Below are positions 1 to 64,000 of a stretch of 64,000 bases of DNA, one piece after another. How positions within the stretch are numbered: position 1 is the first letter of the stretch; every line of letters begins with the position of its first letter. A model generated the notes under the pieces. That model was given only the letters and a program-made list of their open reading frames with translations. It did no database searches and was not told the origin of the DNA. The position numbers and the translations under genes are program-made. The DNA comes from an uncultured Clostridia bacterium (GTDB taxonomy: Bacteria; Bacillota; Clostridia; Oscillospirales; Ruminococcaceae): contig CAMVNQ010000007.1 in assembly GCA_947168885.1 (NCBI GenBank), forward strand, positions 62,001 to 126,000, written 5' to 3'.

Positions 1-36
1 CAACAACATTCTATTCAGTTTCTTCATAATGGAAAG

Positions 37-72
37 CGCGCTGCTCACCCGAAAGGATGACAGCGCGTTTTT
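37..72 (+). terminator. Rho-independent terminator of an upstream gene
   Basis: CGCGCTG...CAGCGCG stem followed by TTTTT. Confidence 0.7.
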
Positions 73-168
73 CAGTGTTCTGATTTTGTCCCGGATATGA
101 AATTTCGGGACTCTGATTGTGCAGTTTGTATAAAATTAAAATATGATTTTTGTGCTATCGGATTTTCG

Positions 169-197
169 TTGACTTTTTATGTGTTGTTTGTTATAAT
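169..197 (+). promoter_or_regulatory. Sigma-A type promoter of the Wzz/BY-kinase operon
   Basis: TTGACT-N17-TATAAT. Confidence 0.75.
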
Positions 198-301
198 AAT
201 TATGTTTGATTTACCGGTATTATCATTTTTACCGGAATTACAGAATAATCGGGTTCTGCCGTATCTGAAAAATACCGTTTTTACAGCTCACGGAGGATAA
301 A

Positions 302-1078
302 TTGAACAAAAAGGAAGAAAGCTTTGATCTTCGGGTGCTTCTGAAAGTGCTCAAAAAACATATAATACCGATAGCGGCCGCAGCTGTGATCGCTGCGGGT
401 ACAGGATTCCTGCTCGCTGAATTTTTCATTCCGAAGCGTTATACGTCAGAAGCTCTGATGTATGTTGAAAGTACGTCGTACAGACAGGATGACAACGAGA
501 TGGGCATAAACCGTACAAGCGATTCACAGAAGCTCGTAGATACCTGCCAGATACTTTTTACGAGCGATTATGTCTTCGGTGAGCTCAGCAGCCGTTTCGG
601 CGAAAAATATACTAAGGACGAACTTTACAGAATGGTCAGGGTCGGTTCCGTGAACAACACCGATGTCCTCAGGATCTCCGTGGTTTCGGAAGACCCGCAG
701 GATTCCTGCGATATTGCAAACGCACTCATAGACCTGTCGGTAAATGAGTTTCACCGTATAATAAAGACCGGCTCGACAGAGATCGTGTCATCTCCGACCC
801 TGCCCGATAAGCATACTTATCCGAGCGCTGTTAAACATACGGTTTTCGGCGCTTTGTTCGGTATCGCAGGCTCGTATGTCTTCTTTCTTATCAGGGAGCT
901 TAACAATAAGAAGCTCAAGCCGGAGGACGACCTTATGGAAATGTACGGACTGCCGGTCTATGCCGGAATACCCGATTTTAAGAAAGCAGAAAGTGAACGT
1001 CGGGACGAAGAACTGATCCGTCCGGAAAAATACAGCGAAGAAAAAACAGCCGGCGCGGTGAAGGGGAAGAGACGCTGA
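302..1078 (+). CDS. Wzz/YveK-like chain-length determinant (polysaccharide co-polymerase)
   Basis: Two TM segments flanking an extracytoplasmic domain; TSEALMYVES and PTLPDKHTYPS motifs; TTG start after GGAGG. Confidence 0.85.
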   Translation: MNKKEESFDLRVLLKVLKKHIIPIAAAAVIAAGTGFLLAEFFIPKRYTSEALMYVESTSYRQDDNEMGINRTSDSQKLVDTCQILFTSDYVFGELSSRFGEKYTKDELYRMVRVGSVNNTDVLRISVVSEDPQDSCDIANALIDLSVNEFHRIIKTGSTEIVSSPTLPDKHTYPSAVKHTVFGALFGIAGSYVFFLIRELNNKKLKPEDDLMEMYGLPVYAGIPDFKKAESERRDEELIRPEKYSEEKTAGAVKGKRR

Positions 1079-1079
1079 A

Positions 1080-1751
1080 ATGGCAAAGATGAATAAAAAA
1101 CTCCCGTTAAGCGAATCGAGAAAGTTTATTCTGTCTGACGAAACGCCTTTCTCAATTCGTGAGGCATACAGGAAGGTGGGTACCGGCCTTGCTTTCTCGC
1201 TTGCAGAAAATAAACCGAAGACAGTCGTCATAACAAGCTGTTCACCGTCAGAGGGCAAGAGCACAAGTTGTCTCAATATTGCGATTTCCATGGCGGAGAA
1301 AGGCGCAAGCGTGCTTCTTATCGACTGTGATCTTAGAAAGCCTGTGCAGGATTCGCTTCTGTGTCTTGGCAACGATGTCGGGCTTTCGTCTGTCATAGGC
1401 GGACTCGTACATGATGTATCAGATGTAATAAACAGGAATGTCCGCCCGAATCTCGATGTCCTTACTTCGGGTCCCGTACCGCCGAACCCCGCGGAACTTA
1501 TCGCCGGCGCGAGAATGGACAGCCTTTTAAAGCTCGTCGGAAGACAGTATGATTATGTTTTCATAGATACACCTCCTGCAAATGTCGTTACCGACGCATT
1601 CCTGATGAATGCACGGATCGCAGGCATAGTCTTTGTTGTCAGGGAAGGACGCACGAAGCACTATGATATACGTGAGTGTCTCCGGAAAGCCGGGATGGCG
1701 AACGCACACGTTCTCGGTTTTGTGAAGGCTTACTGCTCCGTAAGAAAATAA
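1080..1751 (+). CDS. CpsD/CapB-family bacterial tyrosine kinase (ParA-like ATPase)
   Basis: Walker A-like CSPSEGKST, LLIDCDLRKP, DYVFIDTPP. Confidence 0.88.
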   Translation: MAKMNKKLPLSESRKFILSDETPFSIREAYRKVGTGLAFSLAENKPKTVVITSCSPSEGKSTSCLNIAISMAEKGASVLLIDCDLRKPVQDSLLCLGNDVGLSSVIGGLVHDVSDVINRNVRPNLDVLTSGPVPPNPAELIAGARMDSLLKLVGRQYDYVFIDTPPANVVTDAFLMNARIAGIVFVVREGRTKHYDIRECLRKAGMANAHVLGFVKAYCSVRK

Positions 1752-1909
1752 AAGCGCATCGTAAGCATATACACGGTTGCGATGGTAATTATACGTCCTG
1801 AGCACCTCCCGGAACGTATTGGATCTTTACGGCGGCTGCCGTTCTGATAAATTCTGATAAGAAAAAGTGATGTACTTTTACCGGAGTATATCCTGAAAGG
1901 AAGGAAAAT

Positions 1910-3217
1910 ATGGTAAAGCTGAAAAATCGCATTCTTTCATTGTTCACCGCAGCGGTCATAGCGATCGCGGGTCTGGGTATAATACCAGGTCTTTCGGTAA
2001 AGGCAGGTGCCGCCGATGACAAACCCATTATTGTTTCTCTTGGCGACTCTTATTCGTCGGGTGAGGGCATCGAACCGTTCTATGGTCAGGACAAGCCGAC
2101 AAAGGAAAAGGTTAAGGATCAGGACTGGCTTGCGCACAGATCGGAGAAAGCGTGGGGCGGAATGCTGACGCTTGACGGTGTAAACGGAACTATGAAGGAC
2201 AACCGCGGTACGAACTGGTTTTTTGCAGCGGCTTCCGGTGCGGAAACAAAGCACATAAACAGCAAATTCAAGAAGAGCTACAACTACGACGGGAAAACGG
2301 GAAGCAGGAAGCTTGACCCGCAGATAAAGATTTTCGACAGCATACCTGCCGGAACGGTCGATTACGTCACGCTCACTCTCGGTGGTAATGATGTCGGCTT
2401 CGTTGATATAATGTCTGCTGCGGTAATGAAGCCCAAGACCATTACCGAGGCAGTAAAAAAGGGCATTGAAAAGTTTGAGTCATCTGTAAGAGCAAAACTG
2501 AAAAAAGCATATAAGGCGATAGAAAAAGCCGCAGGAAAACAGGCGACCATAATCGTAGCCGGCTATCCGCATATCATGAACGACAAAGGCTTCACAATTG
2601 AAAATGTACCTTTGTTCGGCAGTATCACAGTCTCCGCAGATACGGCGAAATTGATAAATGAATGGACGGACGTGCTTAATGACAGGATAAAGGCTCTTGT
2701 CGGGGAATGCAAAGGCGAGGGAATGAACATCTGTTTTGTTTCCGTAACTTCGGCTTTCGCAGGTCATGAAGCATACACTGAGAACGAGTACATAAACGGC
2801 GTAATATTAAAGTCAAGGGCGCAGGATCTTGTTTCCGGTTCTATGATAAGCGGATATTCTCTCCACCCGAATGCAAAGGGCGCGAAGGCGTATGCTTCCG
2901 TAGTTCAGAAGAAGATAAACGCACTTGAGAAAGAAAAGAGCGGCAAGGCGGAAAACAAAACCGGAATTACAGTAAAGGCAAGCTCGAAAGACGGAAAAGT
3001 CACGCTGAAATGGGATGCTGTCGAGGGCGCGTCGAAGTACAGAGTGTATGAGTATGCAGACGGCAAGGCGACACTCCTGAAAACAGTAAGGAAGACAGCA
3101 ACGAGTATAAGCGGTCTCAGCGCGGGTACTGATCACAAATACATAGTTACCGCTTATGTGGATAAAAAGTGGTCGGAAATAGACGAAAAATCGGCTGTTA
3201 CGGTTAAGGTAAAGTAA
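1910..3217 (+). CDS. Secreted SGNH/GDSL hydrolase with C-terminal fibronectin type III-like domain
   Basis: Signal peptide; SLGDSYSSGEG block I, GGND, SLHPNAKG; C-terminal KVTLKWDAVEGASKYRVYEY. Confidence 0.85.
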   Translation: MVKLKNRILSLFTAAVIAIAGLGIIPGLSVKAGAADDKPIIVSLGDSYSSGEGIEPFYGQDKPTKEKVKDQDWLAHRSEKAWGGMLTLDGVNGTMKDNRGTNWFFAAASGAETKHINSKFKKSYNYDGKTGSRKLDPQIKIFDSIPAGTVDYVTLTLGGNDVGFVDIMSAAVMKPKTITEAVKKGIEKFESSVRAKLKKAYKAIEKAAGKQATIIVAGYPHIMNDKGFTIENVPLFGSITVSADTAKLINEWTDVLNDRIKALVGECKGEGMNICFVSVTSAFAGHEAYTENEYINGVILKSRAQDLVSGSMISGYSLHPNAKGAKAYASVVQKKINALEKEKSGKAENKTGITVKASSKDGKVTLKWDAVEGASKYRVYEYADGKATLLKTVRKTATSISGLSAGTDHKYIVTAYVDKKWSEIDEKSAVTVKVK

Positions 3218-3246
3218 ATCAAAAAGTACGGAATCTACTGGTTCAG

Positions 3247-3293
3247 AAGGTTTCCTGAAGCGCGCCTCGTGTGTGCTTTTGGAAACCTTTTTT
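3247..3293 (+). terminator. Terminator after the SGNH hydrolase
   Basis: AAGGTTTCC...GGAAACCTT stem followed by a T run. Confidence 0.8.
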
Positions 3294-3499
3294 ATGCGTC
3301 CTTTATACAAATGTATATAATATAAAGTATAATTGGAGCCGGTAATTAGCTTTTTGGGGATATAATTGGTTAAAATGTACAAAAGCTGTTTACGATTTTG
3401 TATCGTGTGTACAAATTTAAAAATGTATTGAAAATTTGTATTTACAAATTCGATTTAATGTGTTATCATAAATACAAATAAACATACAACTGTATAAGG

Positions 3500-3509
3500 T
3501 GTATGTACA
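3500..3509. promoter_or_regulatory. Putative AraR-like operator TGTATGTACA upstream of the GntR regulator
   Basis: Same 10-mer as upstream of the ABC substrate-binding gene (5451). Confidence 0.5.
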
Positions 3510-3564
3510 TTTTCCGTATCATAATAGATCTTGTCGTATGGCAGGACCGGACGGGGAGAACTTT

Positions 3565-4692
3565 ATGGAAGATTACAAATATACGGCGATAGTCGAGTGG
3601 ATTAAAGATTATATCGCGTCTAACGGCCTTAAGCCGAATGACCGCTTCCTTACCGAGAAAGAGCTTTGCACTATACATAATGTGAGCAGACAGACGGTAA
3701 GACAGGCGCTCATGCAGCTTGAAAGAGACAATATACTCTGCCGTGTGCGGGGAAGCGGTACTTTCATAAAAAGCACCGTTTCTGAGGTGTCAGAGCCCGG
3801 ACTTAACGTTGACGGGAGCAGTGTCGGGGTCATTTCGACCTATTTCAGCGACTATATTTTCCCGCATATAGTTACGGGTATCGAAAAAGTGCTCAACGAC
3901 GCCGGGCTGCCGATGCAGCTCTCGATAACGCACAATCAGGTCACAGAGGAGACACAGGCACTCAAGAGCATGATAGCACGCGGTGTGCGCGGCCTTATCG
4001 TCGAGCCCTCGAAAAGTGCGCTCCCGAACCCGAATACAGAGCTTTACCGCGAGATAAAGATGAACAGGATACCGCTCGTATTCTTCAACGCGAAGTATCC
4101 GTGGGCGGATTTCCCGTGCGTAGCTATGGACGATGAAGCCGCCGGAAAGCTCGTTACAGATCATCTTTTTGACTGCGGTCACCGCAATATCGCAGGGCTG
4201 TTCCTCATGGACGATATTCAGGGTCACAAGCGCTACAGCGGTTTCATTAACAGCTGTATAGCGCACGGAAGGAAAGATTCCGAAAAATATGTCGTGTGGT
4301 ATTCGTCGGCAGAAAAGAAGGATCTGTTCGTGAACTCTAAGAACAGAATACTTGAGCTTCTCGGAAAAGTTACTGCGGTGGTATGCTACAACGATCTTCT
4401 TGCTGCAAATCTGCTGCGGTTCTGCCGTGAGAACGCAATAAGCGTACCGGACGATATTTCCGTTACGGGTATAGACGATTCGAGTTACGCCGAACTCTGC
4501 GACGTGCCGCTCACAACGGTGAGACATCCGCACAGAAGGCTCGGTGAAGCGGCGGCAAAGGAGCTGCTGCGGCTTATGGACAATAACGGCGCGGAGCCGG
4601 AAGATATTATCTTCACTCCGGAGCTTATTGTACGCGATTCCGTAAAGAAACTTGACGGCGCGGAGTCTTCCGCGGCAATAAGAATGGCATGA
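3565..4692 (+). CDS. GntR-type DNA-binding domain fused to LacI-like sugar-binding domain (AraR-like regulator)
   Basis: EKELCTIHNVSRQTVRQALMQLERDNILCRVRGSGTFI wHTH; C-terminal VTGIDDSSYAELCDVPLTTVRHP. Confidence 0.88.
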   Translation: MEDYKYTAIVEWIKDYIASNGLKPNDRFLTEKELCTIHNVSRQTVRQALMQLERDNILCRVRGSGTFIKSTVSEVSEPGLNVDGSSVGVISTYFSDYIFPHIVTGIEKVLNDAGLPMQLSITHNQVTEETQALKSMIARGVRGLIVEPSKSALPNPNTELYREIKMNRIPLVFFNAKYPWADFPCVAMDDEAAGKLVTDHLFDCGHRNIAGLFLMDDIQGHKRYSGFINSCIAHGRKDSEKYVVWYSSAEKKDLFVNSKNRILELLGKVTAVVCYNDLLAANLLRFCRENAISVPDDISVTGIDDSSYAELCDVPLTTVRHPHRRLGEAAAKELLRLMDNNGAEPEDIIFTPELIVRDSVKKLDGAESSAAIRMA

Positions 4693-4709
4693 TACGGGGG
4701 TGACCGGTC

Positions 4710-5405
4710 TTGGGAACATATACTGACATTATCCGACCCGACACCGATAAGATCGTTGACCTGTTAAGAAGCGGAAGCACGGCGCAGTGCCGTGAAGTCC
4801 TCGACAGTGTGCTCGACGGTATAGGGTTCCGTGAAATGAATTCGTTCATGATAAGGCTTTACACTTGTATGGACATTTACGTAGCAGCGAAAAGCTTTTC
4901 CCGGGAAATAGGTGTTTCCGACGAGAGATTCGCTTCCCGCTTCGGCACTGTGGAAGAAATAGAACCGAAGCTTTCGTCTGCCGAAGATATGTCAGACTTC
5001 CTTTACGACATACTTCTCCAGTGCATAGAATGGCGTGCGGACTGCGTTCGCGGAAACGGGAGCGGAGCCATGAAAGCGGCTATTGATTATATCGACGGAA
5101 ACTATATGAACTGCGACATCTCGCTTAGTACAGTGGCGGATGCAGCAGGACTAAGCCCCTCATACCTGAGTATGCTTTTCAAGAAGGAAACGGGGCAGAA
5201 TTTCTCCGAACATCTGACAAACGTCCGGATACATAAGGCGAAGGAGCTTCTTGGCTGTACCTCTAAAATGGTGTACGAAGTCGCTTACGATGTGGGATTC
5301 CGCGATTACAGGTATTTCAGCCAGATCTTCAAGAAGTGTACCGGAATGACCCCGCGCGGTTTTCAGTACAGCGTGAATGTCTGTCCCGAGAAAAAGATAA
5401 GCTGA
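4710..5405 (+). CDS. AraC-family transcriptional regulator
   Basis: C-terminal LSTVADAAGLSPSYLSMLFKKETGQNF...VAYDVGFRDYRYFSQIFKKCTGMTPRGF. Confidence 0.9.
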   Translation: MGTYTDIIRPDTDKIVDLLRSGSTAQCREVLDSVLDGIGFREMNSFMIRLYTCMDIYVAAKSFSREIGVSDERFASRFGTVEEIEPKLSSAEDMSDFLYDILLQCIEWRADCVRGNGSGAMKAAIDYIDGNYMNCDISLSTVADAAGLSPSYLSMLFKKETGQNFSEHLTNVRIHKAKELLGCTSKMVYEVAYDVGFRDYRYFSQIFKKCTGMTPRGFQYSVNVCPEKKIS

Positions 5406-5440
5406 AAATCGTAAAATATTAAACATTAATTGTAATTTAC

Positions 5441-5482
5441 TTGGTATAAATGTATGTACAATTTGTATATAATGTAAGTACA
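5441..5482 (+). promoter_or_regulatory. Promoter with two AraR-like operator boxes
   Basis: TGTATGTACA (5451-5460), TATAAT (5468-5473), TGTAAGTACA (5473-5482). Confidence 0.5.
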
Positions 5483-5533
5483 AGTTAACGAGCAATTCGT
5501 TAAAATATTGTAAAAATGTGGAGGAATTATTTT

Positions 5534-6565
5534 ATGAAACTGAAGAAAATGTTATCTATGGTTGTAAGCACTGTTATATGTGCAACGCTCCTTGCCGGCT
5601 GTGGCGGCAACAATGCTCCCGCAAGCACGACAAAGGCTGCTGAACCTGCTAAGACTGAGGCTGCTGCTCCGGCAACAGAATCCGGCAAGAAGATCAAGGT
5701 CGGCATCATCAACAACGACCCGAACGAGTCCGGTTATCGTACTGCGAACGATAAGGACCTCAAGGCTACTTTCTGCGAAGCTAACGGCTTTGATGCTTCT
5801 TTCGCATACAGTCTCAAGAACGATGAGCAGATCACTGCAGCTCAGAAGTTCATACAGGATGAAGTTGACTACCTTCTCCTTTCCGCTGCCGATACAGCAG
5901 GTTGGGACGGCGTTCTGAAAGATGCTCAGGCAGCAGGCGTCAAGGTAATACTCTTCGACCGTACGATCGATGCAGATCCGAGCCTTTATGAGGCTTCCAT
6001 AGTTTCCGATATGGCTAAGGAAGGCGAAACAGCAGTTGAATGGCTCAAGGGTCAGAATCTCCCGAAGTATGAGATAATCCATCTCCAGGGTGTTATGGGC
6101 TCCGCTGCTCAGAAGGGACGTTCCGGCGCTCTCGATGCAACAGCTAAGGATCTCGGTTGGACAATAGTTACACAGCAGACAGCAGAATGGAACGCTGAAA
6201 AGGCTCAGCAGATCGTTCAGTCCGCTATCGACTCCAACAAATCCTTCAACGTAATCTACGCTGAGAACGACGATATGGCAAAGGGCGCTGTTGCAGCTCT
6301 TGATAAGGCTAATATCTCTCACGGCGTAGGCAAGGACGTAGTAGTAATGGGCTTTGACTGCAACAAGTGGGCACTTGAAGAGCTCCTTGCAAAGAACTGG
6401 AACTACGACGGCCAGTGCAACCCCTTCCAGTCCTCCTACATCAAGGACATCATCGACAAGCTCGAAAAGGGTGAGGCTATCGGCGAAAAGACGATAATAA
6501 TGAACGAAAAGGGCTTCGACGCTTCCACGATCACACAGGAAGACGTTGATAACTACGGAATCTGA
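5534..6565 (+). CDS. Sugar ABC transporter substrate-binding lipoprotein (YtfQ-like)
   Basis: Lipobox LLAGCGG; periplasmic-binding-protein fold KVGIINNDPNESGYRTANDKD; followed by importer genes. Confidence 0.88.
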   Translation: MKLKKMLSMVVSTVICATLLAGCGGNNAPASTTKAAEPAKTEAAAPATESGKKIKVGIINNDPNESGYRTANDKDLKATFCEANGFDASFAYSLKNDEQITAAQKFIQDEVDYLLLSAADTAGWDGVLKDAQAAGVKVILFDRTIDADPSLYEASIVSDMAKEGETAVEWLKGQNLPKYEIIHLQGVMGSAAQKGRSGALDATAKDLGWTIVTQQTAEWNAEKAQQIVQSAIDSNKSFNVIYAENDDMAKGAVAALDKANISHGVGKDVVVMGFDCNKWALEELLAKNWNYDGQCNPFQSSYIKDIIDKLEKGEAIGEKTIIMNEKGFDASTITQEDVDNYGI

Positions 6566-6600
6566 AAATATCATAGTTCTTAAATAACCAAAAACAAGGT

Positions 6601-6642
6601 AAGTGCGGGGAGGAGCGCAGAAAAACACATCTCCCCGCACTT
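6601..6642 (+). other. Intercistronic stem-loop
   Basis: 12-bp perfect arms AAGTGCGGGGAG / CTCCCCGCACTT between the binding-protein and ATPase genes. Confidence 0.75.
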
Positions 6643-6728
6643 GCTTTATCAAAAATCAGAAAAAACCATTTATTCCGCGGTCTGCGGACAAAGAAGAAAC
6701 TGAAAATAAAGTTTAAGGAGGGACAGGA

Positions 6729-8249
6729 ATGCAGCAGGGATCATTGCTTGAACTTCGCGGGATCTATAAATCGTTCCCGGGTGTAAAAGCATTGCAGAAT
6801 GTTGACTTTACCTTGCGTGAGGGCGAGATACACGCACTCATGGGTGAGAACGGCGCCGGAAAATCAACGCTGATAAAAGTCCTTACAGGCGTTTATGTCA
6901 AAGATGAAGGTGACATTTTCATAAAAGGGCATGATGGGGCAGTACAGATACGTTCTCCGCAGGAGGCTCAGCGCGTCGGTATAAGCACCGTCTATCAGGA
7001 GATAACGCTCTGCCCGAACCTTTCTGTGGCCGAGAATATATTCATCGGACGCGGCAAGGGTGCCGGAGTTAACTGGCGTACTATGAACAAGAAGGCCGGC
7101 GAGCTTTTAGCTTCGCTCGGTATAGCTGTAAAACCCACGCAGCAGCTTGCGAGCTGCTCTATCGCAGTTCAGCAGATGATTGCGATAGCGCGTGCGGTTG
7201 ATATGGAGTGCAGCGTGCTCATTCTCGATGAGCCCACTTCTTCGCTTGATGAATCAGAGGTGGCAAAGCTGTTCGCGCTCATGCGCAAATTAAAGGCGCG
7301 CGGTGTCGGGATAATCTTCGTTACACACTTCCTAGATCAGGTCTATGAGGTCTGTGACAGGATAACCGTTCTGCGTGACGGACAGCTCGTGGGCGAGTAT
7401 GAGATCGAATCGCTCCCGCGCTTACAGCTTGTTTCAAAGATGCTCGGCAAGGAGCTTGACGATATGGCGGACATCAAGAACGATATGAAAACGTTCGATG
7501 ACGACGGCGGAACTCCTGTTTATGAAGCCGAAAACCTTTGCAGCACCGAGGGCATCAAGCCGTTCAATTTCCATATCCGCCGCGGCGAAGTAAACGGGTT
7601 CACCGGACTTCTGGGCTCCGGCCGAAGCGAGTGCGTCCGTGCCATATACGGTGCCGATACCGTTACGAGCGGTACTGTCAGAATGGACGGCAAGCATGTC
7701 AAGATCACGAAGCCAAAAGATGCTATGAAGAACGGTATAGCGTATCTGCCGGAGGACAGAAAGCGCGACGGTATAGTCGGCGATCTTTCAGTCCGCGAGA
7801 ACATAATTCTTGCGCTTCAGGTAAAGACCGGCTTTTTCAGACCTTTCTCGAAGGCAAAGCAGATCGCGTTTGCCGAAGAGTACATAAAGCTGCTCGATAT
7901 AAAGACTGCTTCGGTAAACACACCTATCAAGTCGCTTTCGGGCGGAAATCAGCAGAAGGTCATACTTGCCCGCTGGCTTCTCACGCATCCGAAATACCTT
8001 ATCCTTGACGAGCCGACAAGAGGTATCGACGTAGGTACAAAGGTCGATATCCAGAAGCTCGTGCTCAAACTTGCTTCCGAGGGTATGAGTATAACGTTCA
8101 TTTCGTCCGAGACCGATGAAATGCTTCGTACCTGCTCAAGACTGCTTGTAATGCGTGACAGAAAGCTCGTCGGCGAGCTTGTGGGCGATCAGCTCACACA
8201 GAATACTATTATGGCGACTATCGCGGGAGGTGACCAGAATGTCGGGTAA
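6729..8249 (+). CDS. Sugar ABC transporter ATP-binding protein, duplicated NBD (MglA/YtfR-like)
   Basis: GENGAGKSTLIKVLTG, LILDEPTSSLD, second LSGGNQQKVILARWL...LILDEPTRGIDVG. Confidence 0.95.
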   Translation: MQQGSLLELRGIYKSFPGVKALQNVDFTLREGEIHALMGENGAGKSTLIKVLTGVYVKDEGDIFIKGHDGAVQIRSPQEAQRVGISTVYQEITLCPNLSVAENIFIGRGKGAGVNWRTMNKKAGELLASLGIAVKPTQQLASCSIAVQQMIAIARAVDMECSVLILDEPTSSLDESEVAKLFALMRKLKARGVGIIFVTHFLDQVYEVCDRITVLRDGQLVGEYEIESLPRLQLVSKMLGKELDDMADIKNDMKTFDDDGGTPVYEAENLCSTEGIKPFNFHIRRGEVNGFTGLLGSGRSECVRAIYGADTVTSGTVRMDGKHVKITKPKDAMKNGIAYLPEDRKRDGIVGDLSVRENIILALQVKTGFFRPFSKAKQIAFAEEYIKLLDIKTASVNTPIKSLSGGNQQKVILARWLLTHPKYLILDEPTRGIDVGTKVDIQKLVLKLASEGMSITFISSETDEMLRTCSRLLVMRDRKLVGELVGDQLTQNTIMATIAGGDQNVG

Positions 8250-9339
8250 GCTCGATCCGAAGGGCGGCGGTTCCGTATTTTCAAGAGTTCTTCGCAACCA
8301 GATATTCATACCGTTCGCGGCACTGCTGCTCCTCGCACTATTCAACCTTATTGCGGATCCGTCGTTCTTTGCGATAAACCTCAAAATGAACAGCGCGGGT
8401 TCATATATACTTTCCGGCAACCTCATTTCGATAATAGACAATGGCTCTGAACTGGCGATCCTTGCTATCGGTATGACGCTCGTTACCGCGTCATCAAAAG
8501 GACAGGATATAAGCGTCGGCGCGGCTATAGCGATCTCCGGAAGCGTTCTTCTCCGTGTTCTCTGCGGAAACGACACGCGCCCCGAAACTATTCAGGCGCC
8601 GATAATCGTAGCATTCCTTGTAAGCGCAGTTGCGGCAATGTGCTTCGGTGCGTTCAACGGAGTTCTCGTTGCTTACTTCCGTATCCAGCCAATGGTCGCG
8701 ACACTTATCCTGTTCACGGCAGGACGTTCTATAGCGGCCTGGATAAACAATAATGAGCTTCCTATCGTCCCGGGCGAAGAGTTCACATACTTCGGGGGCT
8801 ATATCCCCGGATGTCCGCTTCCGACCCCGTTCCTTATCGCGATACTGTGCTTTGTTCTGACGTGGGCGATGCTCAAATTCACGAACATCGGTCTTTATTC
8901 ACAGTCTGTCGGCATCAACGAAAAGACCTCGCGTCTGAACGGTCTGAACCCCGAACTCATAAAGCTCACGACCTATATCATACTCGGCCTTTGCGTCGCG
9001 GTGACCGGTCTTATCAAAGTAAGCCGTCTTTCGACGATAAACTACTCCGTTATAGCGAAGGATATCGAAATGGACGCTATCCTTGCGGTAGCGCTCGGCG
9101 GTAACTCACTTAGCGGCGGTAAGTTCAATATGGCAGCCTCTATCCTTGGCGCCTACGTTATCCAGTTCCTTACGACAACACTTTACAAGTTCGATGTACA
9201 GGCTACAGCGCTTCCCGCGTACAAGGCTGTCGTCGTAATAGTTCTTGTCGTAATGAGCGCACCCGTTGTAAGAGAGAAGATCTCGCGTCTTACGAAGAAG
9301 ATACGCTCTCCGAAACGTACAGCGGAAAATCAGGCATAA
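8239..9339 (+). CDS. Sugar ABC transporter permease (YtfT-like)
   Basis: Multi-TM RbsC-type permease; GQDISVGAAIAISG; ATG overlaps end of ATPase gene. Confidence 0.92.
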   Translation: MSGKLDPKGGGSVFSRVLRNQIFIPFAALLLLALFNLIADPSFFAINLKMNSAGSYILSGNLISIIDNGSELAILAIGMTLVTASSKGQDISVGAAIAISGSVLLRVLCGNDTRPETIQAPIIVAFLVSAVAAMCFGAFNGVLVAYFRIQPMVATLILFTAGRSIAAWINNNELPIVPGEEFTYFGGYIPGCPLPTPFLIAILCFVLTWAMLKFTNIGLYSQSVGINEKTSRLNGLNPELIKLTTYIILGLCVAVTGLIKVSRLSTINYSVIAKDIEMDAILAVALGGNSLSGGKFNMAASILGAYVIQFLTTTLYKFDVQATALPAYKAVVVIVLVVMSAPVVREKISRLTKKIRSPKRTAENQA

Positions 9340-9354
9340 GGAGGGGTATTGACA

Positions 9355-10500
9355 ATGACACAGCTTAAAACTGCCGGCAGACGCCGCGGTCTGCTTGGTA
9401 ACATGACCGATACCAATCTCCTTACAACGATAACCATCGCGGTATTCATCGTTATGTACGTCTGCGCGGTCGCTTTCCTTCAGGAAGGCTTCCTGAAACC
9501 CCAGACACTGTTTAACCTTCTGAACGCCAATGCGGCGCTCATAATCCTTTCGTGCGGCATGACGCTCGTCATGATTACCGGCGGCATCGACATTTCCGTC
9601 GGCGGTGTTACGGCTCTTGTATGCATGAGCTGTGCGGTCTATCTTGACGAAGCGGGCGGAAACGTGTTCGTCGCGATACTGCTGGCTCTCGGCATTGGTC
9701 TCGCGTTCGGCATCGTGCAGGGCTTCCTTGTTGCTTATCTCGACATTCAGCCGTTCATAGTAACGCTTGCCGGAATGTTCTTTGCGCGCGGTATGACAAC
9801 TATAGTTCACACCAACCCGTTCAACGTTGTGAACTCTGAGTTTGTATCGCTCAAGGAGACGAGACTTATAATACCGTTCCTTGGTTCTGTGAACAAAAAA
9901 GGCAACTATATCGACGCGTACATCGAGATCGGCGTCGTAGTCGCACTTCTCGTTGTAGCTGCTCTCTTCGTTATCCTTAAGTGGACGAAAACGGGACGCA
10001 ACTTCTACGCTGTCGGCGGAAACCGCCAGAGTGCGCTCATGCTTGGTATAAACGTAAAGCGTACAACGTTCCTTTCCTATGTTATCTGCGGACTTCTTGC
10101 CGGTGTCGGCGGATTTGTGTACTTCCTGCACGTCGGTTCCGGCGCTCCTTCACACGCCACGGGTGCGGAAATGAATGCAATTGCCTCGTCGATCATAGGC
10201 GGTACGATGCTTACGGGCGGTGTCGGTAATATTATCGGTACCCTGTTCGGAGCTATGTCGCTTGCCCTGATACAGACGATAGTATCTTCCGTCGGACTCG
10301 ATCAGGCATGGTGGACAGGTATCACAATAGCTGCGATGCTCTGCATATTCCTTGTTGTACAGAGCGTGATAATCTCCCGCCGTAAGAAGAAAAATACTGC
10401 CGAGGCGGAAGCTTCCGCATCCGAAGCAGCCGTTGAAGCGAAAGCTGAGACAGTCTCCGATAAAGCGGAGAACAGTAATGAGAACACTGATAACGAGTGA
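9355..10500 (+). CDS. Sugar ABC transporter permease (YjfF-like)
   Basis: GGIDISVGGVTALVCM; RbsC-type permease; AGGAGG RBS. Confidence 0.92.
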   Translation: MTQLKTAGRRRGLLGNMTDTNLLTTITIAVFIVMYVCAVAFLQEGFLKPQTLFNLLNANAALIILSCGMTLVMITGGIDISVGGVTALVCMSCAVYLDEAGGNVFVAILLALGIGLAFGIVQGFLVAYLDIQPFIVTLAGMFFARGMTTIVHTNPFNVVNSEFVSLKETRLIIPFLGSVNKKGNYIDAYIEIGVVVALLVVAALFVILKWTKTGRNFYAVGGNRQSALMLGINVKRTTFLSYVICGLLAGVGGFVYFLHVGSGAPSHATGAEMNAIASSIIGGTMLTGGVGNIIGTLFGAMSLALIQTIVSSVGLDQAWWTGITIAAMLCIFLVVQSVIISRRKKKNTAEAEASASEAAVEAKAETVSDKAENSNENTDNE

Positions 10501-10520
10501 TCTTATAAAATGACAAAAAA

Positions 10521-10555
10521 CGCAGTCCGCAAAAAAAACGGACTGCGGTTTTTTT
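10521..10555 (+). terminator. Terminator of the sugar importer operon
   Basis: CGCAGTCCG...CGGACTGCG followed by T run. Confidence 0.85.
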
Positions 10556-10663
10556 ACCATTTTTGCTGTTTTTCTTGACATTTTGACGTAAATGTGTTAA
10601 AATAATATATATAACTTTGATTTTGCTGACAAAAACTGTTACAGCAGAAAAAGAGGTGACGAA

Positions 10664-12001
10664 ATGAGCGGTATAATGGATAACGAAAATCTTACCTTCG
10701 CAAGACTCGCACTTGCGCTCGCAAATGACTATGAGTGTGTGTATTACCTGAATTCGGAGACTGATCATTATGTCGAATACGGCGCTTCCGGCGATGAAAA
10801 GGAACTTAAAGTTCTGTCAGAAGGCGATGACTTTTTCGCTGATACCGAAAAGAACTGCAGAAGGCTTGTCTGCGCCGAGGACCAGGAAATGTTCCTCAGA
10901 ACTTTCAAGAAAGATGCCGTGCTTGATGCCATAAAGAACGGAAGCTCGTTCACGCTCAACTATCGCCTGATGATAAACGGAGTACCGTGCCATTATCACC
11001 TCAAGACCATAAAGGGTACAGGCAAGGATGATAAATATATCATAATCGGTGTGCGTAATGTCGATGCGCAGGTCAGACGTGAGCTTGAAGCAGAAAATGA
11101 GAAAGAGCTTTATTCCCATATCGCGCACGCCCTCGCAAGCCGTTATGAAGTAATATACTACATAGATATACGCGACAACAGCTTCATAGAGTACAGTTCG
11201 AGCGAGCAGTTCGCAAAGCTCGGTGTCCGTAAACAGGGCGACGATTTCTTTGAGTCGGCAAAGACCGATATACGGAGCTTTATTTTCGATGCTGACCGCG
11301 ACAGAGTGCTTGATGAGATGTCACGCGACAAGTTTGTAAAGAATATCAGAGTCAACGGTTCGCTCACACTCACATACCGACAGCTCCTCGGCGGCCGTAC
11401 GCAGTATGTTTCGCTGATGGCAGTCGAACCCAAGAATGACCCCGACCATGTCGTTATCGGTGTTGTGAACATAGACGCTGACAAGCGCCGTGAGACCGCA
11501 TACCGCGAGGCTCTCGGAAATGCTATCGAGGTCGCGAACCACGACTCGCTCACTTCGGTAAGGAACAAACACGCTTACGCCGCTCTTGAGGACGAGATAA
11601 ACCAGCAGATAGCCTCCGGTGAGAACCGCGATTTCGCTATTGCAGTGTTCGATGTCAACAACCTTAAAGAAACCAATGACCAGCTCGGTCATGTCGCCGG
11701 CGATCAGTTCATAAAGAGCGCCTGCGAGCTTATATGCACAACATTCAAGCACAGCCCCGTATTCCGCATAGGCGGTGACGAGTTCGCTGTGGTGCTTATG
11801 GGAAAAGATTACAGAGACCGCGGTATCCTTATGGGAAAGATAGACAGCGTGGTAAAGGATAACCGCAATGCCCGCCTTGTGACTATCGCGGGCGGCATAT
11901 CAGCATTCGATTTCAAGACGGACAAGTTCGTAAGAGATGTTTTTGAGCGGGCGGACGCTGCTATGTATGAGAACAAGAAGATGTTCAAAAAGATGTTATG
12001 A
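10664..12001 (+). CDS. Diguanylate cyclase (GGDEF) with two tandem N-terminal PAS-like repeats
   Basis: FRIGGDEFAVVL; internally duplicated ~130-aa N-terminal unit ending VIIGVRNVDAQVRRE / HVVIGVVNIDADKRRE. Confidence 0.9.
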   Translation: MSGIMDNENLTFARLALALANDYECVYYLNSETDHYVEYGASGDEKELKVLSEGDDFFADTEKNCRRLVCAEDQEMFLRTFKKDAVLDAIKNGSSFTLNYRLMINGVPCHYHLKTIKGTGKDDKYIIIGVRNVDAQVRRELEAENEKELYSHIAHALASRYEVIYYIDIRDNSFIEYSSSEQFAKLGVRKQGDDFFESAKTDIRSFIFDADRDRVLDEMSRDKFVKNIRVNGSLTLTYRQLLGGRTQYVSLMAVEPKNDPDHVVIGVVNIDADKRRETAYREALGNAIEVANHDSLTSVRNKHAYAALEDEINQQIASGENRDFAIAVFDVNNLKETNDQLGHVAGDQFIKSACELICTTFKHSPVFRIGGDEFAVVLMGKDYRDRGILMGKIDSVVKDNRNARLVTIAGGISAFDFKTDKFVRDVFERADAAMYENKKMFKKML

Positions 12002-12038
12002 TATAAGACGATGAATAGGACAGAAAGAAGAGAGAACA

Positions 12039-12230
12039 ATGGAAAACTTGCTTAAGGACCTGTTTGATTACCAGAGGTTTTCCGGAAACAAGAAGCTTGC
12101 AAGGATCATAGATGAGGCACACGGATCGGAGCTGTTCGACGAGCTCTCCGATGATGAGCTCGGCCTTGCGGCAGGCGGCGTTTCCGCAGAGATTGATACC
12201 GATAAGGAAAAGGGCAGGAAAAATGGCTGA
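12039..12230 (+). CDS. Small protein with double-glycine leader-like motif
   Basis: 63 aa; FDELSDDELGLAAGG; stop overlaps ATG of the next gene. Confidence 0.6.
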   Translation: MENLLKDLFDYQRFSGNKKLARIIDEAHGSELFDELSDDELGLAAGGVSAEIDTDKEKGRKNG

Positions 12231-12705
12231 ACTTAGCGTAGAGAAGCTTTATAATGAATATCATAGAAAGGTGCTCTCGTACATCTCAAGCAGGATAACC
12301 AACAGGGAAGATGCCGAGGACCTTGCGGCAGACGTTTTTCTGAAAGTCCAGATGTCTATCGCCAATTACGATGAGAACAAAGCCTCTCCGTCAACGTGGA
12401 TTTATTCAATAACACGCAACGTTGTGATAGATTTCTTCCGTACCCGTAAGGTGGGTGAGGAGATACCGGATGATCTTCCGTCCGAAGGTCTTATCGAGGA
12501 GGATTATATCCGCGACGAGTCGCTTTCGGAGCTTGCCGATGCGCTTGAGACACTTTCCGAAGAGGAGCGGCGCATAATCGTTCTGCATTACAACGACGGT
12601 CTTCCGCTTACCGAGATAGCCTCAAAGCTGAATATAAGCTATGGCATGGTAAAGATACGTCACAACAAGGCTCTTGCCGCGTTGAAAAAACAAATGACGC
12701 GCTGA
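12224..12705 (+). CDS. Sigma-70/ECF-type RNA polymerase sigma factor
   Basis: EDAEDLAADVFLKV region 2; RRIIVLHYNDGLPLTEIASKLNISYGMVKIRHNKALAALKK region 4. Confidence 0.92.
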
Positions 12706-12721
12706 ACGAAAAGTTCAGCGC
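12699..12721. terminator. Stem-loop between convergent genes
   Basis: GCGCTGAAC-GAAAA-GTTCAGCGC, no clear T run. Confidence 0.5.
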
Positions 12722-12747
12722 GCTGATTATATCATAGTGTTTTGGCT

Positions 12748-13518
12748 TTACGAAAGATCGGCTCTCATTTTTGCTCTGAACGCAAATGTTGCGATGAAGC
12801 CGATGACCGCCGCACTGCATATCACGATAACTATCGGAATAACGAAGTTTTCTGCCGAGAAATCGAGCGCCATAGCCGAACGTGCCGTTTTCGTGCAGTA
12901 ATAGAACGGTGTGCATCTGCATATCGTGAGCATTATGCCGCCTGTGTGGTCTGCGTCAAAAAAGACATTTCCGAGAAAAGAACCGAGCGATATGATTATC
13001 GAGCAGAGTCCCGGAGCCGCCTTGTCGTTGAAGAGCGTTCCGAACAGAAGTCCGAAACCTATGAACAGCACCGCCGACGGAATCAGCGTCAGTAGCGAAA
13101 GAAGCATTCCGGCAGGGGAGAGCGAAACGCCGGTTATGAGCGAGATGACAAAGCTTGCCGCAAATGTGATGACTGCCTGCGCAAGCGCGATCAGGAGCAT
13201 TGGAAGTATGTACCCGCCGGTGAAATCCGACGATGTCATGGGCGTTGCGTACATTCTCACAAGGAACGAGCCGCTTCTGTCCTTTGAAACGGTTAGTGCC
13301 GTGAACAGCATTATGAACGTCTGACCGAACATGGCTATTCCGCCGCTCAGATTATCTATGCGGAATACTGTCATTCCCGATTCGGGCGGTATGCTTGAGT
13401 TCACGACAGACATGATCATGAGCATAAGTATCGGGAAACCGAGACAGAAGATATAGCTAAGAGGGTCGCGAAGAAGTTCCTTGATGTTGCGCGAGGTGAA
13501 TGCGGATATTCTGTTCAT
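12748..13518 (-). CDS. ABC-2 type transporter permease
   Basis: Six-TM protein directly downstream of an ABC ATPase. Confidence 0.85.
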   Translation of the reverse strand: MNRISAFTSRNIKELLRDPLSYIFCLGFPILMLMIMSVVNSSIPPESGMTVFRIDNLSGGIAMFGQTFIMLFTALTVSKDRSGSFLVRMYATPMTSSDFTGGYILPMLLIALAQAVITFAASFVISLITGVSLSPAGMLLSLLTLIPSAVLFIGFGLLFGTLFNDKAAPGLCSIIISLGSFLGNVFFDADHTGGIMLTICRCTPFYYCTKTARSAMALDFSAENFVIPIVIVICSAAVIGFIATFAFRAKMRADLS

Positions 13519-14255
13519 TTTTCTGCATCTCCTTCCGCTATTGCGACGAACGCGTCTTCAAGACCGGTCTTTCCGGTGAGTGTTTCAAGCTCCGCGAGAG
13601 TTCCCGTTGCGGCGATCTTTCCGTTTATCATGACGGCGATCCTGTCTGAAAGCTCTTCGGCTTCTTCCATATAGTGCGTTGTGAGCACTATCGTGATCTT
13701 GCCTTTGAGCTTGCTTATCGAGCGCCAGAGCTCGCGCCGCGCGAGAACGTCAAGTCCGAGCGTCGGTTCGTCGAGGAATAAAAGTTCCGGCTCGCCGATT
13801 ATCGCCATGGCTATACTGAGTTTGCGCTTCCAGCCTCCCGAGAGCGTTTTCGCGCGCGAGTTCTCGACTTCGCCGAAGTTGAACATTTCTATCATCTCGT
13901 TTACGCGCTTATCCGCTTTTTCCTTGTCGAAACCATATACCTTCGCCATGAACGCGAGGTTTTCACGGATAGTGAGGTTATCCGCGACAGCCGTGTCCTG
14001 TGGGGAAATGCCTATAAGGCGCTTTATTTCCGCTTTTTCGCCTGTGACACTGTGTCCCTTGACGAAAGCTTCACCCGATGTCGGTACGGACAGGCAGGTG
14101 AGCATCCTTATCGTCGTGGTCTTTCCCGCGCCGTTAACGCCGAGCAGAGCGAAAAGCTCTCCCTCTTCGACCGAGAGGTCTATCGCGTTGACAGCGGTCT
14201 TTGTCTTGAACTTCTTGGTGAGCTGTTTTGTTTCAATCGCTTTCATCTGTTCCAC
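13515..14255 (-). CDS. ABC transporter ATP-binding protein
   Basis: GVNGAGKTTTIRML, LSGGWKRKLSIAMAI, LLFLDEPTLGLD. Confidence 0.95.
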   Translation of the reverse strand: MEQMKAIETKQLTKKFKTKTAVNAIDLSVEEGELFALLGVNGAGKTTTIRMLTCLSVPTSGEAFVKGHSVTGEKAEIKRLIGISPQDTAVADNLTIRENLAFMAKVYGFDKEKADKRVNEMIEMFNFGEVENSRAKTLSGGWKRKLSIAMAIIGEPELLFLDEPTLGLDVLARRELWRSISKLKGKITIVLTTHYMEEAEELSDRIAVMINGKIAATGTLAELETLTGKTGLEDAFVAIAEGDAEK

Positions 14256-14259
14256 CCCT

Positions 14260-14658
14260 TTATTCGGTTTCAGGTGTGACGTTCCCGAGGTTCACGAGAG
14301 CTATGCCCTTGTCCTCATCTCCGAGAACGAGCATCGAGTCTCCGGGTTTTATGCCGAAAACCTTTCTGCATTCTGCGGGAAGCGTTATCTGTCCCTTTTC
14401 GTTTATTTTCGATATGCCGAAGACGTGTTTGCCGTCGTCGGCATTACGTGCCTGTACCTGCATATTCCGGACGAGCATATCTACGGTCGTGCCGAAAAGC
14501 TCAGACAATCCGATGCAGGATTCAATGTCGGGAAGCGATTCTCCGCGTTCCCATTTTGCAACAGCCTGACGCGATACACTGAGCTTTTCGGCAACATCTT
14601 CCTGCGTCATACCCGCCTTTACGCGGTACATTTTGAGATTACTGAACTGGATAGCCAT
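14260..14658 (-). CDS. XRE-family regulator with C-terminal AbrB/MazE-like domain
   Basis: MTQEDVAEKLSVSRQAVAKWERGESLPDIE HTH; KINEKGQITLPAECRKVFGIKPGDSMLVLGD. Confidence 0.88.
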   Translation of the reverse strand: MAIQFSNLKMYRVKAGMTQEDVAEKLSVSRQAVAKWERGESLPDIESCIGLSELFGTTVDMLVRNMQVQARNADDGKHVFGISKINEKGQITLPAECRKVFGIKPGDSMLVLGDEDKGIALVNLGNVTPETE

Positions 14659-14990
14659 ATATGATACCTCCGTTAGCTTGATTATATCATAGATAAAATG
14701 TTGTGTCAAGAAAGCATTTGTAACATTAATGTTGCTTTTGGTAGCATTGTAAGAAAATGTTTATCACAAACTCCGAATGGCAAAAATGTACAATTGCGGT
14801 TTATTAAATCTCTCTGATTGCAGCGAATTGTACAAATTACGTCTGAAACTGAAAATTTTTTCAAAAAACCTGTCACCTTTTGGTCGTCAGTAACGTTTTA
14901 TTATACAGAAGGGACAAATTGATCAATAATTCCGATCCGCGCCGTAAGGCACACAATAATTGTGCATTGAATAAATGGGAGGTCAGAAAA

Positions 14991-17018
14991 ATGAAGAACA
15001 AAGTTTTATCATCGGTAGTCGCATTCGTTGCAGCAGCATCTATTCTCACAGGTTCCGCATACGCGGACGGAAGCATCCTGCTTGCGCTGAACAAGTCGGT
15101 CGTTTCCGAGCGCACCGAGACCGGGTCTTACACAACGCCTATGACGAACAGCACAACATCGGCGCGCTATAAGGCGTTCGTTTCGGCAAAGCCCGCAAAC
15201 CTGAGAAGCAGCTACGATCGCTGGGGCGAATCGACACTTGCATGGGATCCGGTAAAGGACGCGGTGCTTTACTACGTTTACCGCAAGGACGGCTCGTCGT
15301 TCAAGCTCGTCGCAAGGACAGTCAACTGCTTTTATCAGGAACTGAATAACTGGAGCTATGTAGTTCCCACAGGAACGTACTATGTGCGTGCCGTAACGTA
15401 CAACTACAACGATAAGCGTATCATGAGCGCAAAGTCAGATAAGTACACGGTAAATGAAAAGCCGGTGTATTACTATGACGATTACGATGCTGTGGAGGAA
15501 GATGCCGACACGGCTATAGAGTATGAGGATGACGGTGATTTTAACGCAGGTGCGTATCCTGTGCCCACGAACTCTGTTGCCGAAAGCGAGGACGGTCTGA
15601 GCTATATTTCGGAAGAGCCGTATGATCCTTATGCAGAGCCTTTGAATGAAGAGTATTCGCACTACGACGTTGACGGTTTCAAGAAAGCGTCCGATACTCC
15701 GCTCTCGACTTTCTCCGCGGACGTTGATACAGCTTCCTATGCGAACGTGCGCCGCCTTGCTACTGACGGAAACCGCATAACCGAAGATGCAGTACGCATT
15801 GAGGAAATGCTGAATTACTTCGATTACAACTATGTTCAGCCGTCAAAGAGCACTTTCTCGCTTACTTACGAGTATTCCGACTGTCCGTGGAACAAGGACG
15901 CAAAACTGCTCATGCTCGGACTTCAGGCTAAGGATCTCGCAAAGGAGCCCGCTTCAAACCTCGTTTTCCTCGTTGATGTATCCGGCTCGATGTACTCGAA
16001 GGACAAACTCCCGCTTCTTGTCGAGTCTTTCAAGAAGCTCATGAACGAAACGACATCGAACGACCGCATCTCGATCGTTACATACTCCGGCTTTGAAAAA
16101 GCTGTAATTTCCGGTGCACGCGGAAATATGAAGAACTGCATAGGCGACATAGCCGACGCTCTTTACGCCGACGGTTCCACAAACGGCGAAGCGGGCATAA
16201 ATATGGCTTATGAGATCGCAAAGAAGAATTACATCAAGAACGGAAGCAACCGTGTTATCCTCGCTACCGACGGTGACCTCAATGTCGGTATCAGCGACAA
16301 GGACGAGCTCTCGAAGTTCATCGCCGAAAAGCGCGACACCGGCGTTTACCTCACAGTTCTCGGCTTCGGTACGGGCAACATCAAGGACAACAAAATGGAA
16401 GCTCTCGCAAAGGACGGCAACGGAAACTACCACTATATCGACTGTGCGGCGGAAGCAACGAAGGTACTTGTTGACGAGCGCAAAAAGACACTCGTTACCG
16501 TTGCGGACGATGTGAAGATTCAGGTCGAGTTCAACCCGACCATCGTTGACAGCTACAAGCTCATAGGCTATGACGGACGCAAGCTCAATAACGAAGATTT
16601 CACCAACGACAAGAAAGATGCCGCTGACATGGGTGCAGGGCAGAGCATAACCGTTCTTTACGAGATCATACCCGCAAAGAAAGCGGCAAACACACTGACA
16701 TATCAGACCTCGAAGAACAATACCACCGATGTATGCACAATGAAGGTTCGTTTCAAGAAGCCCGGACAGTCCAAGTCTCTCCAGTCCAAGTACACCGTAA
16801 AGGCGAAAGAGTACCTCAAATATTCAAAGACCGGCATCAAGTTCAGATTTGCTACCTGCGTCGCTGAAGCGGCAATGGCACTCAAGGGCGATGAGACATA
16901 CGGCGACGTATCTCTCGAAAACGCAAAGAAAAGATTCGGTAAACTCGCTTCGTCCGAGCTTAAAACGATCGGTTACAGCGACGACTTTGCTTCGCTTCTC
17001 GAACTCCTCAGATCATAA
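14991..17018 (+). CDS. Secreted von Willebrand factor type A protein (YfbK-like) with FN3-like N-terminus
   Basis: Signal peptide; STFSADVDTASYANVRR; MIDAS DVSGSMYS; IVTYSG. Confidence 0.88.
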   Translation: MKNKVLSSVVAFVAAASILTGSAYADGSILLALNKSVVSERTETGSYTTPMTNSTTSARYKAFVSAKPANLRSSYDRWGESTLAWDPVKDAVLYYVYRKDGSSFKLVARTVNCFYQELNNWSYVVPTGTYYVRAVTYNYNDKRIMSAKSDKYTVNEKPVYYYDDYDAVEEDADTAIEYEDDGDFNAGAYPVPTNSVAESEDGLSYISEEPYDPYAEPLNEEYSHYDVDGFKKASDTPLSTFSADVDTASYANVRRLATDGNRITEDAVRIEEMLNYFDYNYVQPSKSTFSLTYEYSDCPWNKDAKLLMLGLQAKDLAKEPASNLVFLVDVSGSMYSKDKLPLLVESFKKLMNETTSNDRISIVTYSGFEKAVISGARGNMKNCIGDIADALYADGSTNGEAGINMAYEIAKKNYIKNGSNRVILATDGDLNVGISDKDELSKFIAEKRDTGVYLTVLGFGTGNIKDNKMEALAKDGNGNYHYIDCAAEATKVLVDERKKTLVTVADDVKIQVEFNPTIVDSYKLIGYDGRKLNNEDFTNDKKDAADMGAGQSITVLYEIIPAKKAANTLTYQTSKNNTTDVCTMKVRFKKPGQSKSLQSKYTVKAKEYLKYSKTGIKFRFATCVAEAAMALKGDETYGDVSLENAKKRFGKLASSELKTIGYSDDFASLLELLRS

Positions 17019-17024
17019 TAACAG

Positions 17025-17054
17025 AAAAGCTCCCCGCGAGGGGAGCTTTTTTTT
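17025..17054. terminator. Terminator between convergent genes
   Basis: AAAAGCTCCCC-GCGA-GGGGAGCTTTTTTTT. Confidence 0.9.
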
Positions 17055-17505
17055 ATCTTATCGTATTCTTCAAAGCGCTTCTTGCTTTCTTGACATCTAT
17101 GATGTCGTTGGACAGCAGCTCTTCGACCTTGGTAAGCATATTATCGACGTACTTGTTTGTCATATCGCGGAGTTCTTTTGTCTGCTCCTGTGCAGCGGCG
17201 TTTATCTCCTTCGCTTTTGCTGCCGCCTGACGGACGATCTCCTGCTGCGCCACGAGAGTTGAAGCTCTCTGCTCCGCACGCTGTACGATAGCGGCAGCCT
17301 CGTTCTTCGCGTTGTTAAGTATAGCCTTCCGGTCGTTCACAAGGTCGTGGGCCTGCTTTATCTCGCGGGGCATATTAAGTCTGATCTCGTCGATAAGCTC
17401 GCGCATCTTGTCAACGTCGATAAGCGATTTCTTGTTTGAAAAAGGTACGTTCACCGCCTTGTCGAGCATATCGTCCATAAGTTCAAGGATCTCATCGATA
17501 CTCAT
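17053..17505 (-). CDS. Coiled-coil conserved protein (ATP synthase subunit b-like) in a coaD operon
   Basis: Ala/Glu-rich coiled coil; overlaps coaD. Confidence 0.6.
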   Translation of the reverse strand: MSIDEILELMDDMLDKAVNVPFSNKKSLIDVDKMRELIDEIRLNMPREIKQAHDLVNDRKAILNNAKNEAAAIVQRAEQRASTLVAQQEIVRQAAAKAKEINAAAQEQTKELRDMTNKYVDNMLTKVEELLSNDIIDVKKARSALKNTIR

Positions 17506-18008
17506 TCTTTGTTGTCCTCCTTCTTGGCTGTTATATCGAGTCTCTTGATAATATCATTTTTTATCGCATCGGGGACGAAAGGTGAAATATCGCCGCCGAA
17601 TGTTGCTATCTGACGCACCATACTTGATGAAAGATAAGTGCTCTGGCTGTCGGCGCAGAGGAATACAGTTTCCGCGCCCGGGCACAAATGCTTGTTGACG
17701 TGAGCCATCTGGAACTCTGTCTCGAAATCCGACATAGCACGAAGTCCCTTGACTATTATATCACACTTATGCTCTTTGAAATAATCGACGATAAGCCCGC
17801 TGCAGCTGTCGATCTGGACGTTTGGTATGTCGTAGCACACACGCCTTAAGAAATCCGCGCGTTCATCGACCGTGAAGCTTGATGTCTTGTTCGGGTTGAC
17901 CGAGATAAGCACAATGAGCTTGTCGAAGAGCAGGGAAGCGCGCTTGATTATTTCGAGATGTCCGTTTGTGACGGGATCGAAGCTTCCGGGGTATATGGCT
18001 TTTTTCAT
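17502..18008 (-). CDS. coaD: Phosphopantetheine adenylyltransferase
   Basis: AIYPGSFDPVTNGHLEIIKRA; FLCADSQSTYLSSSMVRQIA. Confidence 0.97.
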   Translation of the reverse strand: MKKAIYPGSFDPVTNGHLEIIKRASLLFDKLIVLISVNPNKTSSFTVDERADFLRRVCYDIPNVQIDSCSGLIVDYFKEHKCDIIVKGLRAMSDFETEFQMAHVNKHLCPGAETVFLCADSQSTYLSSSMVRQIATFGGDISPFVPDAIKNDIIKRLDITAKKEDNKE

Positions 18009-18568
18009 TGCTCCTCCGTTTCTTCGCTCTCTTTTCGTCTGTAAACAGTAAGAGCGATCTTTCCGTATTTATATTGTTTCGAGATCACGAATCCGTTTTC
18101 CTCTTCGGGAAGTCTGCATTCCTTTTCATGTTCGCAGATTATTATCCCGTTACCGCTCATTATTTCCGTCAGCGCGGGGAGCGATCTCTGTATCAGTCCT
18201 TTTCCGTATGGCGGATCAAGGAACGCAATATCTATTTTGTCCTTTGCGGTGCGTAAAAATGCAGAGTTCGGCATATTTATCACGACTGCGCCGTCTTCGA
18301 GCTTTGTGTGAGCTAAATTCTGTTTTATAACATCTATCGACGCCTTGCTGCTGTCAACAAAGTAAGCTTTCTTTGCTCCGCGCGATAACGCTTCTATGCC
18401 GAGCTGACCCGAACCTGCGAAAAGGTCGAGCACCACCGCGTCTTCGATGTCGAACTGAACGATGCTGAACATCGACTCCTTCACTGCGTCGGCGGTAGGT
18501 CTTATTATCTCTGTTCCTTCAAGCGATATGAGCTTTGCGCCCCTTGCTTTTCCCGTAATTACTCTCAT
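18005..18568 (-). CDS. rsmD: 16S rRNA (guanine966-N2)-methyltransferase
   Basis: MRVITGKARG, VLDLFAGSGQLGIEALSRGA, FLDPPYGKG. Confidence 0.95.
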   Translation of the reverse strand: MRVITGKARGAKLISLEGTEIIRPTADAVKESMFSIVQFDIEDAVVLDLFAGSGQLGIEALSRGAKKAYFVDSSKASIDVIKQNLAHTKLEDGAVVINMPNSAFLRTAKDKIDIAFLDPPYGKGLIQRSLPALTEIMSGNGIIICEHEKECRLPEEENGFVISKQYKYGKIALTVYRRKESEETEEQ

Positions 18569-18609
18569 AATACCACCCTGTATCAATGCATAATGAATTA
18601 TGAATTCGT

Positions 18610-20442
18610 TCAGAACGTGTTCTGAACATAAACGTAAAGTTCCTCCGCAGTTTCGCGGCTGATTTTCGCAGTCTCCATGAGCTGCTCGACCGAAGCGGCT
18701 TTAATGCCCTGCTTGGTCTTGTATTCTTTCAGAAGTGCGAGCGCTTTCTTCTCGCCGATGCCCTTTATCTTAGTAAGGTCAAGCTCATACTGAGACATCT
18801 TGTGCTTCTTGCGCTGATAGTTTATCGAGTAGCGGTGGACTTCGTCCTGTATCTCGGTGAGCAGCCTGAACAGGTTCCTGTTCGCGTTGACCTGTATCTC
18901 GCCGCCGTCCGCAGCTATCGCGCGGGTACGGTGCTTGTCGTCCTTAACAAGTCCGAACAGCGGAACGTCGATGTTCATTTCGTCGAACACCTCGCGCACC
19001 GCGGAAACGTGACCCTGTCCGCCGTCGAGAAGAATAAGGTCGGGTTTTTCCGAAAATCCCTCGTCTCCGTCGAGAAGCCGTGTAAAGCGTCTGCGCAGGA
19101 CTTCCTGCATACACGCGTAATCGTCTATGCCGACAACGTCCTTTATGTTGAACCTGCGATAACCGGCTTTGTACGGCCGTCCGTTCTTATAGGTTATCAT
19201 TCCCGCAACGCGGGTCTGTTCGCCCATATTCGATATATCATAGCTCTCTATGAGCTCGGGTATCTTTTTGAGTCCGAGAAGCTTCTGTAAGTCCTGAAGC
19301 GCCGTTATCTCGCGGCTTGTACGTCCGACGCGGAGCGCAAGGTATTCGTCCGCGTTGCTTTTTGCGAGAGTGGTGATAACGAGATTTTCGCCGCGCTTCG
19401 GCACGGTGATCTCGACCTTGTGACCGGAAAGGCTCCGGAAATATTCTTCGAGAAGCGCGTTGTCCTCGCTTTCATCACCGAGGAGTATAAGCTTAGGTAT
19501 CTCGCGGCCGTTCTCGTAATAGCGCATCAGAAACTCGGTCATTATGAAGGCACTCTCGTATTCGTCGCCTATGAAGTAGTTTTCCTTGTCTATGAGCTGA
19601 CCGTTCCGGTATTTTACGACTGCCGCCGCGGTAAGTCCGGTGTTGTGCGAGAGTGCGAAGACATCGCAGCTTATATCGCGTCCTGAGCGTATAGACTGGA
19701 CCTGTGACGCGCGCTCTATCGCGGCGATACGGTCGCGGAGCTTCGCAGCCTTCTCGAATTCAAGAGCTTCCGCCGCTTCGTTCATCTCGTTAGTGAGCCG
19801 CTCTACGCTCTCTTTGCTTCCGTTCTTGATAAGATCGACCGCCTGATCGATTATGCCGGCGTATTCTTCCTTTGAGATACGGCCGCGGCATAAGCCCATA
19901 CAGCGCTTGATGTGATAGTTGAGGCACGGTCTGTCCTTTCCGAAATCGCGCGGGAACTCCTTATTGCAGGTCGGAAGCATGAATATCCGGTTGCATTCCT
20001 CGATAGTCTGTTTTACGGTGAATGCGCTCATATAAGGCCCGATGTATGTCGAATCGGGGTCATCGTTCCTGAAAGCGTGGCGTATGCGAGGAAAATCTCC
20101 GCCGGTTATGCGGAAATAGCTGAATCCCTTGTCGTCTTTCAGAAGTATGTTGTACTTCGGCGTGTGCAGCTTTATAAGGCTTGCTTCGAGAACGAGAGCG
20201 TCAAGCTCGTTGTCCGTGACGATGAAGTCGAAGTCGTAAATCACCGAAACGAGCTTATAGGTCTTGGCGTTGTGGGCTTCAACGGCGTGAAAGTAGGAAG
20301 TCACACGGTTTTTGAGCAGTTTTGCTTTGCCGATGTATATGATGTGACCGGTCTTATCCTTCATCTGATACACGCCGGGACGCATAGGGAGCTTGTTTGA
20401 TTTTTCCCTGAGATATTCAAGTCTTTCAAACACGTTCCGCAC
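18610..20442 (-). CDS. uvrC: Excinuclease ABC subunit C
   Basis: LPMRPGVYQMKDKTGHIIYIGKAK GIY-YIG domain; DLILLDGGQGHVSAV; GTG start. Confidence 0.97.
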   Translation of the reverse strand: MRNVFERLEYLREKSNKLPMRPGVYQMKDKTGHIIYIGKAKLLKNRVTSYFHAVEAHNAKTYKLVSVIYDFDFIVTDNELDALVLEASLIKLHTPKYNILLKDDKGFSYFRITGGDFPRIRHAFRNDDPDSTYIGPYMSAFTVKQTIEECNRIFMLPTCNKEFPRDFGKDRPCLNYHIKRCMGLCRGRISKEEYAGIIDQAVDLIKNGSKESVERLTNEMNEAAEALEFEKAAKLRDRIAAIERASQVQSIRSGRDISCDVFALSHNTGLTAAAVVKYRNGQLIDKENYFIGDEYESAFIMTEFLMRYYENGREIPKLILLGDESEDNALLEEYFRSLSGHKVEITVPKRGENLVITTLAKSNADEYLALRVGRTSREITALQDLQKLLGLKKIPELIESYDISNMGEQTRVAGMITYKNGRPYKAGYRRFNIKDVVGIDDYACMQEVLRRRFTRLLDGDEGFSEKPDLILLDGGQGHVSAVREVFDEMNIDVPLFGLVKDDKHRTRAIAADGGEIQVNANRNLFRLLTEIQDEVHRYSINYQRKKHKMSQYELDLTKIKGIGEKKALALLKEYKTKQGIKAASVEQLMETAKISRETAEELYVYVQNTF

Positions 20443-20601
20443 ACCTCACGTTCATAAGAACATATACAATAACAATATACCACAAATTTCCCGAATTGTC
20501 AACTTTTTGATGATGCTGTAAAAAAAACGTCTTTGGTTTTGCGGTTTCAGTACGGAAAAATGCCGCAGTTACAGGAAAGTAACAAAAATTTTAAAAAGCT
20601 C

Positions 20602-20630
20602 TTGCAAAAAAAAACGAAATGTAGTATAAT
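20602..20630 (+). promoter_or_regulatory. Promoter of the DUF624 gene
   Basis: TTGCAA-N17-TATAAT. Confidence 0.7.
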
Positions 20631-20685
20631 ATGATAGGTATATTATTTTTTAGGGGCAGACGGCTGCCCGACGAAGGGATAAGTT

Positions 20686-21546
20686 ATGGCATTCGGCATT
20701 TATAATTACAGAAAAACAGGAAGCGGCGTAAAGAAGGGTGCACCGAAGAAAAAAGCATTTTTCCTGTTCTGGGAAATATTCGGCGAGAAGTTCTGGAAGT
20801 TTTTCCAGATCAATATCATCTATGTGCTTTTCTGCTTACCTGTGGTCACGTTCGGTCCCGCGACCGCCGCTATGACACAGCTCATGCGGAAATTCGTGAT
20901 AGGAGAACCGATCTTCGTATTCCACGAATTCGTGAACGCCTTCAAGAAGAACTTCAAGCAGTCGGTCATCATAGGAATAATCGACGTGGCTCTGATATTT
21001 ATTCTGGTTTACAACATCAATTTTTATTCCGCGGCGCTGCTGAACACCGATGATCTCGGCATGAAGATCATACTTGCGCTCTCTGTCGCAATGGGGTTCT
21101 TCGTGATAATGATGCACTTCTATCTCTATCCGCAGATAGTGGCGCTCGATCTGAAGCTCCCGCAGATAATCAAGAATTCGTTCATACTTATGGTCGTTGG
21201 TTTCAAGCGCAGCTTTGCGGCATTTTTCGCATGGTTCGCACTGATAGCGCTCGTGCTCCTCGGTTTCCCGTACACGACGCTCGCGTTCCTGTTCGTGCCT
21301 TTCGCATGGATGAACTTTATCGCCACGTTCTGTGCATATCCGGTAATACAGAAGTACATCATCGATCCTTATTATGAATCTCGCGGTGAGAAGAACCCGG
21401 AATACGCCCGCTATGAAACGACCGATGAAGAAGCCGTGTTCGAGGATATGGGCGGTTCGGAAGCACCCACCGAGATACCGAAGGAGCAGAAGCGCCGCGG
21501 TGACAGCTCGGTAAAGGTAAAGACAAAGGGAAAAGTAATAAAATAA
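20686..21546 (+). CDS. DUF624 / YesL-like membrane protein
   Basis: Multi-TM; FFQINIIYVLFCLPVVTFGPATAAMTQLMRKF. Confidence 0.8.
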   Translation: MAFGIYNYRKTGSGVKKGAPKKKAFFLFWEIFGEKFWKFFQINIIYVLFCLPVVTFGPATAAMTQLMRKFVIGEPIFVFHEFVNAFKKNFKQSVIIGIIDVALIFILVYNINFYSAALLNTDDLGMKIILALSVAMGFFVIMMHFYLYPQIVALDLKLPQIIKNSFILMVVGFKRSFAAFFAWFALIALVLLGFPYTTLAFLFVPFAWMNFIATFCAYPVIQKYIIDPYYESRGEKNPEYARYETTDEEAVFEDMGGSEAPTEIPKEQKRRGDSSVKVKTKGKVIK

Positions 21547-21652
21547 CGTTTATTTTGCCGTTTACGGCTTTTACAGGAAGTGCTGTGTCCCGTCTCTGAT
21601 CTGCATCGCGGGAGCAGTGGAAAGCAGATGATTTCAAAACAGGAGAAGTATT

Positions 21653-22507
21653 ATGAGAGCAGATTTACATTGCCACACCACATTATCCGACGGTTCGCTC
21701 GGTATCGAAGAGGTCATCGCGCAGGCAAAGCGCAATAAGATCGACGTTCTCTCCATTACCGACCACGACAGCCTTGCCTCAACATCGAGAGCGGTCATAC
21801 TCGGTCAGAGATACGGTATCCGTGTACTGCCCGCGGTCGAGATCTCTGCCGTTGACGGAAGCCGCGGAAGAAAGGTGCATATCCTCTGCTATATGCCGCA
21901 TAAGCCCGACAGACTTGAAGGGCTTTGTCTGCGCACAAGCGAGGCGAGAAAAAAGCGCGGCAAGGAAATGGCGATGAAAGTCATAGAAGAATACCCGATA
22001 GCGTTCGAGAACATACTTCGCTATGCGGCGGGCGGCAAGACCATATACAAGTGTCACATAATGCACGCGCTTATGGATTACGGCTATACGACCGAGCTCT
22101 ACGGCGATGTGTACAACAAGCTTTTCAACGCACAGACCGGACTCTGTGCCGAGGAAGTACGCAAGGAGACCGAGCACAATCCCGACATCCGTTTTGCTCT
22201 CGAACTCATACATTCTGCCGGCGGCACTGCGGTCATAGCTCACCCGAAGGTATATAACAGCTTCGAGCTTATTGAAGAGCTCGCGGCACAGGGCAAGATC
22301 GACGGTATCGAGGTATATCACGAAAGTGCCGACGAGACTGAGGAAGAACAGCTTCTCGACCTTTGTCAGCAGTACGGGCTTCTCCCGACCGGCGGCTCCG
22401 ACTTCCACGGCTTCTATAACCATTATGCGATCTCTCTCGGCTATAAGTTCACCCCCGAACAGTCCGTCCGCGCTATCATAACCCGCGGAGAACACTTAAA
22501 CGTCTGA
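21653..22507 (+). CDS. PHP-domain phosphoesterase
   Basis: RADLHCHTTLSDGSL, SITDHDSL, GGSDFHG. Confidence 0.92.
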   Translation: MRADLHCHTTLSDGSLGIEEVIAQAKRNKIDVLSITDHDSLASTSRAVILGQRYGIRVLPAVEISAVDGSRGRKVHILCYMPHKPDRLEGLCLRTSEARKKRGKEMAMKVIEEYPIAFENILRYAAGGKTIYKCHIMHALMDYGYTTELYGDVYNKLFNAQTGLCAEEVRKETEHNPDIRFALELIHSAGGTAVIAHPKVYNSFELIEELAAQGKIDGIEVYHESADETEEEQLLDLCQQYGLLPTGGSDFHGFYNHYAISLGYKFTPEQSVRAIITRGEHLNV

Positions 22508-22548
22508 TTTAGATGTATCTTGTCGGGTTCCGTGTTACGGTATTGGGT

Positions 22549-22680
22549 CCAGCGTCACGCTGGCGCGGTCCAGGCCGGCGTCAGGCCTGGTCAGGTCATA
22601 GGGCGAAGCCCTATCATCACGTCGTCAATAGTGCGGCGTAAGCCGCACCTATAAAGATTGAGCGACGAAATTGCTCAATC
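22549..22680. repeat. Array of five short perfect hairpins in the intergenic gap
   Basis: 22549-22563 CCAGCG-TCA-CGCTGG; 22570-22590 CCAGGCC-N7-GGCCTGG; 22598-22614 ATAGGGC-GAA-GCCCTAT; 22631-22648 GTGCGGC-GTAA-GCCGCAC; 22656-22680 GATTGAGC-N9-GCTCAATC. Confidence 0.85.
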
Positions 22681-22707
22681 ATAAAAAATATATAAAGGAC
22701 AAAAGAA

Positions 22708-23862
22708 ATGGATATCAAAGAAGAAGCACTCAAAAAACACTACGAATGGCAGGGAAAGATCGAGGTGATCTCCCGCGCCCCGATCAACACACGCGAGGAT
22801 CTCTCGCTCGCTTACACACCCGGTGTGGCTCAGGCGTGTCTGGAAATACAGAAAGACCCGTCCCTGTCATATAAGCTCACGCGCAGAAAGAACCTTGTCG
22901 CTGTTATCACCGACGGCACCGCTGTCCTTGGTCTCGGCGACATCGGCGGACTTGCCGGAATGCCGGTAATGGAAGGCAAATGCTGCCTTTTCAAGGAGTT
23001 CGCGGGCGTTGACGCTTTCCCGCTCTGCATAAAGAGCAAGGACGTTGACGAGATCGTTCATACGATAGAACTGCTGTCCGACAGCTTCGGCGGCATAAAC
23101 CTTGAGGACATCGCGGCTCCGCGCTGCTTCGAGATAGAGAGAAAGCTCAAAGAAAAGCTTGACATTCCCGTTTTCCACGACGACCAGCACGGTACCGCCG
23201 TTGTGGTAGGCGCAGCCCTCATAAATGCGGCGAAGTGCGCAGGGAAGAAGCTTTCCGATATGACTGTTGTCATTAACGGCGCGGGTGCGGCAGGAATCGC
23301 GATAGGAACATTCCTGCTGAGCCTCGGAATAGGCGACCTCATAATGGTCGATCTCTGCGGCATAATAAACCGTGACGACAGCTACGAAAACCCTGCTCAT
23401 GAGGACATAAAGAACAAGTCCAACAAGAACGTCCGCAAGGGTAAGCTTGCCGACGCAATGAAAGGCGCGGACGCGTTCATCGGCGTTTCAAGACCGAACC
23501 TTGTGACCGAAGAGATGGTACAGAGCATGGCCGAGAAACCGATAGTTTTCGCAATGGCAAATCCGACCCCCGAAATTATGCCCGATAAGGCTAAAGAAGC
23601 CGGAGCGTTCATAGTAGGAACAGGACGCAGCGACTTCCCGAACCAGATCAACAACGTTCTCGTTTTCCCGGGGCTTTTCAAGGGTGCCCTCTCCGTTCAG
23701 GCAAAGCAGATAACCGAGGAAATGAAGCGCGCGGCGGCTTACGCTATCGCGTCGATAATCCCCGATAACGAGATAACACAGGAAAATATCATCGCAAGCC
23801 CGCTCGACAAGCGCGTCGCGGATACCGTGGCGAAAGCAGTCGCGGAGGCTTGGAAAGAATGA
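22708..23862 (+). CDS. NAD(P)-dependent malic enzyme
   Basis: LAYTPGVAQACLEI; VFHDDQHGTAVVV; VFAMANPTPEI. Confidence 0.95.
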   Translation: MDIKEEALKKHYEWQGKIEVISRAPINTREDLSLAYTPGVAQACLEIQKDPSLSYKLTRRKNLVAVITDGTAVLGLGDIGGLAGMPVMEGKCCLFKEFAGVDAFPLCIKSKDVDEIVHTIELLSDSFGGINLEDIAAPRCFEIERKLKEKLDIPVFHDDQHGTAVVVGAALINAAKCAGKKLSDMTVVINGAGAAGIAIGTFLLSLGIGDLIMVDLCGIINRDDSYENPAHEDIKNKSNKNVRKGKLADAMKGADAFIGVSRPNLVTEEMVQSMAEKPIVFAMANPTPEIMPDKAKEAGAFIVGTGRSDFPNQINNVLVFPGLFKGALSVQAKQITEEMKRAAAYAIASIIPDNEITQENIIASPLDKRVADTVAKAVAEAWKE

Positions 23863-24767
23863 ACAGATATATGAACAAAGCGGCGGCTGTACTTGCTCTT
23901 CTCGCAGTCTTCCTTTGTGCGGGCTGTAACGGGAATGCCGCACAGACCACAACGACAGCTGCGCTTTCGCTCATCGCGGACGACGACACGAGCGAGGATG
24001 AGATCCTGCTCGATGACAGCGAGGAGTTCGATGTCGAATACGGGGACTGGGATGTCGAGGAGTTCGGCGAAGTGATCGAGGACGTGTCCGGTATTGATAT
24101 GGAGAGCGGTGAAACGGAAACCGACGAAGATGAACAGCGTCCCGATAAATCCGCGGAACTTATCGCAAAGCTCCAGACAAACGGACAGGTGATATATTCC
24201 GACGAGTTCTGTCAGATCCGTTATTTCGGCGAGACAAAGGACGACGACGGGAACCTTATATATGTCCTCGGGTACAAGAAATTCCACGGAGGGCTGATAC
24301 GTTTCAACAAGGCGGATTTCAAGCTTGGGTCGGCGGTCGATTACATGTATCCGCTGTGGTTCTCACCGATGAATGAGCTTACCGACGGTTATCTGTGCAT
24401 GAGCGGCGCTCACGGCGCGGAGTTTTACGAAAACCCCGCCGATGCATGGTGGAAGGATAACGGGTTCATTTACCTTTGCTGCCCGAAAGCGCCCGGAAAT
24501 GAAGAAAAGATATGGAGTTCGTACTCATACACGGACGGTGAGTTTGTGAAGTACGACGACAGTGTATATGACAGCATTTCGACGATCGAGCTGTATTTTG
24601 GCGAACTTGTGATACAGGAAGGTGTGTCGGGCGATGCAGACGGTAATGCTCCGCATTTCGATGAGCCGACCGATAAGAATACGCACCGCTGTGCGGTCGA
24701 TCTTTCTTCACCTGTGATAAGAGTTCGGTTTGACCCCGGAAAGGTTGATTTCTGGGCGCATACATAA
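23859..24767 (+). CDS. Lipoprotein of unknown function
   Basis: LAVFLCAGCNG lipobox; acidic linker; start overlaps malic enzyme stop. Confidence 0.7.
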   Translation: MNRYMNKAAAVLALLAVFLCAGCNGNAAQTTTTAALSLIADDDTSEDEILLDDSEEFDVEYGDWDVEEFGEVIEDVSGIDMESGETETDEDEQRPDKSAELIAKLQTNGQVIYSDEFCQIRYFGETKDDDGNLIYVLGYKKFHGGLIRFNKADFKLGSAVDYMYPLWFSPMNELTDGYLCMSGAHGAEFYENPADAWWKDNGFIYLCCPKAPGNEEKIWSSYSYTDGEFVKYDDSVYDSISTIELYFGELVIQEGVSGDADGNAPHFDEPTDKNTHRCAVDLSSPVIRVRFDPGKVDFWAHT

Positions 24768-24778
24768 AAAGGAGATAT

Positions 24779-25201
24779 ATGAAAATAGTATCGGTAGATT
24801 TCGGCGACAGCCACACCGGCATCGCGGAATGCGACAGGCTTGAGATGATCGCCACGCCTGTATGCATCATCGACGAGCGCCGTTTCGAGGTGTGCGCGGA
24901 CAAGGTCGCTGATAAGATAAAAGAGCTCGGCGCGGAGCTCGCGGTAGTCGGTAACCCGATAAATATGAACGGCACGCGCGGACCGAGAAGCGAGAAGTGC
25001 TGCGAGTTCGCGGAGCTGCTCAGGGCGCGGCTCGACATCCCCGTTGAGATGTGGGACGAGAGAAGCTCGACCGTAAGCGCGCACGAGATCATGAACGAGC
25101 TCAACAAGCGCGGAAAGAAGCGCAAAGCCGTGATAGATTCGGCGGCGGCGGCGATAATCCTCGAAAGCTATCTGGCGTACAGGAGAAACAGGAATGTATA
25201 A
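24779..25201 (+). CDS. ruvX: Putative pre-16S rRNA nuclease / Holliday junction resolvase-like YqgF
   Basis: IVSVDFGDSHTGIA; VGNPINMNGTRGPRSEKC; WDERSSTVSAHEIM. Confidence 0.92.
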   Translation: MKIVSVDFGDSHTGIAECDRLEMIATPVCIIDERRFEVCADKVADKIKELGAELAVVGNPINMNGTRGPRSEKCCEFAELLRARLDIPVEMWDERSSTVSAHEIMNELNKRGKKRKAVIDSAAAAIILESYLAYRRNRNV

Positions 25202-25319
25202 AAAAAAGTACGACCCTGAAGAATCGAAGAAAAAGATGAAACAGACCATGATAAGAAACTGGATCATAATGATCGTTTCGCTTGGTCTTATGATATTCTG
25301 TTACTACTGTGTAAAATAA
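25194..25319 (+). CDS. 41-aa single-pass membrane microprotein
   Basis: Reads MYKKKYDPEESKKKMKQTMIRNWIIMIVSLGLMIFCYYCVK; ATG overlaps the ruvX stop region; absent from the ORF track because of length. Confidence 0.6.
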   Translation: MYKKKYDPEESKKKMKQTMIRNWIIMIVSLGLMIFCYYCVK

Positions 25320-25505
25320 TGCACGATTTACAATGCCGGATGCGGAATTTACGGTGTCGGCTTTGCTGACATATATGAACGTGACAAATAACTGAATTCA
25401 TCTGTTAAGGCACAGAACGTACTTGTTTCGTCACGATCTGAATAACGCGCACATTGCGGACAATAATAGTATATTCTGCATTCTGCACTGAATAAGGAGA
25501 AAGTT

Positions 25506-26924
25506 ATGTATATTTACAACAGCGCATCGCGCAAAAAAGAAGAATTCGTGCCGAACACCGAAGGTAAGGTGAAAATGTACACCTGCGGACCTACGGTGTA
25601 TCATTACGCGCATATCGGAAACCTGCGCACCTACATAATGGAGGATGTGCTCGAAAAATACCTTCGTTTTTCGGGGTATGACGTAACGCGGGTAATGAAC
25701 ATCACCGATGTCGGACACCTTACAAGCGACGGAGATACCGGCGACGACAAGATGCTCAAAGGAGCGAAGAGAGAGCACAAAACTGTCATGGAGATCGCGA
25801 AGTTCTATACAGACGCGTTCTTTGACGACTGCAAAAAGCTGAACATCAAAACGCCCGATGTCGTTGAGCCCGCAACACACTGCATCGACGAGTTCATCAA
25901 AGTAATTTCCACCCTCATCGAAAAGGGTTATGCTTACGAGGCGGGCGGCAATATTTACTTCGACACATCGAAGCTCGACAAGTATTACATTTTCAACGAC
26001 TTTACCGAGGAAGACCTCGCTGTCGGTGTCCGTGAGGGCGTTGAAGCCGATGACAACAAGCGCAATAAAGCCGACTTCGTCCTCTGGTTCACAAAGTCTA
26101 AATTCGAGGATCAGGAGCTCAAATGGGACAGCCCGTGGGGGATAGGCTACCCCGGCTGGCACATCGAGTGCTCGTGCATCAGTATGAAGCATCTCGGCGA
26201 GTACCTTGACATACACTGCGGCGGCATAGACAACCAGTTCCCGCACCACACCAACGAGATCGCGCAGAGCGAAGCGTATATCGGCCATAAATGGTGCAAT
26301 TACTGGTTCCACGTTCACCACCTCAACACCGATGACGGAAAGATGAGCAAGTCGAAGGGCGAGTTCCTCACCGTTTCGCTGCTTGAAGAGAAGGGCTACG
26401 ACCCGCTTGTTTACCGTTTCTTCTGCTTACAGTCACATTACCGCAAGAACCTCGTGTTCAGCTGGGAGAACCTCGATAACGCGGCTGAGGCTTACAAAAA
26501 GCTTGTGGCGCGTATCGTTCCGCTTCTCGGCGAAAAGGACGTAAAGCCGGACGACGCAAAACTCGGCGTGCTTCTTAACGGTTTCAGAGAGGCTATGGAC
26601 GGCGACCTCAACACGGCACAGGCGGTCACCGCTGTATATGACGTGCTCAAATCCGACGCGGACAACGCAACAAAGCTCGGCGCGATAAAGGCTCTGGACA
26701 GCGTGCTTTCGTTAGGCCTTGTCGAAGCCGCCGAAAAGCAGGCTGAGAAGAACAGCGCTTCCGCGGACGATCTTCCCGAAGAGATAAAGGAGCTTGCGGA
26801 AAAGCGTGCGGCGGCGAGAAAAGCGAAGGATTTCGCGCTTGCCGACGAGCTCAGAAAGCAGATAACGGATATGGGTTATGTCGTTGAGGAAACAAGACAG
26901 GGAACGGTGATAAAGAAAGCATGA
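25506..26924 (+). CDS. cysS: Cysteinyl-tRNA synthetase
   Basis: [39 protein letters not shown]. Confidence 0.98.
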
Positions 26925-27667
26925 ATATCATAAAAAAAGCGGCCGTAGTCATCGCGGCAGGGGCAGCGGTGCTCGCAATGTCGGGCTGTATGGGCTTCGG
27001 ACAGCAGCCGGCACCCTCACCCATGAGCACATACGATTACAGCACGATGCGCCTTATCCAGCTCGAAGAGCCGGAGGAGGGAAGACAGAATGCCGAGATA
27101 GAGACAACGCTCGGAACGATAAAAGTCGTGCTCTATCCCGAATACGCGCCGAACACGGTGAAGAATTTCGTGAACCGCGCGAATGAGGGCTATTATAACG
27201 GCAAGGATATTTACTGCGTACTTGATAAATCGCTGTTCATGTCCGGCTCGCTCGACGAAAAGAGAAACAGCGGAGTTACCGAGGACGGACAGGTCATACC
27301 TAACGAGTATTCCGTGAACCTGTGGGCATTCAAAGGCGCGCTTTGTTCATTCAACGGACGTTCGGGCTATGGCGACAGCAGGTTCATGGTGCTCAACGAC
27401 AGACCTCTCTCGGATGAGCAGGTAGAAGAGCTCCGTGCGCTTACCGACGAGACTAAGGAACACCCCATACCGAACGAGCTTGTTGACGCATTCGTGAAGC
27501 AGGGTGTGGTCATAGACCTCTGCGGCGCATACACGGTTTTTGCGCAGACTTACGAGGGTTATGACGTTATCGAGAAGATATGCTCGGCAGAAGTAAGCGG
27601 AGAATTTTCCACGCCTGTTGAACCTATTTATATCAACAAGATAACTATCGGAGAATACCACAAGTAA
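26921..27667 (+). CDS. Cyclophilin-fold lipoprotein, catalytic FHR motif degenerate
   Basis: Lipobox AMSGCMG; ETTLGTIKVVLYPEYAPNTVKNFVNRANEGYYNGKDIYCVLD. Confidence 0.82.
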   Translation: MNIIKKAAVVIAAGAAVLAMSGCMGFGQQPAPSPMSTYDYSTMRLIQLEEPEEGRQNAEIETTLGTIKVVLYPEYAPNTVKNFVNRANEGYYNGKDIYCVLDKSLFMSGSLDEKRNSGVTEDGQVIPNEYSVNLWAFKGALCSFNGRSGYGDSRFMVLNDRPLSDEQVEELRALTDETKEHPIPNELVDAFVKQGVVIDLCGAYTVFAQTYEGYDVIEKICSAEVSGEFSTPVEPIYINKITIGEYHK

Positions 27668-27714
27668 TACACTATTATGCATTGAGAAAAAGCTGCCAAG
27701 GATGGTGAAACGCA

Positions 27715-28881
27715 ATGAAAAGGATATTTGGAAGAGTGGCTGCTGTCATGACCGCGGCAATAATGACGCTTTCGGTGGCTTCCTGCAGCGGTGAGCCCGT
27801 TGTCGGCAACCTCAGCGATGTCAAGAAAGAGGATAACGCCAACGAGATCTATGCGGTCATATCGGTAAGGGATTACGGCGATATAACCGCGAAACTGTTC
27901 CCGGGGGCTGCGCCGAAAGCGGTGGAGCGCTTCACGGAGAACGCGGAACTCGGCTATTATGACGGCACCACGATACACAGAGTCATAGATCAGTATATTA
28001 TGCAGGGCGGCTCGCTCAACGGTGACGGAAGCGACGGAAATGTTCCGGAATCGCTCTACATACCGGTCGAGACATCGGAAGTAACGTTCAACTTCTACGG
28101 TGCGCTTTGTCTCGCGGCATCTAAGAAGGGCTGTTACTCACAGTTCTACATAGTGAACAACAATCAGCCGCAGGATATTGATGCGGTCATAGATAAGCTC
28201 ACCGAGCAGCTCGGCGATGAAGCGTTCTCGTCGAGACTTCTCGAAGAGGACAAGAAGAAGTATCAGGATTATCTGGATAATCTTAAAGCTATCCCCGCGG
28301 AAGTAAAGGAAAAGTACAAGCGCGTGGGCGGCTGTTATGAGCTTGACGGAACGAGCACGGTCTTCGGTCAGGTCATTGACGGTTTCAGCGTTATACGCGC
28401 CATAGCGGCTACCGAGGTCGTTTCCGGAAACAAGGCGGACGACAAGATCGGAAAAGCGTCGAAGCCTATCGAAACTATCATAATCGACCATATAGAGATC
28501 ATACGCATAGAGCCGGAGGTCTCAACGGAAGAAACCACGACCAAGAAGGCAGGGAAGACCAAGAAAACTTCCGATGAGGTGAATGCCGAGACATTGCCGA
28601 CACTTGCTTCCGAGGACGACACGACTGCTCCTGCCGATGATACCGCGGCTTCCGAAGGCGATACTCTTGCATCATCGGAAGACACGACAGATGACAGCGA
28701 GATCACCAATTCCGTGACGGATGGGAGCAGTGAAGCCGCTTCGTCCGATGATACAACGGAAGCGCCGGAAGAAGTAAGCGGCACATCTGCTGCCGTAAAT
28801 ACCGAAGCTGCGCCGGAGGGATATACTCCCGCGGAGAATTCGTCGTCGGAAGATGAAGAAGTTGTGGTAATAAATGGTTGA
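27715..28881 (+). CDS. Cyclophilin-type peptidyl-prolyl isomerase lipoprotein with Ser/Thr/acidic tail
   Basis: Lipobox SVASCSG; AELGYYDGTTIHRVIDQYIMQGGS; SQFYIVNN; low-complexity C-terminus. Confidence 0.88.
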   Translation: MKRIFGRVAAVMTAAIMTLSVASCSGEPVVGNLSDVKKEDNANEIYAVISVRDYGDITAKLFPGAAPKAVERFTENAELGYYDGTTIHRVIDQYIMQGGSLNGDGSDGNVPESLYIPVETSEVTFNFYGALCLAASKKGCYSQFYIVNNNQPQDIDAVIDKLTEQLGDEAFSSRLLEEDKKKYQDYLDNLKAIPAEVKEKYKRVGGCYELDGTSTVFGQVIDGFSVIRAIAATEVVSGNKADDKIGKASKPIETIIIDHIEIIRIEPEVSTEETTTKKAGKTKKTSDEVNAETLPTLASEDDTTAPADDTAASEGDTLASSEDTTDDSEITNSVTDGSSEAASSDDTTEAPEEVSGTSAAVNTEAAPEGYTPAENSSSEDEEVVVING

Positions 28882-29268
28882 ACTTGATTGTGCATAATTA
28901 ACAAAAACAAGTACAATTCCCTGAAGCACGTTTGTTGCGCGTGATTCGGGGAATTCCCGTTTACAATACAGGATTTTCCACTATTTTCCATGAATATTGC
29001 TATTGTTTGTGTTAAAAATATATGTTGAAAATGTAGATTTTGTGAAAAAAGGCTTTATTTTTGAGTCAAAATGTGTTATACTCTATAAGAACGCCGATAA
29101 TGATTATAATGGCGTGTTTGATCTGTTACCTGAATTGACGCTCAAACGGATTTGGACCGATATTCTTCCGCAAGACCATATAGCACCTTACGGTGCGGCA
29201 GGTCATTAAGTCAAAGCCCGTCTATGGACAGGCTTCTGACCGAAAATACCGATCAAGAGGTTATTGTT

Positions 29269-30549
29269 TTGGAGAAATTTATAATAAACGGTGGAAACAG
29301 ACTTACAGGTGAAGTCGAGATAAGCGGTGCAAAGAACGCCGCCGTAGCGATAATTCCTGCTGTTATCTTAGCCGACGAGCCTTGTACGCTCGAAAATGTA
29401 CCTTCGATAAATGACGTTGCTATCGACCTTCGTATCCTTAGGGAACTCGGAGCCGAGATAAAGTTCGTCAACAAATCGACTATCACGATAGACCCGCGTC
29501 CCATAAGGGATATGCCCGTTCCGTACGAGCTCGCGAGATCTATGAGAGCTTCGTATTACTTCCTTGCTACGCTGCTCAGCCGGTTCAAGCACGCTCAGGT
29601 TCCTATGCCCGGCGGCTGCGACCTCGGCGACAGACCTATGGATCAGCATCTGAAGTGCTTCCGTTCGCTCGGCGCAAAGTGCTCTATCGAGCACGGCATC
29701 GTAGATATAAGAGCCGATTTCCTTTTCGGAACGCAGATATACTTCGATAAGGTATCCGTCGGCGCAACGATTAACGCTATGCTTGCTGCGGTAAAGGCAG
29801 AGGGCCTTACGATCCTTGAAAATGCCGCTAAAGAGCCGCATATCGTCGATCTTGCGAACTTCCTCAACTCCATGGGCGCTGACATCATGGGCGCAGGTAC
29901 GGATGTAATCAAGATCAAGGGCGTTAACAGACTTCACGGCGCAGAGTATTCGATAATCCCCGATCAGATCGAGGCGGGTACGTTTATGATCGCTGTTGCG
30001 GCAACAAAGGGCGATGCTCTTATAAAGAACGTTATCCCGAAGCACCTTGAACCTATAACATCAAAGCTCCGTAAGATAGGCGTGGTCGTTATGGAATATG
30101 ACGACAGCATACGCGTCATCGGACAGGGCAAATATGACAGGATCACCGTCAAGACTATGCCTCACCCGGGCTTCCCGACAGATATGCAGCCCCAGCTTAC
30201 AGCGCTCTTAACGCTCGCAAAAGGGACAAGCATCATCACCGAGGGTATCTGGGACAACCGTTTCAGATACGCGGACGAGCTCAGAAGAATGGGCGCGGAT
30301 ATATCGGTTGACGGTAAGGTAGCAGTCATCGAAGGCGTGGATCACCTTACGGGAGCACCCGTAAAAGCTACCGATCTTCGTGCCGGCGCGGCGCTCATAA
30401 TCGCCGGATTAAGCACCGAGGGCACGACAGAGATAGAGGACATTTACCACATAGAGCGTGGTTACGACAATATGGATGGAAAACTCAGAGCGATGGGCGC
30501 GGACATAGTTAAGAGAACGGTGTCCGAGAACATCAGACAGGCTATATAA
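29269..30549 (+). CDS. murA: UDP-N-acetylglucosamine 1-carboxyvinyltransferase
   Basis: EKFIINGGNRLTGEVEISGAKNAAVAIIPA; TTG start after AAGAGG. Confidence 0.96.
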   Translation: MEKFIINGGNRLTGEVEISGAKNAAVAIIPAVILADEPCTLENVPSINDVAIDLRILRELGAEIKFVNKSTITIDPRPIRDMPVPYELARSMRASYYFLATLLSRFKHAQVPMPGGCDLGDRPMDQHLKCFRSLGAKCSIEHGIVDIRADFLFGTQIYFDKVSVGATINAMLAAVKAEGLTILENAAKEPHIVDLANFLNSMGADIMGAGTDVIKIKGVNRLHGAEYSIIPDQIEAGTFMIAVAATKGDALIKNVIPKHLEPITSKLRKIGVVVMEYDDSIRVIGQGKYDRITVKTMPHPGFPTDMQPQLTALLTLAKGTSIITEGIWDNRFRYADELRRMGADISVDGKVAVIEGVDHLTGAPVKATDLRAGAALIIAGLSTEGTTEIEDIYHIERGYDNMDGKLRAMGADIVKRTVSENIRQAI

Positions 30550-30560
30550 AAAGGAATATA

Positions 30561-30594
30561 AAATCCCCGACAGTTTCAGGTCGGGGATTTTTTG
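30561..30594 (+). terminator. Terminator of murA
   Basis: AAATCCCCGAC...GTCGGGGATTTTTT. Confidence 0.9.
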
Positions 30595-30671
30595 ATACGC
30601 CGAAATTTTGCAGGGCTCTTTGTTGCTTTTGTATAAAATTGTATTTATCGGGATAAATTTGTACAAAATGC

Positions 30672-30700
30672 TTGATTTTGTCGGAAAAGTATGCTATAAT
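30672..30700 (+). promoter_or_regulatory. Promoter of the MCP gene
   Basis: TTGATT-N17-TATAAT. Confidence 0.65.
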
Positions 30701-30786
30701 TACGATGAATATGATAATGCCGGAGTGCTTCGTGCTCCGGAGTAAGGCAATATCATGAATGCTAATCAAATGAAAGGAATCTGACA

Positions 30787-32607
30787 ATGAAAACATCAAT
30801 TAAAAAACGTTTGCTGAGACTTGGTATCCTGTGCACCGGTATCGGTTCGTTCGCTGTTGCTTTGTTTGCCGCAATAGGAATAACTATCGTTGAAGCAGGT
30901 ATCTCCGAGGTTTTCGGAAGCGTTGTTATGAACGGTGTTGTAAGCTCGATGCATGAAGAAATGGAGTATCTTCCGAACGGGCTGAAAGATGCCGTACCTT
31001 ATGAGGAAAACGATATATTCAACGAAGTATTCCTTCTCGGAGATCAGAAGGACTTTGATTACAGCTCCTTTATAAACGAATGCAGGAACATGAAGCAGGG
31101 CGACAAGCGTATTTCTTATATCGCATCCCAAAACATAAACCTTGTTGCGCTCAACAGGGGAAGCGAGACTGTCGTCGGTGTTCTTGACGGTGGCTATTTC
31201 GATTACGCTATAAAGACGATGGACGGACCGGGTACATACGGATATCTGGTAGATATCAGCTCCGGCAAGGTCGTTCTCTCGTCAAATAAGTCTGACTGCG
31301 GCAATTCCCTTGACGGCGACCCGCTTTATTCGGATAATCTTGCTAAAATCAGAGCGGGACAGGAGTTCAGTCTGGTCGGCGGTCCTCTTTCCAAGAACGT
31401 GGTATATTCGATGATCCTCACCGATACTCCCACATACGGAATTATTTACAGCACAGATGCTACCAATGTTTACGGCTCAGGTAAGGTGCTTATCATGCTG
31501 CTCATCGGCTGGGCTCTGTTCCTTACCTTATTAGGCGTTGTTGTTTCTGTCGGCGTTGCCAAGAAGATCGCGGCTTCGATAGTTCCTACCGCTGAGTGCC
31601 TTGAGAAGTTCTCACACGGTCAGATAGATACCTCGTTCAGGGCAAACGACAGAGGCGACGAGACCGAAGTCCTCTCGCAGGCTATGGAAAAGACGATTAA
31701 CAACCTCGGCGCGTACATACGCGACATAGATTATATGCTTTCCGAGATCTCAAACGGCAACCTTACTGTAGAAAGCAGCTGCGATTATGAAGGCGACTTC
31801 AACAACATCAAGCATTCTCTCGATAACATCGCGGAGTCTCTCAAATCTACGATAGGCGCGATAAGAGAAGCGGGAGCACAGGTCAACAGCGGTGTAGGTT
31901 CACTCGCGAGCGGTGCTCAGAGCCTTGCGGATAACTCCACGACCGAAGCCGGAACGCTCAAGGAGCTTGATACTCTCGTAAAGAACATCAATGACAATGT
32001 AAATGCGAACGCCGAAATGACCGACCGCATGAGAGGTCTGTCAGAGCATACAGTCGAGAATGTACGCATAGGCAACAACAACATGAAGAACCTGAGCAGC
32101 GCGATAGAGGACATCAGAAAGGCGTCCGAAGAGATTCAGACTATCGCAAAGCTCATAGACGATATTGCTTTCCAGACCAATATCCTTGCGCTCAATGCTG
32201 CTGTTGAGGCTGCAAGAGCAGGAGACGCGGGCAAGGGCTTCGCGGTTGTTGCGGATGAGGTAAGAAACCTCGCGAGCAAGTCCGCCGAAGCAGCAAAGGA
32301 TGCCGTACAGGTTATCGGACGCTGTGTTGCGGCAGTAGATGAGGGCGTAAAGCTCAACCAGTCCGCAAGCGATTCGCTCGAAAAGGTGAGCGAGTCCGTT
32401 CAGGAGTTCAGCGTTCTTGTCGGAAGGGTCGCGGACTCTTCAAGCCAGCAGGCGAGAGACATCACTACAGTCAACAACGGTCTTACAAGCATCACAAGCG
32501 TTGTACAGAGCAATGCCGCCACCGCAGAGGAATCCGCGGCAAGCTCGGAAGAGCTCGCAAGTCAGGCGCAGGTGCTCGAAAACAGATTACGCGGCTTCAG
32601 AATATGA
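30787..32607 (+). CDS. Methyl-accepting chemotaxis protein
   Basis: Two TMs, HAMP, signalling tip IDDIAFQTNILALNAAVEAARAGDAGKGFAVVADEVRNLASKSAEAAKD. Confidence 0.96.
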   Translation: MKTSIKKRLLRLGILCTGIGSFAVALFAAIGITIVEAGISEVFGSVVMNGVVSSMHEEMEYLPNGLKDAVPYEENDIFNEVFLLGDQKDFDYSSFINECRNMKQGDKRISYIASQNINLVALNRGSETVVGVLDGGYFDYAIKTMDGPGTYGYLVDISSGKVVLSSNKSDCGNSLDGDPLYSDNLAKIRAGQEFSLVGGPLSKNVVYSMILTDTPTYGIIYSTDATNVYGSGKVLIMLLIGWALFLTLLGVVVSVGVAKKIAASIVPTAECLEKFSHGQIDTSFRANDRGDETEVLSQAMEKTINNLGAYIRDIDYMLSEISNGNLTVESSCDYEGDFNNIKHSLDNIAESLKSTIGAIREAGAQVNSGVGSLASGAQSLADNSTTEAGTLKELDTLVKNINDNVNANAEMTDRMRGLSEHTVENVRIGNNNMKNLSSAIEDIRKASEEIQTIAKLIDDIAFQTNILALNAAVEAARAGDAGKGFAVVADEVRNLASKSAEAAKDAVQVIGRCVAAVDEGVKLNQSASDSLEKVSESVQEFSVLVGRVADSSSQQARDITTVNNGLTSITSVVQSNAATAEESAASSEELASQAQVLENRLRGFRI

Positions 32608-32683
32608 TTTTTATTCTGCCTTCTCCGGTTTCGGAGAGGGCAGATGTTTCGCTATAATGCCCCTGTGCATGGAAAGGTAAAGT

Positions 32684-33127
32684 ATGAAATTTGTGATACA
32701 GCGTGTAACACACGCATCGGTGACTGTTGTCGGAAATATCGTCGGCAGCATAGGGAAGGGCTTTATGGTACTTATCGGCATCTCCGGTACGGATACCCGT
32801 GAGACGGCAGACAAGATGCTGCATAAGCTCCTCGGACTCAGGATATTTGATGACGAGAACGGAAAGACGAATTTAGCGCTCGCAGATGTCGGCGGTGAGC
32901 TTCTTCTTATATCGCAGTTCACGCTTTACGCGGACTGCCGCAAGGGGTTCCGTCCGGCGTTCATAAAGGCTGGACCCCCGGATATGGCGAATGAGCTGTA
33001 CGAATACATCATTGCCGAGTGCGAAAAGCAGTTCCATACTGAAAAGGGCATATTCGGCGCGGATATGAAAGTCGAGCTTCTGAACGACGGACCGTTCACT
33101 ATCGTCCTCGACAGCGATCAGCTATGA
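32684..33127 (+). CDS. dtd: D-aminoacyl-tRNA deacylase
   Basis: [35 protein letters not shown]. Confidence 0.96.
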
Positions 33128-33165
33128 ACATTTCGGAATAAATATCAGTATTATGAGGTGTGAAA

Positions 33166-33930
33166 ATGGAATTTAAGGAAATGAATTTTGCAGTTGACGG
33201 TGACAGTATCACCGCCGGTGAACAGTGGTCGGCTCACGTTTACAGAAAGCTCGGATTTGCGTCGCATTACAACGTCGCGGTCGGAAGCTCGGTCTGGTAC
33301 AAGCGCACTACAACTACCGCACAGGGAAGCGTTACGACGCAGGATTATGATGCTCCCGATTTCGCGGGTATAAGTGACGGCTGGCTCGAAACTGACGACC
33401 TTGCGGAGCTCCAGAAGCGTGCGAACAACTGTGCGGTCGTTCATATACAGCGCTTTCTGTCCGATGTGAAAAAAGGGCTTGCGAAGAAGCCCGATGTGTT
33501 CGTATTCGCAATGGGCACGAACGACGAAGCCGACAAGCTCGGTGATGCGGAAAAAGCTCTGCGGGGCAAGGAACTTGACGGGAATGCTGACATCGACCTG
33601 TTCACGGAAGCGGGCGCAATGCGCTGGTGCATACAGACAATTTCGGAGAACTTTCCGGACGCTAAGATATTCGTGATGACACCTATACAGACAGCGACAC
33701 CCGCTCACAACGAGAAGATCGAGCGTCAGATAAGCGAGGTGTTCACAAAGATCGCGGGAGGTATGAGCGTACAGCTCATAGACTGTTTCCACAACGCGGG
33801 CATCTGCGAGAAGTTCGAGGTCATCGGCGGGGAAGGCCGCTACCTTATTGACGGACTTCACCCGAAGGATAACGGACGGGCGCTTGAGGGCTCGTTCGCG
33901 GCAATGGAAATAAGGAACAGACTTTTCTGA
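33166..33930 (+). CDS. SGNH/GDSL-like hydrolase
   Basis: FAVDGDSITAGEQW; FAMGTNDEAD; LIDGLHPKDNGRALEG. Confidence 0.8.
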   Translation: MEFKEMNFAVDGDSITAGEQWSAHVYRKLGFASHYNVAVGSSVWYKRTTTTAQGSVTTQDYDAPDFAGISDGWLETDDLAELQKRANNCAVVHIQRFLSDVKKGLAKKPDVFVFAMGTNDEADKLGDAEKALRGKELDGNADIDLFTEAGAMRWCIQTISENFPDAKIFVMTPIQTATPAHNEKIERQISEVFTKIAGGMSVQLIDCFHNAGICEKFEVIGGEGRYLIDGLHPKDNGRALEGSFAAMEIRNRLF

Positions 33931-34061
33931 TTACAAAATGCACTATCGGAATCTGCACTTAACGTGCATTATCCTAATCGTGACGAAATATGATGATACA
34001 GTTAAGCCCCGAAACGACAAGTTTCGAGGCTTTTATCTGTACTTTTATAAAGCATTGTGCA

Positions 34062-34202
34062 TTATTTTCTGCACCCGCTGCATTTGCCGCATTCTCCGCA
34101 GCAGCACTTTCCTTGCTTCTTTCTGCGTACTATGCTTATGACTGCGCCGACAACCGCCGCAGCTATAAGAACGATAAGAATAATATCGAAAAGGTTCATC
34201 AT
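34062..34202 (-). CDS. FeoB-associated Cys-rich membrane protein
   Basis: MMNLFDIILIVLIAAAVVGAVISIVRRKKQGKCCCGECGKCSGCRK directly after feoB. Confidence 0.85.
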   Translation of the reverse strand: MMNLFDIILIVLIAAAVVGAVISIVRRKKQGKCCCGECGKCSGCRK

Positions 34203-36547
34203 ACCACCCCCGCAAGAATGCATATAGCACGTATCAAAAGAGTTATCAGCCACGCCACCGCGCACTGCCACAAAGCGAGTAATACTGCCCATTTAGCGCC
34301 GAGCTCACGCTTTATAGCCGCTATAGCCGCAATGCACGGTGTATAAAGCACCGAGAAAGCAAGCAAAGATACTGCCGTAAGCGTAGTCATGATCGTCCCG
34401 ACGTCTGTTCCGTAAAGCACTTCAAGCGTCGAAACAACGCCCTCTTTCGCGATAACGCCCGTGACAAGAGCAGTGCAGATCCGCCAGTCTCCCATTCCGA
34501 GCGGTGCGAATACCGGAGCAATAAGTCCGGACAGGAGCGCGAGTATGCTTGTTTCGGGATCGTCCGTAAGTGCGAGACGCATATCAAAGCTTTTGAGGAA
34601 CCATATAACTACCGTTGCCACAAGTATGATCGTGAACGCGCGCTGTAAGAAGTCCTTTGCTTTCTCCCAGAGAAGTCTCAGGACATTTGCCGCGCCCGGA
34701 AGACGGTAATTCGGAAGTTCCATTACGAACGGTACCGGTTCGCCTTTGAAAAGCGTGTTTTTGTACAGGAACGCAGCGAGTATTCCCGTAATTATGCCGA
34801 GCAGATAAACACCGATAATAATTATCCACGAAATGTCCGGGAAGAACGCGTCTATGAAAAATCCGTATATCGGGAGTTTCGCGGTGCAGCTCATGAACGG
34901 TGTAAGCAGTATCGTCATCCTTCTGTCGCGGTCACTCGGCAGGGTACGCGTTGACATGACTGCCGGTACAGTGCAGCCGAAGCCGATAAGCATAGGTACG
35001 ATGCTTCTGCCCGAAAGTCCGATCTTACGCAGTATCTTGTCCATAAAGAACGCGACGCGCGCTATATAGCCGCTGTCTTCGAGCATAGAGAGGAAGAAGA
35101 ACAGCGTGACGATTATCGGAAGGAAGCTCAGAACGCTTCCTATACCGGTGAAAACGCCGTCGATTATGAGCTTGTGCAGAACTTCGTTGACGTTCGCGTT
35201 CGTGAATGCCTCGTCCGCAAGAGCGATAAGGCTGTCGATCCCGGTCGCAAGAAGATCCTGAAGAAATTTGCCGATGACATTGAACGTGAGCCAGAATACA
35301 AGTCCCATGATGAGAATGAACATGGGTATAGCTGTGAATTTACCGGTGAGGAGCTTGTCGATCTTACGGCTTCGGATATGCTCCTTGCTCTCAACGGGCT
35401 TGGTCACGGTCTCGGCACAGACCTGTGCTATATATGAGAAACGCATATCGGCGATAGCGGCTTTTCTGTCAAGCCCGCGCTCTTTCTCCATCTGAGTTGC
35501 TATGTGCTCGATAGCGTCCTTTTCGTTGTCGTCAAGCCCGAGCTGACCGATTATGAGTTCGTCGTTCTCGGCTGCTTTTGACGCGGCGAAGCGTACGGGA
35601 AGCCCTGCGCTCTCGGCATGGTCTTCTATGAGATGCCTTATGCCGTGCAGACAGCGGTGTACAGCGCCGCCGTTCGCGGATTTTCCGCAGAAATCGCGGC
35701 GTTCGGGTCTTTCCTGATAGTGCGCGACGTGTATAGCGTGATCCACAAGTTCTTCTATACCGCTGTTTTTTGCGGCGGAGATAGGAACGACCGGAACCCC
35801 GAGCATTTCCTCCATGCGGTTTACATCTATGCTTCCGCCGTTTGAGGTCAGCTCGTCCATCATATTCACCGCGACGACCATCGGTATATTCATTTCGAGA
35901 AGCTGCATAGTGAGATACAGGTTGCGCTCGATATTCGTCGCGTCAACTATGTTGATTATCGCGTGGGGCTTTTCGTCGAGTACGAAGCTTCTCGATACGA
36001 TCTCTTCGCTTGTGTACGGCGACATGGAGTAGATACCGGGCAGGTCGGTTATTACCGCGTCCTTGTGTCCTTTTATCGTACCGTCTTTCCGGTCAACGGT
36101 TACACCGGGGAAGTTCCCGACGTGCTGGTTTGAGCCTGTGAGCCTGTTGAAAAGGGTTGTCTTTCCGCTGTTCTGGTTCCCGACGAGTGCGAATTTCATT
36201 ACCGTTCCTTCCGGAAGCGGCTCGCCGCTGCCTTTCGGGTGGAAGCGGCCGCCTTCACCGAGACCGGGATGATCTGCTTTTTTTGACGAGCGCGAGGTCA
36301 CGTTAGCCTGAATCGTGTCCGGAGCGGGGGAGACATCTATCCTTTCCGCGTCCGCGAGCCGCAGCGTGAGCTCATATCCGTGCAGTATCACGTCTATCGG
36401 GTCACCCATAGGCGCGTATTTGAGCACGGTAATGTGTGTCCCGGGGATTATGCCCATATCGAGGAGATGCTGTCGAAGCGCATCTTCACCTCCGACGTTA
36501 TCCACTATGACGGATTCGCCGATCTTTGTGTCCTTAAGAGTTGACAT
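34199..36547 (-). CDS. feoB: Fused FeoA-FeoB ferrous iron transporter
   Basis: N-terminal FeoA-like SH3 domain; G protein GNQNSGKTTLFNRLTGSNQHVGNFPGVTVD; Gate motifs. Confidence 0.96.
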   Translation of the reverse strand: MSTLKDTKIGESVIVDNVGGEDALRQHLLDMGIIPGTHITVLKYAPMGDPIDVILHGYELTLRLADAERIDVSPAPDTIQANVTSRSSKKADHPGLGEGGRFHPKGSGEPLPEGTVMKFALVGNQNSGKTTLFNRLTGSNQHVGNFPGVTVDRKDGTIKGHKDAVITDLPGIYSMSPYTSEEIVSRSFVLDEKPHAIINIVDATNIERNLYLTMQLLEMNIPMVVAVNMMDELTSNGGSIDVNRMEEMLGVPVVPISAAKNSGIEELVDHAIHVAHYQERPERRDFCGKSANGGAVHRCLHGIRHLIEDHAESAGLPVRFAASKAAENDELIIGQLGLDDNEKDAIEHIATQMEKERGLDRKAAIADMRFSYIAQVCAETVTKPVESKEHIRSRKIDKLLTGKFTAIPMFILIMGLVFWLTFNVIGKFLQDLLATGIDSLIALADEAFTNANVNEVLHKLIIDGVFTGIGSVLSFLPIIVTLFFFLSMLEDSGYIARVAFFMDKILRKIGLSGRSIVPMLIGFGCTVPAVMSTRTLPSDRDRRMTILLTPFMSCTAKLPIYGFFIDAFFPDISWIIIIGVYLLGIITGILAAFLYKNTLFKGEPVPFVMELPNYRLPGAANVLRLLWEKAKDFLQRAFTIILVATVVIWFLKSFDMRLALTDDPETSILALLSGLIAPVFAPLGMGDWRICTALVTGVIAKEGVVSTLEVLYGTDVGTIMTTLTAVSLLAFSVLYTPCIAAIAAIKRELGAKWAVLLALWQCAVAWLITLLIRAICILAGVV

Positions 36548-36565
36548 ATAATACCTTCTTTTGTT

Positions 36566-36608
36566 GTTAGTCTCTACTAACTATATCACAAAATCTCCGC
36601 GTTTTCAA
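36566..36608 (-). promoter_or_regulatory. feoAB promoter with operator-like palindrome
   Basis: Minus strand TTGAAA-N17-TATAGT; GTTAGT-AGAG-ACTAAC palindrome (36566-36581) overlapping the -10/start region. Confidence 0.6.
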
Positions 36609-36746
36609 TATCTAAGTGAAAATTCGGTAAACTGCACAATATGCAGAGAAAAATCAAAGATTTTATATAGATAATTGCGTTTGTAAATTTTCGCGATTTA
36701 TAGTATAATAGTATTCATATCAACGGCTTTCGTTTGCCGTACCTAA

Positions 36747-36972
36747 AGGGAACCTCTAAAAACCCAATTTGAGAGAAAAAGAGCTATCCACTTTATGCCG
36801 CTTTGTATGCGCGCGTCCTGCGCGCTTTTGGCGGCAATACCACGGCTTCCTGCCGTGACCGTCTGCTGCGTCAAACCTCCTAACCGGGCGCCAGCCCGGC
36901 TTCGTCGGCTTTCCTTGTATCCGACGCAGCTATCTCATTTTCTCTTTTCAAAGCGGTTTTTAGAGGTACCCT
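36747..36972. mobile_element. MITE-like element, ~226 bp, non-coding
   Basis: Termini AGGGAACCTCTAAAAACCC (36747-36765) and CGGTTTTTAGAGGTACCCT (36954-36972) are inverted repeats with 2/19 mismatches; several interior hairpins. Confidence 0.7.
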
Positions 36973-36991
36973 AAAAAGAGAGGAACGAAAC

Positions 36992-38389
36992 ATGGACAAA
37001 AATACTAAACCTGTTGAACGAAAGGGTTTCGGAAGCAGGATAGGCTTTATCCTTGCCGCAGCCGGTTCGGCGGTAGGACTTGGAAATATCTGGAGATTTC
37101 CGTATCTCGCTGCTAAATACGGCGGCGGTTTTTTCCTGCTTATATATCTTATACTCGCGGTAACTTTCGGTTTTACGCTTATGCTCACCGAAGTGGCGAT
37201 AGGCAGACGCACCGGAAAGAGCGTTCTCGGCGCTTACAGGGCTGTTGACAAGCACTTCGGCTTTATGGGCTGGATGGCGGCGATAATCCCCGCGATAATC
37301 CTTCCGTATTATTGTGTAATAGGCGGTTGGGTGCTGAAGTACATGACCCTTTTCGTTACGGGACAGGGCACGGTCGCTAATCAGCCTGTAGCTTCGGCGG
37401 ACGGAAGCTCGATCACATTTTTCGAGAGTCTTATCGGCAACTCCGCCACACCGACGCTGTTCTTCATAATTTATGTCGTTCTCAACGCTGTGGTCATTCT
37501 TCTCGGCGTACAGAAAGGAATTGAGAAGGTAAGCAAGATACTCATGCCGGTACTGTTCATACTTATCGTCGGCATAGCGATATACACGCTCACGCTTCCG
37601 GGCGCTCTTGACGGAGCTGCTTACTATCTGCTCCCGAACTTTGAGGATTTCAGCGCAGAAAAGCTGTTCAAGACAGTAGCGGCGGCATCGAGCCAGCTGT
37701 TCTATTCTATGTCGATAGCGATGGGCATACTCGTAACTTACGGCTCGTATATGCGCAAGGAAGACTCGCTTGAAGGCTCTGTCCGAAAGATCGAGATATT
37801 CGATACAGCGGTGGCGTTTCTTGCCGGTCTTATAATCATTCCGTCGGTATTTGCTTTCTCCGGCGGAGATGCCGCTTCATTAAACAAAGGTCCGGGACTT
37901 ATGTTCATATCTCTTCCGCAGGTATTTGAATCCATGCCTCTCGGAGATTTCATCGGCGCGGCGTTCTTTATACTCGTTTCACTCGCGGCGCTTACGTCGT
38001 CCATATCGCTCATGGAGACAGTCGTTGCGGCAGTGATGGAGAAGTTCAGACTAAGCCGTGTCAAGGCTGTGATCGTGGTCATTGTAATAACGCTCATGCT
38101 CGGAATGCTCTCCGTTCTCGGCTATGCGGACTGGTCGGAAGTTAAGATCTTCGGTATGCAGTTCCTTGACTTCTTTGACTTTATCACGAACTCCGTTATG
38201 ATGCCGATACTGGCGCTTCTGACCTGTGTACTGATAGGTTATATCGTAAAGACGAAGTACATCGAGGAGGAAGTCCTCTACGGCGAGCGGAAATTCGGCG
38301 CACGCGCACTTTATCGCATAATGATAATGTACGTCTGCCCGGTATGTATGGCAATGATCCTTGTAACACCGTTCATTACGGAAATATGA
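36992..38389 (+). CDS. Sodium-dependent (NSS/SNF) transporter
   Basis: GFGSRIGFILAAAGSAVGLGNIWRFPYLAAKYGGGFF. Confidence 0.95.
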   Translation: MDKNTKPVERKGFGSRIGFILAAAGSAVGLGNIWRFPYLAAKYGGGFFLLIYLILAVTFGFTLMLTEVAIGRRTGKSVLGAYRAVDKHFGFMGWMAAIIPAIILPYYCVIGGWVLKYMTLFVTGQGTVANQPVASADGSSITFFESLIGNSATPTLFFIIYVVLNAVVILLGVQKGIEKVSKILMPVLFILIVGIAIYTLTLPGALDGAAYYLLPNFEDFSAEKLFKTVAAASSQLFYSMSIAMGILVTYGSYMRKEDSLEGSVRKIEIFDTAVAFLAGLIIIPSVFAFSGGDAASLNKGPGLMFISLPQVFESMPLGDFIGAAFFILVSLAALTSSISLMETVVAAVMEKFRLSRVKAVIVVIVITLMLGMLSVLGYADWSEVKIFGMQFLDFFDFITNSVMMPILALLTCVLIGYIVKTKYIEEEVLYGERKFGARALYRIMIMYVCPVCMAMILVTPFITEI

Positions 38390-38393
38390 TCAA

Positions 38394-38426
38394 ATATCCA
38401 CCGGCTGATCCGGTGGATATTTTTTT
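38394..38426. terminator. Terminator between convergent genes
   Basis: ATATCCACCGG-CTGAT-CCGGTGGATATTTTTT. Confidence 0.88.
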
Positions 38427-38449
38427 CGGAGATTGCAGAGCGTACGCCG

Positions 38450-39499
38450 TCAGCCAAGTGCTGACAGCATATTTTCCGCAAAGACGGCGTATCCCATAGC
38501 CGCGTCGTTGACGAGAACGTGTGTTACTGCGCCGATGAGTTTTCCGTCCTGCAATATCGGGCTGCCGCTCATTCCCTGAACGATGCCGCCTGTCCGGGCA
38601 AGAAGCTCCGGGTCAGTGACACGTATCGTCATATTGCGCACCGGTGAGTCGCTTCCGCGGTCGATGCTTACTATCTCGATGTCGTACTCTTCCGGCATCA
38701 TACCGCCGGTCGTTGCATATATCACAGCTTTTCCCGCTTTCACTTCGTCCTTTCGTGCGACCTCGACCGGCTCGGCAAGAATAGGCGGCGTTTTACATAC
38801 GCCGAACACGCCGAGATCACTGTTCAGCGTTATCGTGCCGAGCTCGACACTCGATATGAACGCGCCGCAGAGCTCGCCGGGGGAGCCCGCCGCCCCGCGG
38901 ATAACATCGGTCACCGAGACTGCGGTTATCTCGCCGCTCAGAAGCGGCATACGCACCCCCGACGAAGTGTCGCTTATCCCGTGACCGAGTCCTGCGAACC
39001 TTTCCGTTTCGGGGTCGTAGAACGTCATAGTGCCTATCCCCGCGACGCTGTCCTTCGTCCACATACCAAGCCGGTATTCTCCGTCGGTCGCGGATTCAAG
39101 CGCGTTTGCGGTGAATGTGAGCTCCTCGCCGCCGCGAAGCACATCTATCGTGCAGACTGGGTCGTTCTGCACAGCCTCGCTTACGGAAAGGCTGTCGGTT
39201 ATCGTGATGCCGTTGACTGCGCGGATTATATCGCCTTTGCGGATACCTGCGGCTTCCGCGGGGGACTGCTGGCTGAGCCGCCCGTTGACAGCTCCGAAGT
39301 CCGTGACTATGACACCGTCAGTTAGCATTTTGATGCCAAATGGCGTTCCGCACGCAACGACTTTCTTCCGCTCGCTTAACTCGGTGTAAGCGGCGGCGGG
39401 ACGGGCTTGTGAGGATTCACCGTAAGCGGCTGTGCCTATGAAGAGCACAGACATAAGAACAGCCGCGGCTATGTTTATAATTCCCGAAATCTTATTCAT
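38450..39499 (-). CDS. SpoIVB-like PDZ/S55 peptidase
   Basis: PDZ domain; GIGTMTFYDPETERFAGLGHGISD; GGIVQGMSGSPILQDGKLIGAVTHVLVNDAAMGYAVFAENML. Confidence 0.9.
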   Translation of the reverse strand: MNKISGIINIAAAVLMSVLFIGTAAYGESSQARPAAAYTELSERKKVVACGTPFGIKMLTDGVIVTDFGAVNGRLSQQSPAEAAGIRKGDIIRAVNGITITDSLSVSEAVQNDPVCTIDVLRGGEELTFTANALESATDGEYRLGMWTKDSVAGIGTMTFYDPETERFAGLGHGISDTSSGVRMPLLSGEITAVSVTDVIRGAAGSPGELCGAFISSVELGTITLNSDLGVFGVCKTPPILAEPVEVARKDEVKAGKAVIYATTGGMMPEEYDIEIVSIDRGSDSPVRNMTIRVTDPELLARTGGIVQGMSGSPILQDGKLIGAVTHVLVNDAAMGYAVFAENMLSALG

Positions 39500-39636
39500 T
39501 TCTGACTTCTCCTTGCGACCTCCGTGAATTTGCAGTCCGGACGGGCGAATTGATATTTTTGCGCTCGTCTGACGTGATGCAAGTTTAATATTTGCAGAAC
39601 AGACCGATATATCAGTGGAAACTTTTTTCGGAGTTG

Positions 39637-39665
39637 TTGCAATTTTTATTGAAATGTGTTATTAT
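39637..39665 (+). promoter_or_regulatory. Promoter
   Basis: TTGCAA-N17-TATTAT. Confidence 0.6.
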
Positions 39666-39732
39666 ATTAGTAGTATATTCAGAACGGAAAGAAACGTTCA
39701 TATATTATCTATATTCTGAACGGGTTGTTTTT

Positions 39733-40209
39733 ATGAAAGTTTTGTCAATAATCCTTAAAATAGTCGAAACCGGTATAGTCTGTATCTGGGGCGTGATCGT
39801 CGGAATCCTCTTTCCCGTATGCATTATGGCGTTCGGTGCGGAGATAGTTCCTTCGGATATAGCCGCAAGAACGGATATTATGATAGTCTGGCTGTGCGTT
39901 GCGTTCATAGGTTATGTGCTTCCCGCCGCGTTCGTTTTAGGTAAGCATTACCGCCTGGCTGCGGCTTTCTCGGTTGCCGGACTTATCGGCGTTTTTGTGC
40001 TTGACGGAATGTTCGACGCGCTCTATGCTCACGTTGAGAACAGTTCAGGTCCCGATAACCTCTATCTTCCGCTGATTTTCGCGACACTTCTTGACATATT
40101 CATTCTTGCGGTCGAGGAAAGGGCGAATATCGCGAAACTTTTTGCCGACAGCAAGGCGAAAAAAGAAGAAAAAGCACCGTCTATACTTGCAGACGGCGAT
40201 GACAAGTGA
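39733..40209 (+). CDS. Membrane protein of unknown function
   Basis: Four predicted TM segments from the translation. Confidence 0.65.
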   Translation: MKVLSIILKIVETGIVCIWGVIVGILFPVCIMAFGAEIVPSDIAARTDIMIVWLCVAFIGYVLPAAFVLGKHYRLAAAFSVAGLIGVFVLDGMFDALYAHVENSSGPDNLYLPLIFATLLDIFILAVEERANIAKLFADSKAKKEEKAPSILADGDDK

Positions 40210-40233
40210 TGATCTTCAGAAAAGGAAAAAGAT

Positions 40234-40734
40234 ATGCAGGAAAACGAGAAAAAAAAGAAGAAATTCAGGCTTCCGCACTGGCTTCCGTTCGTGCTTTCAC
40301 TAATGGGTGTTGCGGCGCTTATGATATTGTACGTAATGTTCATAGCGAACTGGCTCGGAAACTCTGTCTCGCCGCAGGAGAAGCTCACCGAGTTCGCCGA
40401 GTATGCGAAGTCCGTCAAAAGCGATATTATCGCGCTTTCGGAGTTTGAGACCGCGAAGTATGGAGCCGAAGACCGGTTAACCTATTTCATAACCAAGAAC
40501 GGCGATGAACAGAAGCTCAGAGATGCTGTTTTTGTTGACGGCGCATATAACGCCGAGTCTTATTTCAGCGCTTTGACGGGGAACCGTTGTTCACGTTACT
40601 ACTACACATGGTACGACCTCGAGTGTCTGATCATCTGTGACAGCGGAGGAGCTGTTCACACCGACGGTTCGCAGTACACAGCGGATATAGGAGACGGTGT
40701 CACGGCGGCTATCCGAGGTTATGAGAAGGAATAA
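40234..40734 (+). CDS. Membrane-anchored protein of unknown function
   Basis: Lys-rich N-terminus, one TM, then extracytoplasmic region. Confidence 0.65.
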   Translation: MQENEKKKKKFRLPHWLPFVLSLMGVAALMILYVMFIANWLGNSVSPQEKLTEFAEYAKSVKSDIIALSEFETAKYGAEDRLTYFITKNGDEQKLRDAVFVDGAYNAESYFSALTGNRCSRYYYTWYDLECLIICDSGGAVHTDGSQYTADIGDGVTAAIRGYEKE

Positions 40735-40785
40735 TTGCCGACAGTTACAGGGCCGTGTATCTGCGGCGGAAAAAGGAGGGCTATC

Positions 40786-41574
40786 ATGGCACTTATACAG
40801 GACGAAGTCAGATTTCATCTGCGGATAAAAACAGGCGATGTCGGAAGGTATGTCATTCTTCCGGGCGACCCGGGAAGAGTCCCGAAGATAGCCGCGCTGC
40901 TCGATGATGCCGTTCAGGTGGCACAGAACCGTGAATACAACATCTACACCGGTTCGTTGAACGGCGAAAAGGTCAGCGTCTGCTCAACCGGTATAGGCGG
41001 TCCCTCCGCGGCGATAGCTGTCGAAGAGCTGATAATGAGCGGCTCCGACACATTTATCCGCATAGGAACGAGCGGCGGTATGGATATGAAGGTCATAGGC
41101 GGCGACCTCGTTGTCGCGAGCGGTTCGATAAGAAGCGAGGGAACGAGCAGGGAATACCTTCCGATAGAATACCCCGCCGTGCCGGATTTCGACGTTATGT
41201 GTGCGCTGAAACAGGCGGGTGACGCGCTCTCCTCAGACGAGGACGGAAACCGCTGTCATGTCGGCGTTGTACACTGCAAGGACAGTTTCTACGGTGAGAT
41301 CGACCCGAACGGAGTTCCGGCTTTTGCGACTTTAGCTCCCGCGTGGGAAGCTTATGTGCGCGCAGGCTGCCTTACGAGCGAAATGGAATCCGCGGCGCTG
41401 TTCGCTGTTGCGGAAGCAAGACACGTCCGTGCCGGAGCGGTGTTCACTGCGCTCTGGAATGTGGAACGCTCGAAGAAGGGACTTCCGGATAAGGTCTGCG
41501 AATCGTCCGAGCGTGCGATAAAATGTTCTGTTGAAGCAATAAAAATTCTGATAGAAAAAGACAGAAAAGGTTAA
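40786..41574 (+). CDS. Nucleoside phosphorylase (uridine phosphorylase-like)
   Basis: GRYVILPGDPGRVPKIA; FIRIGTSGGMDMKV; EMESAALFAVAEARHVRAGAVF. Confidence 0.9.
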   Translation: MALIQDEVRFHLRIKTGDVGRYVILPGDPGRVPKIAALLDDAVQVAQNREYNIYTGSLNGEKVSVCSTGIGGPSAAIAVEELIMSGSDTFIRIGTSGGMDMKVIGGDLVVASGSIRSEGTSREYLPIEYPAVPDFDVMCALKQAGDALSSDEDGNRCHVGVVHCKDSFYGEIDPNGVPAFATLAPAWEAYVRAGCLTSEMESAALFAVAEARHVRAGAVFTALWNVERSKKGLPDKVCESSERAIKCSVEAIKILIEKDRKG

Positions 41575-41658
41575 GATTTCTGCTTATATCCGTTATCTTT
41601 CCGCGCATAATATCTTTTGCGGACATACCGCAAGTTTATATGAACGGAGAGATGAGAA

Positions 41659-41826
41659 ATGAGTACAGAACGCGCAAACAAATGTATAGCCTGCTCGGTG
41701 ACGAACTGCACACATCACTGCTGTGACAGCGATTTCTGCAGTCTTGACAGGATACAGGTCGGCACACACGAGACAGACCCCACGGTCGATCAGTGTACAG
41801 ACTGTCAGTCATTCAAGATGAAATAA
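41659..41826 (+). CDS. DUF1540-like Cys-rich small protein
   Basis: Reads MSTERANKCIACSVTNCTHHCCDSDFCSLDRIQVGTHETDPTVDQCTDCQSFKMK; 55 aa, below track cutoff. Confidence 0.8.
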   Translation: MSTERANKCIACSVTNCTHHCCDSDFCSLDRIQVGTHETDPTVDQCTDCQSFKMK

Positions 41827-41840
41827 AATTACTATTATAA

Positions 41841-41872
41841 TATTATCCCCTGTCGTTTGGCAGGGGATAATA
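41841..41872. other. Stem-loop
   Basis: TATTATCCCCTG-N8-CAGGGGATAATA, 12-bp perfect arms. Confidence 0.6.
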
Positions 41873-41994
41873 ATTTGGAACACTATTTTTAGTAATGTAA
41901 CCGTTTGGAACAAGATATTTTACTCTTTCGTCAGTATCTAACAACCCAAAAGAGATTTATTTGTTATTATTACACAGAAGATTTTTAAATTATC

Positions 41995-42023
41995 TTGACA
42001 TTTCGGTAGTTTTGCGATATAAT
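41995..42023 (+). promoter_or_regulatory. Consensus promoter of the EAL gene
   Basis: TTGACA-N17-TATAAT. Confidence 0.8.
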
Positions 42024-42146
42024 GTACTTGGGTTATGGTAAACGTTACCGCGTTTTTGACCACAGATTACATAACAATGACGGGTTTGACCCGTATCATC
42101 AATTTCGTCCGCTTGACGCAAACGCGGCTGCGGCGAAGGAACGGAA

Positions 42147-44462
42147 GTGCCGGCGATGAAAAAAAGTAACAGTTCGCAGATATTATTCGGTGTAAGGTGT
42201 GTTCTTATTGCGCTCGTTCTTCTTTCTATCTCCGGCTCATTCATATACAATTATATTACCCAGGGAAGCATATCTCTGATAGACCTCGCAATACGCGCAG
42301 TCGGTCTTGCCTGTGGAATTGCTGTCCTGTTCTTTGAGATCAAGACGTATATGAAGCTCTATAACGAGGGTGTCCGCGAAATATACAGAGAACAGAATGT
42401 TGAGCTCGACAAGCTCGATAAGTTCAAGCAGCTCGTCAACAAGAATGAGTTCGTTTATAACTTTCAGCCTATCGTAAACGCCCGGAACGGTGAGATATTC
42501 GCTTATGAAGTGCTTATGCGCACCGCCGATGAGATAGGTTTGAAGCCGCTTGAGGTGCTGAAGTACGCAGAGATCAGCAATATGCTGTATAACGTCGAAA
42601 GAAGCACATTCTTCAACGTTCTCAAATACTATAAAGACCACCTTTCCGATTTCGGAGACAAGAAGATTTTTATCAACAGCATACCGAGCGTTATACTGCC
42701 GGATTCCGAGCTTTCAAAGCTCCAGAGCCTGTACGCCGACATCTCGGAAAATGTCGTTGTAGAAATACTCGAAAACGACGATGATGATGACAACACGATC
42801 GCAGCGTTCGATAACCTCCGTAACATACTCAACTGCAATATAGCGGTCGATGACTACGGAAGCGGCTACTCGAACGATATGAAGGTGCTCAACAACAACC
42901 CGAACTTCATAAAGATCGATATGTCGCTTATAACTTCGATAGATACCGACTCGAAGAAGCAGCTCCTCGTATCCAACCTGATAAAGTTCGGTAAGAAGTA
43001 CAACATCAAGATACTTGCCGAAGGTGTTGAAACGAAGGAAGAACTCGCGAAGGTGATCGAGCTCGGAGTTGATCTGATACAGGGCTTCTATACGGCGAAA
43101 CCGTCCAAGGATGTTGTGAGCGGCATCGACGAAAATATCAGGGAATTCATTTCCGAGGAGAATATACGCCTTTCAAAGCTCAATAAAGAGAACCGCTTCT
43201 ATGAGGCTTATGAGGGCGAGATCATCAACCTGTTCAATCTTTCCCTTGAAAAGTTCGCGGGAGTTTATGTCCCGAGCGGAACTGTTCGTTTCCTCGGTAC
43301 CAAGACCAATATCGTCGATATGGTCATAAGGACTGCCGACGGCTCCGACACCATGCTCATTTTTGAGAACGTAAACATAAAGGGTGCTACCGAGACTACG
43401 GTTCAGGTCGGCAACAACGCTAAAGCCACAGTAGTACTTGAAGGCGATAATACATTCAACAAAGAGGGTATTTACGTTCCGCCGACATCGGTACTTACGA
43501 TTACAGGCGACGGTAACCTTAACATCAAGAATAACCGCAACGGCGGCGTAGGCATAGGCTCTAACTTCGAGAAGCCTTACGGTACTATCATCATTGATAC
43601 GCAGGGCTCAGTTACCGTCGATTCTTCCGGCGACAAGATAGTCTGCATAGGCGGCGGAGAAAACGGTTCCGGCTCACAGATCAGGATTCTGAACGGAAAT
43701 ATCCACGTTACTGCACGCGGCATTTACGCGGTTGGTGTGGGAAGCGCGACCGGAGATACGGATATATGCATTGAGCGTGGAGAGCTCCATTCTCAGTGTA
43801 TCGCGAACGAAGCCGTATCTGTCGGTTCAATGTTCGGAACGATCAATATCCGTATAAGCGGCTACCTTGATCTTGTAACTGACGGTGAGCGTGCAACGGG
43901 TATCGGCGTTCTCAACGGCGGAAGCGGTGCTGTCGAAATATCCGGCGGCGAGACCAATTCCGTTATCCACGGTGACATCGGAACGGCGGTCGGCTCTCTT
44001 GGCGGAAGGGTAGATGTCAACCTTATCGGCGGAAGAGTTCACGCTCATTCCGAGGGTACAAGAGTATGCGGCATAGGCGCGCTCGATGCGGGCGGTACCG
44101 TTCATATTTCCGGCGGCGTAGTAATTACCGGTGTCAAGTCCGCTGAACCTATATGGATAGGAAGCGCGGAGAAGAAGCCGATAATTACCGGCGGAAATGT
44201 AATTCTCGATAACAACGGCTCGATAACCGCGGTAAATTCTGCGGGCGAGGAACTTGTTCTCTATCGTATGAAGGGTGCTCCGTCATACAACGAGAATATC
44301 ACTACCATAGAAGGAAGCTACACTTACCGCGCACAGCGCGACGAACGCTCCGGCGAACTGTGTGTGTACGTCCCGGAACGCGTGCGTGAGCGCATAGCCC
44401 GTAATATGGCAATGAATACAGAGGCTCAGAATAATAACAGTTTTCAGATGATGAGCGGCTGA
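42147..44462 (+). CDS. Membrane EAL-domain (c-di-GMP phosphodiesterase) protein with C-terminal beta-helix-like repeat domain
   Basis: Two N-terminal TMs; FAYEVLMR, VDDYGSGYSN, KIDMSLI, AEGVETKEEL, QGFYTAKP; Gly-rich repeats from ~residue 380. Confidence 0.88.
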   Translation: MPAMKKSNSSQILFGVRCVLIALVLLSISGSFIYNYITQGSISLIDLAIRAVGLACGIAVLFFEIKTYMKLYNEGVREIYREQNVELDKLDKFKQLVNKNEFVYNFQPIVNARNGEIFAYEVLMRTADEIGLKPLEVLKYAEISNMLYNVERSTFFNVLKYYKDHLSDFGDKKIFINSIPSVILPDSELSKLQSLYADISENVVVEILENDDDDDNTIAAFDNLRNILNCNIAVDDYGSGYSNDMKVLNNNPNFIKIDMSLITSIDTDSKKQLLVSNLIKFGKKYNIKILAEGVETKEELAKVIELGVDLIQGFYTAKPSKDVVSGIDENIREFISEENIRLSKLNKENRFYEAYEGEIINLFNLSLEKFAGVYVPSGTVRFLGTKTNIVDMVIRTADGSDTMLIFENVNIKGATETTVQVGNNAKATVVLEGDNTFNKEGIYVPPTSVLTITGDGNLNIKNNRNGGVGIGSNFEKPYGTIIIDTQGSVTVDSSGDKIVCIGGGENGSGSQIRILNGNIHVTARGIYAVGVGSATGDTDICIERGELHSQCIANEAVSVGSMFGTINIRISGYLDLVTDGERATGIGVLNGGSGAVEISGGETNSVIHGDIGTAVGSLGGRVDVNLIGGRVHAHSEGTRVCGIGALDAGGTVHISGGVVITGVKSAEPIWIGSAEKKPIITGGNVILDNNGSITAVNSAGEELVLYRMKGAPSYNENITTIEGSYTYRAQRDERSGELCVYVPERVRERIARNMAMNTEAQNNNSFQMMSG

Positions 44463-44474
44463 TGACAAAAAATA

Positions 44475-44510
44475 ACCGCCTTCGGGAAGTGTGAACCGAA
44501 GGCGGTTTTA
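44475..44510. terminator. Terminator after the EAL gene
   Basis: AACCGCCTTCGG...CCGAAGGCGGTTTT. Confidence 0.88.
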
Positions 44511-44515
44511 TTATG

Positions 44516-44534
44516 GGTTTTTAGAGGTTCCCTT
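44516..44534. repeat. Solo terminus of the MITE-like element
   Basis: GGGTTTTTAGAGGTTCCCT is the exact reverse complement of 36747-36765. Confidence 0.75.
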
Positions 44535-44539
44535 ATGTT

Positions 44540-45898
44540 TCAGTTTTTCAGGCTCTGGAGTGGAGCAGGGATGTGTCCGCCGCGGCTTATAAACTTCGCA
44601 GGGGAGAATCTGTTGACCGGCATTACCGGACCGCTTCCGAACAGACCGCCGAATTCAAGCGTTTCGCCCTCTTTCATTCCAATAGCGGGGATAACACGGA
44701 CAGCGGTCGTTTTGCTGTTTACCATGCCTATTGCCGCTTCATCGGCGATGATAGCGGAGATGACATCATCCGGAGTATCGCCCGGAATTACGATCATATC
44801 GAGACCAACGGAGCATACCGCTGTCATGGCTTCAAGCTTTTCAAGCCGCAGCGAACCCGCATTCACCGCGTCTATCATACCTGCGTCCTCCGAAACCGGG
44901 ATAAATGCGCCCGAAAGTCCGCCTACGCGTGAGGAAGCCATTACGCCGCCCTTCTTTACCGCGTCGTTGAGCAGAGCGAGTGCGGCTGTTGTTCCGTAGG
45001 CACCGCAGCTTTCAAGTCCGATCTCTTCGAGGATGTGGGCTACCGAGTCGCCGACCGCGGGAGTGGGTGCAAGCGACAGATCAACGATACCGAACGGAAC
45101 GCCGAGTATCTTGCTTGCTTCTGTGCCGACGAGCTGACCCATGCGAGTTACCTTAAATGCAGTCTTCTTGATCGTATCTGCGATCTCGTCTATCGTCGCG
45201 TCAGGCATTTTTGCGATAGCGGCTCTTACAACGCCGGGTCCGCTTACGCCGACATTTATAACGCAGTCCGCTTCACCGACACCGTGGAAAGCGCCCGCCA
45301 TGAACGGGTTATCCTCGACCGCATTGCAGAACACGACTATCTTTGCTGCGCCGAAGCAGTGGTCTTTGGCAGTAGCTTCGCTTGCCTGCTTTATGATCTT
45401 ACCCATAAGTGCGACGGCGTTCATATTGATACCGGCGCGTGTCGAACCGACGTTTACGGACGAGCAAACTTTCGTGGTCGTTGAAAGAGCTTCGGGAATG
45501 CTTTCGATGAGTTCTTTGTCACCTGCGGAGAAGCCCTTGTGTACAAGTGCCGAGTAACCGCCGACATAATTTACGCCGGTCTCGTCGGCTACCTTCTGGA
45601 GCGTCTGAGCGAACTTCACGGGGCTGCCTTTAGTTGCCGCCGCGAGCATAGCTATCGGAGTAACGGAAAGGCGCTTGTTGATGATCGGGATACCGTAGCG
45701 CTTTTCGATGTCTTCGCCGGTCTTTACATGGTTGCAGGCAAGACGCATCATCTTGTCATAGACTTTGGTGCACGCCTTGTCTATGTCGCTGTCGATACAG
45801 TCGAGAAGGCTGATACCCATGGTTATTGTACGGATATCGAGGTTTTCCTCCTGTATCATCTTTATCGTTTCGAGAATATCATTTGAATTTAAAATCAT
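44540..45898 (-). CDS. PFL/UPF0210 family protein (DUF711)
   Basis: [50 protein letters not shown]. Confidence 0.9.
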
Positions 45899-45969
45899 TT
45901 CTGTATGATCCCTTTACTTTGTTTTTGATTTTGTCCCTTTCACCGCATGAGGCGGTGTAAAGAACACGG

Positions 45970-46239
45970 TCATATACGGTGCATAGCATTGAATATGTCT
46001 TCGTGCATAACGTGGATCTGAAGACCCATTTCCTCGCCGGCTTTGGTAAGCTTATCCGCAAGCTCGGTGTAGTGATCCTCGCACTTCGTGATGTCGATAA
46101 GCATCGTCATAGCAAAAAGGTCCTGCATTATCGTCTGTGTAACGTCCATGACGTTCGCGTTCGCTTCCGCACATATCGTGCATATCTTCGCAAGGATACC
46201 TACCGTGTCCTTGCCTATTACCGCAACTACTGCTCTCAT
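45970..46239 (-). CDS. ACT domain protein (UPF0237)
   Basis: MRAVVAVIGKDTVGILAKICTICAEANANVMDVTQTIMQDLFAMTMLID; next to the UPF0210 gene. Confidence 0.92.
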   Translation of the reverse strand: MRAVVAVIGKDTVGILAKICTICAEANANVMDVTQTIMQDLFAMTMLIDITKCEDHYTELADKLTKAGEEMGLQIHVMHEDIFNAMHRI

Positions 46240-46412
46240 ACTGTTATTTCCTTTCGTTCGGGATTTTTCTGTTTCTGCGGGGATAAAGACCGGCTTTATC
46301 TGCTGTATGCATTCGCTTTGCTGTCGGCAGGTGAAATGCGGCAGTCCTGACCCGCAAATTACAATTACAGCAATTATTATACTATATTTTTTCAAAAAAG
46401 TAAAGATTTTTA

Positions 46413-46441
46413 TGGACAAAATTTGAAAAATATAGTATAAT
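46413..46441 (+). promoter_or_regulatory. Promoter
   Basis: TGGACA-N17-TATAAT. Confidence 0.6.
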
Positions 46442-46476
46442 AGACATAATGGTTTATGAAATGGCGGTGAGAAGAG

Positions 46477-47283
46477 TTGATACCCTTTGATCTTCATACG
46501 CACTGCACTCTGTCTTTTGACGGTAAAAGCAGCGCGGAGGATATGGTAAGGCGAGCCGCAGAGCTCGGGGTAAAGCATTACGCCCTTACCGACCACGTTG
46601 ATCTCGGTGACCATGCTGACCCCGATTTTGACCTCGAAGCCACGGTAAGCGGCGCGAAAAAGCTGCTCCCCGCGCTGCGGGAAAAGTACGCGGACAGCAT
46701 AGACCTGCTGTACGGTGTCGAGCTCGGACAGTTCGTCCACGCGCCGGAGCTTGCGAAAAAGCTGCTCTCGGAGAACGATTATGACTTCGTTATCGGCTCA
46801 ACGCACAATATCCGCGGATATGATGATTTCTATTTCCTCGATTATAAAGAATATGACCCGTTCAGGCTTCTCGGAACGTATTTCGACGAGCTTCTTGAAA
46901 GCGCCGAGACAGCGGATTTCGACGTTATGGGGCATATCACCTACCCGCTGCGCTATATCACCGGCGATTTCGGCATAAATGTCGATCTTTCGCAGTACGC
47001 ACCCATAATCGACGAGATTCTGCGTGCTCTTATAAAACGCGGCAGGGGCATAGAGATAAACACGTCCGGACTTCGCCAGAAGTTCGGAAGGATATTCCCC
47101 GACGAGTGGATAGTAAAGCGTTACCGCGAGCTTGGCGGCTTGATACTCACGATAGGCTCCGATGCGCACTGCACCGACGATCTCGGAAAGGGAATAGACG
47201 AGGGTATAGCGGTGGCGAAGGCTGCCGGTTTTGACAGGATAGCAATATTCAAATACAGAAAGCCAACATTTATCAGAATATAG
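46477..47283 (+). CDS. HisJ-family histidinol-phosphatase-like PHP protein
   Basis: FDLHTHCTLSFDGKSSAEDM; ALTDHVDL; TIGSDAHCTDDLG. Confidence 0.88.
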   Translation: MIPFDLHTHCTLSFDGKSSAEDMVRRAAELGVKHYALTDHVDLGDHADPDFDLEATVSGAKKLLPALREKYADSIDLLYGVELGQFVHAPELAKKLLSENDYDFVIGSTHNIRGYDDFYFLDYKEYDPFRLLGTYFDELLESAETADFDVMGHITYPLRYITGDFGINVDLSQYAPIIDEILRALIKRGRGIEINTSGLRQKFGRIFPDEWIVKRYRELGGLILTIGSDAHCTDDLGKGIDEGIAVAKAAGFDRIAIFKYRKPTFIRI

Positions 47284-47298
47284 AAAGGAAGAATAACT

Positions 47299-47778
47299 AT
47301 GAACAAGCTTGTTGAACTTTTAAGAAAAAACGCGCGGCTTACGAACGACGAGCTCGCGGTGATGCTCGGCAAGACGCCCGCAGAGATCGAGAAGGAGATA
47401 ACCGACCTTGAAAATCAGGGTCTCGTTATCGGCTATTCAGCCGTAATCAACGAGGAAGAAGCTGACCGCAACTGCGTGACAGCGTTCATCGAGATCAAGG
47501 TTACTCCGCTCGCAGAACACGGCTACAATGAGATAGCAACTATGCTCGCGCAGTACAAGGAGGTCGATTCCGTCTATCTGATGAGCGGTTCTTTCGACCT
47601 GTCGGTCACTATCCGCGGCACCAACCTCCGTGAAGTCGCACTTTTTGTCTCTGATAAGCTCGCGCCTATCGAGGGCGTCCTCTCGACGACCACGCACTTC
47701 ATACTCCGCCGCTACAAGGAGAAGGGAATTGAGTTCCCGCTTGTCGAGGACGACGAAAGGGGTATGGTGGGTCCGTGA
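47299..47778 (+). CDS. Lrp/AsnC-family transcriptional regulator
   Basis: N-terminal wHTH, C-terminal RAM domain VYLMSGSFDLSVTIRG. Confidence 0.9.
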   Translation: MNKLVELLRKNARLTNDELAVMLGKTPAEIEKEITDLENQGLVIGYSAVINEEEADRNCVTAFIEIKVTPLAEHGYNEIATMLAQYKEVDSVYLMSGSFDLSVTIRGTNLREVALFVSDKLAPIEGVLSTTTHFILRRYKEKGIEFPLVEDDERGMVGP

Positions 47779-48950
47779 TGAACTACGAAGAAATACTTTC
47801 AAAGAAAACTCAGGCGATAAAGTTCTCCGGTATCCGTAAGTTTTTCGATATTGCCGCTTCCGTAAAGGACGTTATCAGCCTTTCCGTCGGTGAGCCCGAT
47901 TTCAAGACCCCGTTCATTATCCGAAAGGAAGCTATACGCACTCTTGAAAAGGGTAAGACCGCCTATACCTCGAATGCCGGTCTCGATACGCTGAGAGGCG
48001 CTATTGCCGGCTATCTGAACGAGACTATCGGCGTCGAGTACGACCCGAAGCATGAGATCATCGTGACTGTCGGTGGCTCGGAGGCTATCGACGCGGCATT
48101 CCGTGCTATCCTCGATCCGGGCGACGAAGTCCTTGTATGTGAGCCGAGCTTTGTATGCTATGACCCGCTTATCCGTCTTGCGGACGGTATTCCCGTACCT
48201 ATCGAGACGAAACAGGAGGATAAGTTCAAACTCACACCCGAGCTGCTTCTCGCGAAGATTACACCAAAAACGAAGGTGCTCGTTCTGCCTTTCCCGAATA
48301 ACCCCACCGGTGCGGTAATGCGCAGGGACGACCTTGAAAAGATTGCGGAAGTGCTTCGTGACAAGAACATCATCGTTCTTTCCGACGAGATATATTCCGA
48401 GCTGACATACGGCGATGTGAAGCACGTTTCCATTTCCGAGCTCGACGGTATGCGCGAGCGCACTATCGTAATAAACGGCTTCTCGAAGGCTTTCGCAATG
48501 ACGGGCTGGAGACTCGGCTTTGCCGCAGGTCCCGCGCCGATAATCACACAGATGCTCAAGATACACCAGTACGGCATCATGAGTGCTCCGACAGTGAGCC
48601 AGTATGCCGCAGTGACCGCGCTTCGTGAATGTCGTGAGGACATCGACTATATGGTCGGCGAGTATGATATGCGCAGAAAGCTCATCGTCAACGGCTTCAA
48701 CGAAATGGGACTTGAATGCTTCGAGCCCGAGGGCGCGTTCTACGTTTTCCCGTGTATCAAGTCCACCGGACTTTCATCACAGGAGTTCTGCCTGAAGCTC
48801 ATTGAGCAGAAGAAAGTCGCTGTCGTACCGGGCGATGCGTTCGGTGAGTGCGGTGAGGGCTATATCCGCGTAAGCTATGCGTATTCTATAAACCATATAC
48901 TGCTCGCGCTGAAGCGTATCAAGGAGTTCATAAATGAGCTTGACCGTTAA
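47778..48950 (+). CDS. Class I/II aminotransferase
   Basis: FPNNPTGAVM; VINGFSKAFAMTGWRLGFAAGP; overlaps Lrp gene. Confidence 0.95.
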   Translation: MNYEEILSKKTQAIKFSGIRKFFDIAASVKDVISLSVGEPDFKTPFIIRKEAIRTLEKGKTAYTSNAGLDTLRGAIAGYLNETIGVEYDPKHEIIVTVGGSEAIDAAFRAILDPGDEVLVCEPSFVCYDPLIRLADGIPVPIETKQEDKFKLTPELLLAKITPKTKVLVLPFPNNPTGAVMRRDDLEKIAEVLRDKNIIVLSDEIYSELTYGDVKHVSISELDGMRERTIVINGFSKAFAMTGWRLGFAAGPAPIITQMLKIHQYGIMSAPTVSQYAAVTALRECREDIDYMVGEYDMRRKLIVNGFNEMGLECFEPEGAFYVFPCIKSTGLSSQEFCLKLIEQKKVAVVPGDAFGECGEGYIRVSYAYSINHILLALKRIKEFINELDR

Positions 48951-49767
48951 AGCTTACGCGAAGATAAATCTCTGGCTCGACATAACAGGGCGGCGCAGCG
49001 ACGGCTATCACACGCTCAACACCGTCATGCGGCGCATAGACCTGTACGACGACGTAGTGATCACTACCCGCTCGGGAAGCGACATCACCGTTTCGTGCAG
49101 TTCCCCCGATATCCCGTCTGACGAGCGGAACATAGCCTATAAGGCGGCTGCCGCGTTCATTTCCGGCACGCAAAAGAACATAAGTGTGGATATACGCATA
49201 AATAAGCGCATCCCTGTCGGTGCGGGACTCGGCGGTTCAAGCGCTGACGGCGCGGCTGTGCTCATTGCGCTCAACGAACTGTACGGACGCAGGTTTGATA
49301 CCGAAGAACTCTGTCGTATAGGCGCGCGGCTCGGTGCAGACGTTCCTTTCTGCATAACAGGAGGAACAGCGCGCTGTACCGGTATAGGTGAAATAACAGA
49401 ACCCTTGACGTGTTCGGATTTCGCGGCTCTTATTGCCGTACCGCCTTTCGCGTGCCTTACGGCAAAGGCGTATAAGCAGTACGACGTGTCTCCGATACCG
49501 GAGAAGTCGGGATTTGACGCATACTGTAACAGCATCGGCAGCAGCCTTTCATCGCTTGCAGGCGGTGTGTACAACGTGTTCGAGACGCTTTATGACGACG
49601 ACAGGATAACCGCTCTCAAAGACAGCCTTATCGCTGCGGGAGCACTCGGTGCGTGCATGAGCGGGAGCGGCAGCGCGGTGTTCGGAATATTCCCCGATAT
49701 TGAAAGCGCGAAGTCTGCTTCGGAAAAGCTTGACTGCAAAACAAAATTCGCTGTCGAAGCAATTTAG
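48934..49767 (+). CDS. ispE: 4-diphosphocytidyl-2-C-methyl-D-erythritol kinase
   Basis: VKAYAKINLWLDITGRRSDGYH; IPVGAGLGGSSADGAA; GACMSGSGSAVFGIF. Confidence 0.96.
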   Translation: MSLTVKAYAKINLWLDITGRRSDGYHTLNTVMRRIDLYDDVVITTRSGSDITVSCSSPDIPSDERNIAYKAAAAFISGTQKNISVDIRINKRIPVGAGLGGSSADGAAVLIALNELYGRRFDTEELCRIGARLGADVPFCITGGTARCTGIGEITEPLTCSDFAALIAVPPFACLTAKAYKQYDVSPIPEKSGFDAYCNSIGSSLSSLAGGVYNVFETLYDDDRITALKDSLIAAGALGACMSGSGSAVFGIFPDIESAKSASEKLDCKTKFAVEAI

Positions 49768-49770
49768 GTA

Positions 49771-49799
49771 TTGCAATTTCTTTAGAGTTATGCTATAAT
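49771..49799 (+). promoter_or_regulatory. Promoter of the Asp23 gene
   Basis: TTGCAA-N17-TATAAT. Confidence 0.7.
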
Positions 49800-49825
49800 A
49801 ATTTTTTGTGCAGGAGGACTGTGTT

Positions 49826-50185
49826 ATGATAGTTGTTCACAATCATCTTGGCGGTATCGAGTTCACAAGATCGTTCTTTGTCTCGCTCATCGCAAACACG
49901 ACAACAAGTTGTTTCGGCGTTTCGGCTATGAACGCTTCAACTCCTTCGGAAAGGTTTGCCGAGCTTGTCCCGTTCGTAGGGAAGCTGTTTGACATCAACA
50001 AAGGTGTCGATGTCCGTATAAAGAACAGCAAGGTCTGCATAGGCATACATATCTCCGTTATGTACGGCGTTAATGTTTCGGCTGTTGTAGCGAGCATCAA
50101 GAATAAGCTCCGTTACGCTGTCGAGGAGCAGACAAGGCTGTCTGTTGACAAGATCGACGTTTATATCGACGGACTTACTAACTAA
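49826..50185 (+). CDS. Asp23/Gls24 family protein (YloU-like)
   Basis: Translation with VDVRIKNSKVCIGIHISVMYGVNVSAVVASIKNKLRYAVEEQTRLSVDKIDVYIDGL. Confidence 0.88.
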   Translation: MIVVHNHLGGIEFTRSFFVSLIANTTTSCFGVSAMNASTPSERFAELVPFVGKLFDINKGVDVRIKNSKVCIGIHISVMYGVNVSAVVASIKNKLRYAVEEQTRLSVDKIDVYIDGLTN

Positions 50186-50291
50186 TGCATTATTCATAAT
50201 GGATGTGTTGCTTCACGCCGATTTCTGAATCGTGACAAGTGAGTTATCTTGTGCGTTGAAAGATGAATTGTGCATTGAAAAAGGTGGCAAT

Positions 50292-50786
50292 ATGAAAGAT
50301 ACGCTTTTCGTATATTACTCTCTTGAGGGTAATACAGAGTTCGCTGCGCAGACAGCAGCAGCTGCTGCTGAAATGGACGTAGAACGGCTCATACCCGTTA
50401 AGGAGCCTCCGAAAAAGGGCTTCGGAAAGTTCTTCTGGGGCGGACAGAGTGTTGTTATGCATCATACGCCGGAGCTCGAACAGCTTAAATTCGATGCGTC
50501 GGCTTACAAGAACATAATCTTCGGTTTTCCGGTATGGGCAAGCTCATATCCGCCGGCAATAGCGACTTACCTCAAATTCCATAAGCCGGAAGGGAAGAAC
50601 TGCTGGATAATTGCCTGTTCGGCGGGCGGGAACGCAGTCAAGGCAATCAGAAAGATAACCGACGCTCTCGAAGGCAACACTGTCGTCGATACGCTGAGCC
50701 TTCAGGATCCCGCTCATGACAAAGAGAAAAACGCAAAGATCATAACCGGATTCATCAATAAGAATTTCGGCAAAAGCGAAGAATGA
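50292..50786 (+). CDS. Flavodoxin-like protein
   Basis: TLFVYYSLEGNTEFAAQ; FGFPVWASSYPPAIATYL. Confidence 0.88.
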   Translation: MKDTLFVYYSLEGNTEFAAQTAAAAAEMDVERLIPVKEPPKKGFGKFFWGGQSVVMHHTPELEQLKFDASAYKNIIFGFPVWASSYPPAIATYLKFHKPEGKNCWIIACSAGGNAVKAIRKITDALEGNTVVDTLSLQDPAHDKEKNAKIITGFINKNFGKSEE

Positions 50787-50944
50787 ATAATGCTACTGCT
50801 TTGCAGTATCTTTATATCTGCACGGTATCCCTGTGATACTGCGCGAAGCCAATAAAAGTCTTTCGGACGAGAAGATGGATTCGGGAGAGGGGAGACCCTT
50901 TCTTCAGAAATAGTCTCTCTTCACCGAGCAAAGGAAGTGTTGAT

Positions 50945-52597
50945 TTGGAGATCAGCGGTAAGCTGCTGCGTGACGGTATTATCTCCGGTGCGCACAACAT
51001 CATAAACAACAGGAACAGGGTGGACGAACTTAACGTCTTTCCGGTGCCGGACGGTGATACCGGAACGAATATGTCCATGACCATAGGAAATGCTCTTACG
51101 GAGCTTACATCTATGGAAGACGACGTTACGGTGGCTACGGTCTCGGATACGGCGGCGTCGGCTATGCTGCGCGGCGCAAGAGGAAACTCGGGCGTTATTC
51201 TGTCTCTTCTGTTCAGAGGTATATCAAAAGGTCTTAAAGACAAGGCGACCGCTTCCGGTGCGGAATTCGCGGCAGCTCTCGAACTCGGCGTAAAGGCGGC
51301 ATATAAGTCTGTTATGAAGCCTACCGAGGGTACTGTACTGACTGTATCCCGCGAGGCTTCCGAAGCCGCAGTGAAGAAAGCCGGTACTACCGACGACATT
51401 GTTGAGATCTTTACGGCTCTTATCGAAGCGGGTGAAGAGTCGCTCGCGAGAACGCCCGAACTTCTTCCGGCTCTCAAGAAAGCCGGCGTTGTCGATTCCG
51501 GTGCAATGGGCTTTCTCCTTATCTTCAAGGGAATTTACAGCGTCATCAAGGGTGACGGCATTATCGAGAACCTCGAAGCCGAAGAACAGAAGCGCGAGAT
51601 CGCTATCGTAAGCAAAAATGCTGCCGGAACCTATGAGACAGACATAAAGTTCACATATTGTACAGAATACATAGTCAACAAGAAAGAGGGCTGTGCAGAC
51701 GCAACAATGCTGCGCGCGTACCTTGAGAGCATCGGTGACAGCGTAGTTGTTGTTGACGACGACAGCATCATCAAGATACACGTTCATACCGATCACCCGG
51801 GTCTCGCTTTTGAGAAGGGACTTACGTTCGGCTATCTCACGAATATGAAGATCGAAAATATGCGTGAGCAGCACAAGACCCAGAAAAAGAAAGCTGCAAA
51901 CGAATCAAAGAGCAGACCTGTTCCGGTAAAGCCCGAGAAGGAAATAGGATTTGTTGCAGTAGCAAGCGGCGCGGGAATAGAAGCTCTGTTCACCGATCTC
52001 GGTGTTGACAGCATCGTCCGCGGCGGTCAGACCTCGAATCCTTCGACCGAGGACATTCTCGACGCGGTAATGGCTACGCCCGCAAAGAATGTTTTCGTTC
52101 TTCCGAATAACAAGAATATCATACTCGCTGCCGAGCAGGCGGTAAAGCTTGCCGACAGAAAGGTCATAGTTCTCCAGTCCCGTTCTGTTCCGCAGGGTAT
52201 CACGGCTATGCTCACGTTTGACCCCGACCTTTCCGTCAAGGAGAACAGCGTCAATATGACTGCCGCTCTCGATAACGTCGGCACTGGTCTTGTAACTTAC
52301 GCTGTGCGTGACAGTGTAGTCGGCGACCGCAAGATAAAGAACGGCGACATTCTCGGAATGGAGAACGGAAAGCTCAACGTTGTCGGAAGCGAGATCTCCA
52401 AGGTGCTTTACAAGGTTACGAAGCATCTCGTCAACAACAGCAGCTCTTACGTCACAGTAATATACGGCTCGGACGTTTCGGACGAGGACGCAGAGAATGC
52501 GTTCGGCTATCTGAAGCAGAAGCTCGGTGATAATGTCGAGTTCTCTCTCGTCAACGGCGGACAGCCGGTGTACTACTACATGGTATCGGTAGAATAG
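50945..52597 (+). CDS. fakA: DAK2-domain fatty acid kinase catalytic subunit (YloV/FakA)
   Basis: NNRNRVDELNVFPVPDGDTGTNMSMTI; GARGNSGVILSLLFRG; TTG start. Confidence 0.93.
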   Translation: MEISGKLLRDGIISGAHNIINNRNRVDELNVFPVPDGDTGTNMSMTIGNALTELTSMEDDVTVATVSDTAASAMLRGARGNSGVILSLLFRGISKGLKDKATASGAEFAAALELGVKAAYKSVMKPTEGTVLTVSREASEAAVKKAGTTDDIVEIFTALIEAGEESLARTPELLPALKKAGVVDSGAMGFLLIFKGIYSVIKGDGIIENLEAEEQKREIAIVSKNAAGTYETDIKFTYCTEYIVNKKEGCADATMLRAYLESIGDSVVVVDDDSIIKIHVHTDHPGLAFEKGLTFGYLTNMKIENMREQHKTQKKKAANESKSRPVPVKPEKEIGFVAVASGAGIEALFTDLGVDSIVRGGQTSNPSTEDILDAVMATPAKNVFVLPNNKNIILAAEQAVKLADRKVIVLQSRSVPQGITAMLTFDPDLSVKENSVNMTAALDNVGTGLVTYAVRDSVVGDRKIKNGDILGMENGKLNVVGSEISKVLYKVTKHLVNNSSSYVTVIYGSDVSDEDAENAFGYLKQKLGDNVEFSLVNGGQPVYYYMVSVE

Positions 52598-52607
52598 CCG
52601 CGGGCGC

Positions 52608-52704
52608 GCGGCGGCGAATCCGTCTCGACTCTCTATATAGTACGAATTTTCTGCCTCGCAGCCGTAAGTCTCATAAATTTCAGATTTGTGCTATTAGCCG
52701 CGGA
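52608..52704. repeat. 97-bp intergenic direct repeat, copy 1
   Basis: Matches 52777-52873 with 5 mismatches counted by eye. Confidence 0.9.
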
Positions 52705-52776
52705 CTGCACGATGCAGTGACAGTTGTTGCCAAGGGCGCGCACGACGCGCGCAAATATAGCAACAACGAAAACGCA

Positions 52777-52873
52777 GCGGCGGCGAATCCGTCCCGACTC
52801 TCTATATTGGACGAATTTTCTGCCTCGCAGCCGTAAGTCTCATAAATATCAGATTTGTGCTATTAGCCGTGGA
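52777..52873. repeat. 97-bp intergenic direct repeat, copy 2
   Basis: Matches 52608-52704 with 5 mismatches counted by eye. Confidence 0.9.
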
Positions 52874-52966
52874 TTTTATAAAATAACAGCAGACCCGACG
52901 GTCTGCTGTTTATTTTTGAACATTGATAAAAAACACAAAATCAGACATTTACAATGGAAAAAACTA

Positions 52967-52995
52967 TTGAAATTGATATAAAAGTATGTTATAAT
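52967..52995 (+). promoter_or_regulatory. Promoter of GNAT-smpB operon
   Basis: TTGAAA-N17-TATAAT. Confidence 0.65.
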
Positions 52996-53064
52996 ATAAT
53001 AAATATGTGGTCTGCGGCATAACTTTCCGCACTGCAGATATTTTTTGGATAAGGACGTGATGAT

Positions 53065-53514
53065 ATGCCAAAAATAAATATACGGGAAGCTCAGATAACC
53101 GATCTCGACGATCTTCTAATGCTTTATTCGGTGCTTTATGGTAGTATTGTTCTCAAACGTGACAAGGAAATGGATAAGATATGGAGCCATATGCTAACAG
53201 ATCAGTATTATCATATCATCGTTGCGGAAGAGGACGGAAAGATAGTATCGACCTGTACCTGCGTTATTATCCAGAATATTACGTTTGAACACAGACCTTA
53301 CGCTATAATAGATAATATAGTTACACAGAGTGAATACAGAGCACAGGGCCTCGCGACTGCGTGTCTTCAGGAAGCTAAGCGTTTTGCAGAGAACGCAGGC
53401 TGCTTCAAGATAACGCTTTCAACATCGTCGCGGCTGCCTTCTACGCATAAGTTCTATGAAAAGCTCGGATATAACAAGGAAGGGCTCACTGCGTTCACAC
53501 AGTGGCTCGATTGA
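53065..53514 (+). CDS. GNAT family N-acetyltransferase
   Basis: YAIIDNIVTQSEYRAQGLATACLQEAKRFAE; HKFYEKLGY. Confidence 0.92.
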   Translation: MPKINIREAQITDLDDLLMLYSVLYGSIVLKRDKEMDKIWSHMLTDQYYHIIVAEEDGKIVSTCTCVIIQNITFEHRPYAIIDNIVTQSEYRAQGLATACLQEAKRFAENAGCFKITLSTSSRLPSTHKFYEKLGYNKEGLTAFTQWLD

Positions 53515-53523
53515 GGTAAATGA

Positions 53524-53985
53524 ATGGCTGAAAATATAAAAACGATCTCAGACAACCGACAGGTGCGTCATGAGTATTTCATTCTCGAAAGCATCGAAGC
53601 AGGTATAGAGCTCACCGGTACAGAGGTCAAGTCGATAAGACAGGGCGGTGTGAATCTGCGTGATTCGTGGATAGAAATATCCGACGGTGAGGCGTATGTC
53701 AAGCAGATGCACATTTCACCCTATGAAAAGGGAAATATATTCAACAAAGACCCGCTGCGCGAAAGGCGGCTTCTTATGCACAAGCGCGAGATACTCCGCC
53801 TTTTCGGTCAGGTCAGACAGGGCGGGCTTACGCTTATCCCCGTGTCGCTGTACTTCAAGGGAAGCCGCGTGAAAATGCAGGTCGGTCTGTGCAAGGGCAA
53901 AAAGCTTTACGATAAGCGCGCGTCAATGGCAGAGCGCGACGCTAAGCGCACGATAGACCGTGAGATAAAGGAGCGCAACAGATGA
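53524..53985 (+). CDS. smpB: SsrA-binding protein
   Basis: [54 protein letters not shown]. Confidence 0.97.
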
Positions 53986-54662
53986 AAAGACTGATTGCAG
54001 TTCTTCTCTGTGCGCTTTTCCTTTTCTGCTTCGGTATTACTGCTTCGGCTCTCGGAAGTGAGTTCACGCTTACGCCGGAGACTGTGACAGAGCTTGGCTG
54101 CGGGAGTCTCGAATATCTGTCGGAGCAGAAGATATACCACTTTACCGGCCGTGACAGCGCGCAGGTCGAAATTCCGGTATCCGGCGGCATATACGCCTAC
54201 GTTATTGCCGGCGGCTATCACAGCGAATCGAACGGTGTCACGGATAACGGCGTGAACTGTGTCTGTTCGCTTAATATTATGTTGTTGGACGAGAACGGAG
54301 AACAGGTAATATCACCGGATCTTGGTTCTCCTGTGATCTGTATTCCTGCGGACGGAGCTTTTCACCGCTGGAGCATAGGGAACGATGAAATGTACGCGGG
54401 GCTTCCGGAAAATGTGAAAAGTGTTAAGCTTACTGTCTCGGGTGAAAACAACACCGCATATATCAAGTCGCTGTACATAAGCTCAAGCGACACACAGGCG
54501 CGTGATATGTCTGCGCTGAAATGGGAAGTCAATCATCTCGGCAACATAGACGCGCAGACAGGCACTATGCAGCGTATCGTGATGATCGGGTTTATATGTC
54601 TGGTCGCGGCGGTAATGATGATTTTCGCGAAAGTGCGCGGAAAGTACAAGAAAGGAAAATGA
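53982..54662 (+). CDS. Secreted membrane-anchored protein of unknown function
   Basis: Signal peptide, C-terminal TM and basic tail; ATG overlaps smpB stop. Confidence 0.7.
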
Positions 54663-54868
54663 ACATGGAACTTACAATGAAGATCGAAGGAATGATGTGT
54701 CCGCACTGCGAGGCATCGGTCAAGAAAGCTCTCGAAGCGATACCGACAGTCATTGAGGCTGTACCGAGCCACGAGAGGGGAGAGGCGTTGGTAAAACTCT
54801 CCGCTGAAACAGATTTCGATGTGCTCAAAAAAGCAGTCGAGGAGCTGGACTATAAAGTAGTTGGATAA
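54659..54868 (+). CDS. Heavy-metal-associated (HMA) domain protein
   Basis: MKIEGMMCPHCEASVKKALEAI; ATG overlaps previous stop. Confidence 0.9.
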   Translation: MNMELTMKIEGMMCPHCEASVKKALEAIPTVIEAVPSHERGEALVKLSAETDFDVLKKAVEELDYKVVG

Positions 54869-54897
54869 AACAAAGCCTTTTGTATGACTTAAAGTCT

Positions 54898-54940
54898 GAA
54901 CTGCCCCATTTTGTGCGCAAAGCACAAAATGGGGCAGTTC
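54898..54940. terminator. Bidirectional terminator
   Basis: 19-bp perfect arms GAACTGCCCCATTTTGTGC-GCAAA-GCACAAAATGGGGCAGTTC, then ATTTATTTTTT. Confidence 0.9.
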
Positions 54941-54979
54941 ATTTATTTTTTATAGGAGCGCTCTTGTTGTTTTTATCTG

Positions 54980-57244
54980 TCAATTTGCCTCAGTCAGCCA
55001 GCACGAAAGTGAAACGTGCTTGTTGTCCCATGTGGCGGTATAGGTAAAGTCGCCGTCGGAAGTGCCGGAGATGCGCGGACTTCTTTCAAAGATTATCGTG
55101 TTGATGAATTTCGAGTTCACGTCATATACCTTGATCTTGAAAATGTCGGGATCTTCAAGGTCGCGGCGCAGTGTCGTCATCAGTACAAACCGGCTTGAAC
55201 AGCTTCCGTCGTCGTTTTCCCAGAGTATCTTCGTGACGATAGGTGTTCCGGTCGCGAGTATGTTCCTTACCTTGCTGAAATCTTCCTCGCTGTTTAGCCG
55301 GAAGCTATCTCCCGAATCGCGGAACGTCTCATAATAATGTATTGCGCGAAGCATTTCATAGTCGTTCTCGCTGTATTTCTGCCGCATAGTGGATGCTGTG
55401 TGGTTCGGGACGAGTATCTCTGCTTTCTGCCAGTCCGTACCTGCGTCGGTGTAGGGAATGTCGATCTTGAACCAGCCTTTGTCCTGTGAATCGCGTGCAT
55501 CGTCGGGGAGCACTTTAAGCGTGTCGCCGCCGCATAAGAAGTTGAGGTATGTGTCGGGTTTTGTCCACTTCTCCTGCATAGTCTGGAGAATCACCTTGCG
55601 AAGCGGTTCGCTTGTGTTTATCGTAGTGCCCTCGAATGTGTAGGAGATCTTTTCTTCCTCGTTTTCGCCCGAGTTCTTGACTCCGCCGCGGAACCAGTCT
55701 CTCGCGAGCATCACCATTCCGAAGTCAAGCGTATCGTTTGTTTTTGACTTGAAGTTGCCGAAGCTGAATCCGTTGAAATCAGGGTCAAAACCGGTGTCGA
55801 AGAGCGTGTAGCTGTCGGGTTTGCCGTCGAAGTCATCATCGACAATGTCGTCTTCCATTGACGCGATCATCGTCGAGTAAAGACCCTCAAGTATCTTTGC
55901 TTCCGAGATAGGGTAGTAGCTTCCGCCGGTGGCGCTCGCTATTCTCGTGAGAAGGTCGGTATCTACCTCGTCTCCGAGACCTATTGTCATTATTGTTACG
56001 TTCTTCGCCTTTGCGAGCCTTATGATCTCAGTCCTGGTATATCCCGCCGTGTCTGTGGAGATACCGTCTGTAAGCAGGACGATGATGTTTCTCTCCGATC
56101 TCATTTCATCTGTGAAAGACTCAAGTCCGAGCATCAGAGCACGCTCAACGCTTGTGCCGTCGAAACCCGCACCGAGCTTTCTTATACGGTTGATAGCGGA
56201 AAGAACATTCGACTTGTTCGGGTCGAACTCACAGAGCGTTTTGAAATCGTATGTGAATACCGAGATTGAGAATTTAACACTGTTGTCCAGCGCGAGTGCG
56301 AAATTATTCGCGAACACGAGCCGCTTGAAATCCACGTCGTTCTCGTTCGATGTTGACTGAACGGATTTCGGGTACATGGAACCGGAGTTGTCTATAAGCA
56401 GATGAACATTCATCTGTGCGCTGTTATAGGCTTCGGCTGATGTATGGATAACGTTCTCCGCGCCGAGCACATAAACGCCGTTGCCTGTGAGTGTGCAGGA
56501 CATCTTTCCCTCGCCGTGGGTCGCATTTACGGGTTCGTATCTCTTCGTGTAAGGGTCGAATCTGTATATCATCAGGTCGGGTTCTTTGATGCCCGACATA
56601 GTCAGCATTTCTTTATCGTAGCTGAATATAAGCTCGGCACTGTCGAATGGTGTGTCCATGTGGAATTCATACGGTGCGGTGAGAGCGCCCGCGTTCGACG
56701 CAACGGAATTGAGCGTGAGCTTGTCGATAGTTGCGCCGTAGATGTCGGCGGTTCCCTTAACAGTCACCTGACCCTCAGCAAAAGGTATCGTGCGGGTGAA
56801 CTTACGGTCTGCGTCCTTCGTGACACCGTCGGAGATAAGCGAGAGCGGGTCAAGTCCCGCACGCACTTCAATACCGTCCTTTATTCCGTCGCCGTCGGAA
56901 TCGGCGTTGCGGGGTTCGGTACCGTACTTCACCTCGTCGCTGTCGATGATGCCGTCGCTGTCGGTGTCGGGCGTGATGACACCGGTTTTCAGAACGATCT
57001 CGTTTGCGTTGGAGATGCCGTCGTCATCATAGTCAGCGTCGGCTTTTAGCTCTTCGACCGTATTGTACGTATCGGGGTAGAATTTGTTGAAGTTGTATTT
57101 GAGAGCAGCCGCCTTGTTGTCCTCGTTTGCCTTTACCGCAAGATAGATAAGGATTCCGCCGAGAATAACGATCACTGCGGCGACAGATATTATCACTGCC
57201 TTTGCCTTGTTATCGAGCCCGGCGGATCTGCTTCCGAAAGCCAT
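54980..57244 (-). CDS. Membrane-anchored vWA protein with Ca-binding (thrombospondin type 3-like) repeats
   Basis: N-terminal TM; DTDSDGIIDSDEVKYGTEPRNADSDGDGIKDGIEV; MIDAS LLIDNSGSM; LLTDGISTDTAG. Confidence 0.88.
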   Translation of the reverse strand: MAFGSRSAGLDNKAKAVIISVAAVIVILGGILIYLAVKANEDNKAAALKYNFNKFYPDTYNTVEELKADADYDDDGISNANEIVLKTGVITPDTDSDGIIDSDEVKYGTEPRNADSDGDGIKDGIEVRAGLDPLSLISDGVTKDADRKFTRTIPFAEGQVTVKGTADIYGATIDKLTLNSVASNAGALTAPYEFHMDTPFDSAELIFSYDKEMLTMSGIKEPDLMIYRFDPYTKRYEPVNATHGEGKMSCTLTGNGVYVLGAENVIHTSAEAYNSAQMNVHLLIDNSGSMYPKSVQSTSNENDVDFKRLVFANNFALALDNSVKFSISVFTYDFKTLCEFDPNKSNVLSAINRIRKLGAGFDGTSVERALMLGLESFTDEMRSERNIIVLLTDGISTDTAGYTRTEIIRLAKAKNVTIMTIGLGDEVDTDLLTRIASATGGSYYPISEAKILEGLYSTMIASMEDDIVDDDFDGKPDSYTLFDTGFDPDFNGFSFGNFKSKTNDTLDFGMVMLARDWFRGGVKNSGENEEEKISYTFEGTTINTSEPLRKVILQTMQEKWTKPDTYLNFLCGGDTLKVLPDDARDSQDKGWFKIDIPYTDAGTDWQKAEILVPNHTASTMRQKYSENDYEMLRAIHYYETFRDSGDSFRLNSEEDFSKVRNILATGTPIVTKILWENDDGSCSSRFVLMTTLRRDLEDPDIFKIKVYDVNSKFINTIIFERSPRISGTSDGDFTYTATWDNKHVSLSCWLTEAN

Positions 57245-57458
57245 ATATCCAAACATCCCTTCCGTAAGATTACTGTATTGCGTGCATCCTGCGCGCATCT
57301 AACCATTCTTATTATACCATAAATATGCGGAAAGGTCAACGGAATTTGCATCCATTGACCTTATTTCGGCATATCGCATATCATTGATTGTGCATTTTAA
57401 CGGGGCAAAGCGTTAACCGTCAGGTTGCCGGAACCGGAACGCGGTTCTGAACCCCTTT

Positions 57459-59075
57459 TTATTCGGTAACAGCTTTTTCTTTGCGTTTTTTCTTTACTTT
57501 TTCTCTGACAGCCTGTGCAGCAAAATAGATACCTATAAGGACCCATACGCAGATCAACGATATTATCAGAGCCTTCGCGCCGTCGGGAAGCTCGCCGAGT
57601 TCCGCTTTTCCCTCCGCCGAGATGCTGTCGAGACGGTAGAGCGATGCCGTGCTGTCATAGAGCTTTTCGATGTACGCTTCATCTACCGTTTCTTTGCGGC
57701 GCGTCGATTTCGCTACAGCCTCGATAAGCTGTCCGGCAGCATCACGAAGCGAAGCAGAACCGTTGAACACGGGTGTGATGAACGTGTTGTCAATGTTGTC
57801 AAGAAGAAGTTTCGTAGCGTCTATCTTTACGCTGTAATGCTCACCGTTGTCGGTTCCGCCGAGCGCGAGATACTCCTTGTATTCCGCGGACTCGTGAGCC
57901 TTATACGTTACCGGGATATACCCCTCTGTCTTTGCGTAGGGTATCTGTACGCCGTTCGTTAGTAGGAACTGGGTGAACAGCCAAGACGCGAGGACTTCCT
58001 GGGGGTCGTCCTTGTTGAATACGCACACCGACGGACCCTGTGAGATCATCTGCGGGTGAGCGGTGTCGTACTGCGGTACAGGCTTCACAACTGTCTCGAA
58101 CTCGATGATCGAGTCTTCGGCTATGTCGTGATGCGTCGCGTGGCTTCCCATCCACGTTGCTCCAGCGGTAGAGTCGACAGCGAAGATACATTGTCCAGCA
58201 TTAAGGAAGTTTCCGGGGTAGCTCGATATTTTGAATGTCGAGAACGCGCCCTTTTTAACGTGGTCGGAAACGGTATAGAGTATCTGTTTCGTCTCGTCAT
58301 TGAAGATGCCGATGTTGCCCGCGCTGTCGGAATACCCCGCGCCGAGCTGCTTTAACATCTGTATCATCATATTGTCGGTGGATTTGTATATGAACGGTAT
58401 CATAACTTTCTGACCGTTTATTCTGAACGTACCGTCGTCGTTCTTTTCGGTCGCCGCGTCCGAGACTTCCCAGATGAAATCCCACGTCAGAACGTCGGGG
58501 ATAGTGTAGCCGAGCTTCTCGACCATATCCTTGTTGATGTAGCAGGCTTCGGTCGAGCGCATATACGGCAGAGCGTAGTGCTGACCGGAAAGGATACATT
58601 CGTCAAGATATTTCGGTATAACTTCGCTGTATGTCGGAGCGTCGAACTTCACCGCGCTTCCGCCGAAACCGTACTTCGCGTCAGACATGAGCGCATCGAG
58701 CGGAACAACAGTGTTCTCACCGGTCATATATGTCGCGATGTGGTCGGGGTAGGTGATGCAGACGTTCGGCGTGGTCTTTGTCGGAATATTCGTGATAACG
58801 TCGTTGTAGATCTTGCCGTAGTCGGTATAAAGCCGCATATCGACAGTGACGTTCGGATAGTAAGACTGGAAATCCTCGATAGCCTTGCGGTAGATGTCGG
58901 TCTGGGTTCGGTTGGTGTCGTTCTTCGCCCAGAACGTTATATTTATGCTTCTGCTTTCGTCGAGCTCCGCGGGAACGGAAAATTCCGCGGTCTTACGCGA
59001 ACCGTGACAGCCCGACACAGTAAGTGCGGTAACGGCTGCACACAAAGCGGCGGCGATACGTTTCTTATTTCTCAT
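57459..59075 (-). CDS. Extracellular sugar-binding lipoprotein of an ABC importer
   Basis: Lipobox LTVSGCHG; ITFWAKNDTNRTQTDIYRKAIEDFQSYYPNV; adjacent permeases. Confidence 0.9.
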   Translation of the reverse strand: MRNKKRIAAALCAAVTALTVSGCHGSRKTAEFSVPAELDESRSINITFWAKNDTNRTQTDIYRKAIEDFQSYYPNVTVDMRLYTDYGKIYNDVITNIPTKTTPNVCITYPDHIATYMTGENTVVPLDALMSDAKYGFGGSAVKFDAPTYSEVIPKYLDECILSGQHYALPYMRSTEACYINKDMVEKLGYTIPDVLTWDFIWEVSDAATEKNDDGTFRINGQKVMIPFIYKSTDNMMIQMLKQLGAGYSDSAGNIGIFNDETKQILYTVSDHVKKGAFSTFKISSYPGNFLNAGQCIFAVDSTAGATWMGSHATHHDIAEDSIIEFETVVKPVPQYDTAHPQMISQGPSVCVFNKDDPQEVLASWLFTQFLLTNGVQIPYAKTEGYIPVTYKAHESAEYKEYLALGGTDNGEHYSVKIDATKLLLDNIDNTFITPVFNGSASLRDAAGQLIEAVAKSTRRKETVDEAYIEKLYDSTASLYRLDSISAEGKAELGELPDGAKALIISLICVWVLIGIYFAAQAVREKVKKKRKEKAVTE

Positions 59076-59908
59076 CCCTTTGTACCTCCGCGCGAAACGC
59101 CCTCCATGATCTTCTTTCTGAATATGATGAAAAGCACGATGAGGGGCAGAGATATAACGACGACCGCGGCCATCATAGCCGGAATATTTTCGCGGCCGAA
59201 GCCGTTTTCGCGTATCTCCTGAATGCCGTTTGATACGAGGAAGTACGCTTCGTCGTCGGTGATAAGACGCGGCCAGACATAGGAGTTCCAGCACTCGATC
59301 ACCTTTAATATCACTATCGTGATAATCGTCGGCTTGCATATCGGTATCATGACTTTAAGCAGGTATTTCATATCGCTCGTGCCGTCAACTTTTGCGGCTT
59401 TATAGAGCTCGTCGGGTATCTGCTCGAAGTTTTCTTTGAGAAGATAGATGTAGAATACCGAAGTGACCGAGGGAAGGATAAGACCGCTGAACGTGTTGCG
59501 AAGTCCCATATCCGTAATGGTCTGGAAGTTCGTGATTATCACCAGCTCGTTCGGTATCATCATAAGCGCGAGGAAAAGCGTGAATACGATGTTCTTTCCG
59601 CGGAAATCGAGACGCGAGAAAGCGAATGCCGCGGGAACGATAACTATGAGCATGACCGCCGTCGTGATAACGGTGAAAATGAACGTGTTTAAAAAGTACT
59701 GCGCAAGGTTCACGGCAGTGAACGCTTCCGCGAAATTCTCGAATGTAGGCGCGAGTGTAAAGAATTCCGGTACGTATTCAGAGTTGTACGAGCCGTAGCT
59801 CTTCACCGATGTGAGTAACATCCAGTAAAACGGGAATATTACCATTATCGCCCACACAGAGAGCAATATATAGATCAGTACAGTGAGGATATGTTTTCTG
59901 ACTTTCAT
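59072..59908 (-). CDS. Carbohydrate ABC transporter permease (MalG-type)
   Basis: EELYKAAKVDGTSDMKYLLKVMIPICKPTIITI EAA loop. Confidence 0.93.
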   Translation of the reverse strand: MKVRKHILTVLIYILLSVWAIMVIFPFYWMLLTSVKSYGSYNSEYVPEFFTLAPTFENFAEAFTAVNLAQYFLNTFIFTVITTAVMLIVIVPAAFAFSRLDFRGKNIVFTLFLALMMIPNELVIITNFQTITDMGLRNTFSGLILPSVTSVFYIYLLKENFEQIPDELYKAAKVDGTSDMKYLLKVMIPICKPTIITIVILKVIECWNSYVWPRLITDDEAYFLVSNGIQEIRENGFGRENIPAMMAAVVVISLPLIVLFIIFRKKIMEGVSRGGTKG

Positions 59909-59957
59909 AAGAGTCCCTCTTTAGTTTATGATGCAAAAAATTTGCATTATGGAATAG

Positions 59958-60848
59958 TCAATAGTGAACTTTTTTCTTGCTTATCATGAGATTGATGACG
60001 GTGATAGTAAGAACAATGACGAAGAGGATGATCGCCGCTGCGGACGCATAGGACGGATAACCGCCGCTGTCACCGTAGAGCATATCGTAGATGTAGCCGA
60101 CAATCGTGTTCATTCCCGCGGCATTAAGGTCGGTTCCGAAGAGAGCAACCGAGTCGCTGTACGCTTTGAACGCGCCGATAAAACCTGTAATAACAAGATA
60201 GAATATCATGGGTGAGATCATCGGAAGCGTTATCTTCGTGAACATTCTCCAGCGCGACGTTCCGTCGATACGCGCGGCTTTGTAGTATGTGTCGCTTACC
60301 GACGCGAGGGCGCTCGTAAGTATGAGCACCTTGAACGGAAGCACTATCCATATCGTGTAGAAGCACAGTACAAACATCTTCGCCCAGTACGGTCCGTCAA
60401 TGAAATCAACGCTCTCTCCGCCGAACATATTTATCAGTATGTTCACAAGTCCGTCGGAATAGGCGGTCTTTTTGAAGAGTATCATGAATACAAGTCCGAC
60501 CGCGAGTGTGTTCGTTACATACGGCAGGAAATATATCGTCTGGAATGCCATACGCAGCTTCTTTATCGAATTGAGCGCAAGGGAGATCAGAAGTGCGAAA
60601 CCGGTCGAAAGCGGCACTGTTATGATAACGAGAATGAACGTGTTCCTGAGCGCCTGCATGAAATACGGGTCGTGCAGAACATATTCATAGTTGTATGTAC
60701 CCGTTCCGAAATATGTCTGCGAAGCGGAATTATAGCCCTCCTCGAACGAATAGACGAATACGTCTATAAGCGGGTAGAGCATGAACACTCCGAGAAAAAT
60801 TATCGCGGGAAGAAGATACAGCCACGCTTTGAAGCTATTCTTTTTCAT
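59958..60848 (-). CDS. Carbohydrate ABC transporter permease (MalF-type)
   Basis: DTYYKAARIDGTSRWRMFTKITLPMISPMIFY EAA loop. Confidence 0.93.
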   Translation of the reverse strand: MKKNSFKAWLYLLPAIIFLGVFMLYPLIDVFVYSFEEGYNSASQTYFGTGTYNYEYVLHDPYFMQALRNTFILVIITVPLSTGFALLISLALNSIKKLRMAFQTIYFLPYVTNTLAVGLVFMILFKKTAYSDGLVNILINMFGGESVDFIDGPYWAKMFVLCFYTIWIVLPFKVLILTSALASVSDTYYKAARIDGTSRWRMFTKITLPMISPMIFYLVITGFIGAFKAYSDSVALFGTDLNAAGMNTIVGYIYDMLYGDSGGYPSYASAAAIILFVIVLTITVINLMISKKKVHY

Positions 60849-60857
60849 AGGTTCTCC

Positions 60858-61961
60858 TTATTTGCCGGAAGCGGGGTAGATGCGTTCTTCCGTCTCCTTG
60901 TCAAAAATATACACCTTGCCCGGCTTGAGTGAGAAGCGTATATCTCCGCTGTCTCTGTCCGGTGCGTCCTCAGAGCTTACGATAGCGCGTATCGACTCGC
61001 CCTCGAAAGCGTAGTGATGTGATATGATGCTCGTGTCGCGTCCCATGACCTCAACTCCGCGGAGCTTGCATTTCAGACCGCCGTTATCGTCGGGGATAAA
61101 TCCTTCGGGGCGAACGCCGACATAGACTTTTCTGTCATCGACACCGTTTATCGGCAGAACATCGTCGTCGCCGATAAAGAGCCGCCCTTTCTTAACCGAG
61201 CCGACAAACACATTTATTGCGGGTGTTCCGAGGAACTTCGCCACAAAAAGATTCGTCGGGTCGTCGTAAACAGTCTGCGGCTTGTCCACCTGCTGTATCA
61301 CACCGTCCTTCATCACAACTATCACGTCGGAGATGCTCATGGCTTCTTCCTGGTCGTGGGTGACGAATACCGTAGTGATACCGGTCTCGCGCTGGATACG
61401 GCGTATTTCCTCGCGCGTGTGGAGTCTCAGTCTCGCGTCGAGGTTTGAGAGCGGCTCATCGAGAAGCAGGACTCTCGGTCTTTTGACAAGTGCGCGCGCA
61501 ATAGCGACACGCTGCTGCTGACCGCCGGAGAGTTCGCTCGGCTTGCGCTCAAGAAGCCCGTCTATCTGCACGAGTTTTGCGGCTTCCTCGGCTTTGCTTC
61601 GCATCTGTTCCTTCGAGAGCTTCTTGTTTCCCTTAAGGTTTTCAAGAGGGAAGGTTATATTCTGCAATACCGTTAAGTGCGGGTAAAGCGCATAGCTCTG
61701 AAAAACGAGACCGACACCGCGAAGTTCCGGCGGAATATCGGTCACATCGTCGTCGTCAAAGAATATCTTTCCTTCGCTCGGAGTCTCAAGTCCCGATATA
61801 AGGTTTAGAGCCGTGCTCTTACCGCAGCCCGAAGGTCCGAGAAGACCGACAAGTTTTCCGTCGGGTATCTCGATATTGAAATCATTTACCGCGATAACAT
61901 CGGGCTTGTTTTTTGTGCGGTTCGGGAACCGCTTTGTGAGATGTTCAAGCTTTATTTTCAT
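60858..61961 (-). CDS. Sugar ABC transporter ATP-binding protein (UgpC/MsmK-type)
   Basis: GPSGCGKSTALNLISGLE; LSGGQQQRVAIARALVKRPRVLLLDEPLSNLDARLR; TOBE-like C-terminus. Confidence 0.95.
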   Translation of the reverse strand: MKIKLEHLTKRFPNRTKNKPDVIAVNDFNIEIPDGKLVGLLGPSGCGKSTALNLISGLETPSEGKIFFDDDDVTDIPPELRGVGLVFQSYALYPHLTVLQNITFPLENLKGNKKLSKEQMRSKAEEAAKLVQIDGLLERKPSELSGGQQQRVAIARALVKRPRVLLLDEPLSNLDARLRLHTREEIRRIQRETGITTVFVTHDQEEAMSISDVIVVMKDGVIQQVDKPQTVYDDPTNLFVAKFLGTPAINVFVGSVKKGRLFIGDDDVLPINGVDDRKVYVGVRPEGFIPDDNGGLKCKLRGVEVMGRDTSIISHHYAFEGESIRAIVSSEDAPDRDSGDIRFSLKPGKVYIFDKETEERIYPASGK

Positions 61962-61983
61962 AAGAGCTCCTTATAAATCAGTT

Positions 61984-62802
61984 TTACTTTTGTGTATTTT
62001 CTGTTCTTACGAAGTAATGACGGGCGAGAGAACGTGAAAGTCCGTCGAGACCGGGGTAGAGAATACGCTCGCTTATGTTGAACTGGTCGAGCATATCGCG
62101 CACAGCCCAGCGTATGTCCTTGCTTATTATGTATTTCATCGTGTGCTCGGTGTGCTTTTCGAGGAAATCCTCTATATCGGTTATGCCGGACGGGATTATC
62201 GAGAAGAACGAGTACTGATTGATGATGCGCTGATCGACGGAGGGCGGCTCGATGTTTACGAACGCTTCCGAGCCCATATCAATGTCGTACTGGTCGATGC
62301 TGTCAACGATAGATGTGAGCGTATCGACGGAAAAGACGAACGAGCCCTGGCGCTTCAGAGCTGCACGGTAGCGGCTCGGAAGGTTTCTGTTTGCCGCCTG
62401 CATATCGAAGCGCCAGACTACACAGTCGCGCTTGTCGAGCTTGTCGAAGTTGCTCTCGGTGCAGGAGAAGTGCAGAGCAATAAGCGGGGAATAAGTCCAG
62501 TCGAGAAGCCGCGTCGGAAGCCCGTGGTGCTGACCTATCATCATCTGCTTCCAGACAGACGTGCTTATGGACGGGTCTTCTATGCAGGCATACTTGCTGA
62601 AATTACGGAGCACCGAGCTTTCGAGCTCTTTATGCAGGTGCTTGCAGTTGAGCCGCAGACTTGTGGTGAGAGTGTAGTTTGCGTCGGGCATACCGCGGTA
62701 GAAATACGGGCTCCGCACGCGCTTGATATCGGGATTGAACTTCTGCTCGGAAATGAGCTTCATGACTTCGTCGATGCTGTTTATTCTTACTGTTTCTATC
62801 AT
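61984..62802 (-). CDS. FRG-domain protein
   Basis: YFYRGMPDANYTLTTSL; GQHHGLPTRLLDWTYSPLIALHFSC. Confidence 0.88.
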   Translation of the reverse strand: MIETVRINSIDEVMKLISEQKFNPDIKRVRSPYFYRGMPDANYTLTTSLRLNCKHLHKELESSVLRNFSKYACIEDPSISTSVWKQMMIGQHHGLPTRLLDWTYSPLIALHFSCTESNFDKLDKRDCVVWRFDMQAANRNLPSRYRAALKRQGSFVFSVDTLTSIVDSIDQYDIDMGSEAFVNIEPPSVDQRIINQYSFFSIIPSGITDIEDFLEKHTEHTMKYIISKDIRWAVRDMLDQFNISERILYPGLDGLSRSLARHYFVRTENTQK

Positions 62803-62880
62803 AGTATCACTTGTCTCCGTTTATCATGAATTACATTTGTATTATATCACTTTATTGCGGAGAAGTCAAGTTTCGGGAAA

Positions 62881-62919
62881 GAAAAAGCGCCCCGCTGCGG
62901 TATGTTGCCGCAGCGGGGC
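62881..62919 (-). terminator. Terminator of the portal-like gene
   Basis: Minus strand GCCCCGCTGCGG-N7-CCGCAGCGGGGC then GCTTTTTCTTT. Confidence 0.85.
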
Positions 62920-62931
62920 AAATGAGCTTTA

Positions 62932-64000
62932 TCAGTCAAGCTCGTAAGGCAGGAGTTTAATAAGCTTTTCGTTATCGACGATGCCGTTGAGAAGGCTTAC
63001 TATCTGTGCTCTTTCGGTTTCGTTCTCAGGGAGGTAGTGCTTGAACGTGATCTTTATGTCTTTCACATCAGGTTTTGCGTAGCCGAGTACGGAAAGAGCG
63101 TTCGCGATCAGTGCGAGCCTTATTTTTAGCCCCTCGGCAAAGTAGCGCTCCTTTATCTTCGTTATCTGCTCGAAAGCGAGAAGCTTATACTTCATCGCAA
63201 CGCCCGAACTGTTGCCGGAAAAGCTCTCGTCGGTAAGGCAGGGAACACCGCTGAACTTGTGTATGTCGGTTTCTATCGAGCGGCGGAGTATATCGACGGA
63301 CGCTTCGTCGAACTGCCGTGTGAGCCACTTCGCGTCTCCGGTATCGTCCATTGTCATGATACCGTATTTCTTTATCGCGCGGAATGTCTCGCTTTCTTCC
63401 TCGGCCGTGTCGCCGAGAATCTGTCCTTTGATTATGAGAAGCGCGTTTACGAACTGTTCCTTGTCGTTGATACGGTCGGACTGGAGAGTGTTGTACGCGT
63501 CGATGAGCGAGATGACCTGCTCAAAGTCGCCCTGTCTGTTCCAGTTGTTGTAGTACTCGATTATCGGAACGCCGCCGAAGTAATGCTCGTATGGCTGTGA
63601 GGTCTTTGTGACGGAAAATCCCGCGGAGACGATGAACTCGCGCACAGATGTCCTGTCGCAGAGATAGACCCTGTATCCCGAAGGATAGCCGTCGTTCTCG
63701 CCAAGCGGCATATAGTAAACGCCGAACACGGGCTCCTGCTTCACGGTGTCGTCATACACGACAAAAGCGCTGCGCGGGTCGAGGCTCGCGAGCATTATCT
63801 TACCCTCGTTCGTGAGATAAAGCATCTCGTAGGACACTCCGAAGATCGAACCGAACCGTGCAAGGTCTATGTCCTGCGTGTCGCTGTCGGCATACGCGAG
63901 AATGTCCTTTATCATCGAGATGTCCTTTCCGGAGCGGCTCTCGTACTTAACGGGCGACCCGAGAAAATATCCAGTAGCGCAGTCCGTGATATACTTCGCG
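62932..64000 (-). CDS. SPP1-type phage portal-like protein, truncated by window edge
   Basis: Frame open to the window end (AKYITDCATGYFLGSPVKYESRSGKDIS upstream of the listed Met); SFSGNSSGVAMKYKLLAFEQITKIKERYFAEGL. Confidence 0.8.
   Translation of the reverse strand, partial: AKYITDCATGYFLGSPVKYESRSGKDISMIKDILAYADSDTQDIDLARFGSIFGVSYEMLYLTNEGKIMLASLDPRSAFVVYDDTVKQEPVFGVYYMPLGENDGYPSGYRVYLCDRTSVREFIVSAGFSVTKTSQPYEHYFGGVPIIEYYNNWNRQGDFEQVISLIDAYNTLQSDRINDKEQFVNALLIIKGQILGDTAEEESETFRAIKKYGIMTMDDTGDAKWLTRQFDEASVDILRRSIETDIHKFSGVPCLTDESFSGNSSGVAMKYKLLAFEQITKIKERYFAEGLKIRLALIANALSVLGYAKPDVKDIKITFKHYLPENETERAQIVSLLNGIVDNEKLIKLLPYELD

Follow-up and report, generated by a model that had tools for sequence, protein, structure and literature searches.

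The gene and its product

The window, a 64,000-nt stretch of DNA from an uncultured Clostridia bacterium, contains an open reading frame at 42147–44462 on the forward strand, open throughout and encoding a 771-aa protein with two N-terminal transmembrane (TM) helices, an EAL domain and a C-terminal beta-helix. The frame is a real gene: an assembly or frame artefact was rejected, as the whole architecture is common to full-length orthologues in ten further genomes of the genus (68–83% identity), identified in a search of 99 relatives that also returned many remoter ones at 31–44% identity. Based on the start position common to the orthologues, the ATG at 42156 (768 aa) may be the true start.

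Upstream lies a sigma-70-type promoter (TTGACA-N17-TATAAT; 41995–42023, forward strand) with a 12/12 match to the consensus and hexamers almost invariant across 13 orthologous upstream regions, followed by a leader of ~117–126 nt that exceeds the leader length of relatives. Both features, the leader at ~120 nt, had been called in an earlier, sequence-only reading of this DNA and were borne out. The leader had no match in Rfam, and a c-di-GMP riboswitch at this position was accordingly rejected. Just 3' of the stop codon, an intrinsic terminator, CCGCCTTCGG...CCGAAGGCGG-TTTT (44476–44509, forward strand), was read by eye; its loop of 10 is beyond the limit of the terminator scan. Together, promoter and terminator suggest a single-gene transcript. 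Loci of the same type (type A, see below) look monocistronic and are conserved, with a nucleoside phosphorylase gene upstream and, in part of the cases, a PFL-family gene downstream; a constant neighbouring partner gene was rejected, none being found among the gene neighborhoods compared. Upstream of the -35 hexamer (window 41950–42000), most orthologues also share a conserved TATACAGAAG-like box, a possible regulator site, and TTTTTGTAACC lies farther upstream than this box in most of the orthologous upstream regions.

The two N-terminal TM segments proposed from the sequence correspond to hydrophobic helices at residues ~12–30 (42180–42236; mean Kyte–Doolittle score of 2.38; AlphaFold helix 3–38) and ~44–62 (42276–42332; 2.15; AlphaFold helix 44–82). 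By eye, positive residues flank this hairpin on both outer sides and the short loop has none, so an N-in/C-in orientation is expected. The EAL domain (residues 93–319, 42423–43103; PF00563, E=2.3e-45) was the only Pfam match in the protein, and the last ~390 residues matched nothing in Pfam or NCBIfam. In the AlphaFold model, a connecting helix (residues 329–345, 43131–43181) joins the EAL domain to the beta-helix (residues 350–743, 43194–44375), which is also identified by its homology to exported beta-helices and has GIG or GVG turns about every 28–30 residues; based on its relatives, we take it to be right-handed. Extra strands and a helix (residues 744–770, 44376–44456, found in close orthologues only) cap its C-terminal end in the model. 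All of these features are on the forward strand. In two orthologues (L010 and L011), the beta-helix is followed by a Pro-rich C-terminal extension of about 50–110 aa.

Modeled alone, the beta-helix reached a mean pLDDT of 93.0 and a pTM of 0.89, which upholds the initial description of the repeats as beta-helix-like. The full-length model, built like the other in an AlphaFold run with 29–30 relatives, had a pLDDT of 86.6 (about 81–98 for beta-helix residues) and a pTM of 0.64, at which the predicted placement of the EAL domain relative to the beta-helix is uncertain and should not be trusted.

Family members and catalytic residues

We collected 84 non-identical proteins combining an EAL domain with this beta-helix, mostly from one family of gut and rumen Clostridia; the named records are rumen or gut metagenome assemblies of Ruminiclostridium, Ruminococcaceae or Clostridia. 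The fusion itself, the central claim of the sequence-only reading, is real, but it is not a one-off: the protein is one member of a family whose input domains are interchangeable. The window protein represents architecture A (2TM-EAL-beta-helix). Architecture B has a PAS-like/GGDEF input (about 900–950 aa, no TM) and architecture C a LacI-type sugar-binding domain (Peripla_BP) followed by GGDEF (about 1290–1320 aa, no TM); the genome of the window protein also encodes a type C paralogue (C7:155657). The remaining forms are D (Peripla_BP-EAL-beta-helix, about 1120 aa), E (soluble and short, about 700 aa) and F (TM-GGDEF-EAL-beta-helix, from sister genera). Comparison of these forms shows that the EAL–beta-helix pair is an old, fixed module that has exchanged one input for another. 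At one locus (L090 348–4424, reverse strand), a short EAL–beta-helix gene lies downstream of a LacI-type PBP-GGDEF gene on the same strand with a gap of 93 nt, as if a type C protein had been split in two.

To describe the distribution, we used a profile built from the beta-helix alone of EAL-fused members, which favors such members; it matched 35 of 60 genomes from the genus, 28 of 149 from the family and 12 of 292 from the class, compared to 3 of 399 in an even sample of the phylum. In every complete frame read, strong, near full-length matches directly followed an EAL domain, and families that supplied no sequence to the profile were likewise EAL-fused. Weak, partial matches lacked an EAL domain and nearly all began with a signal-like segment (the frame of one, L143, is open at its start); in three genomes of the genus and three of the family, they were the only kind. 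One weak match (L150 1136–4753, reverse strand) has a flagellin-like N terminus before GIG-type beta-helix repeats and may be a flagellin whose variable region is a beta-helix.

The EAL domain has the full fold, with a Foldseek TM-score of 0.83 to the MucR EAL domain (5m1t) and 0.79–0.84 across several solved EAL domains. Residues E121, N177, E206, D235, D236, K256, D258, E292 and Q312 are invariant in all 84 relatives, and E209 is kept in 83 of them. We take the equivalent catalytic positions of RocR to be E175, N233, E265, E268, D295, D296, K316, D318, E352 and Q372, all of which are present in the window protein; whereas the EAL signature had been read as mostly present, it is complete at these positions, as in EAL phosphodiesterases such as MucR and the stand-alone EAL protein of V. 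cholerae (6ifq). The companion GGDEF domains of the family look degenerate, no intact GG(D/E)EF having been found in them by motif search. With EAL catalytic residues kept and GGDEF parts apparently degenerate, the simplest reading is that the EAL–beta-helix proteins should be c-di-GMP phosphodiesterases.

Origin and location of the beta-helix

The beta-helix of the window protein is homologous to the repeats in a 2474-aa exported protein recognized by Pfam as Beta_helix_3 (hhalign probability of 99.8, E=2.8e-28, 31% identity over 159 columns). Profile hits had E values down to 3e-58, with no match in 260 shuffled or 13 reversed sequences, and the non-EAL proteins that the beta-helix profile matched all appear, where examined, to be exported surface proteins. 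The exported Beta_helix_3 proteins of Clostridia (PF18889) share the segment order of the window protein's beta-helix as far as the GIG turns but, unlike the window protein, have signal peptides, low Cys content, simpler Gly/Thr-rich turns and no EAL domain. The PF18889 profile did not match the window protein above its cutoff, the homology being detected only profile to profile. A second comparison is with Cthe_2159 (PF14262), a polysaccharide-binding protein (PMC8746771): the own-genome paralogue matched PF14262 weakly (E=5.6e-5, 23.0 bits versus a cutoff of 25.8) and the window protein not at all. The same genome also encodes a true member of the Cthe_2159 type (L055 1105–2517, forward strand), which bears a lipoprotein-like signal and looks like an exported lipoprotein.

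In a tree of EAL domains, all those linked to the beta-helix fell into one clade (support of 100/100) apart from eight controls, although the tree carried long-branch warnings and had few controls, five control EAL domains having been dropped by a strict motif filter. Several members without the beta-helix nest inside this clade and are best read as losses; one of them (L137) is only cut off by the end of its contig. An extracellular-type beta-helix has thus been captured by a cytoplasmic phosphodiesterase; that this happened in a single event is likely, though not proven. Between orthologues, dN/dS was 0–0.07 for the EAL domain, 0.035–0.13 for the beta-helix and 0.08–0.24 for the TM part, with dS near saturation in several pairs. 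By this measure the beta-helix is under purifying selection and less constrained than the catalytic domain; together with the orthologues in ten genomes, its dN/dS shows that the repeats form a genuine protein domain maintained by selection.

Several observations support a predicted cytoplasmic location for the beta-helix across the family. No TM segment was found anywhere in 56 of the 84 members, and the other 28 have N-terminal TM segments only. None of the 84 has an LPXTG (sortase) signal, and four marginal TM-like segments after the EAL domain look like strand sequence. Cysteine makes up 2.7% of EAL-linked beta-helices versus 0.7% of exported homologues, and occupies position -2 of the GIG turn in 17% versus 0%, the exported sample being small (11 proteins). 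For the window protein, we found no export signal, and its beta-helix model contains no TM helix. The initial proposal that the repeats lie inside the cell, with no hidden TM segment or export signal, therefore stands.

A proposed cytoplasmic binding platform

Known EAL phosphodiesterases carry sensory or GGDEF domains, mostly at the N terminus, whereas the window protein has its beta-helix at the C terminus; our literature search found no known EAL phosphodiesterase with a C-terminal beta-helix. By EAL domain, its closest relatives include LacI-type PBP-GGDEF-EAL proteins, in which LacI and GGDEF parts stand in place of the membrane hairpin. In the part of a review of c-di-GMP sensory domains used here (PMC8846402), PBP clan (Peripla_BP) and LacI-type domains are given as known inputs of c-di-GMP enzymes and no beta-helix is mentioned. 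Within one gut Clostridia family the architecture is common, but we found no paper on it in open-licence sources, although an earlier report is possible, and the protein family is apparently undescribed.

We propose, with a probability of roughly 0.6, that the protein is a membrane-tethered c-di-GMP phosphodiesterase, anchored by a TM hairpin whose two ends face the cytoplasm, in which the cytoplasmic beta-helix serves as a binding platform. The beta-helix would recognize a ligand or protein partner, and binding would place the enzyme or tune its activity, so that an intracellular cue would trigger local removal of c-di-GMP. A regulatory or docking role is favored. The EAL–beta-helix pairing is fixed while the N-terminal inputs change, which argues that the beta-helix acts on or with the EAL domain. 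Counting against it, the few close relatives that lack the beta-helix indicate that it is not indispensable.

The strongest competitor, which we consider possible but tentative, is that the beta-helix is a self-assembling scaffold that brings the phosphodiesterase together in clusters or filaments at the membrane and binds no small ligand. Bactofilins are cytoplasmic beta-helices with a scaffold role, and both the long, rigid fold and the membrane hairpin would suit such a cluster; however, the window beta-helix has no Pfam similarity to bactofilin, its C-terminal end is closed in the model, and soluble LacI-type forms bear the same domain. Somewhat less probable is an intracellular sensor of glycans or glycan intermediates: a carbohydrate-binding fold of the surface type would have been relocated to the cytoplasm, where bound polysaccharide or its precursors would directly switch c-di-GMP hydrolysis. 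The ligand cannot be guessed from the fold, since Foldseek returned no close solved structure for the beta-helix, only generic beta-helices (best E>0.01); naming the fold from solved structures was rejected on these poor scores.

We regard a passive role as unlikely, in which the appended beta-helix would fold and stabilize the enzyme but take no part in signaling: loss of the beta-helix from some close LacI-GGDEF-EAL relatives and a dN/dS several-fold above that of the EAL domain would fit, but about 390 residues are under purifying selection and are kept in several families whose input domains differ widely. Finally, a beta-helix outside the cell that binds plant or host glycans, with the EAL domain inactive or mis-topologized, is highly improbable and was rejected by the topology survey of 84 members: all non-EAL homologues examined appear exported, but here the EAL domain lies directly before the beta-helix with no TM segment between them, its catalytic residues are invariant, its substrate, c-di-GMP, is cytoplasmic, and both the TM- and signal-free relatives and the Cys content of the beta-helix point inward.

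In the Clostridia of gut and rumen, c-di-GMP signaling has been little studied. Here a fold otherwise found in exported surface proteins adjoins a cytoplasmic catalytic domain, in a module that stays constant while its inputs vary. If the beta-helix binds a ligand or partner, it would represent a new class of domain controlling c-di-GMP and would illustrate how a surface domain can become part of intracellular signaling. The genome encodes about 19 full EAL and 45 GGDEF domains, making the window enzyme one member of a rich network. Another c-di-GMP gene lies in the window itself, a 445-aa open reading frame at 10664–12001 (forward strand) with a GGDEF domain (C7:73534–73980, window 11534–11980).
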